Source: Azomonas macrocytogenes
GTDB lineage: Bacteria > Pseudomonadota > Gammaproteobacteria > Pseudomonadales > Pseudomonadaceae
DNA: 64,000 nt
Assembly: GCF_014191985.1 (NCBI RefSeq)
Contig: NZ_JACHXI010000001.1
Span: 186,001-250,000, forward strand
Direction of reading: 5' to 3'
The number at the start of each line of letters is the position of its first letter. Position 1 is the first letter of the stretch. Below the pieces are notes generated by a model. It saw only the letters and a list, made by a program, of their open reading frames with translations, had not been told where the DNA came from and made no database searches. Position numbers and translations under genes: made by a program. Positions 1-64,000 of this stretch are shown here, in pieces.

Positions 1-202
1 CGATCACCGTGACCACATTGCCACGCAGGTTGATGATCCCCAGGACGTAACCGGGAGCACCTGGTACCGGCGCGATTTCGGTATAGCGCAACACCTCCTG
101 GACCTGCATCACGTTGATCCCGTAGGTTTCGTTGTCCAGATGAAAGGTGACCCATTGCAGGACCGGATCATCGGCACTCTGAACGGAGGAAGTCATTTTC
201 AT
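1..202 (-). CDS. cheW: Chemotaxis coupling protein CheW (3' end outside window)
   Basis: CheW couples chemoreceptors to the CheA kinase in membrane-associated arrays. Only the first 67 codons are visible. They read as the start of a CheW domain, with WVTFHLDNETYGINVMQVQE followed by an EVLRYTEIAPVPGAPGYVLG segment, the usual beta-barrel start. The start at 202 is preceded by AGAAGG about 8 bases upstream; a second ATG at 196 is possible. It follows the parP-like gene by 93 bp as the last visible gene of the chemotaxis run. Family assignment is firm; the C-terminal part cannot be seen. Confidence 0.93.
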   Translation of the reverse strand, partial: MKMTSSVQSADDPVLQWVTFHLDNETYGINVMQVQEVLRYTEIAPVPGAPGYVLGIINLRGNVVTVI

Positions 203-221
203 GTAATCGGCCTTCTAGTAA

Positions 222-237
222 GACTGCCTGGGCAGTC
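222..237. other. Perfect short palindrome upstream of cheW
   Basis: GACTGCC-TG-GGCAGTC is an inverted repeat with 7-bp arms in the 93-bp gap between the parP-like gene and cheW. It could be a small mRNA hairpin or a protein site. There is no T-run after it, so it is not a clear terminator. Confidence 0.35.
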
Positions 238-295
238 GATTTCCCTTGCGCACCGGTCAGCGCCGGACCGGCGATCATTCAGGGCGTGTCATCGA

Positions 296-1099
296 TCATG
301 TTCGCGGCGGATTTCCCGCCAGGCTGTCGCGCTCACCCCCGGCAGCGATCAGTTCGGCCAGCACCGCGACATCCAGCAAGGCGCACATCCGGTCGATGAC
401 GGTTCCGGCCAGCCAGGGGCGCTGATTGCGTTGCGTACGCCACTTGATTTGCCGCGCCTCCAGATGGATCGAATGGCTTACCTGATGAACTGCCAACCCC
501 CACTCGCATCCCTGTAGCGAAATCAGGTACTTGAGTCCCTGGCGGTAAGCCTCCCGATACCGCTCGCCCAGCAACCAGCGAGCAGTATCCACGACCTTCA
601 GATTGCCCGCCCGGCGCGGCAGGATGCCAAGAAACCAGTCTGGCTGGCCGAACAAAGGGGTCAGTTCTTCGTCTTTCAAGGGATGGATCGAGCCCAGGCA
701 AATCAGCGGTACGGCCAGCGTTAACCCAGCCACGTCGAACAACAGGCATTCGAAGGGAGCCTCGCTCCAGACCGGTCGCGCATAAATGGGCAAGGACTCC
801 GGTTCGCCTGCGGCAGCGTTTGCAGCAGCGCTCTGCGGTCTGCCAGAAAGCGGAACAGGCAGCGCGCCGGATACAGCGGTCTGGATGAGCGGTGCAGCAC
901 TGGAACGCTGCTCATTACGCGTTTGCCAGCCATCACGCAGGCGTTCTTCCCGCACCGCCGCGGCGAACTCTTCATGGCTTACCGATTCCGCCGACAGCGG
1001 CGCATCGCTGCCAGCAGGATCGGTGGCTTCCTGCAGCAGATCATCCAGGTAGGATTGCAAAGCCACCTGTGGCGGAATGGCCGTCGGTATACGACTCAT
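296..1099 (-). CDS. parP: CheW-domain protein, ParP-like chemotaxis array organiser
   Basis: A 267-aa protein with a long low-complexity N-terminal region (about residues 1-105) and a C-terminal CheW-like domain (about 110-255, beginning around FECLLFDVAGLTLAVPLICL). The layout and the position between a ParA-type ATPase gene and cheW match the ParP proteins that bind CheA and hold arrays at the pole in Vibrio and Pseudomonas. The CheW-like domain is seen in the sequence. The ParP role is inferred from context and architecture. The N-terminal half is expected to diverge strongly among species. Confidence 0.8.
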   Translation of the reverse strand: MSRIPTAIPPQVALQSYLDDLLQEATDPAGSDAPLSAESVSHEEFAAAVREERLRDGWQTRNEQRSSAAPLIQTAVSGALPVPLSGRPQSAAANAAAGEPESLPIYARPVWSEAPFECLLFDVAGLTLAVPLICLGSIHPLKDEELTPLFGQPDWFLGILPRRAGNLKVVDTARWLLGERYREAYRQGLKYLISLQGCEWGLAVHQVSHSIHLEARQIKWRTQRNQRPWLAGTVIDRMCALLDVAVLAELIAAGGERDSLAGNPPRT

Positions 1100-1192
1100 G
1101 CGACGCCTCTCGGCAAGACAGGTGGGTAATGATCCATCGATAGTGTTCGCAAGCGGCCGGATACCTCAGGTAAAAGTCTTTGCCCGGACATC

Positions 1193-1981
1193 TCAGGCAA
1201 CCTCACAGGTTGTCTGCGCCGCCAGCAAATACTTGAGCAATGCCCGGTAAGCCAGTACGGCGCGACTACCGGAATCGTAGCGGGAAGGAGTAAGCCCGGC
1301 ACGACTGGCGCCCCGTAGCCTGGTATCGACCGGAACGAAGGCCGGCCACAGGTGTTCCGCGTAATGGGCGTGCAACACCTTGAGCGTATCCGTCGAGGCT
1401 TGCGTGCGCCGGTCGAACAGGGTCGGGACAATGGTATGCGGCAAGGGCTGGCGCCGTGAGCGATTGATCATCGCCAGGGTGTTGGTCATGCGTTCGAGCC
1501 CTTTCAACGCAAGAAACTCGGTCTGCACCGGCACGATCAACTGTTGACTGGCAGCCAGGGCGTTGACCATCAGCACCCCCAACAGCGGCGGGCTATCGAT
1601 CAGGGCATGGTCGAAACGCTTCCAGAGCTGCGTCAAGGCACGTCCGACCACCAGCCCCAACCCGCTTTGCCCCGGCGCCTGGCGCTCCAGTGTCGCCAAT
1701 ACGGTGCTCGACGGCAGCAGGGAGATATGTTCGTGACTGGTATCAAGCAGCAGTTCGGCAGCCAGCCCTTGCGGTACGGCACCTTGCTGGCGAAACAGCT
1801 CGAAGGCGCTGCGCTCGAGGCGATCGGGATCGTAGCCGAAGTAGCTGGTCATCGATCCATGCGGGTCCAGATCGACGATAACCACGCGCCTGCCCATATC
1901 GGCCAGCAACCCGGCCAGGGCAACGGCTGTAGTGGTCTTGCCCACTCCACCTTTCTGATTGGCTACAGCCCAGATTTTCAT
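1193..1981 (-). CDS. parC: ParA-family ATPase, ParC-like, chemotaxis array positioning
   Basis: A 262-aa MinD/ParA ATPase starting MKIWAVANQKGGVGKTTTAV, with the deviant Walker A lysine-rich KGGVGKTT at residues 10-17 and a DLDPHGSMTSYFGYD segment after it. ParC proteins mark the cell pole and recruit chemotaxis arrays through ParP; that role is inferred from the neighbours. The reading frame stays open upstream to 2410, but GGAAGG precedes the ATG at 1981 and the upstream extension overlaps motD, so the short form is chosen. It lies 46 bp after motD and 93 bp before the parP-like gene. Confidence 0.85.
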   Translation of the reverse strand: MKIWAVANQKGGVGKTTTAVALAGLLADMGRRVVIVDLDPHGSMTSYFGYDPDRLERSAFELFRQQGAVPQGLAAELLLDTSHEHISLLPSSTVLATLERQAPGQSGLGLVVGRALTQLWKRFDHALIDSPPLLGVLMVNALAASQQLIVPVQTEFLALKGLERMTNTLAMINRSRRQPLPHTIVPTLFDRRTQASTDTLKVLHAHYAEHLWPAFVPVDTRLRGASRAGLTPSRYDSGSRAVLAYRALLKYLLAAQTTCEVA

Positions 1982-2027
1982 CGCTGATTTTCCTTCCAAC
2001 CGGACGGCAAGCCGGTAGTGGATTTGC

Positions 2028-2864
2028 CTATCGGGACGACGGGGAATTGACGGAATCCGGAACGGCTCCTTGAGTACCAAGGATTTCAGCAGGTTGCATG
2101 CCAACATCTGGCGGCATAGCCGTATCGAACGTACTGGAAAGCCGAGGAATATCCAGATCGCGCGAAATCGCCAGCACGACGCGCCGGTTGCGTGCTCGAC
2201 CCAGCGCATTACGGTTATCCGCCACGGGCTGATATTCGCCATAGCCCACAGCCGATAGTCTGGCAGGCGTGACACCATGGGCAGCCAGTAGCCGTACGAC
2301 GCTGGCAGCACGAGCCGCGGACAATTCCCAATTAGTCGGGTAGCTGGCGGTGCTGATCGGCAGGTTATCGGTATAGCCTTCCACCTTGATCGGGTTCCGG
2401 TAGGGCGCAAGAATCTTGGCGATTCCTTCGATCAGAAGCAAAGCCGAGTCGTTGGGAATGGCATCGCCACTGGAAAACAGCAGGCTGGAGTTGAGCTCGA
2501 TTTCCAACCAGGTTTCGTTACCACGCAGTTTGAGCCGGCCATCCGCGAGCATGCCACCGAACGCCTGGCGCAGACTCTGGGCAATACCTTCCAAAGGATC
2601 CTGGATTTGCCCGGAAACTCCCTCTGGCTCCTGGGCGATAGCGCGAGGTGTTTCTTCGCCGACGGAAATCAGTTGGGCCGGACGCTCCGCCTGCATAAAA
2701 ACGTCCCCCAGAGACTCGGCAATGATTTTGTATTTGTCCTCGTTAAGCGAGGAAATCGAATACATCACGACAAAGAAGGCGAATAGCAGCGTAATGAAAT
2801 CGGCGTAGGAAACCAACCAGCGCTCGTGGTTCGGGAATTCTTCGGAACGTTTGCGTCGACTCAT
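2028..2864 (-). CDS. motD: Flagellar stator protein MotD (MotB family)
   Basis: A 278-aa MotB-type stator subunit that binds peptidoglycan and, with MotC, forms a proton channel driving the flagellum. One N-terminal membrane helix (about 17-39) contains the expected channel aspartate in SYADFITLLFAFFVVMYSIS. The C-terminal half is an OmpA-like peptidoglycan-binding domain (about 115-235, VEGYTDNLPI and NRRVVLAI). Pseudomonas has a second stator set, MotAB, normally elsewhere. It starts 4 bp after motC, so the two are co-translated. Confidence 0.96.
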   Translation of the reverse strand: MSRRKRSEEFPNHERWLVSYADFITLLFAFFVVMYSISSLNEDKYKIIAESLGDVFMQAERPAQLISVGEETPRAIAQEPEGVSGQIQDPLEGIAQSLRQAFGGMLADGRLKLRGNETWLEIELNSSLLFSSGDAIPNDSALLLIEGIAKILAPYRNPIKVEGYTDNLPISTASYPTNWELSAARAASVVRLLAAHGVTPARLSAVGYGEYQPVADNRNALGRARNRRVVLAISRDLDIPRLSSTFDTAMPPDVGMQPAEILGTQGAVPDSVNSPSSR

Positions 2865-2868
2865 GGCA

Positions 2869-3609
2869 TCAATCCATGAAGCCTTGCAGCTTCAGCTCGA
2901 TGGAACGTGGATTCTCGCCTTCGGCAATCGACAGCAAGCCTTCGAGGAGCATTTCCCGATAACGCGTCTGCTGCTGCACCACGCCCTTGAGCTTGTTGCC
3001 CATGGGCAACAGCAGCAGGTTGGCGAAACCGACGCCGTAAATGGTCGCCACGAAAGCCACGGCGATACCGCCACCCAGTTGGGAAGGCTCGGCCAGATTC
3101 CCCATCACATGAATCAGCCCCATCACCGCACCGATGATGCCGACCGTAGGCGCGTAGCCGCCCATGCTTTCGAATACCCGGGCGGCACGCAGATCGCGGC
3201 TTTCCTGGGTGTCGATATCGACCTCCATGATGGCGCGGATCACCGCCGGTTCGACGCCATCGGCCAGCAGCTGCAGACCTTTGCGCGCATAGGCGTCCGC
3301 TTCGGTATCGGCAGCCGGCTCAAGCCCCAGCAGGCCTTCCTTGCGGGCGATCTGGCTCCAGCCGATCACGCGGGCGATACCGGACGCCAGCTCGATACGC
3401 GGCGGAAAGAGAATCCAGCGCGCCAGATACAGGGCACGGCGAAACACGTTCAAGGGCGTTTGCAGCAACACCGCGCCCAGGGTGCCGCCAAAGACGATCA
3501 ATGCCGCCGCACCGTTGAGCAGGGCCGCGGCATTACCGCCCTCGAGAAAATTTCCGCCGATGATGGCAACGAACGCCAGAGCCAGCCCGATGATGCTCAA
3601 GATATCCAT
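2869..3609 (-). CDS. motC: Flagellar stator protein MotC (MotA family)
   Basis: A 246-aa MotA-family protein with four predicted membrane helices (about 3-22, 33-50, 145-168, 178-200) and a cytoplasmic loop between helices 2 and 3 that contacts FliG. The N-terminus MDILSIIGLALAFVAIIGG is typical of MotC. It pairs with MotD directly downstream (4-bp gap) and starts 9 bp after cheB. In P. aeruginosa the MotCD stator supports swarming; that function is taken from the family. Confidence 0.96.
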   Translation of the reverse strand: MDILSIIGLALAFVAIIGGNFLEGGNAAALLNGAAALIVFGGTLGAVLLQTPLNVFRRALYLARWILFPPRIELASGIARVIGWSQIARKEGLLGLEPAADTEADAYARKGLQLLADGVEPAVIRAIMEVDIDTQESRDLRAARVFESMGGYAPTVGIIGAVMGLIHVMGNLAEPSQLGGGIAVAFVATIYGVGFANLLLLPMGNKLKGVVQQQTRYREMLLEGLLSIAEGENPRSIELKLQGFMD

Positions 3610-3618
3610 GCAAAGACT

Positions 3619-4722
3619 CTACTGGCAGGCATCGGCCAGACGCTGGCCGATGTCATCGAGACTATAAATGGCGTCGTGAAGATTAGCCTTGACGATGGCC
3701 ATGGGCATTCCATAAATCACGCAACTGGCCTCATCCTGGGCCCAGACCTGGCTACCGCACGCCTTGAGCAGGCGTGCCCCCTCGCGGCCATCGGCGCCCA
3801 TGCCGGTCAGTACGATGGCGAGCACCTTATCCTGGAAAACCTTGGCCGCCGAACCGAAAGTGATATCCACACTGGGTTTGTAATTCAATCGTTCGTCTCC
3901 CGGCAGGATACGCACGACGCCACGCCCATCGAGCATCAGTTGCTTGCCGCCAGGCGCCAGCAGCGCAAGACCGGGCCGCAGATGATCGCCGTCAGCGGCT
4001 TCCCTGACCTCAATCCGACAGAGTTTATCCAGACGCTCGGCGAACGCCTTGGTAAAGGTTGCCGGCATATGCTGGACCAAAATGAGCGGAGCGGGAAAAT
4101 TCTCCGGCAACCGGGTCAAGACCTGCTGCAAGGCCACCGGGCCGCCAGTCGAGGTGCCGATGGTGACCAACCGGTAAGCCCTGCGCCTGGGCGCTGCGCA
4201 AAGACTGGAAGCCGCCAGCGCCGAGTCCGTACGCCTGGCCGGCGCCAGCGGCGCACCTGTGCGTGCCGTGGCCGCAAACCCGGACGACAGCGCCGCCGTG
4301 CCGGAAAAGGCCGACAGCCGGCGATTGCTGCGAGCGATATCCTTTACCTTTTCGCAAAGCAACTGTTTGACCTTTTCCGGATTGCGGGAAATGTCTTCGA
4401 AACTCTTCGGAAGATAATCGACCGCACCGGCGTCCAGAGCATCGAGCGTGACGCGCGCTCCTTCGCACGTGAGCGACGAGAACATCAGGACAGGGGTCGG
4501 ACAGCGCTGCATGATCTGCCTGACCGCCGAGATACCATCCATCAGTGGCATCTCGTAATCCATGGTAATGACGTCCGGCTTCAGCAGTAGCGCCTGCTCT
4601 ATCGCCTCCCGGCCATTGCTGGCCGTGCCGACGACTTCGAGACCGGCGTCGGACGAGAAGATCTCGGTAAGGCGCCGGCGAAAAAAGCCGGAGTCATCTA
4701 CGACCAGAACCTTGACTGACAT
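3619..4722 (-). CDS. cheB: Protein-glutamate methylesterase/deamidase CheB
   Basis: CheB removes methyl groups from chemoreceptors and adapts the chemotaxis response. The 367-aa protein has an N-terminal receiver domain (about 1-120, phosphoacceptor Asp in TMDYEMPLMDG), a linker rich in Ala, Arg and Ser (about 135-180), and a C-terminal esterase domain (about 185-365). The catalytic triad motifs are TIGTSTGGPVAL (Ser), VQHMP (His) and LTGMGADGREGA (Asp). It lies 57 bp after cheA. Confidence 0.97.
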   Translation of the reverse strand: MSVKVLVVDDSGFFRRRLTEIFSSDAGLEVVGTASNGREAIEQALLLKPDVITMDYEMPLMDGISAVRQIMQRCPTPVLMFSSLTCEGARVTLDALDAGAVDYLPKSFEDISRNPEKVKQLLCEKVKDIARSNRRLSAFSGTAALSSGFAATARTGAPLAPARRTDSALAASSLCAAPRRRAYRLVTIGTSTGGPVALQQVLTRLPENFPAPLILVQHMPATFTKAFAERLDKLCRIEVREAADGDHLRPGLALLAPGGKQLMLDGRGVVRILPGDERLNYKPSVDITFGSAAKVFQDKVLAIVLTGMGADGREGARLLKACGSQVWAQDEASCVIYGMPMAIVKANLHDAIYSLDDIGQRLADACQ

Positions 4723-4779
4723 GAAGCAGGACTCCTAAGGACGGCGGCCCGAAGCCGCCTTGGCGATCCGGGTGCCCGC

Positions 4780-7050
4780 TCAGGCGCGCCGGGCGTAACG
4801 CTTGAGCATGCCGGGAACATCCAGGATCAGCGCGATGCGCCCATCGCCAGTGATGGTTGCTCCAGCCATGCCGGGGGTTCCTTGCAGCAGCTTGCCCAGC
4901 GGCTTGATGACGACCTCTTCCTGCCCGACCAGTTGATCGACCACAAAGCCAATGGATTGGGTGCCGACACTGATGATCACGACATGGCCATCGCGCTGCT
5001 CGGTGCAGGGCTTGCCACGCACCAGCCAACGCTTGAGATAAAACAGCGGCAAGGCCTTGTCGCGGACGATCACCACCTCCTGGCCATCCACCACATTGGT
5101 GCGCGACAGATCGAGATGGAAAATCTCGTTCACGCTGACCAGCGGAAAGGCGAATGCCTGGGTACCGAGCATGACCATCAGGGTCGGCATGATGGCCAGG
5201 GTCAGCGGCACCTTGATGATGATCTTCGAACCCTGGCCCTTCTGCGAGAAGACGTTGACCGTGCCGTTGAGCTGGGCAATCTTGGTTTTCACCACATCCA
5301 TGCCTACGCCACGACCGGAAACGTCGGAAATCTCGCTCTTGGTCGAGAAGCCGGGCGCGAAAATCAGATTGAAGCAGTCCAGGTCACTCAAGCGCTCGGC
5401 CGCATCCCGCTCCAGCATGCCCTTCTCCACAGCCTTGGCCCGCAACAGGTTGGCATCCATGCCCTTGCCGTCATCGGCGATCATCAGGAGGATGTGATCG
5501 CCTTCCTGCTCGGCGGACAGCACGACATGGCCGGAACGTGGTTTGCCAACTGACTCACGCTCGGCGGGCGCTTCGATGCCATGGTCCACGGCATTGCGCA
5601 CCAAGTGCACCAGCGGATCGGCCAGCGCCTCGACCAGATTCTTGTCGAGATCGGTATCCTCACCCACCAGTTCGAGGCGCACCTCCTTGCTAAGACTGCG
5701 TGCCAGATCGCGGACCAAGCGGGGAAAGCGGCCGAAAACCTTCTTGATCGGCTGCATCCGGGTCTTCATCACCGCCGCCTGCAGATCGGCCGTGACCACA
5801 TCGAGATTGGACACGGCCTTGGCCATGGCCTCATCACCACTGTTGGCCCCCAGCCGGACCAGGCGATTACGCACCAGTACCAGTTCACCAACCATGTTCA
5901 TGATGTCGTCGAGCCGTGCGGTATCGACGCGCACAGTGGTTTCGGCTTCGCTACCGAAAGCCGTAGCGGGTTTATCGGCTGCCGTTGGCGTGTGGCCAGG
6001 CTCTACCGGCGAAGCCAGCGGCCGCCCGGCAGGCTTGCTCGGCGCGACAGCCGCCGCAGATACTGGCGCGACGCCCGCTGCGGTATCGCTCGCCGCCGGG
6101 ACATCGCCGAAGCGGCCCTTGCCATGCAATTGATCGAGCAATGCTTCGAATTCCTGCTCGGTAATCGCCTCGGCAGTTGGCTCACCCGTCACCGCAGAAC
6201 CGGCAGCAATCGAATCGGCAACCGCTGCGCAAGCAGCCTCGTTAACGGCAGCCTCGCCAGCACCGGCCGTTGCCTCGGCCGGCACAGCCGCGAACCGGCC
6301 TTTGCCATGCAACTGGTCGAGTAGCGCCTCGAACTCGTCTTCGGTGATCTGCTCGTCGGCACCGCTGGCAGGCGAAACCTTTTCACCGGACTCACTACCG
6401 CTCGCCTCGCCGGAGAATTTACCCGGCCCATGCAACTGATCAAGCAACGCCTCGAATTCCTCATCCGTGATCTCGCCAGCCGACCCGGAGTCCGCGCGGG
6501 ACGTCTCGATGGCAGTCGCCGGATCGCGAATCGAATCGAGCATCTGCTCGAATTCATGATCGGTCATATCCCCGGACTCATCCGGCTTCGCCGCACCGAC
6601 AGGCCCGGAGATTGCCGCCACCGGCACGTCGACCGCGACAGGAGCAGCCATGACCTCGCCGCCCGGCTGCGCCAGCCGGGCAAGGGCTGCCAGCAGTTGC
6701 GCACTGGCCGGGGTCGGCGGCTGGTGCTCACGCACCTGGGCAAACATCGCGTTGATGGCATCCAGTGCCTGCAGCACCACGTCCATCAGTTCGGAATCGA
6801 CGCGCCGTTCACCCTTGCGCAGAATATCGAACACGTTTTCAGCAACGTGGCAGCATTCCACCAGTTCGTGCAGTTGCAGGAAACCGGCGCCCCCCTTGAC
6901 GGTATGGAAACCACGGAAAATCGCATTCAGCAGCTCCGTGTCATCGGGGCGGCTTTCCAACTCGACCAGTTGTTCGGAAAGCCGCTCGAGAATCTCGCCC
7001 GCTTCAACCAGGAAATCCTGGAGGATTTCTTCGTCGGCGTCGAAGCTCAT
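4780..7050 (-). CDS. cheA: Chemotaxis histidine kinase CheA
   Basis: The central kinase of chemotaxis, phosphorylating CheY and CheB. The 756-aa protein has one Hpt domain with His49 in FRGFHTVKGGAGF, a long Ala-rich linker, a dimerisation domain (about 372-430), a HATPase domain (N box HLVRNAVDHGIE near 482-493, then DDGKGMD and GRGVGMDVVKT) and a CheW-like P5 domain at the C-terminus. The linker contains four copies of a short motif, best seen as ITEQEFEALLDQLHGKGRF, near residues 162, 194, 235 and 296. It starts 11 bp after cheZ. Confidence 0.97.
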   Translation of the reverse strand: MSFDADEEILQDFLVEAGEILERLSEQLVELESRPDDTELLNAIFRGFHTVKGGAGFLQLHELVECCHVAENVFDILRKGERRVDSELMDVVLQALDAINAMFAQVREHQPPTPASAQLLAALARLAQPGGEVMAAPVAVDVPVAAISGPVGAAKPDESGDMTDHEFEQMLDSIRDPATAIETSRADSGSAGEITDEEFEALLDQLHGPGKFSGEASGSESGEKVSPASGADEQITEDEFEALLDQLHGKGRFAAVPAEATAGAGEAAVNEAACAAVADSIAAGSAVTGEPTAEAITEQEFEALLDQLHGKGRFGDVPAASDTAAGVAPVSAAAVAPSKPAGRPLASPVEPGHTPTAADKPATAFGSEAETTVRVDTARLDDIMNMVGELVLVRNRLVRLGANSGDEAMAKAVSNLDVVTADLQAAVMKTRMQPIKKVFGRFPRLVRDLARSLSKEVRLELVGEDTDLDKNLVEALADPLVHLVRNAVDHGIEAPAERESVGKPRSGHVVLSAEQEGDHILLMIADDGKGMDANLLRAKAVEKGMLERDAAERLSDLDCFNLIFAPGFSTKSEISDVSGRGVGMDVVKTKIAQLNGTVNVFSQKGQGSKIIIKVPLTLAIMPTLMVMLGTQAFAFPLVSVNEIFHLDLSRTNVVDGQEVVIVRDKALPLFYLKRWLVRGKPCTEQRDGHVVIISVGTQSIGFVVDQLVGQEEVVIKPLGKLLQGTPGMAGATITGDGRIALILDVPGMLKRYARRA

Positions 7051-7061
7051 ACCGGCATCCC

Positions 7062-7853
7062 CTAAAATCCAAGACTCGAAAGTAGATCATCGACATCGTC
7101 TTGCCCGGTAACGACATCGTCACGCTTATCGGCATGTATTTGCGGACCTTCACCCCGCGACGGCACTTTTTTATCGCTCATCTGCCTTTCGGTACGCATT
7201 TGCTCATGATCGTGCTGGATACCGGCAAAGCGATCCACTTTGCCGGCCATCACTACCAGTTGCAGCAGATTGACTTCCACTTCGGTAATGAGCTGGGTGA
7301 CACGCTTGATCACCTGTCCGGTCAGATCCTGGAAATCCTGGGCCAGCAGGATGCCGCGCAGGTGCCCGGAAAGCTGTTCTCCACTGTCCAGGCTGCGTGA
7401 AAGGAATTGATCGATACGCCTGGTCAGGTCGCGGAACTGGTCGGCATTCATCTCGCGCTGCATGAAACGCTTCCAGTCGGTAGCCAGGCTCTGTGCCTCC
7501 TGGCTGACGTAATCGGCCAGCGGCATGCATTCTTCCACCAGATCCATGGTGCGGTTGGCAGCCTTTTCAGTCATTTCCACCACATAGGAAAGCCGGTCGT
7601 TGGCATCGGCCATCTGCGATGGCTCGCCATGTTTGTAGCGCGCGTCAAGGTCCAGCTTGACGATCGCATTGTGCAACTCCCGGGTGAGCTTTCCGACTTC
7701 GACATACAAACCATAGTCACGCGCCTGGTTGAGGCGGTGAATCATCTCTACCGCTTCGCCGAACCGACCTTGCTCCAGGCTTTCGACCAATTGGCGAGCG
7801 TGGGACTTTAAGGTTGCCTCGAAATCCGAGATGGATTTTTCATCGTATGGCAT
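7062..7853 (-). CDS. cheZ: CheY-P phosphatase CheZ
   Basis: CheZ dephosphorylates CheY-P. The 263-aa sequence has the long helical hairpin of the family, the active-site signature AQDFQDLTGQVIKRV around residues 168-182 with the catalytic Gln, and the C-terminal CheY-binding peptide DDVDDLLSSLGF at the very end. The segment between (about 205-250) is charged and probably flexible. It starts 21 bp after cheY and ends 11 bp before cheA. Confidence 0.96.
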   Translation of the reverse strand: MPYDEKSISDFEATLKSHARQLVESLEQGRFGEAVEMIHRLNQARDYGLYVEVGKLTRELHNAIVKLDLDARYKHGEPSQMADANDRLSYVVEMTEKAANRTMDLVEECMPLADYVSQEAQSLATDWKRFMQREMNADQFRDLTRRIDQFLSRSLDSGEQLSGHLRGILLAQDFQDLTGQVIKRVTQLITEVEVNLLQLVVMAGKVDRFAGIQHDHEQMRTERQMSDKKVPSRGEGPQIHADKRDDVVTGQDDVDDLLSSLGF

Positions 7854-7874
7854 ACAGCCCTCTCGGCAGTAACA

Positions 7875-8249
7875 TCAGCCGTTGACGCGCTCGAAGATCT
7901 TGTCGATCTTCTCCTTCAGAACCTGGGCGGTGAAAGGTTTGACCACATAACCATTCACACCGGCCTGCGCCGCTTCGATGATCTGGTCCCGCTTGGCTTC
8001 GGCCGTCACCATCAGCACCGGTATCTGCTTGAGGCGCTCATCGGCGCGAACCGCCCGCAACAGGTCGATGCCACTCATGCTCGGCATATTCCAGTCGGTG
8101 ACGAGAAAATCGAAACTGCCGCTCTGCAGCATCGGCAAGGCCGTGGTGCCGTCGTCGGCTTCGGCGGTATTGGTAAACCCCAGGTCGCGCAGAAGGTTCT
8201 TGATGATCCGTCTCATCGTCGAGAAATCGTCGACGATGAGGATTTTCAT
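7875..8249 (-). CDS. cheY: Chemotaxis response regulator CheY
   Basis: A single-domain receiver of 124 aa that carries the kinase signal to FliM at the motor. Phosphoacceptor Asp in [13 protein letters not shown], switch Thr in [10 protein letters not shown] and Lys in VVKPFTAQ are all present. The ATG at 8249 gives the 124-aa length known from P. aeruginosa; an in-frame TTG at 8273 would add eight residues and is not used here. It follows fliA by 51 bp and leads cheZAB. Confidence 0.97.
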
Positions 8250-8300
8250 ATTCTTGTCCAAAACAATCTCCAAAATCCTGTACTCAGCCGAACAGCGTAA

Positions 8301-9044
8301 TCAACCAGCCCGCCATTCTCCCAGACGGGCACGCAGGCGCGCAGCACACTGGCTATGCAATTGACTGACCCGCGATTCACTGACCCCCAGTACTTGCCCG
8401 ATTTCCTTCAGGTTCAATTCCTCATCGTAGTAAAGCGACAACACGAGTTTTTCGCGCTCGGGCAAGCCGTCGATGGCTTCGGCCAGAGCCTTGCGAAAGC
8501 ATTCGTCCTCAAGATCGCGGAACGGCTCCGGGTGAGCGCTGTCCGGGTCTTCACCGAGCTCGTCGTGCTCCCCTGCCCGAAACAGATCGTCGAAGCTGAA
8601 CAACCGACTACCCTGCGTGTCACCGAGAATGCTGTAGTACTCGTCGAGACTCATCTTGAGTTCGGCTGCGACCTCCTGATCTTTAGCGTCTCGCCCGGTA
8701 CGCGCCTCAACGGCACGAAGCGCTTCGGCGACCAGGCGCGAATTGCGATGCACCGAGCGTGGAGCCCAGTCGCCTTTGCGGACTTCGTCGAGCATGGCGC
8801 CACGAATGCGGATGCCCGCATAGGTTTCGAAACTGGCACCCTTGCCGGAATCGTATTTGCCGGACGCTTCGAGCAGGCCGATCATGCCGGCCTGGATCAG
8901 ATCATCCAGCTGCACATTGGCCGGCAGGCGCGCCAGCAGGTGATAGGCAATCCGTTTGACCAGTGGAGCGTACTGTTCGACAAGTCGATATTGCCCATCC
9001 TTCGCCTGGGCCTTTGAGTACATACGAAGTCCGGCTGTCGTCAT
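8301..9044 (-). CDS. fliA: Flagellar sigma factor FliA (sigma-28)
   Basis: The RNA polymerase sigma factor for late flagellar and chemotaxis genes. The 247-aa protein shows sigma-70 region 2 (LVKRIAYHLLARLPANVQLD and GMIGLLEASGKYD), region 3 and region 4 with the helix-turn-helix LKEIGQVLGVSESRVSQLHS. The frame is open further upstream to 9167, but the ATG at 9044 overlaps the fleN stop (ATGA), gives the family length and aligns with known FliA N-termini. Its activity is normally held by the anti-sigma factor FlgM, which is not in this window. Confidence 0.97.
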   Translation of the reverse strand: MTTAGLRMYSKAQAKDGQYRLVEQYAPLVKRIAYHLLARLPANVQLDDLIQAGMIGLLEASGKYDSGKGASFETYAGIRIRGAMLDEVRKGDWAPRSVHRNSRLVAEALRAVEARTGRDAKDQEVAAELKMSLDEYYSILGDTQGSRLFSFDDLFRAGEHDELGEDPDSAHPEPFRDLEDECFRKALAEAIDGLPEREKLVLSLYYDEELNLKEIGQVLGVSESRVSQLHSQCAARLRARLGEWRAG

Positions 9045-9868
9045 GCTGAATGGCCTTCGGCAGGCTGCACCAGACGCTCGATGAAGAATTCCAGATGCCC
9101 TCTCGGATTGACCGGCAACGGCCAGGTATCGACCTGTTGGGCGATGGACCGGAAAGCCAGGGAGCACTTCGAACGCGGATAGGCTTCATAGACAGCACGC
9201 TGCCTCTGCACAGCCTTGCGCACGGACTCATCGTAGGGCACGGCCCCCGCATACTGCAGCGCCACGTCCAGGAAACGCTCGGTCACCTTGGTCAGCTTGG
9301 CGAAGAGGCTGCGCCCTTCCTGCGGGGTATGGGCCATGTTGGCCAGTACGCGGAAACGGCTCATGCCATAGTCCCGGCTGAGCAGTTTGATCTGCGCATA
9401 GGCATCGGTGATCGAAGTGGGCTCGTCGGTCACCACCAGCAACACTTCCTGGGCAGCACGCACAAAGCTGATCACCCCATCACCGATACCGGCCGCCGTA
9501 TCGATGATCAAGACATCGAGATCGTCGGCAATCTCGCTGAATGCCCGGATCAGACCGGCATGCTGTACAGGCGACAGATTGACCATACTCTGCGTGCCCG
9601 AAGCCGCCGGGACGATGCGTACGCCACCTGGTCCCTGCAGCAGGACATCACGCAGATCGCATTCACCGGCAATTACATCGGCCAGCGTATAGCGCGGCGT
9701 CAGACCAAGCAGCACATCGACGTTGGCCAGGCCAAGATCGGCATCCAGCAACATGACCCGGCGTCCCAGCTCGGCAAGGGCCAGGGATAGATTGACCGAT
9801 ACATTCGTTTTGCCGACGCCACCCTTGCCGCCAGTCACTGCGATCACCTGCACGGGGTGCATTCCCAT
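9041..9868 (-). CDS. fleN: Flagellar number regulator FleN (MinD-like ATPase, FlhG)
   Basis: FleN limits flagella to one per pole by acting on FleQ and FlhF. The 275-aa protein begins MGMHPVQVIAVTGGKGGVGK, with the deviant Walker A motif, followed by MLLDADLGLANVDVLLGL and the DTAAGIGD Walker B region. The start at 9868 matches Pseudomonas FleN N-termini and has AAGGTG about 11 bases upstream. In-frame ATGs at 9955 and 9922 lack a ribosome-binding site. It ends with an ATGA overlap on fliA. Confidence 0.95.
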   Translation of the reverse strand: MGMHPVQVIAVTGGKGGVGKTNVSVNLSLALAELGRRVMLLDADLGLANVDVLLGLTPRYTLADVIAGECDLRDVLLQGPGGVRIVPAASGTQSMVNLSPVQHAGLIRAFSEIADDLDVLIIDTAAGIGDGVISFVRAAQEVLLVVTDEPTSITDAYAQIKLLSRDYGMSRFRVLANMAHTPQEGRSLFAKLTKVTERFLDVALQYAGAVPYDESVRKAVQRQRAVYEAYPRSKCSLAFRSIAQQVDTWPLPVNPRGHLEFFIERLVQPAEGHSA

Positions 9869-9965
9869 AAGATCCACTTCACCTTGTCGCCTGGCCGCGA
9901 AGGTCGCCGAGCGGGCGGCCATCGGTGCGCAAAATAGCGTTGTGTTAGTTATCATGGCTATCGGA

Positions 9966-11321
9966 CTAGCCGACCTTGCGTGATAAGTCGTTATAAAAGC
10001 TGGCAAACATAGCAGCCATGGTGTCCTCGCTCGGTTCTTCGGCCAGTTGCAGGCTGACCGCCCGGCTGACCAACTGATGCGCCCGCAGCCGATGCAAATC
10101 ATCGGGAATGCGCGGGCCATCGGTAAAATAGGCTATCGGCAACCGCTGGCCGATGGCCAACCCGAGCACTTCGCCAAGCGTGCTCGCCTCATCTGCCTTG
10201 GTTATGACGCAGCCCGCCAGTCTACATTGCTTGTAGCTGTGCCAGGCAGCCTTGAGTACCTGAGCCTGGCTGGTGGCAGCCAGCGCCAGATAGTTTTTCG
10301 AACGAAGACCACGGCTCGCCAATGCTTCGAGTTGCAACCGGAAAGCCGGATCGGCCGCAGGCAAACCCGCGGTATCGATCAGCACGACCTTCTTCTGCGC
10401 CAACGGTGCCAGAGCCTGGGTCAACGACTGGTCGGCACCTACTGGAATGATCGGCACATTGAGAATCCGCCCCAGGGTTTTCAATTGCTCCTGGGCGCCG
10501 ATACGGAAACTGTCCATGCTCACTATCGCAATACTCTGCGAGCCGTGCTGGAGTACATGCCGCGCGGCGAGCTTGGAAAGCGTAGTGGTCTTGCCAACGC
10601 CTGCCGGGCCGACCAGCGCGATGACCCCGCCTTCATCCATTGGATCGTCCCGCACGACATCGACAGCCTGGGCGAAATGCGCCAGCAGCATCCGCCAGGC
10701 CTGCTGCGACTCGGCGATCCCGGCGACCTTGGCCAGAAGATCGTGCGCGACCGTTGCCGGCAGCCCCATGCGTTGCAGGCGACGCCACAGGAAGGCCTGA
10801 TTGGGCTGGCGCTGCTGCATATTACTCCAGGCCATGGAGCCCAGCTGGGTTTCAAGCAACTCGCGTAAACCGTGTAGTTCCGAGCGAACGATATCGAGGC
10901 CTCGGGCATCCTGGCTGGCAGACTCATAGGCGTGGGGAGCCACCGGAGCAGGCCCGACGACTTCCGGCGCGGGTTCGGCAACCCGGTTTGCAACGTGATC
11001 GGCGCCAGTGAAGTCGTTCTTGAAATCGTCCAGCCTTTCGCCAAAAAGCTGACAATCCTTTTTCGCCGTCAACCCTTCCGGCAGGGACAACCTGGCCTGG
11101 GCAGTGGCAATGATCGCCTGCGTCTTGCGCAACTCCGCCTCCAGAGCGGCATTGGGCTTGACCGGTTCAGCCGGCTGCAGCGGGTAATCCAGGGCAGCCG
11201 TCAGCTCGATACCGCCAGCGACCCGGCGGTTGCCGATAATCGCGGCATCGGCACCCAGTTCATCACGCACCAACTTCATGGCTTGACGCATATCGGCGGC
11301 GAAAAAACGTTTGACCTGCAT
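9966..11321 (-). CDS. flhF: SRP-type GTPase FlhF, flagellar pole placement
   Basis: FlhF directs assembly of the flagellum at the pole. The 451-aa protein has an N-terminal basic domain (MQVKRFFAADMRQAMKLVRD), a middle region, and a C-terminal NG GTPase domain with P-loop GPAGVGKTTTLSKLAARH (about 228-245), DTAGLPA and the TKADEAS guanine-specificity motif. The family acts together with FleN, encoded next. It lies 14 bp after flhA. Confidence 0.96.
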   Translation of the reverse strand: MQVKRFFAADMRQAMKLVRDELGADAAIIGNRRVAGGIELTAALDYPLQPAEPVKPNAALEAELRKTQAIIATAQARLSLPEGLTAKKDCQLFGERLDDFKNDFTGADHVANRVAEPAPEVVGPAPVAPHAYESASQDARGLDIVRSELHGLRELLETQLGSMAWSNMQQRQPNQAFLWRRLQRMGLPATVAHDLLAKVAGIAESQQAWRMLLAHFAQAVDVVRDDPMDEGGVIALVGPAGVGKTTTLSKLAARHVLQHGSQSIAIVSMDSFRIGAQEQLKTLGRILNVPIIPVGADQSLTQALAPLAQKKVVLIDTAGLPAADPAFRLQLEALASRGLRSKNYLALAATSQAQVLKAAWHSYKQCRLAGCVITKADEASTLGEVLGLAIGQRLPIAYFTDGPRIPDDLHRLRAHQLVSRAVSLQLAEEPSEDTMAAMFASFYNDLSRKVG

Positions 11322-11335
11322 GGCCTACCCCTTGG

Positions 11336-13492
11336 TTACTTCTGCCCCACCGTCGCAACGATGGTGACCTGCTTGTTGTCCGGTATCTCCTGATAGGCCA
11401 GTACCTGAATATTGGGTACGACCACTCGGGCGAAGCGCGACATCATCATCCGGATCGGCCCGGCAACCAACAAAATCACTGGCTTGCCGAGCATTTCTTG
11501 ACGCTGTGCCGCCTCTACCAGGGAGCTTTGCAATTTCTCGGCCATCCCCGGCTCCAGCAGCATACCGTCGTCGGCACCCTGACCGGTTTTCTGCAAACTG
11601 CCCAGCAGGATCTGCTCCAGGCGCGGCTCCAGCGTAATGACCGGGATTTCCGACTCCAACCCGACAATGTTCTGGACGATGGCACGGGACAGCGCCACTC
11701 GCACGGCGCCGACCAGGACGACGGGATCCTGACTCTTGGCCCCCATTGCGGCGATGGCCTCGGCAATCGTACGAATATCGCGGACCGGCACCTGCTCCTG
11801 CAGCAACGCCTGCAACACCTTGAGCAACGTGGACAGGGAAACGCATCCGGGCACCAGCTCCTCGGCCAACCTGGGCGAGGCCTTGGCCAGCAACTGCATA
11901 AGCTGCTGGACCTCCTCGTGGCCAAGCAGTTCGTGGGCATGCTTGTGCAGGATCTGATTCAGATGGGTGGCGACTACGGTACTGGCATCCACGACGGTAT
12001 ATCCCAGGGATTGCGCCTGATCGCGCTGACTGGCCTCGATCCAGACCGCCTCCAGACCGAACGCCGGGTCTTGGGTGGCGATACCCTTCAACTGGCCGAA
12101 CACCTGGCCGGAGTTGATCGCCATTTCGCGATCCGGATAAATCTCGGCTTCGGCCACAGTCACGCCCATCAAGGTCAGGCGGTAGGCATTGGGCAGCAGG
12201 TCGAGATTGTCGCGAATATGGACCGACGGCATGAGAAAGCCCAGATCCTGCGACAGTTTCTTGCGTACCCCCTTGATTCGGGTCAGCAACTGCCCTCCCT
12301 GGTTACGATCGACCAGGGAAATCAACCGGTAACCAACCTCCAGACCAACCATATCGACCGGCATCACATCCTCCCAGCCCAGCTCACGAGTCTCCGCGGC
12401 GCGCTGCGCCGGCAGGCTTTCCTGCTGCTTGCGGACCTCCTGCTCGGCTTGCGCCCGGACCTGCTGCTGACGCTGCCAGATCCACCAGGCACCACCCGCG
12501 GCCATAGCGCCGAGCCCTATGAACGGAATATGCGGCATGCCCGGAACCACGCCCATGGCAATCAGGATCAAGGCGGCTACGGCCAGCGCCTTGGGCGAAT
12601 CGAACAACTGTCGATTGACCTGCTGACCCATATCCTCGGAACTGGTCACCCGGGTGACCAGAATCGCTGCCGCAGTGGACAGCAGCAGCGAAGGAATCTG
12701 CGCCACCAAACCGTCACCCATGGTCAGCAGCGCATAGATGCGGCCAGCCTCGGCGACCGGCATACCGTGCTGCAGGATGCCGATGGCCATGCCACCGATC
12801 AGGTTGATGAAGAGAATCAGCAGGCCAGCGATGGCATCGCCACGCACGAACTTGCTGGCACCATCCATGGAGCCGTAGAAATCGGCTTCGGCAGTCACCT
12901 CCGAACGGCGCTTCTTGGCCTCGGCCTGATCGATCAGACCGGCATTGAGATCGGCGTCGATGGCCATCTGCTTGCCTGGCATCGCATCGAGGGTAAACCG
13001 CGCGCTGACCTCGGAGATCCGCCCCGCGCCCTTGGTGACCACCACGAAATTGATGATCATCAGGATCGCGAACACCACCGCGCCGACCACATAGTTACCG
13101 CCGATCACCACCTCGCCGAAAGCCTGGATCACCTTACCGGCGGCATCGTGCCCATCCTGTCCATGGAGCAGTACCACTCGCGTGGACGCCACATTGAGCG
13201 CCAGACGCAGCAAGGTCGAAACCAGCAGGATGGTCGGAAACACCGCGAAATCCAGTGGCCGCATGGCATACACGCTGACCAGCAGGACGACGATCGACAA
13301 CGCAATATTGAAGGTAAAAAACACATCCAGAAGGAAAGCCGGTATCGGCAACGTCATCATTCCCAGCATGACCAGCACCAGCAGCGGCACACCAAGATTG
13401 CCACGTCCGAACCCGGCAATATTGTTGCGCACAGCGATCAGTTGCGAGCGATCCACATCTTCCCCCAAACCGAAACGGATTTTTGACGCCAT
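11336..13492 (-). CDS. flhA: Flagellar type III export gate protein FlhA
   Basis: Core component of the flagellar export gate. The 718-aa protein has about eight membrane helices in the first 340 residues, the family signature in the loop SARFTLDAMPGKQMAIDADL, and a large cytoplasmic domain (about 380-700) that binds chaperone-substrate complexes. The N-terminus MASKIRFGLGEDVDRSQLIA is normal for Pseudomonas. A sigma-54 type promoter at 13513-13528 precedes it, so flhA-flhF-fleN-fliA probably form one FleQ-dependent unit, as in P. aeruginosa. Confidence 0.97.
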   Translation of the reverse strand: MASKIRFGLGEDVDRSQLIAVRNNIAGFGRGNLGVPLLVLVMLGMMTLPIPAFLLDVFFTFNIALSIVVLLVSVYAMRPLDFAVFPTILLVSTLLRLALNVASTRVVLLHGQDGHDAAGKVIQAFGEVVIGGNYVVGAVVFAILMIINFVVVTKGAGRISEVSARFTLDAMPGKQMAIDADLNAGLIDQAEAKKRRSEVTAEADFYGSMDGASKFVRGDAIAGLLILFINLIGGMAIGILQHGMPVAEAGRIYALLTMGDGLVAQIPSLLLSTAAAILVTRVTSSEDMGQQVNRQLFDSPKALAVAALILIAMGVVPGMPHIPFIGLGAMAAGGAWWIWQRQQQVRAQAEQEVRKQQESLPAQRAAETRELGWEDVMPVDMVGLEVGYRLISLVDRNQGGQLLTRIKGVRKKLSQDLGFLMPSVHIRDNLDLLPNAYRLTLMGVTVAEAEIYPDREMAINSGQVFGQLKGIATQDPAFGLEAVWIEASQRDQAQSLGYTVVDASTVVATHLNQILHKHAHELLGHEEVQQLMQLLAKASPRLAEELVPGCVSLSTLLKVLQALLQEQVPVRDIRTIAEAIAAMGAKSQDPVVLVGAVRVALSRAIVQNIVGLESEIPVITLEPRLEQILLGSLQKTGQGADDGMLLEPGMAEKLQSSLVEAAQRQEMLGKPVILLVAGPIRMMMSRFARVVVPNIQVLAYQEIPDNKQVTIVATVGQK

Positions 13493-13512
13493 CAGGTTAT
13501 GAGAGAGGTAAG

Positions 13513-13528
13513 TGCAAGAAGGAGTCCA
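13513..13528 (-). promoter_or_regulatory. Sigma-54 type promoter for flhA-flhF-fleN-fliA
   Basis: On the minus strand the sequence TGGACTCCTTCTTGCA has the GG-N10-GC spacing of the -24/-12 sigma-54 box and lies about 20-35 bases before the flhA ATG. In P. aeruginosa flhA is a class II gene driven by RpoN and FleQ, which fits. Confidence 0.7.
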
Positions 13529-13568
13529 ACCTGTGAGCGGGATGAAAAGGCGGGAAATTTAGCTGAAG

Positions 13569-13592
13569 CCCGAAGCCGTTTTTATTCGGCTT
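13569..13592. other. Stem-loop between the REPIN array and the flhA promoter
   Basis: The inverted arms GAAGCCG and CGGCTTC flank a TTTTTATT loop. It could end transcription arriving from flhB before the flhA promoter. A T-run is lacking on the minus strand, so the terminator role is unsure. Confidence 0.4.
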
Positions 13593-13617
13593 CTCCCATG
13601 AGCCAATCACCAGCCTT

Positions 13618-13688
13618 GTAGGGCGGGTGCAACCCGCCACTGGCATCCGGACCCAACAATATGGCATGGCGGGTTTCACCCGCCCTAC
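13618..13688. repeat. REPIN 1 (REP doublet), 71 bp
   Basis: Two REP sequences face each other. The left begins GTAGGGCGGGTGCAACCCGC and the right is its near-exact reverse complement ending CACCCGCCCTAC; the 22-bp arms differ at one base. Each arm is itself a hairpin (GGCGGGT-GCA-ACCCGCC) preceded by the GTAG tetranucleotide typical of Pseudomonas REPs. About 27 bp separate the arms. REPINs are normally spread by a RAYT transposase; none is in this window. Confidence 0.88.
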
Positions 13689-13805
13689 TGGCTTCCCCTT
13701 TACTCGTCCCGCTGCAAATCCGTCGGGATCGGCACGTCCCGTAGCGGATCGGGCCGGCGGCCTTTGCCGGCCTGGTATTGGCGCAGTTGATAGACGTAGG
13801 CCAGC
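13689..13805 (-). pseudogene. Duplicated 3' fragment of flhB, copy A (117 bp)
   Basis: This stretch repeats the last 117 bp of the flhB region (14003-14119), including the stop codon and the final 35 codons or so, with three base differences, all transitions. On the minus strand it would encode the FlhB tail with PIPTDLQRDE where the intact gene has PIPADLRRDE. It has no start codon of its own and lies between REPIN 1 and REPIN 2, so it is a gene fragment created by tandem duplication. Confidence 0.9.
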
Positions 13806-13808
13806 CTT

Positions 13809-13879
13809 GTAGGGCGGGTGCAACCCGCCACTGACATCCGGACCCAACAATATGGCATGGCGGGTTTCACCCGCCCTAC
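13809..13879. repeat. REPIN 2 (REP doublet), 71 bp
   Basis: Second copy of the REP doublet, with the same length and arms as REPIN 1. It starts exactly 191 bp after REPIN 1. The only visible change in the inter-arm segment is CTGACATCC where REPIN 1 has CTGGCATCC. Confidence 0.88.
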
Positions 13880-13930
13880 TGGTTTCCCCTTTACTCGTCC
13901 CGCCGTAAATCCGCCGTGATTGGCAAGTCT
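13880..13930 (-). pseudogene. Duplicated 3' fragment of flhB, copy B (51 bp, truncated)
   Basis: A shorter and more diverged copy of the flhB end, matching 14003-14053 with about six base differences, then joining REPIN 3 at a shared GTAG. It carries the stop codon and roughly the last 12 codons. It is more diverged than copy A, which suggests a separate and possibly older event. Confidence 0.82.
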
Positions 13931-13931
13931 T

Positions 13932-14002
13932 GTAGGGCGGGTGCAACCCGCCACTGGCATCCAGACCTAACAATATGGCATGGCGGGTTTCACCCGCCCT
14001 AT
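13932..14002. repeat. REPIN 3 (REP doublet), 71 bp, adjacent to the flhB stop
   Basis: Third copy of the REP doublet, starting 123 bp after REPIN 2. The last base of the right arm is changed (CCCTAT instead of CCCTAC). It begins 11 bp past the flhB stop codon on the minus strand, so it lies in the flhB 3' untranslated region and may be the founder insertion. Confidence 0.87.
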
Positions 14003-14013
14003 TGGCTTCCCCT

Positions 14014-15150
14014 TTACTCGTCCCGCCGCAAATCCGCCGGGATCGGCACGTCCCGTAGCGGATCGGGCCGGCGGCCTTTGCCGGCCTGGTATTGGCGCAG
14101 TTGGTAGACGTAGGCCAGCACCTGGGCCACCGCCAGATAGAGCCCGGCGGGGATTTCCCGGTCGATTTCGGTGGAGTGGTAGACGGCTCGGGCCAGGGCT
14201 GGCGATTCCATCACCATCACCTGGTGTTCCTGGGCTATTTCACGAATCTTCAGCGCCATGAAGTCGCCGCCCTTGGCCACCAGTAGCGGCGCACTGGCCT
14301 TGGTCGCGTCGTATTTGAGCGCCACGGCGAAGTGGGTCGGGTTGGTGATGACCACATCGGCTTCCGGGACGGCCTGCATCATGCGCCGCTGGAGCATTTC
14401 GCGCTGCAGTTGGCGAATGCGCGACTTGACCTCGGGCTTGCCGTCGGAATCCTTGTATTCGTCACGCACTTCCTGCTTGGTCATCATCAGCTTCTGCCGG
14501 TTGTCCCAGAGCTGGTACGGCACGTCCACGGCCGCGATCAGGATCAGGCCGCACGCCATCCACAAAGAACTCCAGCCGACAATCTCCATGCTGTGCAGGA
14601 TGGCCGTTTCAAGCGGTTGCTTGGCAATCGAGATCAGGTCTTCCGCATAAGCGCAAAGCACGGCCAGCGCGACCAGCAAGACCACCAGAAACTTCGCCAG
14701 TGCCTTGAGCAGCTCCACCAGCGATTTGCTCGAAAACATCCGTTGCAGGCCGGACACAGGATTCAGGCGGCTGAAATTCAGTGCCAGCGCCTGACCGGAA
14801 AACAGCCAGCCGCCCAGGGAAACTGCGCCGGCAATCGAAGCAACCGATAGCGCGAGCAGAAACGGTAGCAGTGCCTTGAGCACGAGCAGGCCGCTGGCAA
14901 CCAGCAGCATGCTCATGGCGCTCTCGTCCAGGAGGGTTGCGCGAGGCAGGTCGAAGCTGCCCTGCATCACGGCTATCAGGCTCTGACCGATACTGCCACC
15001 AGAGATCAAAAGCCCGCCGATTCCGCCCAGCGTGACGACTACGGTACCCAACTCGCGCGAGCGCGCCAGTTGGCCTTTCTCCTTTGCCTCCCGGCGCCGT
15101 TTCTCGGTGGGTTCCTCGCTTTTGTCAGCGCCGTTTTCATTCTCGGCCAT
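14014..15150 (-). CDS. flhB: Flagellar export switch protein FlhB
   Basis: FlhB switches export from rod/hook to filament substrates by self-cleavage. The 378-aa protein has four membrane helices (about 35-205) and a cytoplasmic domain with the autocleavage site in VVITNPTHFAVALKYD. The tail is basic and acidic, ending RRDE. It is the last gene of fliLMNOPQR-flhB and lies 12 bp after fliR. Its 3' end has been copied twice downstream together with REPIN elements; the gene itself is intact. Confidence 0.97.
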   Translation of the reverse strand: MAENENGADKSEEPTEKRRREAKEKGQLARSRELGTVVVTLGGIGGLLISGGSIGQSLIAVMQGSFDLPRATLLDESAMSMLLVASGLLVLKALLPFLLALSVASIAGAVSLGGWLFSGQALALNFSRLNPVSGLQRMFSSKSLVELLKALAKFLVVLLVALAVLCAYAEDLISIAKQPLETAILHSMEIVGWSSLWMACGLILIAAVDVPYQLWDNRQKLMMTKQEVRDEYKDSDGKPEVKSRIRQLQREMLQRRMMQAVPEADVVITNPTHFAVALKYDATKASAPLLVAKGGDFMALKIREIAQEHQVMVMESPALARAVYHSTEIDREIPAGLYLAVAQVLAYVYQLRQYQAGKGRRPDPLRDVPIPADLRRDE

Positions 15151-15162
15151 GCCGCTCTCCGC

Positions 15163-15939
15163 TCAAGGTGCCCGGATCAACTCGCGCAACCACTGCAGCG
15201 CATCCGTGACGAAAACCTGGTACTGGGCAAAGATGTCGGCCAGCCCAACCCAGACGATCACCATCCCCAGGACCAGGGTAAGCGGCAAACCGATGCTGAA
15301 GATATTCAGCTGCGGTGCAGCACGGGTCATCAGGCCGAATGCCAGATTGATCACCAACAGCGCTGTGATGGCCGGCAACACCAGCAGCAGGCCAGCGCCC
15401 AAGACCCAGCCCAGTCTGGTAGCGACCGCCCAGTAGTGCTCGCTGGACAACGCCTCTCCTACCGGCAGACTGGTGAAGCTTTCGGCCAGCGTGTCCAGGA
15501 CTACCAGATGGCCGTTCATGGTCAGAAACAACAGAACTACCAGCACATTGAAAAATTGCCCCAGCACCGGTACCGATACACCGTTCACCGGATCCATCAT
15601 TGAGGCGAACCCCAGCCCCATCTGGGTTGCCAGAAGTTGCCCGGCGAGAACGAACAGCTGGAAGAACAGCTGCAGGGCGAAGCCCAGCATGACGCCGATC
15701 AGCACTTCCTGGGCGATCAGTACCAGGGTTTGCAGGCTGAGCGCATCGACCTGCGGCATGGCTGGCAGCGCGGGCACCAGAACCAGGGTGATGGCCAGGG
15801 ACAGGTAAAGCCGAATCCGTACTGGAACCACCTGAGTACCAATGACCGGCATGCTCATCAGCAACGCCGCGACCCGAAACAGCGGCAGCATGAACTGGCC
15901 GACCCAGCCGCCGATCTGTGTATCGCTCAGTTCGAACAT
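15163..15939 (-). CDS. fliR: Flagellar export gate protein FliR
   Basis: A membrane component of the export gate. The 258-aa protein has about six hydrophobic helices and starts MFELSDTQIGGWVGQFMLPL. The ATG at 15939 gives the Pseudomonas family length; a TTG six codons upstream would overlap fliQ and has no ribosome-binding site. It lies 10 bp after fliQ and 12 bp before flhB. Confidence 0.96.
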   Translation of the reverse strand: MFELSDTQIGGWVGQFMLPLFRVAALLMSMPVIGTQVVPVRIRLYLSLAITLVLVPALPAMPQVDALSLQTLVLIAQEVLIGVMLGFALQLFFQLFVLAGQLLATQMGLGFASMMDPVNGVSVPVLGQFFNVLVVLLFLTMNGHLVVLDTLAESFTSLPVGEALSSEHYWAVATRLGWVLGAGLLLVLPAITALLVINLAFGLMTRAAPQLNIFSIGLPLTLVLGMVIVWVGLADIFAQYQVFVTDALQWLRELIRAP

Positions 15940-15949
15940 GCCAATGCGC

Positions 15950-16219
15950 TCAGCCAATTATCAGGGGAATGTTCTGGACCAGTTGCCGGGTGAATTCCAT
16001 CAGTTGATTGAGCAGCCAGGGGCCGGCCAAAATCAGCGTCACCAGCATCACCAGCAGACGCGGCAGGAAGCTCAGGGTCTGCTCGTTGATCTGCGTGGCG
16101 GCCTGGAACATGGCCACGATCAAGCCGACCACCAGGCTTGGCAACACCAGCAAGGCGACGATCACTGTCGTCAGCCAGAGCCCTTCGCGAATCAGGTCCA
16201 CCACCAGTTCCGGGGTCAT
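15950..16219 (-). CDS. fliQ: Flagellar export gate protein FliQ
   Basis: An 89-aa membrane protein with two helices (about 15-40 and 52-75). The sequence GLIVAMFQAATQINEQTLSF is the family hallmark. With FliP and FliR it forms the export channel at the base of the flagellum. It lies 11 bp after fliP. Confidence 0.96.
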   Translation of the reverse strand: MTPELVVDLIREGLWLTTVIVALLVLPSLVVGLIVAMFQAATQINEQTLSFLPRLLVMLVTLILAGPWLLNQLMEFTRQLVQNIPLIIG

Positions 16220-16230
16220 GCGCCATTCTC

Positions 16231-16989
16231 CTAAAACGTGCCGAAGCTGCCGGCCAGCGTTCCCATGATCAACCCCCAGCCATCCACCAGCACGAACAGC
16301 ATGATCTTGAACGGCAGGGAAATGATCAGCGGCGAGAGCATCATCATCCCCATCGCCATCAGCACGCTGGCCACCACCATGTCGATGATCAAAAAGGGAA
16401 TGAACAGCATGAAGCCGATCTGGAACGCTGTTTTCAGTTCAGAGGTGACAAAAGCCGGTACCAGGATGGTCAGCGGCGCGGCATCGGGAGAAGCGATATC
16501 GGTCCGCCGCGACAGGCGCATGAACAATTCCAGGTCGCTTTCACGGGTCTGCGCCAGCATGAAATCCTTGAGCGGTATCTGGGCGCGGGCGATGGCTTCC
16601 TGGGCCGGCAGTTGCTCGCCAAGGTAAGGCTGCAGGGCGTCCCGGTTAATCCGGTCGAACACCGGCGCCATGATGAACAGTGTCAGGAACATGGCCAGCC
16701 CGATGAGGATCTGGTTGGAGGGCGTCTGCTGCAGCCCCATCGCCTGGCGCAGCAGGGAAAACACGATGATGATCCGCGTAAAGCTGGTCATCAGCATGGC
16801 GAACGCCGGGATGAAGCTTAGCGCCGTCATGATCAGCAGGATCTGCAGGCTGACCGAATATTCCTGCTGGCCTTCGGCATTGCTGCCGAGGGTAATGGCC
16901 GGGATCGACAGCGGATCGTTCGGAGCGGCCAGGGCCAACGGTGCCAGCAGGCTCAGCAGCAGTAACAGAGAAAGGCGCCAGATGCGCAT
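16231..16989 (-). CDS. fliP: Flagellar export gate protein FliP
   Basis: A 252-aa export channel protein with a cleavable signal peptide (about 1-21, [15 protein letters not shown]), then helices near 47-70, 85-110, 185-205 and 210-235. The family pattern [19 protein letters not shown] is present around residues 65-83. It lies 5 bp after fliO. Confidence 0.97.
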
Positions 16990-16994
16990 CAGGG

Positions 16995-17417
16995 TTAGTC
17001 CTTGTGATCCTTGCCCAACAATTCCTTCAGGCGCTGGGCGAACTCGGCAGTGGCCGGCTCGGCAGCGGGCAGCTCGACCGGTTCATCCAGCACATGCAAG
17101 GGCGTGATCCGGCCAGCGCTCAGACCCAGCAGGATTTGCTGTTTCCCCACCTGCACGAGCATCAGCCGCTCGCGCGGACCGAGCGCCTGGCTGGCGATCA
17201 ACTTGATGACCTGGCCGTGGCGCGGATTCAGGCGCTGCACGCGCCGCAGCAGCCAGGCAAGCAGGACAATCATCCCCACTACCACCAGCAACCCCAGGAG
17301 CATCCGGGGCAGTTGGTCGCTCATATCCAATCCGGCCCCGCCAACGCTGACAGAAGGTTCGGCGGCCATCACCGGTAGCGCCAGCAGCGCCGGGATCGCC
17401 AAGCGTAGCCCGCGCAT
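16995..17417 (-). CDS. fliO: Flagellar assembly protein FliO
   Basis: A 140-aa protein that assists FliP assembly. It has a signal-like N-terminus (about 1-19), one membrane helix (about 38-57, [18 protein letters not shown]) and a basic cytoplasmic domain. It is the least conserved member of this operon, and the identification rests on the position between fliN and fliP plus topology. It begins 1 bp after the fliN stop. Confidence 0.93.
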
Positions 17418-17418
17418 G

Positions 17419-17892
17419 TCAGCGCAGCTTCCGGATACGTTCGCTCGGGCTGATCACATCGGTGAGACGGATGCCGAATTTCTCATTCACCACGACGACT
17501 TCGCCGTGGGCGATCAGAGTACCGTTGATCAGCACATCCAGCGGCTCGCCAGCCAGGCGATCCAGCTCGACGACCGAGCCCTGGTTGAGTTGGAGCAGAT
17601 TGCGGATGCTGATTTCGGTGCTGCCCACCTCCATGGAAATACTCACCGGGATATCCAGGATCACTTCCAGGTTCGGCCCTTCCAGCGTCTGGTGCGGGTT
17701 GTTCGCTGGTGGCGCACTGCCGAATTCTTCGATAGGCGCCCGGGATTCCGACACCAGAGCCATCCGGCTATCCCCATTCATCAATGAATCGACATCAGCC
17801 TGGCTGGCACCCTCAGCTTCCTCCAACGCAGCAGCCCACTCGTCGGCCAGGGCCTTTTCCTCGGTAGACATGGGGTCTTTCTCATTTGCCAT
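17419..17892 (-). CDS. fliN: Flagellar motor switch protein FliN
   Basis: C-ring protein of the motor switch. The 157-aa protein has an acidic N-terminal part (about 1-65) and a C-terminal SpoA domain (about 75-155, LEVILDIPVSISMEVGSTEI and GEVVVVNEKFGIRLTD). The ATG at 17892 matches the P. aeruginosa length; the frame stays open upstream across the fliM end without a usable start. Confidence 0.97.
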   Translation of the reverse strand: MANEKDPMSTEEKALADEWAAALEEAEGASQADVDSLMNGDSRMALVSESRAPIEEFGSAPPANNPHQTLEGPNLEVILDIPVSISMEVGSTEISIRNLLQLNQGSVVELDRLAGEPLDVLINGTLIAHGEVVVVNEKFGIRLTDVISPSERIRKLR

Positions 17893-17929
17893 TGCGAAAC
17901 CTCGATCGCCACGAAATTGGACAGGGAAT

Positions 17930-18901
17930 TCAACGCACAACATTGATGGGCGATAACACCTGCAAGGCCAGATTGCCCTTATGCGCCCCCAGCTTGACCT
18001 TGAAGGCCGGAACGCCATTGGCGCGCATGATCATGTTCTCAGGCATCACGACCGGAATGACATCACCCGGCTGCATGTTCAGGATGTCGCGCAGTTTCAT
18101 CTGACGCTGTACGACCGTAGCGGCCAACGGCACCTTGACGTCGAGAATGTCCTCGCGCAGCGCTTTCGCCCAACGTTCGTCCTGATCGCTCAAATCCGAT
18201 TGGAAACCGGCATCCAGCAGCTCGCGGATCGGTTCGATCATCGAATAGGGAATGGTGATGTGCATATCACCGCCACCGCCATCCAGCTCGATGTGGAACG
18301 TCGATACGACCACGACTTCGCTGGGGTTGACGATGTTGGCCAACGCCGGATTCACCTCGGAGTTGATGTATTCGAAATCGACGCTCAGCACTGCCCGCCA
18401 GGCTTCCTTCAAATCGACGAAGGCCTGATCGAGCACCATGCGCACCACGCGCAATTCGGTTGGCGTGAATTCGCGCCCTTCGATCTTGGCGTGGCGACCG
18501 TCGCCACCGAAGAAGTTATCGACCAGCTTGAAAACCAGCTTGGCGTCCAGGATGAACAATGAAGTCCCGCGCAAGGGCTTGATCTTCACCAGATTGAGGC
18601 TGGTCGGAACATAGAGCGAGTGTACGTATTCGCCGAACTTCATGACCTGCACGCCGCCCACCGCCACCTCGGCCGAACGCCGCAGCAAATTGAATATGCT
18701 GACCCGGGTATAGCGGGCGAAACGCTCGTTGATCATCTCCAGGGTCGGCATGCGACCGCGAACGATACGATCCTGGGTAGTCAGGTCGTAGGTCCTGATC
18801 CCTCCCGGTTCGATATCGCTGTCGGTCTCGACCAGACCGTCGTCGACACCGTGCAGGAGTGCGTCGATTTCATCCTGCGAAAGAAGGTCTTGCATGGCCA
18901 T
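17930..18901 (-). CDS. fliM: Flagellar motor switch protein FliM
   Basis: C-ring protein that receives CheY-P. The 323-aa protein begins MAMQDLLSQDEIDALLHGVD, the conserved CheY-binding peptide, followed by the middle domain with PLRGTSLFILDAKLVFKLVD and a C-terminal SpoA domain. It lies 15 bp after fliL. Confidence 0.97.
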   Translation of the reverse strand: MAMQDLLSQDEIDALLHGVDDGLVETDSDIEPGGIRTYDLTTQDRIVRGRMPTLEMINERFARYTRVSIFNLLRRSAEVAVGGVQVMKFGEYVHSLYVPTSLNLVKIKPLRGTSLFILDAKLVFKLVDNFFGGDGRHAKIEGREFTPTELRVVRMVLDQAFVDLKEAWRAVLSVDFEYINSEVNPALANIVNPSEVVVVSTFHIELDGGGGDMHITIPYSMIEPIRELLDAGFQSDLSDQDERWAKALREDILDVKVPLAATVVQRQMKLRDILNMQPGDVIPVVMPENMIMRANGVPAFKVKLGAHKGNLALQVLSPINVVR

Positions 18902-18916
18902 GCGGAAAAGCCCTCG

Positions 18917-19444
18917 TCATTGCAAAACGAAATTGGTGAACAGCACTTGTTCGACGACCGGCTTGCCGAGCGCTTTCTGTGCCTGCTCCTGAATCCCGGC
19001 GGTAGCCTGCTGGCGCAGCATCTCTTTGCCTACCGGGGTCATCAAGGTTGCGAAATCCTGGCTGGAAAAGAGCATCACCAGCCGGTTGCGCAGCAGCGGC
19101 AGATGCTCTTTCAACGCATCCATTGCCACCTGATCCCGTCCCATCAGGGCAACGCTGACCTGCAGGTAGCGCTGTCGCCCATCCTGCTTGAAATTCACGA
19201 CAAATGCAGGCGTCAGCACCTGGTAGATCGCAACCTGCCTTACCGGGGCCGCCACCTCGGTGGCATGCTCGGACCCGGCCGCCTGTTCGGCGACAGTTTT
19301 GTTCGCCAGGAAAAACCAGGTAGCCGCCACCGATGCAGCGATCACCGCCAACAGGGCGATCACCATGACGATGATGAGCTTCCATCTGCTTTTACTCCCC
19401 GCCGAGTCACTACCGGGCACCTTGGGCACCTGTCTCTTAGCCAT
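18917..19444 (-). CDS. fliL: Flagellar basal-body protein FliL
   Basis: An inner-membrane protein that associates with the stators. The 175-aa sequence has a short cytoplasmic part, one membrane helix (about 23-46) and a periplasmic FliL domain (about 75-175, YQVLTPAFVVNFKQDGRQRY). It opens the fliLMNOPQR-flhB run, 128 bp after fliK. Confidence 0.95.
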   Translation of the reverse strand: MAKRQVPKVPGSDSAGSKSRWKLIIVMVIALLAVIAASVAATWFFLANKTVAEQAAGSEHATEVAAPVRQVAIYQVLTPAFVVNFKQDGRQRYLQVSVALMGRDQVAMDALKEHLPLLRNRLVMLFSSQDFATLMTPVGKEMLRQQATAGIQEQAQKALGKPVVEQVLFTNFVLQ

Positions 19445-19572
19445 ACCGGGAATCCGTCACTGCAAGCCTCGACTTATGGAAGTAGGAATTGGGATCTATC
19501 GAAATTTCGGCGTGAAACGCAGGGCTGCGCCGAAGCCGGCCGCCCCACAGGAACCGGATCATGGCTTAATGC

Positions 19573-20859
19573 TCAGGCATAGTAATCGACCAGACCATGG
19601 CCTGTTTCCGACCGGCCTGACGCTATCTCCGCGCTGCCGATGACAAGTTCTTCTCCATCCGCAACAGAGCCAGCCAACACGGAGCCGCCCTGTTGCCGCT
19701 CACTGCCCTGCTCCCCCTGCCAACCACGTGCCAGTGACTGGTCGGAAACATTGACATCGAGAAGCTGCATGCCTTGCTGGTTGAACATATCGCGCAGGCG
19801 CTGCGCCTGCCCTTCGACGACCTCGCGCACGCCCGCGTGCGGACTGGCGAAGGTCACCTGCACCTGGTCCTTGTCGAGCTCGATGCGTACCTCCATTCGC
19901 CCCAGCTCGGCAGGGTCGAGCTGAATATCGGCAGACTTCAGGTTCTGGCTCGACATCCACATGACCCGCTCGACCGCGCCCTCGCTCCAGCCTGGCTGTT
20001 GCATCGCCAGCGGCGGGCCGGGAATCGGAACGGCCGACCGCTGTGGCACATTGTCATGCAGGGAAGCCCCCTGGATCAGGTTATCGAACCTTGATCCGGC
20101 GGCTTCGCCGGGCAAATCGTTGCCCGGCAAATCGTCGCGATCGGTCGTTGAAATATCCGCATCGGCAACTGTGGATAAGGAAAATTCCGCCAGTGGTAGC
20201 ACGCTGACGCTTTCGCCTTGTTGATCGCTGGCAGCAGCCAATTGTTGCAGCGATACAGCCGAATCGGCAGGAGCACCCTTCGTGGTAGCCGCCGCCATAG
20301 CCGTCAAGTTTATGTCACCCCTGGTTGCTTCGACTGCAACAGCCACCCCGCTTGCCTGTGCCAGGGAATCGTCGCCAGGCAAGGATTCACTTTGAGACGA
20401 AACCAAGGAAGGCTCCATTCCCTGGGCTATCGAAGCTGCCCCCTCATCCTGCAGGCCAGACATAGACTGACCGGACAACGCTGGGTCCGTCGCGGCCATG
20501 GGTAACCCCGGCAGCATCGCAGCATCCGGGTCGGCCTGATCGCGATCCGCTTCGTCTTTTTCCGAAGCGACTGTAGACGATTCGTCATCCTCGCTGGTGG
20601 TAACCGCTGCCGCACTGCTGCCAGCATCACGGTTAACATCGGCCGATTCTCGTTGCCCTGGGCGTTCCGCGGCATTTGCGTGACGCGATCCGGCAGCCGC
20701 TTCATTGCTGTTGGTGGCCCTGGTCTGGCGCTCGTTGGCATAGACTGCGGCGAAATCTACTGCCCTATCCTTGCCACCCTCAGCGCTATACGTGGGGGCC
20801 TTGGGCATCCGGCGAGCATCAACAGCAGGAGTAATCGATAGATCAGGCGAGACAGACAT
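19573..20859 (-). CDS. fliK: Flagellar hook-length control protein FliK
   Basis: A secreted ruler that sets hook length and triggers the FlhB switch. The 428-aa protein has a long Ser/Ala/Asp-rich, probably disordered N-terminal region (about 1-280) and the conserved C-terminal domain (about 305-400, IQLDPAELGRMEVRIELDKD and LRDMFNQQGMQLLDV). The ATG at 20859 is preceded by GGAAA; an in-frame start at 20901 has no site. It lies 99 bp after the hpt gene. Confidence 0.92.
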   Translation of the reverse strand: MSVSPDLSITPAVDARRMPKAPTYSAEGGKDRAVDFAAVYANERQTRATNSNEAAAGSRHANAAERPGQRESADVNRDAGSSAAAVTTSEDDESSTVASEKDEADRDQADPDAAMLPGLPMAATDPALSGQSMSGLQDEGAASIAQGMEPSLVSSQSESLPGDDSLAQASGVAVAVEATRGDINLTAMAAATTKGAPADSAVSLQQLAAASDQQGESVSVLPLAEFSLSTVADADISTTDRDDLPGNDLPGEAAGSRFDNLIQGASLHDNVPQRSAVPIPGPPLAMQQPGWSEGAVERVMWMSSQNLKSADIQLDPAELGRMEVRIELDKDQVQVTFASPHAGVREVVEGQAQRLRDMFNQQGMQLLDVNVSDQSLARGWQGEQGSERQQGGSVLAGSVADGEELVIGSAEIASGRSETGHGLVDYYA

Positions 20860-20958
20860 GGCGCTTTCCGGACAGGAATCGAGTTGCTCGACACCAAGCA
20901 AGTTCCAGGCCGCAAAAACGACAAATAACCGACAGGTGTATTTCAGCAGTTGGGATAT

Positions 20959-21294
20959 TCACAAGCCTTTCAGCAGCTCGCGAACGACCATGAACTCTCG
21001 CTGTATACGCTCGACTATCTGTGCAATATCACTTACCTCCGCATCCCTGGCCAGCTGCTCCAGCGTATGACAGAGGTTGGCCAGGCTGCTGGCCCCCATA
21101 TTGCTGCTGCTGCCTTTGAGACTGTGGGCAAGCCGGCGCAGCTCGCCAAGCTGCTGGTCGGTATAAGCTTCCTCCAGCAGCTTCAGGCGATTTTCCGAAT
21201 CGGCGACATAGGTGTCGACGAGCGCAGCGAGCCGGTCGCCCATGATCAATTTCAAGTTGTTCAACGTACTGTCATCCAGATGAACGTCTGGCAA
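20959..21294 (-). CDS. hptB: Histidine phosphotransfer (Hpt) protein, HptB-like
   Basis: A 111-aa single Hpt domain with the phosphoacceptor His in RRLAHSLKGSSSNMGASSL (about residue 56). It passes phosphate from hybrid kinases to a receiver; the neighbour HsbR is the natural partner, as in P. aeruginosa. The start is probably TTG at 21294, 3 bp after the hsbR stop, with GAGGG upstream, so it is coupled to hsbR translation. Internal ATGs would remove the first helix. Confidence 0.83.
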   Translation of the reverse strand: MPDVHLDDSTLNNLKLIMGDRLAALVDTYVADSENRLKLLEEAYTDQQLGELRRLAHSLKGSSSNMGASSLANLCHTLEQLARDAEVSDIAQIVERIQREFMVVRELLKGL

Positions 21295-21297
21295 AGG

Positions 21298-23004
21298 TCA
21301 TCCCTCAGTCAAGGTGTCGCAAGACCAGTCGAATTCTGCGCTCAATCCACGTCCATCAGGCTGCCACTCGAAGCGCGTACATAATTGCCGAACCAGCTTG
21401 AGGCCGCGCCCGCGCAGGCCAAGCAGCGAACATCGCTTGGTGATTATCCGGTCGACATCGAATCCAGCCCCGCTGTCGCGGATAGTGATTTTCAGCACGC
21501 CACCTGTCGGAGTGCGCCGGAAGCGCAGCTCGATACCGACAAATCCCTGGGTCAGCGCATGCAGGCGCTGATGCCGCAACGCGTAATAATGACCAAACCC
21601 CTCGGCATCGCATTTTATGGTGGAGTCCATTTCAAGGACTCCGTATTCCAGGGCATTGGAATAGAGCTCCGCCAGCACGGTATAAATGGCTCCAGCCTGG
21701 TCTGCCAGCTCGCGTACCTGCAAGATCAGTTGCAGCAACAGTGGCAGCGGATTGAATGTGCGCAGGGCTTCGGCACCCAGCTCGAACCCCACTGACCAGT
21801 CCAGTGGACTTGCCCCCGGCAAGGGCGCGGAAGAATAGGCTAGCGGCGCCAGCCTCAGTGCTTCATCCAGAACAATCTCGACCAGGCTCAGGTCATCCTG
21901 CGCCTGACCGTGAAAATCCAGCAAAGCCTGCTGGATAGTGTCAAAAAAACCGGAATCATGGGCGCAGTCCAGAATAGCCCGCAAGCGCCCCATGCCAAAG
22001 GGCTCGCCCTGCGCATTGCGGGTTTCCAGCACCCCATCGGAAAGCAGCACCAGGCGGTCGCCCGGCATGATCGGACAAGCCTCGAAGCAGCTATCGAACT
22101 TCGCCGACTCCAGCACGCCCAGCGGCAAATGGCGGGATACCAGCTCATGTCGCTGGCCGTTGCGGCTCAGTAGAAAACCGGCCGGCATGCCACCGCTCCA
22201 CACCTTCAGCAACTGATGCTGCAGGTCGATTTCCAGCAGCATCGCGCAACAGAACATCTCGACCGGCAGGATGCGACCAAGCTTGCCGTTCAGTTCGCAG
22301 AGGATATCGGCACTGCTGTATCCCTTGCTGGTCATGCCGTAGAAGGTTTCCGCCAGCGGCATCGCCCCCACGGCTGCAGGCAGGCCGTGCCCGGTGAAAT
22401 CCCCCAGCAGAACATGCAGGGCACCGGTCGGTGTCTGCGCCACCAGCAACAAGTCGCCATTGAACAGTGCCAGGGGCGATTGCCGGTAGCGGATACCCGG
22501 GACATTCGGGCAACCGCTATGCGCCACCTTGTCGAAAATCTGCTTGGCCAGGCGCTGCTCGTTGAGCAATTGGTGGTGCTGGCGAGCAATCAGATCCCGC
22601 TGCTGCAAAACGGTGGTTTGCAGCACGCGCAAGCGATTCATGGCCTGGATCTTGGCATCGAGAACGATCGGGTTGTAGGGCTTGGAAAGAAAGTCATCGC
22701 CTCCCGCTCCGAGCGCATTGACCAACGCCTCGTTCTCTACCAGCGAGGTCAGGAAAATGATCGGCACCAGTTCATCGCCGGCCAGCCGCTTGATCTCCCG
22801 GGCCGCCTGGAAACCGTCCATGATCGGCATCTGCGCATCCATCAGGACGATTTGCGGATGCTCTTCGCGAAACAGTGCCACGGCTTCTTCGCCATTGGCT
22901 GCGATCAGGACGCGGTGCCCGCACCGCTCGAGCAAGGCGGAAAGAATCAATTGGTCGGATGGGCTGTCATCGGCGACCAGGATGGACAGCCCGGCATAGG
23001 CCAT
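21298..23004 (-). CDS. hsbR: Receiver / PP2C phosphatase / HATPase switch protein HsbR
   Basis: A 568-aa three-domain regulator. Residues 1-125 form a receiver (ILVADDSPSDQL, IVLMDAQMPIMDGF). About 185-380 is a SpoIIE/PP2C phosphatase domain with metal-binding aspartates in LLGDFTGHGLPA, LLSDGVLETRN and QDDLSLVEI. About 420-565 is a HATPase kinase domain (ELYSNALEYGVL, DSGAGFD, GRGLKLVRQLC). In P. aeruginosa the homologue phosphorylates and dephosphorylates HsbA under control of HptB. The ATG at 23004 overlaps the hsbA stop (ATGA). Confidence 0.88.
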   Translation of the reverse strand: MAYAGLSILVADDSPSDQLILSALLERCGHRVLIAANGEEAVALFREEHPQIVLMDAQMPIMDGFQAAREIKRLAGDELVPIIFLTSLVENEALVNALGAGGDDFLSKPYNPIVLDAKIQAMNRLRVLQTTVLQQRDLIARQHHQLLNEQRLAKQIFDKVAHSGCPNVPGIRYRQSPLALFNGDLLLVAQTPTGALHVLLGDFTGHGLPAAVGAMPLAETFYGMTSKGYSSADILCELNGKLGRILPVEMFCCAMLLEIDLQHQLLKVWSGGMPAGFLLSRNGQRHELVSRHLPLGVLESAKFDSCFEACPIMPGDRLVLLSDGVLETRNAQGEPFGMGRLRAILDCAHDSGFFDTIQQALLDFHGQAQDDLSLVEIVLDEALRLAPLAYSSAPLPGASPLDWSVGFELGAEALRTFNPLPLLLQLILQVRELADQAGAIYTVLAELYSNALEYGVLEMDSTIKCDAEGFGHYYALRHQRLHALTQGFVGIELRFRRTPTGGVLKITIRDSGAGFDVDRIITKRCSLLGLRGRGLKLVRQLCTRFEWQPDGRGLSAEFDWSCDTLTEG

Positions 23005-23309
23005 CAAGCGATCTCGAATAGCTGCTCGAAGCTCGCAATGGACAATATCTCGCGCACTGTGGAGCCACAGTTGATCAAGCGGATATCGGCCTCGTCGCCG
23101 CCGGCGAAATCGCGCAGCAGCAACAGCATGCCGAGCGCCGAGCTGTCCAGATAGGTGGTATTGGCGAAATCGATCACATAGCGCTTGGGGTGGATTCCGG
23201 CACATCGGTAGCAATCGCGGAAATCCTGGTGCTTGTTGAAATCGAAACGCCCTGGAATGGCAATGATCAACTCATCCCCATCGGCCGAAGGGTGTGAAAC
23301 GATGGTCAT
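23004..23309 (-). CDS. hsbA: Anti-sigma factor antagonist HsbA (STAS domain)
   Basis: A 101-aa STAS-domain protein with the phosphorylatable serine region TTYLDSSALGMLLLLRDF (about 53-70). In P. aeruginosa HsbA binds FlgM, freeing FliA, or a diguanylate cyclase, depending on its phosphorylation by HsbR. The gene has a good ribosome-binding site (AGGAGA) and leads the hsbA-hsbR-hpt run, 130 bp after fliJ. Function is inferred from homologues. Confidence 0.87.
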   Translation of the reverse strand: MTIVSHPSADGDELIIAIPGRFDFNKHQDFRDCYRCAGIHPKRYVIDFANTTYLDSSALGMLLLLRDFAGGDEADIRLINCGSTVREILSIASFEQLFEIA

Positions 23310-23439
23310 GCGATTCTCCTGAAAGGGTTCGTCTCGCAGTGCCTAGTGTACAGGCAGTCCTTCGGCAAACCCAGGCGACTCTCTTGCAATTGAGATGTAT
23401 CACTCAGATAGACCGGCAGCAACGATTCAGGATCCGTAA

Positions 23440-23895
23440 TCATTCGGTTCCTGGTCGCCTGCCGGCCAGGCGCTGGCAGAATTCGTCGAGCACTTTCTGC
23501 TCATGCCTGTCAGCCGCAACACGGGCCTGCCGCAGGTAACGCTCCACCAGCTTGCGCAGCCCGTCCAGGCGGGCATTGCGCTGTTGCCATTGCCGGCGCA
23601 GCTTGTCCAGATTGTCCTGGTGCCAGGCAACGCTGCGCTGCTGTTGGGTAACGGCGACTTCCATCTGCGCCAGGAAGCGCTGGTAATTCATCAACCATTG
23701 CCCGGAAACACCACTGCTGCCCCGGCTCAACCATTGCTGCTGATAATCGCGGTAGTAACGCTCCAACTCGCCGAGCTTGTCTTCGGCCTGGGTCAACAGA
23801 ACCTGGCCTTGGCCAAGCTTCCTGGCCGCCTCGCGCTCGGCGCGCTCGGCCATTTCGATTACAGGTTGCAGGCGTTCAGCGGTACTGGATGCCAC
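23440..23895 (-). CDS. fliJ: Flagellar export chaperone-escort protein FliJ
   Basis: A 151-aa, almost entirely coiled-coil protein that works with the FliI ATPase. The start is most likely GTG at 23895, because AAGGAGG lies 7 bases upstream, overlapping the fliI stop; a TTG two codons earlier is too close to that site. The sequence GVSGQWLMNYQRFLAQ is shared with Pseudomonas FliJ. It begins 12 bp after fliI. Confidence 0.93.
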   Translation of the reverse strand: MASSTAERLQPVIEMAERAEREAARKLGQGQVLLTQAEDKLGELERYYRDYQQQWLSRGSSGVSGQWLMNYQRFLAQMEVAVTQQQRSVAWHQDNLDKLRRQWQQRNARLDGLRKLVERYLRQARVAADRHEQKVLDEFCQRLAGRRPGTE

Positions 23896-23907
23896 AGGCA
23901 AGCCTCC

Positions 23908-25260
23908 TTAGCGCTTGGCGACCAGCAATGTGGACAAACGTGTCGTGCTTTGTGCCAGTGTTTCGCTTTCATTGAGTCCCTGGCGCAGGAACGCCGACAT
24001 TTCGGCCTGCAATGAAATAGCCAGATCGGTTTTCGGATCGCCACCCGGCACATAGGCACCCACACTGAGCAGATCGCGACTCTGCTGGTAACGGGACCAC
24101 AACTGCTTGAAATGCTGAGCGTTCTTCACCTGCTCGGCATCCACTACTTGCGGCATTACCCGGCTGATGGACGCCTCGATATCGATGGCCGGGTAATGCC
24201 CTTCTTCCGCCAGCCGGCGAGACAATACGATATGACCGTCGAGCACACCGCGCGCCGCATCGGCGATCGGATCCTGCTGATCGTCGCCCTCGGACAAGAC
24301 CGTATAGAAGGCGGTGATCGAGCCGCCGCCCTGCTCCGCATTACCGGCCCGCTCCACCAGGCTGGGCAGTTTGGCGAACACCGACGGCGGATAGCCCTTG
24401 GTCGCCGGCGGCTCGCCGATGGCCAGGGCGATTTCACGTTGGGCCTGGGCAAAACGGGTCAGCGAATCCATCAGAAGCAGTACATTCCTGCCTTTGTCGC
24501 GAAAATATTCGGCGATTCGTGTGCAATACATGGCGGCCCGCAAACGCATCAGCGGTGCCTCGTCTGCTGGCGAGGCAACTACTACCGAGCGCTTGAGGCT
24601 TTCCTCGCCAAGGCTATGCTCGATGAACTCTTTGACCTCGCGACCACGCTCGCCGATCAACCCGACCACGATGATGTCCGCCGCGGTAAAACGGGTCATC
24701 ATGCCAAGCAGAACGCTCTTGCCGACGCCAGTACCGGCAAACAGCCCCAGACGCTGCCCGCGCCCGACTGTAAGCAGACCGTTGATGCTGCGCACGCCCA
24801 CATCCAGCGGCTCGTCGATCGGATGACGCTTGAGCGGGTTGATCGTCGGTCCTTCCAGTGGCACCCAGTCCTCGGCCTTCATCCCTCCCTTGCCGTCCAG
24901 CGCCCGGCCAGCGCCATCGAGTACCCGACCGAGCATCGAGCTGCCCATGGGCAAACGACCGGTATTGGGCACTGGCACCACCCGGGCGCCGGGTGCAATT
25001 CCGGCCAGACTGCCGACCGGCATGAGATAAAGCCTGCCACCGGAAAAACCCATGACCTCGGCCTCGACCTGGCGCGCCTGGTATTGGTCGTCATTGACGA
25101 TCAGGCAGCGGCTGCCTACAGCCGCGCGCAGGCCCTCAGCCTCAAGCGTCAGCCCGACCATGCGCAGCAGGCGTCCTTCGAGGATCGGTTGGCTGGGCAG
25201 CTCCAAGGCACCGAGGTAAGTCTCGAAGCGGCGGGCGAAACTGACCCGCTCAAGGCGCAT
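23908..25260 (-). CDS. fliI: Flagellum-specific export ATPase FliI
   Basis: A 450-aa F1-beta-like ATPase of the flagellar export apparatus. Walker A is [16 protein letters not shown] (about 172-187) and Walker B is [19 protein letters not shown] (about 258-276). The N-terminal FliH-binding part and C-terminal helical part are both present. The start overlaps the fliH end by 11 bp. Confidence 0.97.
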
Positions 25261-26059
25261 CGTCGCCCCCCAGTTCCAGGCTCAGATCCGCAGCGGGCGG
25301 ATTGGTGGCGTTTTCCCGTTGCTGCTCGAATAACTGCTCGATGGCCTGCGCAAGACGCGTCTCGATACTGGCATCGATCCGGCTATGCTCGGTTTCGATC
25401 CGGCAACCACCGGCCAGCAATTCGTCGTCCTCAAGGATTCGCCATTTCTCTTCGTGGCGCTCGCGCAGTGCCTTGATCTGCTCGAAGTCCTGCGGGTTGA
25501 CGTGGATACGGATATTCTGCGCCCCCATCGGCAACAGCTTGAGCGCTTCGCGCAAGACGTGGGCGATCATGCTCGAATCGGCCAGCAGATCGCGGCGGAT
25601 CACCTGGCGGGCCAACTGCCCCAGCAACGTGAGCATGGCGTGTTCGAGGTTGCGATCCTGATCGGCGATCGGCTCCATGAGCTGTCCCATCAGTCGCTCC
25701 AGATTCTGCAGGCACGGTGCCAGGGTTGCCTCGGCTTCTTGCCGGGCCTTGAGCTGGCCGGCATGGAAACCTTCCTTTTCTCCCGTGGCAAATCCCTCGT
25801 TATAGGCATCCTGGTAGGCGTCCTGACGAATGGCTTCCAGCTCTTCGAGCGTCAGCGGTTTGACTTGCTCGACCGGAACATCCTCGATTTCGCCGACCGG
25901 CTCGGGATCGGCCTCGACCTCGGTCTGTGCGGTTTCATCCGGCTCGGCTTCTTCCGCCGCGGCGGGCTCTGCGGGCGGATCGAAACTGGGCAACGCCCAG
26001 CGGTCGAACACGCCGAGATCCCGTCCACGGATCAACTCGCTGGAATCGTCTTTACTCAT
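25250..26059 (-). CDS. fliH: Flagellar export regulator FliH
   Basis: A 269-aa cytoplasmic protein that binds and restrains FliI and links it to the C ring. The N-terminal third is acidic and Pro/Glu-rich. A repeat-bearing helical stretch follows ([18 protein letters not shown], GxxxG-type), and the C-terminal FliH/YscL domain covers about 140-255. It lies 7 bp after fliG and overlaps fliI. Confidence 0.95.
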
Positions 26060-26066
26060 GGGGAAC

Positions 26067-27083
26067 TCAGATCATTTCACCGCCGCCCTTGCCACCCAGG
26101 GAAATCTCTCCCGCATCGGCCATGCGCCGGGCGACGGTCAGGATTTCCTTCTGCGCAGCTTCCACATCGCTGACCCGCACCGGTCCTTTCGACTCCAGAT
26201 CGTCACGCAGCAATTCGGCAGCACGTTTGGACATGTTTTTGAAAAACTTTTCCTGGATCGCATCGTCGGCGCCTTTGAGTGCCATTACCAGCACATCGGA
26301 AGATATCTCGCGCAGCAGCGACTGAATGCCACGATCATCGACATCGGCCAGGTTACCGAAGACGAACATCAAGTCTTCGATCTTGCCGGAAAGATCCGTA
26401 TCCACTTCACGGATGGCTTCCATCAATTGGCCTTCGAGCGAGCTATCCAGGAAGTTCATGATATCTGCAGCACGCTTGACGCCACCCAGGGCGGTACGGC
26501 TGGTATTGGAGTTGCCGGAGAACTGCTTCTCGAGGATCTGATTGAGCTCCTTGAGCGCGGCCGGCTGCACGGTATGCAGCGAAGAAACGCGTAGGATGAT
26601 GTCCAACCTGGCCTTGGGGTCGAAATATGACAGGATCTCGCTGGCCTGGTCGGGATCCAGGTAGGCAATGACGATGGCCTGGATCTGCGGATGCTCGTAG
26701 CGAATGACATCGGCGACAGCGCGGGCTTCCATCCATTTCAGGCTGTCCAGACCGCTGGTATTGCCACCGAGCAGGATACGGTCGATCAAGCCGCCGGCCT
26801 TCTCGTCGCCCAGGGCCTGGGTGAGCATTTTGCGAATGTAGCTATCGGAGCCGATTCCGAGGCTGGTTTGGTGGCCGACCAGCTCGACGAATTCGCTCAT
26901 CACCGTTTCGATCTGCTCGCGCTGGATATTGCCCATCTGGGCCATGGCGGTTCCTACCCGCTGGACCTCCTTCGGCCCGAGGTGGCGCAACACCTGGGCG
27001 GCGTCACTCTCACCCAGCGCAAGCAGCAGGATAGCGGCCTTGTCGACCTTGTTCAGCTTGTCTGCAGCGCGATTATTATTCAT
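26067..27083 (-). CDS. fliG: Flagellar motor switch protein FliG
   Basis: The torque-generating C-ring protein. The 338-aa sequence carries N, middle and C domains; LDSLKWMEARAVADVIRYEH (about 111-130) and the EHPQ motif are in the middle domain, and charged residues of the C domain (KGADDAIQEKFFKNMSKRAA) face the stators. It overlaps fliF by 8 bp. Confidence 0.97.
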   Translation of the reverse strand: MNNNRAADKLNKVDKAAILLLALGESDAAQVLRHLGPKEVQRVGTAMAQMGNIQREQIETVMSEFVELVGHQTSLGIGSDSYIRKMLTQALGDEKAGGLIDRILLGGNTSGLDSLKWMEARAVADVIRYEHPQIQAIVIAYLDPDQASEILSYFDPKARLDIILRVSSLHTVQPAALKELNQILEKQFSGNSNTSRTALGGVKRAADIMNFLDSSLEGQLMEAIREVDTDLSGKIEDLMFVFGNLADVDDRGIQSLLREISSDVLVMALKGADDAIQEKFFKNMSKRAAELLRDDLESKGPVRVSDVEAAQKEILTVARRMADAGEISLGGKGGGEMI

Positions 27084-28851
27084 TGGCGTTGATCCACTCT
27101 TTCACGACCATGGCCACTCGCCCCGGGTCCTCGGCCACCAGGCTCTTGATTGCCTTGAGCTGGGCATCGTAGCCCTCGGTCGGACCGGGCAACAGGATCG
27201 CTTGCGGTCCACTCAGGCTGACCCGGTCGCCAGGTAGATCATCCAGTTCTTCGTCCAGCTCGTCACTGGCTGGGCTGGCAGTAGCCAATTCAGGCTTTTC
27301 ACCGGCCAGGTTCTTCAACACGGGGCGCAACACACCGAATACCAGCCCCAGGAGGAATAGAGCTCCGAGGACCTGCTTGACGATGTCCCAGAACCAGGGC
27401 TGCGTATAGAAAGGAATATCCAGGTCCGCTTCGGCAACTTCGGGCGCGAAGGACGTGTTGATCACGCTGACGCTGTCGCCCCGGCTGGCATCGTAGCCCA
27501 CGGCATCCTGAACCAGCCGGGTGAAGCGTGCCAAATCCTCGGCACTCCAGGCAGTGCGCACCGCCTGTCCATTGGCGTCGGCATGCATTCGGTCGTCCAG
27601 CACCACGGCGACCGACAAGCGGCGCAAGCGGCCTTGCTGCTGGCGCGTATGGCTGACAGAGCGATCCAACTCGTAGTTGCGGGTGGCCTGCTCGCGCTTG
27701 TCGGACGGATAAGGGGCCAGCATCGGCAGGCCGGTGGCCGGATCGACGATCTGCTGGCCATTGGCGTCCACCAATGGCTGGCCGGCCGCTACCGGGCCGG
27801 CCGCCGCGGTCTGCTGGCCGGTCGTCTCGGGCGCCGAAGCAGCTCCCGGAGGCTGGTTGCTCAGCGCACCGGGAATCCCTTGCGGGCCGCCCTGGCCGCT
27901 CTGGCGCTGCTCGTTGACGCTCTGCTCACTACGTAGCGCCGGCTGCTCGGGGTTGAAGGTCTCGGCAGTCGATTCCACTGCGCTGAAATCCACATCGGCG
28001 GAAACTTCCGCCTTGTAGCGGCCGTTGCCGAGCACAGGCTGCAGCATGTTCTGCACGCGCTGGGTGTAGACGCTCTCCAGGCGACGGCTGTAGTCGAACT
28101 GCTTGCCGGCCATGGTCAGTTCGGACAGCTCCTGCTGGTCGGACAGCAGCGTCCCCTTCTGGTCCACCACCGTGACCTGGGACTTGGAGAGCTCGGGCAC
28201 GCTGGTCGCCACCAGATTGACGACCGCCATGACCTGGCTCGGCTCCAGAGTCCGCCCCGGATAGAGTTCCACCAGTACCGAAGCGCTGGGCTTGCGGTCG
28301 TCGCGGACGAACACCGAGCTTTTTGGAATGGCCAGGTGCACACGGGCGCCTTTCACATTGTTCAGGCTGGAAATGGTTCGCGCCAACTCGCCTTCCAGGC
28401 CACGGCGATAGCGGGTGGTCTCCATGAACTGGCTGCTACCCAGGCCCTGATCCTTGTCAAGAATCTCGAAACCGACGTTGCTGTCGGCCGGGGCGATACC
28501 AGCACCGGCCAGCTTCAGGCGTGCCCGTCCCAAATCGTCGGCCTTCACCAGCAAGGCACCGGAATTGGGTTCGACCGTATAGGCAATATCCGCAGCGGAA
28601 AGGGTTTCCATCACCCGGTTGGTATCCATGCCGGCAAGGCTTGCCAGCAACGGACGATAGTCAGGCTGCTGCGACCAGAGCACGACGGCGAACCCGATGG
28701 CTACACTGGCTGCCAGCCCGACCAGCAGGCCGACTTGGCGCAGCATGGAGATTTCCGCCAAGTTGTCCAGAAAAGCCAGCCCCAGCAAGGATTTGCGTGA
28801 GTCGCCGGCACCGCTTGGCACAGGAACGTTACTGCTTGCCGCGTCAGCCAT
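27076..28851 (-). CDS. fliF: Flagellar MS-ring protein FliF
   Basis: A 591-aa membrane ring protein. Membrane helices lie near 37-60 (VGLLVGLAASVAIGFAVVLW) and about 475-500 (FWDIVKQVLGALFLLGLVFG), with the YscJ-type domain after the first and a low-complexity linker (about 310-370). The acidic C-terminus binds FliG. It lies 13 bp after fliE in the same transcript. Confidence 0.97.
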   Translation of the reverse strand: MADAASSNVPVPSGAGDSRKSLLGLAFLDNLAEISMLRQVGLLVGLAASVAIGFAVVLWSQQPDYRPLLASLAGMDTNRVMETLSAADIAYTVEPNSGALLVKADDLGRARLKLAGAGIAPADSNVGFEILDKDQGLGSSQFMETTRYRRGLEGELARTISSLNNVKGARVHLAIPKSSVFVRDDRKPSASVLVELYPGRTLEPSQVMAVVNLVATSVPELSKSQVTVVDQKGTLLSDQQELSELTMAGKQFDYSRRLESVYTQRVQNMLQPVLGNGRYKAEVSADVDFSAVESTAETFNPEQPALRSEQSVNEQRQSGQGGPQGIPGALSNQPPGAASAPETTGQQTAAAGPVAAGQPLVDANGQQIVDPATGLPMLAPYPSDKREQATRNYELDRSVSHTRQQQGRLRRLSVAVVLDDRMHADANGQAVRTAWSAEDLARFTRLVQDAVGYDASRGDSVSVINTSFAPEVAEADLDIPFYTQPWFWDIVKQVLGALFLLGLVFGVLRPVLKNLAGEKPELATASPASDELDEELDDLPGDRVSLSGPQAILLPGPTEGYDAQLKAIKSLVAEDPGRVAMVVKEWINANE

Positions 28852-28864
28852 GATTCAATCCGCC

Positions 28865-29191
28865 TCAAACCGGCATTTGCATGATGTCTTGATAAGCCTG
28901 GACCAGCTTGTTGCGTACCTGGGTCACAGCCTGGAAGGAAACGCTGGCTTTCTGTGAGGCGATCATCACATCGGTAATATCGACACCGCCCTGCCCCATC
29001 TCGAAGGCGCTGGCCAGGTGGCTCGAAGCCTGTTGGGTTGCGTTGACCTTGCCGATGGCCTGGCCGAGCAGGTCGGCAAAGTCGGGATTTTCAACCGGTG
29101 AAGCCACCTCCGGCCTGGCACGCGCCATGGCCTCCATGTGCATGGAGCGCATTTCCAGCAGCAAACGATTGAATTGAACACCCTGCTCCAT
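28865..29191 (-). CDS. fliE: Flagellar hook-basal body protein FliE
   Basis: A 108-aa rod adaptor that connects the MS ring to the rod. The sequence [20 protein letters not shown] and the C-terminal [20 protein letters not shown] match the family. It is the first gene of fliEFGHIJ, with a sigma-54 type promoter about 60 bp upstream. In other pseudomonads fleQSR usually lie next to it; here pyrF does. Confidence 0.96.
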
Positions 29192-29248
29192 CTAGCGACC
29201 CTCGACACCTGCATTTTTTTGACGCTTTGCGCCGTGCCAGCAAGTAAA

Positions 29249-29264
29249 CGCAACAAGGATGCCA
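29249..29264 (-). promoter_or_regulatory. Sigma-54 type promoter for fliEFGHIJ
   Basis: On the minus strand TGGCATCCTTGTTGCG matches the -24/-12 consensus (TGGCAC-N5-TTGC) very well, with GG-N10-GC spacing. It ends 58 bp before the fliE ATG. RpoN with FleQ/FleR control of fliE is known in P. aeruginosa. Confidence 0.85.
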
Positions 29265-29325
29265 AATCCGCGAAGATCGCAAGGTCAAGCTGCCGGCGCT
29301 GCGCGCAGGCGGGGAAAACGAACAA

Positions 29326-30021
29326 TCAGCTCAATTCTGCGACAACGGCAGTCAATGCCTGGGCAGGGTCGCTGGCCTGGGTGATCGGCCGACCGATCAC
29401 CAGAAAATCCGCTCCAGCGCGCAGAGCCTGGGCCGGCGTGAGGATACGGCGCTGATCGTCTGCGGCGCTACCGGCGGGACGAATACCCGGTGTGACCAGT
29501 TGCAACCGAGCAAATTGCTGCTTGAGTGCCGCAGCCTCTTGCGCCGAGCAGACCAGACCATCCAGACCGGCCCGTTCAGCCAGCCCCGCCAGACGCAGCA
29601 CCTGCCGTGCCGGCTCGACATCCAGGCCGATATCGCGCAAGTCGGCCTGCTCCATGCTGGTCAGTACCGTGACGCCGATCAGCAGCGGGCGTTTGCCACC
29701 ACGGCGTTCAAGGATTTCACGGCAGGCTGTCAACATCCGCAGCCCTCCCGAGCAATGCACATTGACCATCCAGACCCCAAGTTCGGCAGCAGCCTCGACA
29801 GCCAGGGCAGCGGTATTGGGGATGTCATGGAATTTGAGGTCCAGAAAAACCTCAAATCCTTTATGCTGCAGCGCTTCGACGATGGCGGGCCCGGCACGGG
29901 TGAACAGCTCCTTGCCGACCTTGACCCGGCAGAGCGTCGGGTCAAGTCGTTCCGCCATCACCAGCGCGGCATCATGGGAAGGGCAGTCGAGCGCGACGAT
30001 AAGCGGAGTCTGGCAGGTCAT
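29326..30021 (-). CDS. pyrF: Orotidine 5'-phosphate decarboxylase
   Basis: Last step of UMP synthesis, decarboxylating OMP. The 231-aa protein has the catalytic signature [20 protein letters not shown] (about 60-79, Asp-Lys-His-Asp array), the TVLTSM segment and the phosphate-binding LVTPGIRP and GRPITQ motifs. The frame is open upstream to 30390, but only the ATG at 30021 fits family N-termini ([12 protein letters not shown]). It ends 134 bp before fliE; this gap holds the fliE promoter. Confidence 0.96.
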
Positions 30022-30151
30022 GGGTATGGTCTCGAACAAAAGCGGCGTGCATTGTCGCAGAAAACCTCCCGATTGCCTCCTGTGAGCAAGCCGGACCAAC
30101 CCGCCGCTCTCGCAACGGAACACGCAGTATCCCGATAGTTGGAGAATTCCT

Positions 30152-30334
30152 ATGCCGTGGTACATCTGGTTGATAATCCTGGTCACGCTCGGCTCGATCA
30201 TCGGCAGCCTGCTGATGCTGCGCAAGACGGCCCAGCGCATTCCCCTGACGCAGGAGCAGAAGGAGCGCATCGCCAAGCGCAACGCACAACTGGACGCCGA
30301 GGAAGAACGCGAAAAACGCGAACGCGACCGCTGA
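30152..30334 (+). CDS. Small membrane-anchored DUF2897-type protein
   Basis: A 60-aa protein with one N-terminal membrane helix (about 3-23, [20 protein letters not shown]) and a charged tail rich in Lys, Arg and Glu. GGAG lies 7 bases before the ATG. It resembles the DUF2897 family of short pseudomonad proteins; the function is unknown. It is transcribed away from pyrF and toward the OmpA-like lipoprotein gene. Confidence 0.82.
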
Positions 30335-30344
30335 AGTAAAAGGT

Positions 30345-30365
30345 ACGCAAGCCCGACCGGCTTGC
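30345..30365. terminator. Stem-loop between convergent genes
   Basis: CGCAAGCC-CGACC-GGCTTGCG forms an 8-bp stem with a 5-base loop, 10 bp after the DUF2897 stop and before the end of the convergent lipoprotein gene. T-runs are poor in both directions, so it may be a weak bidirectional terminator. Confidence 0.5.
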
Positions 30366-30402
30366 GCATCAGCAAAATCGTGACCATCACGCACGACCGT
30401 GT

Positions 30403-31188
30403 TCAGCGTGGAATGCTGAAAGCCCCTTGCTCGTCGGAAAAAATGATTTCGACCCGGCGATTACGTGCGCGCCCTCTACCAGAAGCGTTGTCGGCGACCC
30501 GGAAGCGCTCGCCATAACCCACTCTTTCGACCTGTTCCGGGTCGACCCCAAGATCAATGAGCATATCGGCCACGGCCTGAGCCCGCTTGCGTGATAGCGT
30601 CAGGTTATCGTCAGCGTCGCCACGGTTGTCGGCGTAGCCTTCGACACGTACGCGGCGCAACGGATTGAACTGAAGAAACCGAGCCAATCGGAGCAAGATC
30701 CGGTTAGCCGACCGGTTGAGCCGGAAACTGCCATCGGCAAACAGGACATCATCCAGGGTAACGAGTAACCCACGGTTCGATTCCTCGGCCGCCAAGTCGA
30801 TCCTCTGTTCGTCGAATGCCGGTGCGCTTTCACGCAAGGCAAACTGCAGATGATCGATGGTTCTTTCCAGACGGGCGATCTGCTCCTGGTTACGCTCGAC
30901 CCGGCTCTGCAACAAGGCGATCTCGCTATAGCGCCGGCTCAGGTATGCATAATGAATCGCATCCTCGGCGCCACCCCAATAACCAGAGAAGCGCTGGGCA
31001 TGCACCAGTGTCTCTGCGGCACGCTGTACCTCGCGCGGCGCACTGCGCAGGACATAGGTATCGTCCCTGATCGCTAGAAAATCGGCTTGCGCCGCACGCA
31101 AGGCCTGATCCTTATCCTGCTGTAGCCCGGTACAACCTGCCAGGCCCAGCAGCCCTCCCAGCAGGGCTGCATAACGCAACGCGCTCAC
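30403..31188 (-). CDS. OmpA-family outer-membrane lipoprotein
   Basis: A 261-aa lipoprotein with lipobox LGLAGC (Cys19), a central coiled-coil part (about 85-120) and a C-terminal OmpA-like peptidoglycan-binding domain (about 145-255, VRVEGYADNRGDADDNLTLS and RARNRRVEIIF). It probably anchors the outer membrane to the cell wall. The GTG start overlaps the stop of the DUF4398 gene (GTGA), so the two are coupled. The pairing of DUF4398 and OmpA lipoproteins is common in Pseudomonas. Confidence 0.9.
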   Translation of the reverse strand: MSALRYAALLGGLLGLAGCTGLQQDKDQALRAAQADFLAIRDDTYVLRSAPREVQRAAETLVHAQRFSGYWGGAEDAIHYAYLSRRYSEIALLQSRVERNQEQIARLERTIDHLQFALRESAPAFDEQRIDLAAEESNRGLLVTLDDVLFADGSFRLNRSANRILLRLARFLQFNPLRRVRVEGYADNRGDADDNLTLSRKRAQAVADMLIDLGVDPEQVERVGYGERFRVADNASGRGRARNRRVEIIFSDEQGAFSIPR

Positions 31189-31541
31189 CGCGCACCTCCC
31201 GCCTGCGAGCGCAGGCGCCGGATATGCTGATTCAGGCTGTCCAGCTGCTCCTGGCTTTTTATGTCGAGCAGCTTTGCCTCCGCCACGCGCGCATCCAGTT
31301 CCGCCTGCTCGGCGAGCAGGCGGGCCTGCCTGTTTTCCCCATCGGCCAGGGCACTCCTAGCCTGGGCCAGCTTGCTTTCAGCCATGGCCAGCTCGCCTAC
31401 TTCCCCAACAGCACCGACGGCCCTGGCTTGCGCGATCACCTGTTCACTCAGGCGCAACTGCTCGGCCGGGGCCGGATCGCTGGCACAGCCAGCCAGTACT
31501 AAAAGACCTGCCATGCAGACAGGAAATACATATGCTTTCAC
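31185..31541 (-). CDS. DUF4398 lipoprotein
   Basis: A 118-aa protein with a lipobox VLAGC (Cys19) and a mature part that is almost wholly helical and rich in Ala, Glu and Gln, as in DUF4398. GTG start at 31541 overlaps the stop of the upstream gene (GTGA). The role is unknown; the operon suggests an envelope complex with the OmpA-like lipoprotein. Confidence 0.85.
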   Translation of the reverse strand: MKAYVFPVCMAGLLVLAGCASDPAPAEQLRLSEQVIAQARAVGAVGEVGELAMAESKLAQARSALADGENRQARLLAEQAELDARVAEAKLLDIKSQEQLDSLNQHIRRLRSQAGGAR

Positions 31542-32374
31542 GGCAACGGGTCCTGATTCACAACGCCTGAGGTCTTTTGCCGTTCGAGCCAGCGTTCAAG
31601 GTTTGTTTTCAGCAATTCTTGCGGCAGCCCGGTAGCTTGCAGTTCGGCCATTTTCAACGCTAGTTGACTGCGCAGCCATGAATCATTGCAGGCTGACTCA
31701 TGAGAGATGGCCAGATGCATGTCGTACATCAGAATCGGTGGTTCCAGCATGATCAATTCATCCGCTTGCCCTCTCGCCATCTGCATGGCGGCAGCCGAAT
31801 AGCGCTCCAGGAGCAGGTAATCCGCATTGCCTGCGACCAGCTCATTCACGGCACTGGCTGTATCGGCAACGGTTCGCAGATCCAGGTATTCGCGAGCAAA
31901 CGCGTCAAATGGCTGGCCCAACCCCGTTGCCCCGGCAAGGACGCCCTTGTGTCCGATCAGGCTTTCCTGTCCGGCATAGTCGAATGGCCGTGCCTTGGCG
32001 ATCCAGGGCGAAACCTGCAGTTGCGCAATGGTCGGATAGATAAAGTCCATCCCCTCCGGTAAGCGGTCAGCCACCTGACGAGCATCGAGCAATACATCGA
32101 TCCGGCCGGAGCGAACCTCGTCCAGCGCTTGGCTCGCATCGCCGCTATACAGCAGGTCCAGCTTCAGTCCGAGCGAATCGGCAAGCCGCTGCAACAGCTC
32201 AGCATTGGCCCCGAGCAGACGCTCGGGCTGCTGCGGGTCGCGCCAGAGAAACGGCGGATTATCCGCCGCGCCGGTGGCAACGATACGCTCACACTTGCCG
32301 GCGGCACTGGCCAGCAACGGCAGCATCAGCATGAGTACGCATGTCCCATACCGCAGGATAAAAGCCAACGTCAT
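31538..32374 (-). CDS. Periplasmic substrate-binding-domain protein (SBP_bac_3 type)
   Basis: A 278-aa protein with a signal peptide (about 1-25, cleavage after LLASAAG) and one bilobal solute-binding domain (NPPFLWRDPQQPERLLGANA, then DVLLDARQVADRLPEGMDFI). No permease or ATPase gene is nearby, so it may sense rather than transport. The ligand cannot be told. It leads a three-gene operon with the two lipoprotein genes, and AAGGAAG precedes the ATG. Confidence 0.85.
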   Translation of the reverse strand: MTLAFILRYGTCVLMLMLPLLASAAGKCERIVATGAADNPPFLWRDPQQPERLLGANAELLQRLADSLGLKLDLLYSGDASQALDEVRSGRIDVLLDARQVADRLPEGMDFIYPTIAQLQVSPWIAKARPFDYAGQESLIGHKGVLAGATGLGQPFDAFAREYLDLRTVADTASAVNELVAGNADYLLLERYSAAAMQMARGQADELIMLEPPILMYDMHLAISHESACNDSWLRSQLALKMAELQATGLPQELLKTNLERWLERQKTSGVVNQDPLP

Positions 32375-32413
32375 GCAAGAACTTCCTTTTCAGGACCGAA
32401 GGGATAGTCAAAG

Positions 32414-32439
32414 AAAAACCCGCTGCATGAGCGGGCTTT
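32414..32439 (-). terminator. Intrinsic terminator after etfA
   Basis: On the minus strand AGCCCGCT-CATG-AGCGGG style arms (CCCGCT/AGCGGG around GCATG) are followed by TTTTTCTTTG, a good T-run. It lies 228 bp past the etfA stop, with a palindromic element in between. Confidence 0.75.
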
Positions 32440-32479
32440 ATCGAAGGCTGGAGGCTGAACGAAGATCAGCTTTCCAACC

Positions 32480-32629
32480 TTCTTAGAGCCTGTTCACGAT
32501 CTCGCGAGCTAGAGCCAGACAAGGCGAAAATGGCTGAGGAAGCGGAGTTTACGAGTGGTAAATGAGCATTCCGAAGCCATTTTCAACGCCGTTTGGCCGA
32601 CGCGCAGCAGATCGTGAACAGGTTCTTAG
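32480..32629. mobile_element. Palindromic MITE-like insertion between etfA and its terminator
   Basis: A 136-bp segment (32487-32622) whose ends are inverted copies of GCCTGTTCACGATCT / AGATCGTGAACAGG. Inside, GAAAATGGCT (32526) pairs with AGCCATTTTC (32575), and TTTAC (32548) with GTAAA (32558), giving a nested cruciform. The direct repeat TTCTTAG flanks both sides (32480-32486 and 32623-32629), as expected for a target-site duplication. No coding capacity is visible. It looks like a small non-autonomous element; I cannot name the family. Confidence 0.65.
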
Positions 32630-32667
32630 CCTCCAGCGGCTTCCATTGCAGCAAGCATGGTACGGGT

Positions 32668-33597
32668 TCAGACCAGCTTTTCCAGCTCCGGAATCACTTC
32701 GAACAGGTCGCCCACCAGACCGTAATCGGCGACCTGGAAAATCGGGGCCTCCGGGTCTTTGTTGATCGCCACGATCACTTTGGAATCCTTCATCCCGGCC
32801 AGGTGCTGGATGGCCCCGGAAATTCCTACCGCGATATACAGCTGCGGCGCGACGATCTTGCCAGTCTGGCCGACCTGCAGATCGTTCGGCACGAAACCGG
32901 CGTCCACAGCTGCACGCGAGGCACCGACAGCAGCACCCAGCTTGTCGGCCAGCGTGTAGAGCATCTGGAAGTTGTCGCTGCTCAACATGCCGCGCCCACC
33001 GGAAATCACGATTTTGGCAGAGCCCAGTTCGGGACGGTCGGACTTGGCCACTTCCTCGCCGAGGAATGTGGATTTGCCGGCATCGCCGGCGGCGGCAACC
33101 TGCTCGATCGCTGCCGAACCACCCTGGGCACTTGCGGGATCAAAACCGGTGGTGCGCACGCTGATTACCTTGATCGGCGCCGAAGATTGCACGGTGGCGA
33201 TAGCGTTGCCCGCATAGATCGGACGCTTGAAGGTATCGGCGCCTTCCACGGCAATAATGTCGGAGATCTGGTCGACATCCAGCAGCGCAGCCACACGCGG
33301 CAGATAGTTCTTGCCGTTGGTGCTGGCCGGTGCCAGGACATGAGAATACCCCTTGGCCAGACCGACGATCAGCGGCGCGATATTCTCCGGTAGCTGATGG
33401 GCGTAGATCGCATCGTCAGCCACCAGGACTTTGGACACACCGTCGATCTTGGCCGCCGCTTCAGCAGCAGCCGTGCAACCGGAACCAGCGACCAGTACGT
33501 GGATATCACCACCGATGGCTTGGGCGGCGGTGACGGTATTCAGGGTAGCGGCAGCCAGGACCGCGTTGTCGTGTTCTGCGATAACCAGGATTGCCAT
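32668..33597 (-). CDS. etfA: Electron transfer flavoprotein alpha subunit
   Basis: EtfA binds FAD and with EtfB carries electrons from acyl-CoA and other dehydrogenases. The 309-aa protein has the FAD-binding signature [20 protein letters not shown] (about 250-270) and VISGGRGM before it. It begins directly after the etfB stop, so the two are one transcript. The partner quinone oxidoreductase is encoded divergently next door. Confidence 0.97.
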
Positions 33598-34347
33598 TTA
33601 GATCACCTTCGCCTCGTTTTTCAGTTTTTCCACCAGTTCGGCCACGGACGCGACCTTGATGCCGGGACTGCGCTCGGCTGGCGCTTCGACCTTCAGCACT
33701 TTGATACTGGAGGACAGGGAAACCCCCAGATCCTCTGGCTTGAGGATGTCCAGCGGCTTTTTCTTGGCCTTCATGATGTTCGGCAGTGAGGCGTAGCGCG
33801 GCTCGTTCAGGCGCAGGTCGGTAGTGATGACGGCAGGCAGCGCCAGCTCGACGATCTGCAGGCCGCCGTCGATTTCGCGGGTGACCTTGATCTTGTCGCC
33901 GTCGGCTTCCAGCTTGGAAGCGAAGGTACCTTGCGGGTAACCGGTCAGCGCGGCGAGCATCTGGCCGGTCTGGTTGTTGTCGCTGTCGATGGCCTGCTTG
34001 CCGAGGATGACCAGCTGCGGCTGCTCCTTGTCCACCACAGCCTTGAGCAGCTTGGCCACGGCCAGGGAACCCAGTTCGTCGTTGGTTTCGACCAGGATGG
34101 CGCGATCACCGCCCAACGCCAGGGCGGTGCGCAGTTGCTCCTGAGCGGCATTCGGGCCGATGGAAACCACGACGATTTCACTCGCCACCTTCTTTTCCTT
34201 CAGGCGAACAGCCTCTTCCACGGCGATTTCGCAAAAAGGATTCATCGACATCTTGACGTTGGCAAGATCGACGCCGGAATTATCCGGCTTGACGCGGACC
34301 TTGACGTTGTAGTCGACCACTCGTTTGACAGCCACCAGAACCTTCAT
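33598..34347 (-). CDS. etfB: Electron transfer flavoprotein beta subunit
   Basis: A 249-aa EtfB starting [20 protein letters not shown], with the family signature region [20 protein letters not shown]. The ATG at 34347 is preceded by GGAG within 10 bases and matches the Pseudomonas length; the upstream open frame to 34533 has no start support. It heads the etfBA operon. Confidence 0.97.
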
Positions 34348-34452
34348 AGATTCCTCGTCTCCTTCAAATAGGTTGGATTGCGCCGAGGCGAACCGGGCCA
34401 GGCTCATGACCCGGACCCTTGACAACTCGCTGGGCGAGCGCGAACGGCCAGT

Positions 34453-34481
34453 ATCTTGACTGCAGGACCTGAGGGGGTCAA
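34453..34481 (-). promoter_or_regulatory. Candidate sigma-70 promoter for etfBA
   Basis: TTGACC and CAAGAT are spaced by 17 bp on the minus strand, leaving a leader of about 100 bases before etfB. The -35 is good, the -10 is weak. Confidence 0.45.
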
Positions 34482-34573
34482 TAAACCCTGGAGGTGCCAT
34501 CGAGCCTGCGCATTTGACAGAAGCCTGCGGCAATTCGGCTGGAGCGGTAGCGAAATTCGACTAAACGTTCACC

Positions 34574-34603
34574 TTGGAGGCTGTTCGAAGGGACATATAT
34601 ACT
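34574..34603 (+). promoter_or_regulatory. Candidate sigma-70 promoter for the ETF-QO gene
   Basis: TTGGAG and TATACT are separated by 18 bp, pointing toward the quinone oxidoreductase gene with a leader of about 250 bases. The palindrome at 34618-34635 would lie just past the start point, a suitable place for a repressor. Confidence 0.5.
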
Positions 34604-34617
34604 GCCGGGCTTTGACT

Positions 34618-34635
34618 TGATCGCTGCGGCGATCA
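34618..34635. promoter_or_regulatory. Operator-like palindrome TGATCGC-TGCG-GCGATCA
   Basis: Perfect 7-bp arms around a 4-base centre lie in the divergent etf control region, a few bases past the candidate ETF-QO -10 box. It could be a repressor site or an mRNA hairpin. The binding protein is unknown. Confidence 0.45.
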
Positions 34636-34857
34636 GTCCCCTATAAGCGCTGTTCACGATCCGGCAAAGCGGATTCCGGACACGGAAAATCGGGCAAGGC
34701 CTGGTCACTAGATGCGGCGAATGAACGCTCCACGCTCAAGTTTCACCTGCCCGGGCGTGGCGCAGTGCCTCGACCGGGACGGCTTCCAGTTCCGTTTCGA
34801 GATGTCCAGTCCACCCCGTGAACAGCCGCCAGAAAAGCCTTGAGCAGGAGACAGCCT

Positions 34858-36513
34858 ATGGAACGCGAATATATGGAGTTCGACGTGGTCATCGTCGGCG
34901 CCGGCCCAGCCGGTTTGTCGGCGGCCTGTCGGCTGAAGCAGAAGGCCGCGGCAGCCGGCCAGGACATCAGCGTTTGCGTGGTTGAGAAAGGTTCCGAAGT
35001 CGGTGCCCACATCCTTTCCGGCGCAGTCTTCGAACCACGCGCCTTGAACGAGCTGTTTCCTGACTGGAAGGAACTCGGTGCGCCACTGGAAACACCGGTG
35101 AAACAGGATGATATCCATCTGTTCACCGGCCCGCAGCACACCACCAAGCTACCGAATAAGCTGGTTCCCAAGACCATGCACAACACCGGCAACTACATCA
35201 TTTCCCTCGGGAACCTGTGCCGCTGGCTGGCCCAGCAGGCAGAAAACCTTGGCGTCGAGATCTACCCGGGATTCGCGGCCCAGCAGCCGCTGCTCGACGA
35301 TCAGGGCGTGGTGCGCGGCATCATTACCGGCGATCTGGGCGTGGACCGCCAGGGCAACCCCAAGGAAGGCGTGTATACGCCGGGTATGGAGTTACGCGCC
35401 AAGTACACGCTGTTCGCCGAAGGTAGCCGTGGCCATATTGGCAAGCAACTGATCAAGCGCTTCCAGCTCAACGCCCAGGTCGACCCGCAACACTACGCCA
35501 TCGGCATCAAGGAGCTCTGGGACATCGACCCGGCCAAGCACCAACCGGGCTTGGTAGTACATACCGCAGGCTGGCCGCTGAACGACCAGAATCCTGGCGG
35601 CGCTTTTCTTTATCATCTGGAAAACCACCAGGTGGCAGTCGGTCTGATCGCGGATCTCTCCTACAGCAATCCCTACCTGTCGCCATTCGACGAGTTCCAG
35701 CGCTACAAGCACCACCCTGTCATCAGCCAGTATCTGGAAGGCGGCAAGCGCGTTGCCTACGGCGCCCGGTCGATCACCAAGGGCGGCTTGAACTCCCTGC
35801 CGAAAATGACCTTCAAGGGCGGTATCCTGATCGGCTGCGATGCCGGCACCCTGAACTTCGCCAAGATCAAGGGCAGCCACACAGCGATGAAATCCGGCAT
35901 GCTCGCCGCCGAGACCATCGCCGATGCATTGCTCGCGGGTAACGCCGGAGGCGAAGAGTTGACCGCCTACGCCGACAGCTTCAAGAGCAGTTGGGTGTAC
36001 GAAGAGCTGTATCGCAGCCGCAATTTCGGCGCAGCGCTGCACAAGTGGGGGGCTGTTTATGGCGGTGCCTTCAACTTCATCGACCAGAATCTGTTCGACG
36101 GCAAGTTTCCGTTCACGCTGCACGACAGAAAGCCGGATCATGCCTGCCTGAAACGGGCCGCCGACGCGAAGAAGATCGAATACCCCAAACCCGATGGCAA
36201 GCTCAGCTTCGACAAGTTGAGCTCGGTGTTTCTGTCCAATACCAATCATGAGGAAGACCAGCCGGTTCACCTCAGACTGGCCGATCCGAATATTCCAATC
36301 GAACAGAACCTGCCGCAGTTCGACGAGCCAGCCCAGCGCTACTGCCCGGCCGGTGTGTATGAAATCGTGAACCAGGACGATGGCAGCAAGCGCTTCCAGA
36401 TCAACGCGCAGAATTGCGTGCACTGCAAGACCTGTGACATCAAGGACCCGGCACAGAACATCACCTGGGTCGCACCGGAAGGCAGCGGCGGGCCGAACTA
36501 TCCCAACATGTAA
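34858..36513 (+). CDS. etfD: Electron transfer flavoprotein:ubiquinone oxidoreductase
   Basis: Transfers electrons from reduced ETF to ubiquinone at the inner membrane. The 551-aa protein has the FAD motif VVIVGAGPAGLSAACRL near the N-terminus, the internal LVPKTMHNTGNYIISLGNLC segment, and the C-terminal 4Fe-4S ligands in RYCPAGVYEI and CVHCKTCDIKDP. The ATG at 34858 has AGGAGA upstream and gives MEREYMEFDVVIVGAG as in P. aeruginosa; an in-frame start six codons earlier is less likely. A strong terminator follows. Confidence 0.97.
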   Translation: MEREYMEFDVVIVGAGPAGLSAACRLKQKAAAAGQDISVCVVEKGSEVGAHILSGAVFEPRALNELFPDWKELGAPLETPVKQDDIHLFTGPQHTTKLPNKLVPKTMHNTGNYIISLGNLCRWLAQQAENLGVEIYPGFAAQQPLLDDQGVVRGIITGDLGVDRQGNPKEGVYTPGMELRAKYTLFAEGSRGHIGKQLIKRFQLNAQVDPQHYAIGIKELWDIDPAKHQPGLVVHTAGWPLNDQNPGGAFLYHLENHQVAVGLIADLSYSNPYLSPFDEFQRYKHHPVISQYLEGGKRVAYGARSITKGGLNSLPKMTFKGGILIGCDAGTLNFAKIKGSHTAMKSGMLAAETIADALLAGNAGGEELTAYADSFKSSWVYEELYRSRNFGAALHKWGAVYGGAFNFIDQNLFDGKFPFTLHDRKPDHACLKRAADAKKIEYPKPDGKLSFDKLSSVFLSNTNHEEDQPVHLRLADPNIPIEQNLPQFDEPAQRYCPAGVYEIVNQDDGSKRFQINAQNCVHCKTCDIKDPAQNITWVAPEGSGGPNYPNM

Positions 36514-36518
36514 ACGCG

Positions 36519-36541
36519 AAAAGGCCCGCCCGGGCCTTTTT
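36519..36541 (+). terminator. Intrinsic terminator after the ETF-QO gene
   Basis: AAAAGGCCCG-CC-CGGGCCTTTTT: GC-rich 6-bp stem with a two-base loop framed by A- and T-runs, 5 bp past the stop. It can also serve the convergent DUF1285 gene. Confidence 0.9.
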
Positions 36542-36561
36542 CCTTATATAACAATTGTTTT

Positions 36562-37137
36562 TTACTCTACAGGACCAATCGGGAAAAACACGCCCTGGCT
36601 CCAGACACCCAGCCAGCCTTGCCCCTCAATATCCTTTGGCACGGCCAGTTCGACCAACGGGTAGAAAACATTTCGATGAATCCGGGCCTCCAGGTTGGCT
36701 CTTACATGCACGTAGGGCGACGGCTCCTGGGTCTCGGGATCGAGTTCGATGCGAATAGGATGCTCAGGACCTGCCATAACCTCATCCCCGACATGGGTGG
36801 TGAATACCAGCACCTGCTCTTCGCCTTGCCCAGAGGCTTCCAGGCGAACCGCCACAAAAGGCACATCTTCAACCTGAATACCCACCTTCTCCACCGGAGT
36901 TACCAGAAAGTAAGCCTCCCCATCGCGCCGGATCACCCGCGAAAATAGCCGGACCATCGCTGGCCGCCCAATCGGCGTCCCCAGGTAATACCAGGTACCG
37001 TCCCGTGCAATGCGCATGTCCAGATCACCACAAAACGGCGGGTTCCATAGATGTACCGGTGCCGGTTTCCCATCGGTACTTGCAGGGAGTTGCCCCAATA
37101 AATCCGGGGCCTTGCCGGAAAAGGTCGAATCGGACAT
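36562..37137 (-). CDS. DUF1285 family protein
   Basis: A 191-aa protein of the DUF1285 family ([20 protein letters not shown] and [20 protein letters not shown] are typical). The function is unknown. The ATG at 37137 has GGAGG 5 bases upstream; a TTG five codons earlier overlaps the upstream gene by 4 bp and is not preferred. It follows the DUF4823 lipoprotein gene and runs into the shared terminator of the ETF-QO gene. Confidence 0.88.
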
Positions 37138-37148
37138 AGCTGCCTCCG

Positions 37149-37751
37149 TCAACGAGAAAGGCCGAGCAGATGCCGGGCATACTCGTCGAGTGGCGGCCTC
37201 AGCAGATCTTCCGGCCTTGCGTCATAGATAGACAGGATTCCGCCACGGCTGCGGATACGCGCGGCATCCACCAGATAGCGGGTTCCCGTTTCGAACACCA
37301 TCAGTTGGATCACACTGCTATCGACCCCCAGCCGATCGACCGCACGCTGGCTGTTCCATTCGTCGTAGCTGCCGATCCGATCATCCGCTGCGGCAAAGCG
37401 AACATAAAGTATGTAGTTGGCACCAGCCACAGTCGCCTGGTTCCAGGCTTCGTCCAGGCCGAGCGGACCGGGCGCGCGCTGCACCAGGGGAAAATATTCG
37501 ACGAACCCCTTGAACGCTTCCTCAGCCACTACGTTCGAGCGTGGATAGGCATTGCCCGGCGGTACGAAATGGCCCTGGGCGATATAGATGGAAGAGTCGG
37601 GCTGTAGCCGCCAATTGCTGGCCCGGCGGGTCTCGCTGTGATCGAGAATGCCAGCATCGCTCAGGTGATAACGCGTGCCCTGCGCCATATCGCTGACATT
37701 CATGCAACCAGCCAGGCAGAACGGCAACAAGGCCAAGGGCGCAATCCGCAT
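37149..37751 (-). CDS. DUF4823 lipoprotein
   Basis: A 200-aa putative lipoprotein with a short signal ending CLAGC (Cys16). The mature part resembles DUF4823 proteins of Pseudomonas ([20 protein letters not shown], then [11 protein letters not shown]). AAGGAGA lies 8 bases before the ATG at 37751; the frame runs further upstream without a better start. The role is unknown. Confidence 0.82.
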
Positions 37752-37939
37752 GTGATCTGTCTCCTTACCGGACGTCGGGAAACCGGCATATTCATAGCCA
37801 ATGGCAATATCCAGGCCACCACTCACATGCAAAACGGAATCCTTGGCTCCCAGATCTCCGCGCAACATGCGCGCCACCAGCAGACCATCGCAACCGATGG
37901 AGTATCATCCCAGGCGATCCTGACCTGCCCGGAGCCCTC

Positions 37940-39073
37940 ATGAATCTCTCGCTCGACGAATTTCCCCAGGCCACCGGCCTGCGCTACCTGAACCATGCTG
38001 CCGTGGCTCCCTGGCCGAAACGTGCAGCGCTTGCCGTCGCCGCCTTTGCCGAACAGAACCTGCAGATCGGCGCACGCGATTACCCGCAATGGCTGAAGCT
38101 GGAGCAGCGCCTGCGCGAACGCCTGATGCGCTTGCTGAACGCACCGAGCACCGCGGATGTAGCGCTGGTGAAAAACACCTCGGAAGCCTTGTCTTTCGTC
38201 GCCTTCGGACTGGACTGGAAGAGCGGCGACCAAATCGTCATCAGCAACGAGGAATTCCCATCGAACCGGGTAGTCTGGGAAGCCCTGCGCCCCCAGGGTG
38301 TGGAAGTGATCGAGGTCGCCCTCACAGGCAACGATCCCGAGGCTGCGCTGCTGGCAGCCTGCGGCCCCAGGGTTCGCCTGATGTCGATCAGCGCTGTGCA
38401 GTACGGCAGCGGCCTGCGCCTGGATCTGGAAAGACTGGGCAGCGGCTGCGAGCAGCGCGGCGTGCTGCTTTGTATCGATGCCATCCAGCAACTGGGCGCA
38501 CAACCTTTCGACGTGCAAGCCAATCGCTGCGCCTTTGCTATGGCCGATGGCCACAAATGGATGCTCGGCCCGGAAGGACTGGGCGTGTTCTATTGCCGCC
38601 GCGAGCTGCGGGAACAACTGAAACTGCACGAATACGGCTGGCACATGCTGGAAAATGCCGGCGACTACGACCGACGCGACTGGCAACCCGCCAAAACCGC
38701 CCGACGCTTTGAATGCGGCAGCCCCAACATGCTGGGCAGCATAGCGCTGGAAGCCAGCCTCTCGCTGCTTGAAGAAGTCGGCATGCCGCAAGTGGCTCGG
38801 GAATTGGCCGAGCGCACCAGCTACCTGCAGCAGCAGTTGAAAACGATTGCTGGAGTGGAACTCCTGAGCCCGGTCGATCCATCTCGGCGCGCCGGCATCC
38901 TCACCTTCAGCCTCGCCGGCTGGGACAAGCAGGCATTGTTCGAACGACTGAGAACGGAACAGGTGGTTTGCGCCATGCGTGGCGGCGGCATCCGCTTCTC
39001 GCCGCATTTCTATACGCCACTACCAGTGATCGACGAAACCCTGGCTCTGCTGAAAGCATTCGCCAAAGGCTGA
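37940..39073 (+). CDS. Class V aminotransferase (cysteine desulfurase/kynureninase fold)
   Basis: A 377-aa PLP enzyme. The Schiff-base lysine is in FAMADGHKWMLGPEGLGVFY (about residue 205), preceded by LLCIDAIQQLGAQPFDV, the cofactor Asp region. It resembles CsdA/SufS-like and isopenicillin-epimerase-like members, and the substrate cannot be told from sequence. GGAG precedes the ATG by 5 bases. It stands alone on the plus strand between the lipoprotein gene and tatD. Confidence 0.85.
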   Translation: MNLSLDEFPQATGLRYLNHAAVAPWPKRAALAVAAFAEQNLQIGARDYPQWLKLEQRLRERLMRLLNAPSTADVALVKNTSEALSFVAFGLDWKSGDQIVISNEEFPSNRVVWEALRPQGVEVIEVALTGNDPEAALLAACGPRVRLMSISAVQYGSGLRLDLERLGSGCEQRGVLLCIDAIQQLGAQPFDVQANRCAFAMADGHKWMLGPEGLGVFYCRRELREQLKLHEYGWHMLENAGDYDRRDWQPAKTARRFECGSPNMLGSIALEASLSLLEEVGMPQVARELAERTSYLQQQLKTIAGVELLSPVDPSRRAGILTFSLAGWDKQALFERLRTEQVVCAMRGGGIRFSPHFYTPLPVIDETLALLKAFAKG

Positions 39074-39086
39074 CCGGCCCGCCCCA

Positions 39087-39117
39087 CAGATCGGCTCTGG
39101 ACCGCAAAGCCGATCTG
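39087..39117. terminator. Stem-loop between convergent aminotransferase and tatD genes
   Basis: CAGATCGGCT and AGCCGATCTG form a perfect 10-bp stem with an 11-base loop, between the two stop codons. T-runs are missing, but the position suggests a shared 3' end. Confidence 0.55.
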
Positions 39118-39118
39118 C

Positions 39119-39901
39119 TCAAGCAACCCTGGCGAGCGGAAACAAACGCTTGAAATTACGGGTGGTGTGCTCGGCAAACTGCTCCAGGCCAACACCACGC
39201 AGCTCGGCCAGAAACGCAGCGACCTCATGGACATATTGCGGCAGGTTGGGTTTGCCCCGGTAAGGAACCGGCGCCAGGTACGGTGAATCGGTTTCTACCA
39301 GCAGGCGATCTTCAGGGACGCGGCGCGCAACCTCGCGCAAGGCTTCGGCGTTGCGAAAGGTGACGATGCCGGAAAAGGAAATATAGAACCCCATGTCCAG
39401 GGCGGACCTGGCCATCGCCCAATCCTCGGTGAAGCAGTGCAAAACCCCCGCTTGGGGTAAAGCAGCCTCTTTCAATAGCTCCAGCGTATCGGCGCGAGCG
39501 GCGCGGGTATGCACGATCACTGGCTTGCCAGTCATACGCGCCACATTCAGATGTAGAAGAAAGGAGCGTTTCTGCCGCTCGGCGGATTGCGGGTCGTAAT
39601 GGTAATCCAGCCCGGTTTCACCAATCGCCACCACTCGCGGGTGATTGACTTCATTCAGCAGCCAGTCCAGCGCGGGATCGAAATCTGGCTCCAGGTCCAG
39701 AGGATGAATCCCAACCGAACAGTCGACATCTTCGTAGCGCTCGGCCAAAGACTTGACTGTTGCGGTGTTGGCGGCATTGATGCCGATACAGAGAAAATGG
39801 CCCACACCTTTCCCTCGGGCGGCCTGCAGGGCAGCGTCGAGAGAACCGCCGTGGATGGCCAGATCAAGACGATCGAGATGGCAATGAGAATCTACCAGCA
39901 T
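39119..39901 (-). CDS. TatD-family metal-dependent hydrolase (YcfH-like)
   Basis: A 260-aa TIM-barrel hydrolase with metal ligands in MLVDSHCHLDRL, GETGLDYHYD, VIVHTRAA, HCFTED and ETDSPYLAP. Such enzymes act as DNases or D-aminoacyl-tRNA-type hydrolases. The ATG at 39901 aligns with the family; the frame upstream to 39964 lacks support. It sits beside pilZ and holB, the same order as in P. aeruginosa. Confidence 0.93.
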   Translation of the reverse strand: MLVDSHCHLDRLDLAIHGGSLDAALQAARGKGVGHFLCIGINAANTATVKSLAERYEDVDCSVGIHPLDLEPDFDPALDWLLNEVNHPRVVAIGETGLDYHYDPQSAERQKRSFLLHLNVARMTGKPVIVHTRAARADTLELLKEAALPQAGVLHCFTEDWAMARSALDMGFYISFSGIVTFRNAEALREVARRVPEDRLLVETDSPYLAPVPYRGKPNLPQYVHEVAAFLAELRGVGLEQFAEHTTRNFKRLFPLARVA

Positions 39902-40018
39902 GGAAACCACCGGGATGAAAGGCTCGAACAAGTCGGATTTATAGTAAAGCGACCACGTACCCACCCTCGATAAGCGAGGCAGCAGTACATCTGAATGGTC
40001 ACGGGAAAAAGTACAAAG

Positions 40019-40375
40019 CTACAGGGTGTGTGTTGGCCGATCCGATTTTTGCGTACCAGCCAGATAAGTTTCTATCTTGCTGCACACAGCACTGTCGCTC
40101 TCGCTGAACTGCACACCGATACCCGCCGCACGATTACCCTGGGCCCCTTTCGGCGTAATCCAGACAACCTTGCCGCTGACCGGGATTTTCTCCGGTTCGT
40201 CTAAAAGGCTCATCAACAGGAAGACCTCATCGCCCAACCTGTAGCTTCTACTGGTAGGAACGAACAGGCCGCCGCGCTTGATGAATGGCATATAGGCTGC
40301 GTAAAGCGCGGATGTATCCTTGATGGTCAGCGATAGGATACCGTTACGCTGACCCAGATTTGGCGGCAGACTCAT
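40019..40375 (-). CDS. pilZ: Type IV pilus protein PilZ
   Basis: A 118-aa PilZ-domain protein needed for type IV pilus biogenesis. The segment AAYMPFIKRGGLFVPTSRSY and VVWITPKGAQGNRAAGIGVQ are typical. The RxxxR c-di-GMP motif of other PilZ domains is not evident at the N-terminus, as in the original PilZ, which does not bind the nucleotide. It lies 39 bp after holB. Confidence 0.94.
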   Translation of the reverse strand: MSLPPNLGQRNGILSLTIKDTSALYAAYMPFIKRGGLFVPTSRSYRLGDEVFLLMSLLDEPEKIPVSGKVVWITPKGAQGNRAAGIGVQFSESDSAVCSKIETYLAGTQKSDRPTHTL

Positions 40376-40414
40376 TTGTTATTTCCAGCTAAACGATGTG
40401 AAGACACCTTTAGT

Positions 40415-43098
<2,684 letters not shown>

Positions 43099-43102
<4 letters not shown>

Positions 43103-43920
43103 GTGATTCCCATCAAATCCGATAGCAGCCCCTGCAACTCGAACGTTAACGGACCAACTGGCCAGGTATGCTCCTGCATCGCCTTAACAGGCCAGACACC
43201 ATATTGGCTGTTGCATAAGAAGACCTCATCGGCTTGTAGCAATTCGCTAAATGAGATATCTCGAATATCGACTGGTATTTTTGCCTCTCGGGCCCGTTCG
43301 ATAATCTCGGCCCGCATGACACCCGCGACACCGCAGCGGGCAAGCTCTGGTGTGAATAGCCGTCCGCTTCGCACCAGGAAAATATTACTGAATACCGCTT
43401 CGACAATGCGCCCGGAGGTATCTCGCATCAACCCCTCGGCATGGACGGAGTCCTGCCATTCAGCGCGCGCCAACACCTGCTCCAACCGATTGAGATGCTT
43501 GAGCCCAGCCAACAGCGGCTGCTCTGCAAGACGAGTTATGCAAGGAAACAGGCAAATCCCGGTACGTGCCCGATCAGCAGAATATAAAGGCACCGCCGAA
43601 CCGATCAACAAGCGTCTGGGCTGGCAAGGTTGGGGTGGCGCATAACCGCGCAACCCACTTCCTCGGGTAAGAATCAGCTTGCAAACACCCTCTCCCAGAG
43701 TGGAGGCAAATACCTGTACCTCATAACGCAAGCCCGCCATGTCACAGGGAATCTGCAAACGACGACACCCTTCGGCCAAGCGCTGCAGATGGCGCTCGAA
43801 CAGGCGGGGCTGGCCATCGCTAACTCTGATCGTCTCGAACAGACCATCACCATAGGCAAGCCCCCGATCATTGGCGGCTATCCCTTCAGACAGGCGACCG
43901 TCCAGCCAGATCAAGTTCAC
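43099..43920 (-). CDS. pabC: Aminodeoxychorismate lyase
   Basis: A PLP enzyme that makes p-aminobenzoate for folate. The 273-aa protein has the class IV aminotransferase fold, with the cofactor lysine in [18 protein letters not shown] and the [20 protein letters not shown] segment near the N-terminus. GTG start overlaps the fabF stop (GTGA). The fabF-pabC-mltG-tmk-holB order is widely conserved. Confidence 0.95.
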
Positions 43921-45161
43921 CTGACGAAGCGACGGAATAACAACGAACCGTTGGTACCACCGAAACCAAAGGAGTTGGACAAAGCGATTTCAATGAACCG
44001 CGACTTGGCCTGATGCGGCACAAAATCCAGATCGCACCCGTCATCGGGATCGTCCAGGTTGATGGTTGGCGGGGCGATCTGATCTTGTATCGCCAGGATA
44101 GTGAAGATAGCCTCGATTGCTCCGGCAGCACCGAGCAAGTGGCCGGTCATGGACTTGGTCGAACTGACCGATAGCTCGTAGGCGTGATCGCCAAAGATTT
44201 TCTTCAGCGCAGCAGCTTCCGCCTTGTCCCCGGCAGGCGTCGAGGTTCCATGGGCATTCACATACTGCACATCGCTCGGATTCAGTCCGGCATCCTGCAT
44301 GGCGTTGCGCATGCAGCGGGCTGCACCGGCACCATCTTCCGGCGGAGCCGTCATGTGGAAAGCATCGGAGCTCATTCCAAAGCCGATCAGCTCGGCATAA
44401 ATCGTGGCGCCCCGTGCTTTCGCATGCTCGAGCTCCTCCAGAATCAAGGCACCAGCGCCATCACCAAGGACAAAACCATCACGAGTCCTGTCCCAAGGAC
44501 GACTGGCAGCGGCAGGGTCATCGTTTCGTGTAGACAATGCCCGGGCAGCCGCAAAACCACCGATCCCCAAGCCACAGGCAGCCATTTCAGCACCGCCGGC
44601 AACCATTACATCGGCTTCGCCATAGGAAATATTGCGAGCCGCCATACCAATGCAGTGGGTACCTGACGTACAGGCCGTGGCAATCGCATAGTTGGGGCCT
44701 TCCAGCCGCAGCTGGATCGAGAGAAACCCGGATACCATGTTGATAATCGAGCCGGGGACGAAAAAGGGTGAAATCCGTCGTGGTCCCTGCTCCATCAGAG
44801 CAACGCAATTGCTCTGGATATTGGTCAATCCGCCGATTCCAGAACCAACGGCCACCCCGATACGCTCCCGATTCGAATCGGTGATTTCCAGGCCAGAATT
44901 CCTGACTGCCTGAATACAGGCAGCAAGACCGTACTGAATGAACAGATCAAGCTTGCGAGCTTCCTTAGCTGGCAGGTACGGATCTATTTCGAAATTCTTT
45001 ACCGAGCCGCCAAAGCGTGTAGAGAAGGTGGATAGATCCAAATGCTCGATCGGAGCAATACCGCTCCGACCGGCCAGAATCCCCTGCCAGCTGCTCGGCA
45101 CATCGTTGCCCAGTGGCGATACCATGCCCATCCCGGTGACTACGACGCGTCTACGCGACAC
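43917..45161 (-). CDS. fabF: Beta-ketoacyl-ACP synthase II
   Basis: Elongation enzyme of fatty-acid synthesis. The 414-aa protein has the catalytic triad Cys in [20 protein letters not shown], His in [13 protein letters not shown] and His in [20 protein letters not shown]. The start is GTG at 45161, because AAGGAGA lies 6 bases upstream and the resulting [12 protein letters not shown] matches Pseudomonas FabF. The frame is open further upstream, but that part reads as leader. Confidence 0.97.
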
Positions 45162-45428
45162 AGCTATTCTCCTTGTATTCGTCATGATCGGCGATGTCGC
45201 GTGCAAAACGAGGCGACAGTCGATATAGCTACTGGAAAAGCCCGGCAGATACCAAATCGACTCAAGCCGATTCAGGTACAAAATTCGAGAGCTAGCGTCG
45301 GGCTGTGGATTTGACCATATTGCGACCGAACTTTCGCTTCGAAGATCCGGAAACTCGCTCCAATGGCGAGTAAATCAATCAACCGTACCGATCTCTAGCC
45401 CAATATGTTTCCGCAAATATCATCACGG
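45162..45428 (-). other. fabF leader region
   Basis: About 270 bp between the acpP terminator and fabF without a gene. A clear promoter was not found, though the strong terminator upstream implies one. The AAGGAGA ribosome-binding site of fabF lies at its left end. Confidence 0.4.
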
Positions 45429-45466
45429 AAAAGCCGCACGACCTCCTTCAAGGCCGTGCGGCTTTT
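45429..45466. terminator. Strong terminator after acpP
   Basis: AAAAGCCGCACG and CGTGCGGCTTTT pair around a 14-base centre; the A- and T-runs make it effective in both directions. It lies 33 bp past the acpP stop and separates highly expressed acpP from fabF. Confidence 0.92.
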
Positions 45467-45498
45467 CGAGTGAAGCGGATTACAGCTGACTGCGCGTC

Positions 45499-45735
45499 TT
45501 ACTGAGCGTTGGCAGTAATGTAATCAATTGCTTCCTGAACGGTAGTGATCTTCTCGGCTTGCTCGTCCGGAATCTCGGTCTCGAATTCTTCTTCCAGAGC
45601 CATAACCAGCTCGACGGTATCAAGAGAGTCGGCACCCAGGTCTTCGACAAAGGAAGCACTATTGGTCACTTCCTCTTCTTTGACGCCAAGTTGCTCGGAA
45701 ACGATTTTCTTGACGCGTTCTTCGATGGTGCTCAT
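45499..45735 (-). CDS. acpP: Acyl carrier protein
   Basis: A 78-aa acidic ACP carrying growing acyl chains on phosphopantetheine at the Ser of [16 protein letters not shown]. The sequence [20 protein letters not shown] is typical. It has its own promoter (45787-45814) and a strong terminator, in keeping with high expression. Confidence 0.98.
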
Positions 45736-45786
45736 AACCTTGTTTAAACTCCTATGAAAAATCCAGCCAGCTGGTTCGCGCGGTAG

Positions 45787-45814
45787 TTTATAGAAAGCTT
45801 TTTCCGCATTTCAA
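45787..45814 (-). promoter_or_regulatory. Sigma-70 promoter for acpP
   Basis: TTGAAA and TATAAA are spaced by 16 bp on the minus strand, about 50 bp before the acpP ATG. Both boxes are close to consensus. Confidence 0.7.
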
Positions 45815-45886
45815 GCTGAAAGCAGTCCGCTGGGAAACCGCATTCAATCAATAATTCATAAAAACCAGCAATGATCTTCCGACAAA

Positions 45887-45903
45887 TCTCGAATATTTCG
45901 AGA
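45887..45903. promoter_or_regulatory. Palindrome TCTCGAA-TAT-TTCGAGA between fabG and acpP
   Basis: Perfect 7-bp arms with a 3-base centre lie 21 bp after the fabG stop and about 75 bp upstream of the acpP -35. It may be a weak terminator of the upstream operon, since TTTG follows on the minus strand, or a regulator site. Confidence 0.45.
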
Positions 45904-45924
45904 GTTTCCGGAAATCGCCTGGCT

Positions 45925-46665
45925 TTACATATACATGCCGCCATTTACCGGAATAGTCGCCCCAGTGATATAGGATGCGTCTTCTGAAGCCAGAAAAGCG
46001 ACAACATTGGCAATTTCCTGAGCTTGCCCCAAACGCCCCAGCGGAATTTGCCCCAACAACGCTTCACGCTGCGCTTCCGGTAACTCGCGAGTCATATCGG
46101 TATCGATAAAACCAGGGGCTACGGCATTGACCGTAATACCACGCGATCCAACCTCTCGTGCCAATGCTCGACCGAAACCTTCGAGGCCAGCCTTGGCAGT
46201 AGCATAATTGACCTGCCCGGCATTGCCCATGGCACCGACCACCGATCCGATATTGATGATTCGCCCCCAGCGTGCCTTGGTCATCCCACGCAAAACCGCC
46301 TTGGATAGCCGATAAAGACTATTGAGATTGGTATTGATAACGTCATGCCACTCGTCATCCTTCATTCTCAGCATGAGGTTGTCGCGTGTAATGCCAGCAT
46401 TATTGACCAGAATAGCCGGCTGCCCCAGATGCTGCTGGATATGTTCAAGTGTCTTGGCAACGGATTCATCGCTACCAACATCCAACAACAGCCCGGCACC
46501 CTGAACGCCGTTGTCCGTCAGCATCTCCGCAATACGCCCGGCTCCCGAATCCGTCGTTGCAGTACCAATGACGATAGCGCCACGGCGACCTAGCTCCAGC
46601 GCAATAGCCTGGCCGATTCCACGGCTTGCACCGGTCACCAACGCAACCCTGCCCTGCAGACTCAT
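45925..46665 (-). CDS. fabG: 3-oxoacyl-ACP reductase
   Basis: NADPH-dependent reductase of fatty-acid synthesis. The 246-aa protein has the nucleotide motif VALVTGASRGIGQAIALELG, NNAGITRDNL, the catalytic Ser in IINIGSVVGAMG and Tyr/Lys in VNYATAKAGLEG. AAGGAGA precedes the ATG at 46665. It follows fabD by 14 bp. Confidence 0.98.
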   Translation of the reverse strand: MSLQGRVALVTGASRGIGQAIALELGRRGAIVIGTATTDSGAGRIAEMLTDNGVQGAGLLLDVGSDESVAKTLEHIQQHLGQPAILVNNAGITRDNLMLRMKDDEWHDVINTNLNSLYRLSKAVLRGMTKARWGRIINIGSVVGAMGNAGQVNYATAKAGLEGFGRALAREVGSRGITVNAVAPGFIDTDMTRELPEAQREALLGQIPLGRLGQAQEIANVVAFLASEDASYITGATIPVNGGMYM

Positions 46666-46679
46666 AGTGTTCTCCTTGT

Positions 46680-47618
46680 TCAAGCCAATGCTGCACACGT
46701 AGCAGCAAAAGCCTCTGGTGTATCCAGATTATAGGTATTGACACCTTTGACACAGCGCTTGTTAAGGCCGGAAAGCACTTTGCCGGGACCGCATTCCACC
46801 AAATCAGTGACACCCAGAGCATTCAATGCAACGATCGATTCGACCCAGCGTACCGGACTGTAGAGCTGAGCCAGCAAATCCTGCCGGAGGGTTTCGAGAT
46901 CCCGCGCAATTGCTGCACTGACATTCTGCACCACAGGAATCTGCGGATTTTGCCAAGTCACCCCGCTAACGGCTTCGGCAAAATGCTCGGCAGCAGGACG
47001 CATCAGGTCACAATGCGAAGGCACACTCACCGGCAACGGCATGGCACGCTTGGCACCCCGCGCTTTGCAGGATTCGATGGCACGCCCCACGGCAGAGGCA
47101 CTGCCGGCAATGACCACCTGACCAGGGGCGTTGTAATTCACTGCGCTGACTACCTCACCGTTTGCTGCTTCGAGACAGGCAGCCCTAACCTCGGCATCGC
47201 CCAATCCCAGGATGGCGGCCATGCCTCCCATTCCTGCCGGGACGGCCTGCTGCATCAACTGGCCACGCAATTCAACCAACTTGATCGCCTCGACAAATGG
47301 CAGGCATTCAGCAGCAACCAGCGCTGAGTACTCTCCCAGGCTGTGCCCGGTCACGAATGCCGGGCGACATTCACTTTTGGCAAGCCATAGCCGCCATAAT
47401 GCGACCGAGGCGGCAAGAATCGCCGGCTGAGTCTTGTCGGTTTGGTTTAGATGCTCCTCCGGTCCCGATTGGGTCAGAGCCCACAGATCATACCCCAGAG
47501 CCTCCGAAGCCTCTTTGAACGTATCAATAATCAAAGGAAACCGGGCACCCGATTCACCAAGCATTCCCAGCGATTGGGAGCCCTGACCGGGGAAGACGAA
47601 CGCAAGGGATGCGGTCAT
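46680..47618 (-). CDS. fabD: Malonyl-CoA:ACP transacylase
   Basis: Loads malonyl groups onto ACP. The 312-aa protein has the QGSQ motif in FVFPGQGSQSLGMLGES, the active Ser in FVTGHSLGEYSALVAAE, the His in VSVPSHCDLMRPA and a C-terminal GPGKVLSGLNKR. The ATG at 47618 gives the family length. It follows plsX by 105 bp. Confidence 0.97.
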   Translation of the reverse strand: MTASLAFVFPGQGSQSLGMLGESGARFPLIIDTFKEASEALGYDLWALTQSGPEEHLNQTDKTQPAILAASVALWRLWLAKSECRPAFVTGHSLGEYSALVAAECLPFVEAIKLVELRGQLMQQAVPAGMGGMAAILGLGDAEVRAACLEAANGEVVSAVNYNAPGQVVIAGSASAVGRAIESCKARGAKRAMPLPVSVPSHCDLMRPAAEHFAEAVSGVTWQNPQIPVVQNVSAAIARDLETLRQDLLAQLYSPVRWVESIVALNALGVTDLVECGPGKVLSGLNKRCVKGVNTYNLDTPEAFAATCAALA

Positions 47619-47723
47619 GTGACATGATCTCTTTTGGCAAACTACCAGCGGAGCCCGAAACCAGGCCTGCTGACTCGAATTAATAACAACAGCAATCGGA
47701 TTGAGCACCAGCGTCCAAAGCGA

Positions 47724-48734
47724 CTAAAGCAAAGGTGCCAACCTGGCACCCAATCGTTGCGGCAAGTCCTGCTCTACATCCAGCACCGCACGTCGAATCG
47801 CTGCACTGAAGGCTTTCTGTCCTGCATTGCCATGGCTTTTTACCACCACACCCTGCAAGCCAAGAAAGCTGGCACCATTGTATTGCTCAGGCATCAACTC
47901 GCGACGCAACTGACGCAAAACCGGATAAGCCAGGACACCAATTACGCGCAAGTACCAACGGCGATGAAATAAAGCCTCGATCTTACTACCTATCGTACGC
48001 GCCAGTTCTTCGCTGGACTTGAGCAGGATATTGCCAACAAAACCATCACAAACGGCAACATCAGCTTCACCTCGAAATAAACCATCGCCTTCGATGAAGC
48101 CTTGGTAGTTCAAATCATCGGCCAGCAGCAATTTGTCGGCAGCCAACCTGACTTGCTGATTACCTTTTATATCTTCGGCTCCCACATTCAGCAGGGCAAT
48201 TCTAGGTTGCTCGATACCCTGAAGCTGGGCTGCCATGGATCCCATCACTGCAAATTGATAAAGATGCTCTGCCGTGCAATCAACATTCGCACCAAGATCC
48301 AGTAACAGAAAAGGCCTGCGGCCGGCTGGAATGGTTGCACACATTGCAGGGCGGTCGACTCCGGGCAGTGTTTTCAGAACATGTCTGGAGATCGCCATCA
48401 AAGCTCCGGAATTTCCTGCACTCACACAAGCCTGAGCCTGTCCATCACGCACCATCTCCAACGCCACATGCAACGAAGATCGCGGTTTGCCACGCAAAAC
48501 CAAGGTAGGACGTTCGTCCATACCAACCACATCCTCAGCTTCGACGATGGCTAATCGCGAATGATCAATCTCTTTTTTATACGCAGAGACATGCTGCTCA
48601 AGCACACAAGATTGACCGACCAAAAGAAGTCGCAACGAAGGAAATGCGGAAAGACAATCGAGACTAGCCGGAACGATACAACGGGGACCGAAATCCCCGC
48701 CCATCGCATCGACGGCAATGACCGCGGCGGACAA
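47724..48734 (-). CDS. plsX: Phosphate acyltransferase PlsX
   Basis: Makes acyl-phosphate for phospholipid synthesis. The 336-aa protein starts (TTG, 48734) [20 protein letters not shown], the family hallmark, with [11 protein letters not shown] and [13 protein letters not shown] further on. The TTG start lies 2 bp after the rpmF stop and no ATG fits the family N-terminus, so coupling to rpmF is likely. Confidence 0.96.
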
Positions 48735-48736
48735 GA

Positions 48737-48919
48737 TTACTCGTCGGAACCCTTGTCGATGACCTTGCGTCCCCGATAGAAACCATCCGGAGATACATGA
48801 TGGCGCAGGTGTACCTCACCTGTGCTTTTCTCTACAGAAAGGGCATTCGACTCCAGAGCATCATGAGAACGACGCATATCACGAGCGGAACGGGATTTTT
48901 TGTTCTGCTGAACAGCCAT
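48737..48919 (-). CDS. rpmF: 50S ribosomal protein L32
   Basis: A 60-aa basic ribosomal protein, [20 protein letters not shown], typical of L32 without the zinc-binding cysteines seen in some forms. It sits in the conserved yceD-rpmF-plsX-fab order, coupling ribosome and membrane synthesis. Confidence 0.98.
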
Positions 48920-48930
48920 TGAATCAACTC

Positions 48931-49467
48931 CTAAACGTTTGGGTCACGCTTTAACTGCGCCAGGACGCTAAAAGGATTGGAACGATCAACTTCGTCCCGA
49001 TCCATAGCAGATTCGCCGGAACCGGGCGCCTGGCAATCATTGGGGTCGTGGAGTGGAACAATGGGCAGAGCGAGCAATAACTCATCCTCTACCAGAGCCA
49101 ACAGATCCAGCGGATCCTCTCCCACTTCCAGCACATCATATCCCTTAGGCAGATGCTGGGAGTTTGCACCCTCGTTCACAACCGCATAATCACATTCACT
49201 GTGAATAGGCAAACGGACCAACTCCAGGCATCGCTGGCAGACCATGGAAACTTCGACATCGAGTTCACTATGGAATACCACTGTTCGCTGTTCATCACGT
49301 TTGAAAACGAACCTGGCGCGCACCATGGCAGATGCAGTGCTTTCGTCGCTCACAAGGGATGCGGACAGCCGCTCAAATTTTGTCAAGCCAAGCTCACCTT
49401 CCAAGATGGCAGCCCGATCAGCTAATTTGCGCGGATCAATGTGCGAGGGTATCGGTCCATTCAACAT
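48931..49467 (-). CDS. yceD: YceD/DUF177 family protein
   Basis: A 178-aa protein with the DUF177 signature [20 protein letters not shown] and [20 protein letters not shown]. Homologues act in 23S rRNA metabolism in bacteria and plastids; the exact role here is unknown. It opens the fatty-acid operon with a near-consensus promoter just upstream. Confidence 0.93.
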
Positions 49468-49476
49468 AAGCGCGGC

Positions 49477-49505
49477 ATTCTATTTAGCCACCGAAAGGCT
49501 GTCAA
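49477..49505 (-). promoter_or_regulatory. Near-consensus sigma-70 promoter for yceD-rpmF-plsX-fabDG
   Basis: TTGACA and TAGAAT are exactly 17 bp apart on the minus strand and end 10 bp before the yceD ATG, which would leave a very short leader. Confidence 0.85.
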
Positions 49506-49587
49506 AGATAATTCAAGACTATCGCCCTGTTGGTAGATAAAGTCAAAGCAACCCATCACGCTGTTGAATTCGTTAAATGGAAGAACA

Positions 49588-50166
49588 ATGCGTCAACTGC
49601 TATTAGCATCCAGCTCTCCCTATCGCCGGGAATTGCTATCCCGCCTGCATCTACCATTCTGTTGGAAAGCTCCGGATATCGACGAATCACCCATCGCCAG
49701 TGAGCCAGCCGCAGCCTTGGTTTGCCGCCTTGCCCGGAGCAAGGCCGAGCGCCTTGCCCAAACCTACCATGACCACCTGATTATCGGCTCCGATCAAGTT
49801 GCCACACTGAACAACCGGATTCTTGGCAAGCCACATGACTTCGAACAAGCCAGGGAACAGCTTCTCGAAGCGAGCGGAACAAGCGTTCATTTTTTGACTG
49901 GCTTAGCCTTGCTAGATAGTAAAAGCGGTCGATTACAATTGGATTGCGTGCAATTTACCGTGCATTTCCGTCGTTTGAGCAACGAGCAGATCGAACGCTA
50001 CCTGCATGCAGAACAGCCTTATGACTGTGCAGGTAGCTTCAAGGCAGAAGGATTGGGAATCAGTCTTTTTCGAGCGACTGAAGGGGAAGACCCCACCAGC
50101 CTGATCGGACTACCCTTGATAAGACTGGTGGAAATGCTGGCACAGGAAGGCCTGGAAATACCTTGA
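49588..50166 (+). CDS. maf: Maf-family nucleotide pyrophosphatase (YceF-like)
   Basis: A 192-aa house-cleaning enzyme that hydrolyses modified nucleoside triphosphates such as m7GTP. Motifs LASSSPYRRELLSRLHLPF, HLIIGSDQVATLN and YDCAGSFKAEGLG are present. The ATG at 49588 has GGAAG upstream; an in-frame TTG eight codons earlier is less likely. It is transcribed away from yceD and toward sppA. Confidence 0.95.
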   Translation: MRQLLLASSSPYRRELLSRLHLPFCWKAPDIDESPIASEPAAALVCRLARSKAERLAQTYHDHLIIGSDQVATLNNRILGKPHDFEQAREQLLEASGTSVHFLTGLALLDSKSGRLQLDCVQFTVHFRRLSNEQIERYLHAEQPYDCAGSFKAEGLGISLFRATEGEDPTSLIGLPLIRLVEMLAQEGLEIP

Positions 50167-50203
50167 CCCAGAGGTGAGGGCTTATCGCCGCAAAGTAGCC
50201 AAC

Positions 50204-51178
50204 CTACTTCAAGACTGGCCCCTGCAAGCCGGCAAACATCGCTAGATGCTCTGCGACACTGGTCCCGAGCTTCTGGGCAAAGCGATCAAAAGGAGACTGT
50301 TTTATCGTAAAATCGACAATTTCCGGCTCGCCGACAATCTCTCTCGCCACATAGCTGGTACTACCCAAGCCATCAATCAGCCCCAACTCCAGCGCCTGTT
50401 CACCGGACCAGACCAACCCAGAAAACAATTCGGGATGAGAAGCCGCCTGCAGGCGCTCACCGCGCCCCTGCTTCACACTCTCAATGAACTGACGGTGAGT
50501 AACCGCCAGCACGCTGCGCCAGAATTGGGTTTCCTCGCGTTTCTCCGGTTGGAAGGGATCAAGGAAAGCCTTATGTTCCCCTGCGGTATAGACACGCCGC
50601 TCCACACCGACTTTCTGCATTGCGTCGACGAAACCGAAAGTAGCCGCAGTGACCCCGATAGAACCGACCAGACTAGCCTTGTCAGCATAGATTTCATCAG
50701 CCGCACTGGCGATATAGTAAGCCCCGGAAGCACCTAAATCGGCGATCACGGCATAAAGCTTGGTATTCGGATATGCGCCACGCAGGCGTCGGATTTCATC
50801 ATAGATATAGCCTGATTGCACCGGACTGCCACCTGGGCTATTGATACGTAGGATAACGCCCTTGGTATTGGCATTTTCGAAGGCTGTACGCAACGCACCA
50901 ACTATGTTGTCGGCACTGGCTTCCTCCTGATCGGCGATCATCCCTTTTATTTCAACCACGGCTGTATGGCTCTCGGAAGTCGAAGCCTGATCCAACTTGA
51001 GCCCCGGGAAGAAAAGAATCAGCACACCAAACAGGTATGCAAAAGTCAGCAACTTGAAAAAAATCCCCCAGCGTCGTGATCGCCGCTGCTCCTGCACACT
51101 GGCTAGCAGGGTCTTTTCCAATAACTTCCAGCTTTTAGCGTCCCCGCCGTCCTCAGGTGCCTTCCATTCATCTGCCAT
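50204..51178 (-). CDS. sppA: Signal peptide peptidase SppA-type protease (S49)
   Basis: A 324-aa membrane-bound protease with one helix (about 38-58) and a periplasmic S49 domain. The nucleophile Ser is in VIADLGASGAYYIASAADEI and the general-base Lys in YADKASLVGSIGV. It is the short, single-domain type. It lies 11 bp after the HAD gene, in the order rluC-HAD-sppA also found in P. aeruginosa. Confidence 0.94.
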   Translation of the reverse strand: MADEWKAPEDGGDAKSWKLLEKTLLASVQEQRRSRRWGIFFKLLTFAYLFGVLILFFPGLKLDQASTSESHTAVVEIKGMIADQEEASADNIVGALRTAFENANTKGVILRINSPGGSPVQSGYIYDEIRRLRGAYPNTKLYAVIADLGASGAYYIASAADEIYADKASLVGSIGVTAATFGFVDAMQKVGVERRVYTAGEHKAFLDPFQPEKREETQFWRSVLAVTHRQFIESVKQGRGERLQAASHPELFSGLVWSGEQALELGLIDGLGSTSYVAREIVGEPEIVDFTIKQSPFDRFAQKLGTSVAEHLAMFAGLQGPVLK

Positions 51179-51189
51179 GCATCAAGACC

Positions 51190-51852
51190 TCAACATTTGC
51201 CAGAAGCAAGCCAAATAGCCAATTGCTCGAATCGATCAATCATCAAAGTGAAACGACAAGACTGCAGCCTATCGGAATCCTGGGCGCCATAGCTGACGGC
51301 AACCGCATCAATTCCAGCTTGCTCGGCCATCTGCAGATCGAATATTGAATCACCAACCATGATTGCTTTTGCAGGTTCGACGTCACACTGCACAAGGATC
51401 TCGTTGAGCATCAAGGGGTCAGGCTTGCTGGCTGTTTCGTCGGCGCAACGAGTGGCGTCGAAAAAATCTGTCCAACCATGCCCTCCCATAACCAGATTCA
51501 AGCCACGCCTGGTCTTTCCTGTTGCAACCGCAAGTCGATACCCTTGATCACGCAACAGCTCCAGGGTGGTAGCCACTCCAGGATAGAAAGGAGATGGCGT
51601 TTCTTCGAACGCCAGGTAATGCTCGGCGTAAACTCGTAGAAAATGCGCGATCTGGGCTTGCTCGGTCAAGTGCGGATAAAGCACCTTGATTGCCTGCGGC
51701 ATAGCCAAGCCAATGATACCTTTGACAGCCGACTCATCGCGCTGCGGCAGATTGCAGATTTTGGCAGCCATCCAGACAGACTGAACGATACGGTCTATGG
51801 AATCTACCAACGTACCGTCCCAATCGAAAATCAATAAATCGTATTTACGCAC
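51190..51852 (-). CDS. HAD-superfamily hydrolase, Gph/phosphatase-like
   Basis: A 220-aa HAD phosphatase with motif [16 protein letters not shown], motif II in [12 protein letters not shown] and motif III/IV in SKPDP and [20 protein letters not shown]. The substrate is unknown; the cap is the helical Gph type. GTG start at 51852 overlaps the rluC end by 8 bp, with GGAG 7 bases upstream. Confidence 0.92.
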
Positions 51853-52798
51853 CTAATTTCTCCAAGGTCCGGGCCCAAAGCTCCTCAACCGGAGCATCCA
51901 AGACCAGCTCGCCGCCCTCCAGCAACGGAACCGTTAGCGAGCAAGCATGCAGAAATAGACGCTTGCCGCCCAGTTCTCGTATAGCCTGGGTAAAATCGTC
52001 ATCACCATACTTGCCGTCCCCAGCAATAGGATGACCGGCATGCCTGGCGTGCACCCGAATCTGATGAGTACGCCCGGTTACCGGACGCGCCTCAATCAAG
52101 GTAGCAAAATTACCGAAACGACGTATGACGCGGAACAGGGTCAACGCATCCTTGCCCTCCGGGTTCACTTCCACTACCCGCTCACCCGAGCGCAAAGTAT
52201 TCTTGAGCAACGGGGCGCTTACCTGTTTTTTGCTACTTTCCCAGTACCCACGAACAAGCGCCAGGTAACGCTTGTCCACACCATCACCGCGCAAGGCTTC
52301 ATGCAGATGACGCAACATGCTGCGTTTCTTGGCAATCATAAGAAGCCCGGAGGTATCACGATCCAATCGGTGGACCAGCTCCAATTCGCGGGCTTCCGGG
52401 CGCAACTGCCGTAGTGCCTCGATCACCCCGAAACTAAGCCCGCTACCGCCATGCACGGCAATTCCCGCCGGTTTATCCAACACGATCAGCACCTTGTCTT
52501 CGTGCAGAATGGCTGACTCGAGCCGTTCGAGCAGCCCTGTGGAAACGAGTACGGGCTCATCACGTTCAGCGAGGCGCAAAGGCGGGACTCGCACGATATC
52601 TCCGACCTGCAACCTATACTCAGGTTTGATACGACCTTTATTAACCCGCACTTCACCTTTGCGCAGAATTCGATAGATGAGGGTTTTAGGGACTCCCTTG
52701 AGCTGATTACGAAGAAAGTTGTCGATACGCTGGCCAGCAAGCTCCGGCGCGACGACAAGCATCTGTACGCCAAGGCTCTGAGTAGAGGTATTAGTCAT
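51845..52798 (-). CDS. rluC: 23S rRNA pseudouridine synthase RluC
   Basis: Makes pseudouridines at 23S positions 955, 2504 and 2580 in E. coli. The 317-aa protein has an N-terminal S4 domain (about 18-80) and the RluA-type catalytic site [20 protein letters not shown]. It is transcribed away from rne, the usual arrangement in gamma-proteobacteria. Confidence 0.96.
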
Positions 52799-52824
52799 TG
52801 CGACATCTTAGCAATTTCATGTAT

Positions 52825-52853
52825 TTGAAGCACTCGAAGGTTGCTGATATATT
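52825..52853 (+). promoter_or_regulatory. Sigma-70 promoter for rne
   Basis: TTGAAG and TATATT are 17 bp apart, with a start expected near 52860. This would give a leader of about 510 bases, longer than the 361 known for E. coli rne. Confidence 0.7.
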
Positions 52854-52859
52854 CGGACC

Positions 52860-53369
52860 GCCGCCAAAAGCGGCTTAGACATGCGTAATATCCGGCAATC
52901 GTGCCACCCCTGACCGAACGAGTATTCGCTCGGACAATACGAAAGGCCAGACGAAAACGCTTCTTTCAAGCAAATCGAATAAAGATGAAGCTTAGAAAAA
53001 AGCCTTGAAAGACATATTGCAATACTCCGCCGGAGCATTGCAAAACAAGCCAACCGCTTCCAGATTCAGCAAGCGGCACCCGATTTTCCGAGTATGAGTG
53101 TAAGGTGGAGATGCACAGTCTTCGGACTGCGTAGCGCAGGCTTTTCAAGACGAGTTATTCCGTCCGCTACCGAAGCTGATTCCTCTTCCTGACAAGTGCT
53201 TCTGTCCTATATACAGAAAGCAGGAGACGTAGTCGCGGCCCGGCTCGACCGGATACCGCTGGACACGGTGCAGTCCCATGGACGTCGCCGATACGCACCA
53301 GACACCGACCACGAGAGTCGTGCGTGCCAATTGCCTTTTCCGGAAGCCCGGAAACCAGATTGGTACTAC
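52860..53369 (+). promoter_or_regulatory. Long 5' leader of rne, probable autoregulatory RNA
   Basis: The region between the probable rne promoter and its ATG is about 510 bp with no gene. It contains the hairpin at 53017-53043 and a second small one, CTGCG-TAG-CGCAG near 53128. In E. coli the rne leader forms hairpins by which RNase E limits its own mRNA; the same is inferred here from position and structure. Confidence 0.65.
53017..53043 (+). ncRNA. Hairpin in the rne leader
   Basis: TTGCAAT-A-CTCC-GCC-GGAG-C-ATTGCAA forms an 11-bp stem interrupted by one A-C mismatch, with a 3-base loop. It is the most stable structure visible in the leader and may be the RNase E sensing element. Confidence 0.6.
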
Positions 53370-56300
53370 ATGAAAAGAATGTTAATAAATGCAACTCAAC
53401 CCGAAGAGTTGCGTGTTGCACTTGTCGACGGCCAACGCCTGTTCGACCTTGATATCGAATCGGGCTCACGCGAGCAGAAGAAGGCCAATATATACAAAGG
53501 CCGGATAACCCGTATCGAGCCTAGCCTTGAAGCCGCCTTCGTCGATTTTGGAGCCGAACGCCACGGATTTCTTCCGCTCAAGGAAATTTCCCGCGAATAT
53601 TTCAAAAAAGCTCCTGAAGGCCGGATAAACATCAAGGAGGTTCTGTCCGAAGGCCAGGAAATCATCGTTCAAGTCGAAAAGGAAGAGCGCGGGAACAAGG
53701 GCGCCGCCCTGACTTCTTTTATCAGCCTGGCCGGTCGCTATCTGGTGTTGATGCCAAACAACCCTCGTGCCGGCGGTATCTCGCGCCGTATCGAAGGGGA
53801 AGAGCGCAACGAGCTGCGCGAAGCACTCAACGGCCTTGATGTACCGACTGACATGGGCTTGATAGTCCGTACTGCTGGCCTTGGCCGTAGCGGCGAAGAG
53901 TTGCAATGGGATCTGGATTACCTGCTACAGCTGTGGAACGCGATCAAGGAAGCCTCGGCCGAGCGCAGTGCTCCTTTCCTGATCTACCAGGAATCTAACG
54001 TCATAATCCGCGCCATCCGCGACTATCTACGCCAGGATATCGGCGAAGTACTGATCGACAGCGTTGAAGCTCAGGAAGAAGCCCTTAGCTTCATCCGTCA
54101 AGTCATGCCGCAATACGCCAGCAAGATCAGGCTATACGAAGATAGCGTGCCGTTGTTCAACCGCTTCCAGATAGAAAGCCAGATAGAAACCGCCTTCCAA
54201 CGGGAAGTAAAGCTTCCTTCCGGCGGCTCCATCGTTATCGATCCAACCGAAGCGCTGGTTTCCATCGATATCAACTCTGCTCGCGCAACCAAGGGCGGTG
54301 ATATTGAGGAAACAGCCTTGCAGACCAATCTCGAGGCAGCCGAGGAAATCGCCCGTCAGCTGCGCTTGCGTGATATCGGTGGCTTGATCGTCATCGATTT
54401 CATCGATATGACACCGGTAAAAAACCAACGGGCCGTCGAGGAAAAAGTTCGTGAAGCCCTTGAAGCGGATCGTGCCCGAGTCCAGGTTGGTCGCATTTCC
54501 CGTTTCGGCCTGCTGGAAATGTCCCGCCAGCGCCTGCGTCCATCCCTCGGCGAGAGCAGTGGTATCGTCTGTCCACGCTGCCGGGGCCAAGGCATCATCC
54601 GCGATGTGGAATCCCTGTCGCTGGCCATCCTGCGCTTGATCGAAGAAGAAGCGCTAAAAGACCGTACAGCGGAAGTGCGAGCCCGTGTTCCTTTCCAGGT
54701 AGCCGCCTTCCTGCTGAACGAAAAACGCAATGCCATCACCAAGATCGAACTGCGCACTCGCGTCCGCATCTTCATCCTGCCCGACGATCACTTGGAAACA
54801 CCGCATTTCGAAGTTCAGCGCCTGCGTGACGACAACCCGGATATCGTGACCGGCCAGCTCAGCTATGAAATGAGTCAAGCCGATGAGGAAGAAGCTCAGC
54901 CAATCAGCTCGACACGCACCCTGGTTCGCCAAGAAGCAGCAGTTAAGACCGTTCCGCCGCGCACGGCCGCTCCAGAGGTGGAAACACCCAGGCTCCCGGT
55001 AACACTTCCGCAATTTCCCCAGCCCAATTTGTTCAAGGGCCTCGTCAAATCGCTGGTCAGCCTGTTTGCAACCCGACAGGAAGAGACGGAAATCGTCACC
55101 AAGCCGCCGCTCTCCGAGCGGACAGCTCGCCCTATCGAGGAACGTCGCGGTGGTCGCCAACAGAGCCGCCGGCGCGACAATCGTGAGCGAGAAGTTAGCC
55201 GCAACGAGGAATACAAACCGCGCGAAGATCGTCCGCAGCGCCCGCCGCGCGAGGACAGAAAGCCGCGCGAGCAAAGCGACACAGGAGAGGTGCTGCAACC
55301 ACGTCGCGAACGCGTTATCCGGGATGAGCGTCCTGCCCGCGAAGAGCGCAGACGCGAGCTTCGTCCAGCACTCGACGATCAAGAACCTCTGAATGTACAG
55401 CCCCTTGTACGCGAAGAGGACAGCGAAAAAAGAAGCCGGCCAGTTCGCGAAGAGCGTAGGCCTCGTATCGAAGAAGAACCAATAGCAAAGGAAAGTTTTG
55501 ACCAGGACGAAATACCTGCAATCGAGGAAAATCAGCATGCCGGCGAAGAAGAGCGCCCTCGTCGTCGTTCGCGTGGCCAGCGTCGCCGGAGCAATCGCCG
55601 CGACCGCCAGCGAGACGGTAGCGAAACAGAAGCCGAAGGAGTCAATAGCGAAAGCGATGCAGTAAATGCAGTAGAAGAAACGATGCCTCCGGTAAAATCC
55701 GAGCACATTGCTATTGCTGCGTCAGTTGCGGCCCTGGCGGCAAATCCGGATATTTCCGAATCATCCATAGTGGCACAAAGCAACGTCGAGACAGGCTACG
55801 ACAATACCATTCAGCCGAATGAGCCAGAGGTCCAGGTTGTTACTCCGGCTGCCGAGGTTATTCACCAAATAATCAACGAACCGGAAAACCCGCTGCCGAT
55901 AGCCGCTTCTGTAGAGCCAGAATCGCGTGATTCCGAGCCTTCTACCTATGTGCCAACTCCTGTAGAACCAACAGTAGAGCAAGCTCCCATTGCCGAACCT
56001 GAAGTAGTCGAGACACCGCCGACTCCGGCACCGGTTCGAAATACCGGCCGGGCCGCCAATGATCCTCGGGAAGTGCGCCGTCGCCAGCGCGAACTAGAAC
56101 GTCAGGCCAAGGAAGAAGCAGAAAGTGCAGCCCGGCAAAAGGAAGCCGAAGCCACCGCCTTGAAAGAAGCCGAAGCTGCAGCCTTGAAAGAGGCCACAGC
56201 TAAAGAAGAGGCCGAGCAACAAGCCAAACTGAATGTTCACGTAGAGGAACAGGAGCAGGAGCCTGCAGCACCTGCAGCACCTGCAGCAGAAGAGCCGCTG

Positions 56301-56609
56301 GCCAGCCCGGAAATCCCGGAAATCGTGATAAGCGAACCGGTAAAAGAGGTAATCGTCGAGCAACCACCTGTGATAACAGAAGCTCCCGCAATCATCGACG
56401 ATGCCCCGGCTGATCTGGAAATCAGCAAGGAAATCCAGCCAGAAACCGAAGAAAAACCGGAGCAGGCAGAGCCCATTTCTGAAGAGCCGATAGCGTTTCC
56501 AGCCGAGCCAGGCAAGCCTGAGACACCCGAAAAAACCGGGCAGTCCAAAACCCGCTCATCTCGGCGCGAGCCCAAGGACAAGGATAAAAACAAGTCTCCA
56601 AAGGAATGA
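53370..56609 (+). CDS. rne: Ribonuclease E
   Basis: The main endoribonuclease of RNA decay and the scaffold of the degradosome. The 1079-aa protein has the conserved catalytic half (about 1-510): S1 domain, [20 protein letters not shown] and the zinc-link VCPRCRGQG. The C-terminal half (about 530-1079) is disordered, with Arg/Glu-rich RNA-binding stretches and Ala/Glu/Pro-rich parts. The ATG at 53370 gives [20 protein letters not shown], almost as in E. coli. It ends with a strong terminator. Confidence 0.97.
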
Positions 56610-56622
56610 GATTAGCTCATTG

Positions 56623-56651
56623 AAAAAGGGATGCTTCGGCATCCCTTTTTT
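56623..56651 (+). terminator. Intrinsic terminator after rne
   Basis: AAAAAGGGATGC-TTCG-GCATCCCTTTTTT has a stable TTCG tetraloop and long A/T runs, 13 bp past the rne stop. It also serves convergent murB. Confidence 0.95.
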
Positions 56652-56778
56652 ACACAGAAGACAAACTCCACCTTACCAGGCTGGTTAAGATAGTTTCGCT
56701 AAAACAACACCCATCTCTCCGCTTGAAGAGAGCCAACAGTTGAGCATTGGACAAAGAGCTTGCTCGTTCAGGTTTGAA

Positions 56779-57798
56779 TCAAACCAGAATCGGCTCCATC
56801 TCCAGATGAATTCCAAAACGCTCAACGATATCAGCCTCGATAAGCTTTGCCAGTCGCAATAACTGGGATCCAGTGGCCTGTCCATGATTGACCAGCACCA
56901 AGGCCTGCATCTGGTGTACGCCAGCATCGCCCTCACGGAAACCTTTCCAACCGGCTCGCTCTATCAACCACCCGGCAGCGAGTTTTACCCGCCCATCGAC
57001 CTGGGGATAAGCCATCAAGCCAGGATGCTCCCGGCTCAGCCGCCCAGCCTCGGCAACAGAAACCACCGGATTCTTGAAAAAACTGCCGGCATTACCAAGC
57101 ACCTTTGGATCGGGTAGTTTTTCGCTACGGATAGCACAGATAGCCTGACTGACATCCAAAGGCGTCGGCCGCTCGATTCCCTGCATAGCCAACCGCTGGC
57201 GCAAGGGCCCATATTCCAGACGAGAGTGGAAAGTACGCTGCAAAGAGAACCGTACGCGCAAAATCAACCAGCGCCCAGGCTCATGCTTGAAACGGCTGTC
57301 ACGATAGGCAAACTCGCACTCGCCAGGCGTGAAATCGTGCAAGCGACCACTGTTTCGGTCCAGTGCGGTCAATCCAGCACAAACATTGCTGAACTCGACG
57401 CCATAGGCACCGATATTCTGCACGGGAGCGGCACCGACAGTACCGGGAATCAGGCTCAGGTTTTCCAGGCCGGCAAGCCCCATCTGAAGGGTCTGCATCA
57501 CGAAGGGATGCCAGACCTCGCCGGCCTCGGCCTCGATCAACACCTGCTCGCCATCGTCGCTCAAAACCCGGACGCCGCTACTGCATACGTGCAGAACCAA
57601 TGCCTCGACATCCCGAGTCAACAGCAAGTTGCTGCCGCCGCCCAAAGCCATGACGGGCAGGCCCAAGTGAGAAGCAGCCTGATCGGCCGCGAACACATCC
57701 CGATCATCACGCGCTTCAGCAAACCAGCGAGCGCAGGCTTCTACGCCCAAGGTGTTATAGGGACGCAAGCTTATTCTTTCACGCAGCTCAAGGGTCAC
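56779..57798 (-). CDS. murB: UDP-N-acetylenolpyruvoylglucosamine reductase
   Basis: FAD enzyme of peptidoglycan precursor synthesis. The 339-aa protein has FAD motifs VMALGGGSNLLLTRDVEALV and LIPGTVGAAPVQNIGAYGVE, and the catalytic Ser in LGNAGSFFKNPVVS. The length fits type I MurB. GTG start overlaps the phosphatase stop (GTGA). Confidence 0.97.
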   Translation of the reverse strand: MTLELRERISLRPYNTLGVEACARWFAEARDDRDVFAADQAASHLGLPVMALGGGSNLLLTRDVEALVLHVCSSGVRVLSDDGEQVLIEAEAGEVWHPFVMQTLQMGLAGLENLSLIPGTVGAAPVQNIGAYGVEFSNVCAGLTALDRNSGRLHDFTPGECEFAYRDSRFKHEPGRWLILRVRFSLQRTFHSRLEYGPLRQRLAMQGIERPTPLDVSQAICAIRSEKLPDPKVLGNAGSFFKNPVVSVAEAGRLSREHPGLMAYPQVDGRVKLAAGWLIERAGWKGFREGDAGVHQMQALVLVNHGQATGSQLLRLAKLIEADIVERFGIHLEMEPILV

Positions 57799-58259
57799 AA
57801 GCGTCTCCTGATTTCATCGAGCAGCGTCAGACTAGCCTGCTCGAGCAAATCAAGCACCAGTTCGAACCCTATCCCGTCACCATAATAAGGGTCAGGGACT
57901 TCATCCATATGCAATCCATAGCGACGTAGATAGAGGTCAATCTCGGCACTTCCCTTTCCCGCATCCAACTGCCGGAGATCACCCAGATTGCTTTCATCCA
58001 TGGCAAGAATCAGATCGAAACGGCGAAAATCGTCGAGAGCAACCTGGCGAGCCCGCAACCTGCTCAAATCGTAACCACGCTCGAGCGCCGCCCGGCAAGC
58101 GCGGACATCCGGTGCCTTGCCGATATGCCAAGGCCCCGTACCGGCTGAATCTATCTCGACATGCTGTTGCAACCCGGCATCCAGCACTTTCTGGCGAAAT
58201 ACGCCTTCGGCCGTGGGTGAACGACAGATATTTCCCAGACAGACGAAAAGAATACGCAT
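57795..58259 (-). CDS. Low-molecular-weight protein tyrosine phosphatase
   Basis: A 154-aa phosphatase with the catalytic loop FVCLGNICRSPTAEG at the N-terminus (Cys and Arg present) and the general acid in EVPDPYYGDGIGF. The start at 58259 has GGGAG 4 bases before; an adjacent ATG at 58262 overlaps the kdsB stop. It lies between kdsB and murB, as in P. aeruginosa. Confidence 0.94.
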   Translation of the reverse strand: MRILFVCLGNICRSPTAEGVFRQKVLDAGLQQHVEIDSAGTGPWHIGKAPDVRACRAALERGYDLSRLRARQVALDDFRRFDLILAMDESNLGDLRQLDAGKGSAEIDLYLRRYGLHMDEVPDPYYGDGIGFELVLDLLEQASLTLLDEIRRRL

Positions 58260-59026
58260 CATGCTCCCAACAGGCATCTGACCCGCTCGAGGTCTTGCGC
58301 AGTATCGACGCCAGGTGCCAGCGCCACCAGGGAGTCGGCCACATGAATACGCTTGCCATGCCAAAGCGCCCGGAGTTGCTCGAGGCATTCGGTCGCTTCC
58401 AGCCAGCAAGGCCCCCAGGCAACGAAGTCAGCGAGAAAGCCTGCGCGATAAGCGTAGATTCCGATATGCCTGCGATAAGGAATATTCTCCGGCAAGCTGT
58501 CGCGACTCGCAGCAAAGCAATCCCGTGCCCACGGCAGCGGTGCCCGACTGAAAGTAAGTGCCAGGCCATTCATATCGCTGAGCACTTTGACCACATTGGG
58601 GTTGAACAAGGCAACGGCATCCGGTAACGGCTCGGCCAGGGTTGCGATCGCCGCCTCAGAATGCTCAGCCAAATTGCGTGCGACCTGGTCGATGACCTGC
58701 GGCGGAATCAGTGGCTCGTCGCCTTGTACGTTGACTACGATGGCATCGTCCGCCAAACCAAGGCGCTCGGCTACCTCCGCCAGCCGATCGGTTCCGGATT
58801 CGTGATCGCTGCGCGTCATCAAGGTTTCGGCGCCAAAGCTCATACAGGCATCCAGAATGCGCCGATCATCGGTAGCAACCACCACCCGCTCTGCTCCGCT
58901 CTCGCAGGCCCGGGCCCAGACGTGTTGAATCATCGGTTTGCCGGCAATATCCAGCAACGGTTTCCCCGGCAACCGACTGGATGCATAACGCGCAGGAATC
59001 ACAACGGTATAGGCGGCTGGGTTCAT
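58259..59026 (-). CDS. kdsB: CMP-KDO synthetase
   Basis: Activates KDO for lipopolysaccharide. The 255-aa protein has [20 protein letters not shown] near the N-terminus and [20 protein letters not shown], the nucleotide and metal region. It overlaps the small Trm112-like gene by ATGA. Confidence 0.97.
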
Positions 59027-59208
59027 TTATCCAGACGCTCATCTACATCGAGAGTACGGGCCTCGGTTTCCAGCATTACCGGTATTCCCGCCCGCACGGG
59101 AAAAGCCAGTCCGTCAGCCTTGCAAATGAGTTCGGTCTTGTCACTGGTCAGCTTCAGCGGCCCCTTGCAAAGAGGGCAGGCCAGGATATCGAGCAGTTTG
59201 GTGTCCAT
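59023..59208 (-). CDS. Trm112/YcaR-like small zinc-ribbon protein
   Basis: A 61-aa protein, [20 protein letters not shown], with one CPLC pair; the second pair of a full zinc ribbon is reduced. Homologues always sit between lpxK and kdsB. ATG at 59208 has AAGGA 6 bases upstream; a TTG two codons earlier is not used. The function is unclear. Confidence 0.9.
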
Positions 59209-59255
59209 GGGCAATCCTTGGAATAACCGACCAGGCAGGTAGGTCGGGCAACTAA

Positions 59256-60260
59256 CTATAGGTGAGAGGGTAACAAGCGGGCCAGGCAGCTATCGAGCCG
59301 GGCGACAAACGCAAGCGAAGGTGCTGCATCCACTTGCAGGAAATACCAGTTCGGAGCAGCGAATCCCCGGCATTTGACCGCATCCTTTTCAGTCATGACC
59401 AACGGGAGTTCAGAGCCAAAATTCAACTGTTCCGGATAGTACGCGGCATGATCGGCGAAGGGATGCGCAATGGGGCGCCAGTGTAACCCTTCAAGCGTAG
59501 CGAAGAAACGCTGCGGGTTGCCGATACCGGCAACGGCATGTACTTGCTGTCCCGGAGGAAAATGGTCGAGCGGCAGAGCCGCGCCGGACACCATGGCGAC
59601 CAGTGCCGAAGGGCGTAAAAGAAAGGCGTAGCCGGCAGCGGAATCGGCAGCCTGACCATTCAGCAGAACCGCATCGACGCTTTGCAGCCGCTCCGCCGGC
59701 TCCCGCAAAGGCCCCGCAGGCAGGCAGCGAGCATTGCCCAGGCCACGCGTGGCATCGATTAGCACCAACTCTAGATCCCGCGCCAGGCGGTAATGCTGTA
59801 ATCCATCATCGCAAAGGATCAGATCGAGCGATTCGGCAGCCAGCAAGGCTTGTACCGCTCTTGGTCGATCAGGATCGATCATCAGCGGAACGCCTGTACG
59901 CTCGACGATCAGCAGAGGTTCATCTCCAGCCTGGTCGGCCGCTTGCCCCTCAAGGACGCGCCAGGGCAGCGCTGGTGGGCTGGCACCATAACCGCGACTG
60001 ACCACACCGACCTTCAGACCGCGATTTCGACAATGTTCGATCAGCCACAGGATCAATGGCGTCTTGCCGGTTCCGCCAAGTGTGATATTGCCCACGACAA
60101 TGACCGGCACCGGGGCTCGATAGATTTCGCCCTTCCCTGCGAGAAAACGCCGGCGCCTGCCATTCGCAATCCAGCGATACAGACGCTCCAGGGGAAACAG
60201 CAGGGCCAGCAAGGGATGTCCTCGATACCAGGCATGCTGCAGACGCTCGGCAAGCGACAT
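59256..60260 (-). CDS. lpxK: Tetraacyldisaccharide 4'-kinase
   Basis: Phosphorylates the lipid A precursor. The 334-aa protein has an N-terminal hydrophobic helix, and the P-loop [20 protein letters not shown], with [20 protein letters not shown] further on. Its start overlaps the exbD stop by 1 bp (TGATG). Confidence 0.97.
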
Positions 60261-60694
60261 CAGGGAGTTGCCTCGGCCTCAGCTTCGGTCGTGGTAATGC
60301 GCAGATGGGCAAAGCCCAGTTTACCGGCAGCATCCATCGCCATGACCACTGACTGGTGCGGGGTCTTGCCGTCGGCACTGATCACCAGTGGCAGGCTATT
60401 GTCGCCACCGGATTCTTTGCTCAAGGCACCGACAAGCGTATTCAGATCATTGCTGAGCAGCGCATTGCCATTCAGTGAAAAGTTTCCCTGGGCGTCGACC
60501 AGAATCTCCAGTTGCCTGGGTTCGGCCTGGTCTGGCGGCGAGCCACTGGCGGCTTCCGGCAGTTCGACCTTCAGTTGAGTTTCCCGGTTAAACGTGGTGC
60601 TGACTACGAAAAACAGCAGCAGGATGAATACCACATCGATCAATGAAGCCAGATTGATCTCGACCTGATCCCGAGGTCTGCGCCGGAACTTCAC
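60260..60694 (-). CDS. exbD: ExbD/TolR-family biopolymer transport protein
   Basis: A 144-aa protein with one membrane helix (about 15-37) carrying the Asp in [20 protein letters not shown], needed for proton-driven energy transfer. GTG start overlaps the exbB stop (GTGA). A TonB gene is not next to it; lpxK linkage is typical of the Pseudomonas exbBD-lpxK operon. Confidence 0.93.
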
Positions 60695-61323
60695 GCCCGC
60701 TCCTCGTTCATATCGATTTCCCGCTCGCCCTGGGTCATTTCCACCAGTTTGATGGCCTCCTGCTCCATACCGATCACCAGTTCATCCACTCGCCGCTGCA
60801 GATAGCGATGGAAAAACAGGGCCGGAATTGCAACGAACAAACCAGCCGCCGTGGTGATAAGCGCCTTGGAAATACCACTGGCGAGCATGGATGCGTTGGA
60901 CATGCTTGAACCGACGAACGAGCTGAAAATCTCGATCATGCCCAGGACGGTACCCAGCAATCCCAGCAAGGGAGCCATGGCGGCGATGGTTCCCAGGGCA
61001 TTGAGGTAGCGTTCGAGGCTATGAATGACCCGTGCCGCGGCTTCCTCGATGCACTCTTTCATGATTTCCCGCCCATGCCTGGCATTACTCAACCCGACGG
61101 CGAACAGCTCGCCCAAGGGAGAATCGGCACGCAGCTCCTGCAGAAAAGTACTGGTCAGCTTCTTGTTCTGGATTCTTTTCCAGACTTGCTCCAGCAATTG
61201 AGGTGGCGCTACCCGGCTGCTACGCAACACCCACAAACGCTCGGCAATGATAGCCGTGGCTGCGATGGAGCAAAGGATGATCGGCAGCATGATCCAGCCG
61301 CCCGCTTTGACCAGTTCCCACAC
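60691..61323 (-). CDS. exbB: ExbB/TolQ/MotA-family proton channel protein
   Basis: A 210-aa membrane protein with three helices (about 6-28, 108-135, 150-180). GTIAAMAPLLGLLGTVLGMI is the family hallmark. The GTG at 61323 has GGGGAG 8 bases upstream and gives MWELVKAGGWIMLPI, as in P. aeruginosa; the frame is open 17 codons further without a site. It lies 68 bp after comEC. Confidence 0.93.
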   Translation of the reverse strand: MWELVKAGGWIMLPIILCSIAATAIIAERLWVLRSSRVAPPQLLEQVWKRIQNKKLTSTFLQELRADSPLGELFAVGLSNARHGREIMKECIEEAAARVIHSLERYLNALGTIAAMAPLLGLLGTVLGMIEIFSSFVGSSMSNASMLASGISKALITTAAGLFVAIPALFFHRYLQRRVDELVIGMEQEAIKLVEMTQGEREIDMNEERA

Positions 61324-61391
61324 AAGACGAACTCCCCGAGAAAATTGCGCAACTCTAGCATAGAGGCCACGCAATACCGACGGACTCTGTC

Positions 61392-63620
61392 TCAGTTTCT
61401 ACGCCAGAATCGCGCGCTTTCACGCAAGCCGTGCAACTCATCGAACTCCCCCAATTCGAAGGTCAGGGCACCTTTTTGCGCCGTGTCATAAAGCTGCATG
61501 CCAGCCGCCGTGGCGCGCTTGAGTACATCGGGATGAGGGTGGCCGAAATTGTTATGCAAGCCACGGGAAATCAAACCTTTCTCGGCGGCAACGGCAGCCA
61601 GGAACACAGCGGAAGAAGCGCTGCGACTGCCATGATGTGCCAGTAACAGCCAACGCGAAGTCAGATCCAGACCCGACGCCAGCAGCGCTGCCTCGGCTGG
61701 CCGATCGATATCGCCAGTCAGCAACAGGCGCTCACCCTTGGCCTCGACCATCAGCACACAGGATGCTTGATTACTGTTTTTGAAATCACGCCAACGCCAG
61801 AGCGTAAAGCGGACCCTGTTCCATTCCCAACGGGCGCCGGACTCACAATTTCGCGCGTGCAAAGATGGAGGCAATCGCTCTACCTCACCACTGATAACCG
61901 CGCGTATCGGCATCGACCTGGCAACCGCTTCGGCACCACCGGCATGATCCATATCGGCGTGGCTCAGCAGCAGCATGTCCAGACCGTCGACCCCCAATGA
62001 ATACAAGGACGGTGCAACCACGCGCTCGCCTATATCGAAATCGCCATGGCGCGGCCCAGCATCGTAAAGCAATGCATGCTCGCGGGTGCGTATCAGCACG
62101 GACAATCCCTGCCCCACATCCAACACCCAGACCTGTGCGTTTCCGTCAGCAGGCAAATGTCGATCAGCAAAGAATAGTGGCAAGCACAAGACGAGGCCCA
62201 GGCTGCGCAATGGCAGACCAGCTGGAAGCAGCAGCATCAGCACGCCACATGCGAGCAGCAACCATTCCAATAATGAGAGGCTCGGCGCTAGCCAGGCCGG
62301 TTGCCAGTTGGCAATCTGCTGTAAGAGATCGAACAGCCAGGCCGAGAACAGGCCGGCAAGCCATAACAGGGATTCGCCCAGGCCGGGTATGGGCAAGAGC
62401 ACTGTTCCCATCAACGCCAAGGGCACGACCAGAAAACCAACCCAAGGCACAGCCAGCAAATTGGCCAACGGCCCTGTCAGACTCACTGGCAACCCCAGCC
62501 CCAGCAGCAAAGGCAACAATCCCAGCGATGTGGCCCACTGGGCGCGTGGCAGACCTTGCCACCAGCGCCAGCTTCCAAGACGCCCAGCCAGGGTCAGGGC
62601 CAACAGCGCGACCGCACCGAAAGACAGCCAGAAGCCCGGCTGCAAACTGGCCAGCGGCTCGAACAATAGAACCAGATCCAACGCGGCCAGCAGCGGCAAC
62701 CAGATCCCCAGATGGCGAAAACGCAACCGCCAGAGCAAGACAATCGCGACCATGACACAGGCTCGCCGGACCGGAACCTCGAACCCGGCCAACCAGCCAT
62801 AAGCCAGCGCCCCAGCCAGCGCCAACGCACAGGCCCAGGGTAGCCAGGGCAGCTGCTGCGGCCAGAGTCCGCGCCGGACAAAAGCCATGACGACCAGGAA
62901 AATCAAGCCAGCCAGCATACTGACATGCTGACCGGAAATGACCATCAGGTGCACCGTGCCGGTCTCCTGCAAGACTCGCCAGTCCAGGCTGGACAGGCCG
63001 GAGTCGTCGCCAACCACCAAGGCAGCCAGGGCGCCTTCCCGACCATGGGCCTCTACCTTCATCAACCTGGTGCGTAATCCATCACGCAAGCCCTCGATCG
63101 CTCCAGCCGCCTCGAGCAACTCTCCAGCCTTGACCGTTCCGGTGGCACCGATACGGCGCGCCAGCAACCAGGCTTCGTAATCGAAAGAGGCCGGATTGAC
63201 CAGGCCATGCGGGCTTTTGAGCCGAGCGGCCAAACGCCAGCGCTCGCCGGCAGCGACCGGCGGACCGTCATACCAGGCCAGACGCAGACGCGTCGGCAAC
63301 CCTGGATGCCGGGAAGTCACACTGTCAAGCTCGAAGCGAACGACACCATCACGCCTGTCCGGCAGGCCTGTCACCCGACCTTCCAGCCAGAATGTTCTAC
63401 CTGAAAGCTCATCGGCCAGAGTATCGTCCAGTGCCCAGTGAGCGCTCAGGCAGGCCCAGCAGAAGCCCAGCCCCAGCAGCCCCAAAGGCCGAAGCCGATC
63501 GAAAAACAGCAAAACCCCCATTCCCGCTGCCACCAGCAACAGCATCCAGACAGGTGGCAAACCAGGCAACAACCGCAGCAAGGCCAACCCTGCAGCCAGC
63601 GCCAACATCCCTGTGCGCAT
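61392..63620 (-). CDS. comEC: ComEC/Rec2-type DNA uptake channel protein
   Basis: Inner-membrane channel for single-stranded DNA in natural transformation. The 742-aa protein has about ten helices, the Competence domain (about 210-475), an N-terminal DUF4131-like part, and a C-terminal metallo-hydrolase domain (about 500-740) with LLLSHADMDHAGGAEAVARS, LLLTGDIDRPAEAALL and LLAHHGSRSASS. The ATG at 63620 has GGGAG at the right distance; the ATG at 63644 has a weaker site. Confidence 0.93.
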   Translation of the reverse strand: MRTGMLALAAGLALLRLLPGLPPVWMLLLVAAGMGVLLFFDRLRPLGLLGLGFCWACLSAHWALDDTLADELSGRTFWLEGRVTGLPDRRDGVVRFELDSVTSRHPGLPTRLRLAWYDGPPVAAGERWRLAARLKSPHGLVNPASFDYEAWLLARRIGATGTVKAGELLEAAGAIEGLRDGLRTRLMKVEAHGREGALAALVVGDDSGLSSLDWRVLQETGTVHLMVISGQHVSMLAGLIFLVVMAFVRRGLWPQQLPWLPWACALALAGALAYGWLAGFEVPVRRACVMVAIVLLWRLRFRHLGIWLPLLAALDLVLLFEPLASLQPGFWLSFGAVALLALTLAGRLGSWRWWQGLPRAQWATSLGLLPLLLGLGLPVSLTGPLANLLAVPWVGFLVVPLALMGTVLLPIPGLGESLLWLAGLFSAWLFDLLQQIANWQPAWLAPSLSLLEWLLLACGVLMLLLPAGLPLRSLGLVLCLPLFFADRHLPADGNAQVWVLDVGQGLSVLIRTREHALLYDAGPRHGDFDIGERVVAPSLYSLGVDGLDMLLLSHADMDHAGGAEAVARSMPIRAVISGEVERLPPSLHARNCESGARWEWNRVRFTLWRWRDFKNSNQASCVLMVEAKGERLLLTGDIDRPAEAALLASGLDLTSRWLLLAHHGSRSASSAVFLAAVAAEKGLISRGLHNNFGHPHPDVLKRATAAGMQLYDTAQKGALTFELGEFDELHGLRESARFWRRN

Positions 63621-63761
63621 AACGACTCCCGGAATCCATTCCAAGGATCGCGGCGAAACTCCTATCGCCGCCCCTTATTTTTCGAACGCTTTAGCCCGAT
63701 GTATTCACAAACAATCAGCGGGCAGCACCGGGCGATTCCGCTCAGAGCTGCACATCGCGAC

Positions 63762-64000
63762 TCAGAATTTCAGTTCGAAGGCATCCGCATCCTGATAGGC
63801 CGGAAAGCGTTGACGGAACGCTGCCAGATCGGCGCCTTTGAGCGTGACATGAAAGACTCCGTCGGCATCGCCGGGTGCGACCAAAGGATCGCCATGAAAA
63901 TCCAGCACCTGGCTATCGCCGCTGTAAGGATACTCATTGCCATCGCTGCCTATGCGGTTTACCGCTGCGACATAACAGAGATTTTCGATGGCTCGCGCCG
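63762..64000 (-). CDS. Omega-amidase/nitrilase-family hydrolase, C-terminal part
   Basis: Only the last 79 residues are inside the window, ARAIENLCYVAAVNRIGSDG to QDADAFELKF, ending at the stop 63762-63764. The ARAIEN and NRIG segments and the YSGDSQVLDFHGDPL part match the carbon-nitrogen hydrolase family, most like YafV omega-amidase. The catalytic Cys lies outside. It precedes comEC by 141 bp. Confidence 0.85.
   Translation of the reverse strand, partial: ARAIENLCYVAAVNRIGSDGNEYPYSGDSQVLDFHGDPLVAPGDADGVFHVTLKGADLAAFRQRFPAYQDADAFELKF

Follow-up and report, generated by a model that had tools for sequence, protein, structure and literature searches.

How did copies of the 3' end of flhB come to alternate with REP doublets in the gap between flhB and flhA of Azomonas macrocytogenes? 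An earlier note on this locus had suggested that a REPIN landed just past the flhB stop codon and that REPIN and gene tail were then copied together. We examined the locus in its window, the whole stretch of 64,000 nucleotides that was analyzed, and compared it with the rest of the genome and with relatives.

REPINs and flhB ends in the flhB-flhA gap

The gap measures 521 bp, and both genes lie on the minus strand. Outward from the flhB stop codon it contains 11 bp, REPIN 3, tail copy 2, REPIN 2, tail copy 1, and REPIN 1, followed by about 90 bp of other sequence and a match to a sigma-54-type promoter ahead of flhA. The features, in window coordinates, are as follows.

14014..15150, minus strand: flhB, intact, parent of the tail copies (NCBIfam TIGR00328, 395.8 bits, above the curated cut-off for FlhB)
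14003..14119, minus strand: parent of tail copy 1, the last 106 bp of flhB plus 11 bp past the stop (alignment)
13932..14002, no strand: REPIN 3, 11 bp beyond the flhB stop codon (RNA hairpin of -43.8 kcal/mol, z -4.5)
13880..13927, minus strand: tail copy 2 (about 45 to 48 bp, 87% identical to the parent, about 35 bp coding)
13809..13879, no strand: REPIN 2 (RNA hairpin, z -5.6)
13689..13805, minus strand: tail copy 1 (117 bp, 97% identical to the parent)
13801..13805, plus strand: CCAGC duplication junction (partners at 13610-13614 and 14115-14119)
13618..13688, no strand: REPIN 1, the outermost (RNA hairpin, z -5.7)
13610..13617, plus strand: CCAGCCTT, the flank of REPIN 1, which recurs at 13801-13808 (sequence)
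13513..13529, minus strand: match to a sigma-54 (RpoN) type promoter, TTGGACTCCTTCTTGCA, ahead of flhA (the sole match in the window, with 0.68 expected by chance)
11336..13492, minus strand: flhA, intact (above the curated cut-off for FlhA)

The alternation of three 71-bp doublets with flhB ends was thus as the earlier note had described it, with coordinates that agree to within a few bases. The three units stand in tandem in one orientation and are 92 to 96% identical over the stretches that they have in common, with the tail copies forming the non-REP DNA between the doublets. REPINs 2 and 3 are 99% and 97% identical to REPIN 1. Every doublet consists of inverted arms of 21 to 22 bp (GTAGGGCGGGTGCAACCCGCC) that are 95% complementary and separated by a 27-nt spacer. 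The GTAG foot and palindrome that characterize REPINs are both present in GTAGGGCGGGTGCAACCCGCC, and the foot of REPIN 3 that faces flhB has its final base mutated (CTAT versus CTAC). The doublets are predicted to fold into strong RNA hairpins, with z scores of about -4.5 to -6.5. Motifs like the sigma-54-type match are also found in the flhB-flhA gap of relatives, and the array leaves the probable flhA promoter undisturbed.

Homology between the tail copies and flhB was far above that of shuffled sequences. Tail copy 1 aligned to the parent with a local score of 197 (maximum of 500 shuffles, 26) and tail copy 2 with a score of 73 (maximum, 22). The copy of 117 bp was upheld at its full length, and the one that the note had put at 51 bp was reduced to about 45 to 48 bp of firm homology. 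The 191-bp unit at 13610-13800 and the CCAGC at 13610, 13801, and 14115 proved exact. In only 0.7% of trials did randomly drawn breakpoint pairs in this region have at least 5 bases in common. Unit 2 falls 68 bp short of the length of unit 1, and the second junction lacks clear breakpoint homology; a 4-bp GTAG can be found there only by tolerating three substitutions in six bases. All three units have one REPIN-to-flhB junction in common (REPIN, about TGGCTTCCCCT, stop), which suggests that REPIN insertion preceded duplication. The note had also proposed that coding sequence traveled with a mobile repeat. This was overstated: since no flhB tail copy away from the array was found in the genome, the gene end appears to have been duplicated together with the REPIN in place, not transported.

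These observations support the two steps of the note's proposal, a REPIN landing just past the flhB stop (a RAYT-type doublet lies 11 bp away) and a joint tandem duplication of REPIN and gene tail through a 5-bp junction. We consider it likely that a REPIN inserted there and that REPIN and gene end were then duplicated in tandem by slippage or exchange. First, a REPIN made of two inverted GTAG-class REPs would have inserted 11 bp past the stop, mobilized in trans by the RAYT of the present genome or of an ancestor. Then, at the 5-bp CCAGC, either unequal sister exchange or slippage of replication at the hairpin would have duplicated in tandem a segment that starts just outside the REPIN foot and takes in the final ~106 coding bp of flhB. 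The third unit could have come from a second duplication with a nearer breakpoint in flhB, or from amplification plus a 68-bp deletion. The array is most simply explained if short homology allowed slippage or unequal exchange.

The units differ at 12 scattered sites, and every difference is private to one unit (three in unit 1, five in unit 2, and four in unit 3), making an assembly duplicate unlikely. If the majority state is taken as ancestral, all 12 changes replace G or C with A or T. The flhB part of unit 3 has no changes, and the two tail copies have three and four. Judged from this pattern, the history is consistent with a star of neutral copies and a constrained parent gene. With only private GC-to-AT changes in each unit, the copies look neutral, old, and of nearly the same age. 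Since every change is confined to one unit, the differences fit more than one order of duplication.

REP copies and the RAYT locus

The genome search that the earlier note had proposed for the 71-bp unit gave a divided answer. The only three full units in the genome are those of the array, and the REP ends of 21 to 31 bp recur elsewhere. Taken literally, the observation that the note had named as speaking against its model, a genome with no further copies of the 71-bp unit, thus holds for the entire unit and fails for the REP. Outside the array we found no dispersed whole doublets in the genome, only arms, so that by copy number the element is at best an atypical REPIN. Because the 71-bp unit is confined to the array, we infer transposition of this exact element from its ends. 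Of the 21 matches to the arm in the genome at up to one mismatch, 6 are in the array and 2 stand alone; the other 13 belong to a second array, on contig C18, that surrounds a RAYT gene. The arms are identical over 21 to 31 bp to the REPs around this RAYT, and an AGCCTT outer flank is common to the flhB array, some of the C18 REPs, and a single REP at G000:C1:253287. The same REP class has 41 to 374 copies per genome at up to one mismatch in 14 relatives, which were picked for their high number of REP matches; by this comparison, the A. macrocytogenes genome is a low-copy host. Searches against Rfam returned matches at chance level only. Separately, a 63-bp degenerate REP doublet is present in two copies near contig ends (G000:C2:235-297 and G000:C28:1559-1621) that have flanks in common, and it possibly belongs to a larger repeat.

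The search for a RAYT gene, which the note had also suggested, identified an intact, cognate RAYT flanked by matching REPs. It is encoded at G000:C18:48920-49540 (207 codons), within a REP array. The protein matches NF047646 with 190 bits (cut-off, 80) and the solved TnpA-REP 4ER8 with an E value of 2.6e-51, retains the HLH motif, and aligns in the Tyr region. Two other candidates were set aside. The frame C24:16724-16918 matches a Y1_Tnp domain and is absent from the RAYT-protein matches listed; a second RAYT (C12:107311, 53% identical) has no demonstrated relation to the REPs of the flhB array.

The array around the RAYT (L028:1304-3066; G000:C18, about 48303-50065) consists of REP units of 184 to 188 bp with six terminator-like hairpins (ATACCCCGCCCCGTGCGGGGT). 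It adjoins a gene for a PilA-like pilin, whose TAG stop is the TAG in the GTAG of the first REP. The location of the RAYT looks old, because RAYTs of other species have homologs of its neighboring genes close by, from both sides in Stutzerimonas nosocomialis, from the pilin side in Azotobacter chroococcum, and from the other side in S. stutzeri. In S. nosocomialis a single terminator-like hairpin directly follows the pilin stop. Conservation of the pilin within the genus is weak.

The presence of a cognate RAYT raises the alternative that the enzyme itself amplified the flhB array, by nicking single-stranded DNA next to a REP (at CT near GTAG) and leaving a freed end that either joins the flhB tail or serves as a primer for copying. 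On the REPIN side, neither breakpoint is more than 8 bp from a REP foot, and the AGCCTT flank includes CT, the reported cleavage dinucleotide of TnpA-REP (PMC8266576). One reading of the second junction also places a GTAG in flhB (14058-14061) in register with the GTAG of the REP, and it has been argued that neighboring rayt 3' ends can be taken up as BIMEs form (Nunvar et al., PMC2817692). However, the remaining breakpoints are within flhB and not beside a REP, the first junction shows ordinary 5-bp homology, and the AGTCTT flank of REPIN 3 is nearer to the copied REP flank (one mismatch in six) than to flhB (three in six). We therefore regard amplification catalyzed by RAYT as unlikely. Because the REPIN-side breakpoints are within 8 bp of the foot, a role for RAYT in the starting event is possible, but nothing at the locus requires it. 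A broader proposal, that RAYT nicking at the REP foot triggers tandem copying of the host DNA beside it and that REPINs are engines that repeatedly copy neighboring gene ends and terminators, seems less likely still; if true, copying triggered by RAYT would cover both the flhB end and the terminator-like hairpin on the pilin side of the RAYT locus.

The gap in relatives

The genus sample comprised four genomes, A. macrocytogenes and three congeners (G001, G002, and G003), and at the flhB-flhA gap all three congeners lack both the REPIN array and the flhB tail copies. The gap measures 159 bp in G002 and 52 bp in G001, neither with a REPIN or copies, and in G003 (L031) it contains a gene that by eye resembles that for superoxide dismutase (sodC). 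Several relatives have a sodC-like gene in this gap, from which it is absent in A. macrocytogenes, G001, and G002. Beyond the genus, 138 genomes of the family were searched with the FlhB C-terminus, which matched in 131 of them, and among the matches listed no adjacent flhB tail copy was seen outside A. macrocytogenes. Neither a REPIN of the same class nor a tail copy was present in 20 further flhB-flhA gaps, mostly from the neighboring genera g14 and g15. One genome of another genus (G017, L037) does have a single REPIN of the same class in the gap, with no tail copy, and the GTAG of this REPIN supplies the TAG stop of flhB. To judge by its spacer, which differs, the insertion is probably independent. 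The ancestral state that the note had proposed to look for, a single REPIN of this kind without flhB tail copies, was not found among the genomes compared, nor was the arrangement that would have spoken against its model, relatives with flhB copies and no REPIN.

The occurrence of REPINs in the gap of other genera, with a same-class one in G017 and palindromic repeats of other kinds in the flhB-flhA region of G029 and G013 (L038 and L043), might suggest that separate REPINs inserted into flhB tail duplications that were already present. This is hardly credible given that the REPIN-to-tail junction is common to the three units, that their near-identical 27-bp spacer is found nowhere else in the genome, and that the other sampled family genomes have no tail copies.

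Another alternative is that the array was kept for a function, with the hairpin adjusting mRNA decay or the translation of flhB, or with a small FlhB C-terminal peptide encoded by the tail copies. The RNA hairpins are strong, and the one nearest flhB lies 11 nt past its stop, within range of the effect on translation, which REPs no more than 15 nt from a stop codon are reported to lower in Escherichia coli (as cited in PMC12306157). An 86-codon ORF (13700-13960, minus strand) is also open and ends in about 34 FlhB-like residues. Yet this ORF begins inside REP DNA, tail copy 1 shows no sign of constraint in its substitutions (two of three change the amino acid), the genus mates lack any part of the array, and many different sequences follow flhB in relatives. 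Retention for function is accordingly quite improbable, and we infer that the tail copies are inert and decaying, as expected of neutral sequence. Insertion followed by tandem duplication of REPIN and gene end thus remains our preferred reading.

Known repeat clusters and the flhB array

In Pseudomonas fluorescens SBW25, REPINs form ordered tandem clusters that include flanking DNA, some of them beside RAYT genes (Bertels and Rainey 2011, PMC3116915). The flhB array differs from these clusters in that its flank is coding sequence from the 3' end of a conserved flagellar gene and in that REPs of its class are very few in the genome. Four cases of BIMEs that incorporate rayt 3' ends have been described (Nunvar et al. 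2010, PMC2817692). As in those BIMEs, the segment between REPs is a gene 3' end plus the stretch from stop to REP; there the gene is rayt itself, whereas flhB is unrelated to transposition. Clusters of GTAG REPs with flanking DNA segments, and TAG stops derived from GTAG, are also on record (PMC3733652); the portion of that paper available to us describes no junction or parent gene of the flank, and the flhB array has both. A literature search on REP elements, tandem duplication, and microhomology found nothing.

A second gene end between REPs was found in another genome, G314 (L220:1245-1498), where a pair of REPINs surrounds a degenerate copy, about 68 bp long, of the 3' end of the upstream gene, whose product appears by eye to be histone-deacetylase-like. 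The copy scored 39, and the best of 500 shuffles scored 27. Together with the hairpin array on C18, this case indicates that co-amplification of flanks with REPs is not peculiar to flhB. No gene ends were found in the tandem REPIN arrays of five other genomes (G136, G191, G199, G304, and G061), where the spacers, by eye, are other palindromic repeats. At what is apparently one intergenic site in four genomes (L193, L216, L217, and L218), REPINs of the class of the array alternate with other palindromic repeats in tandem arrays.

The flhB array is no new type of element but a clear example of a repeat cluster of a known kind. For the growth of REP arrays, the locus offers two steps, one readable junction, a parent under selection, and a cognate transposase in one genome. 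It means that coding DNA beside a REPIN, and not rayt genes alone, can join the repeat unit.
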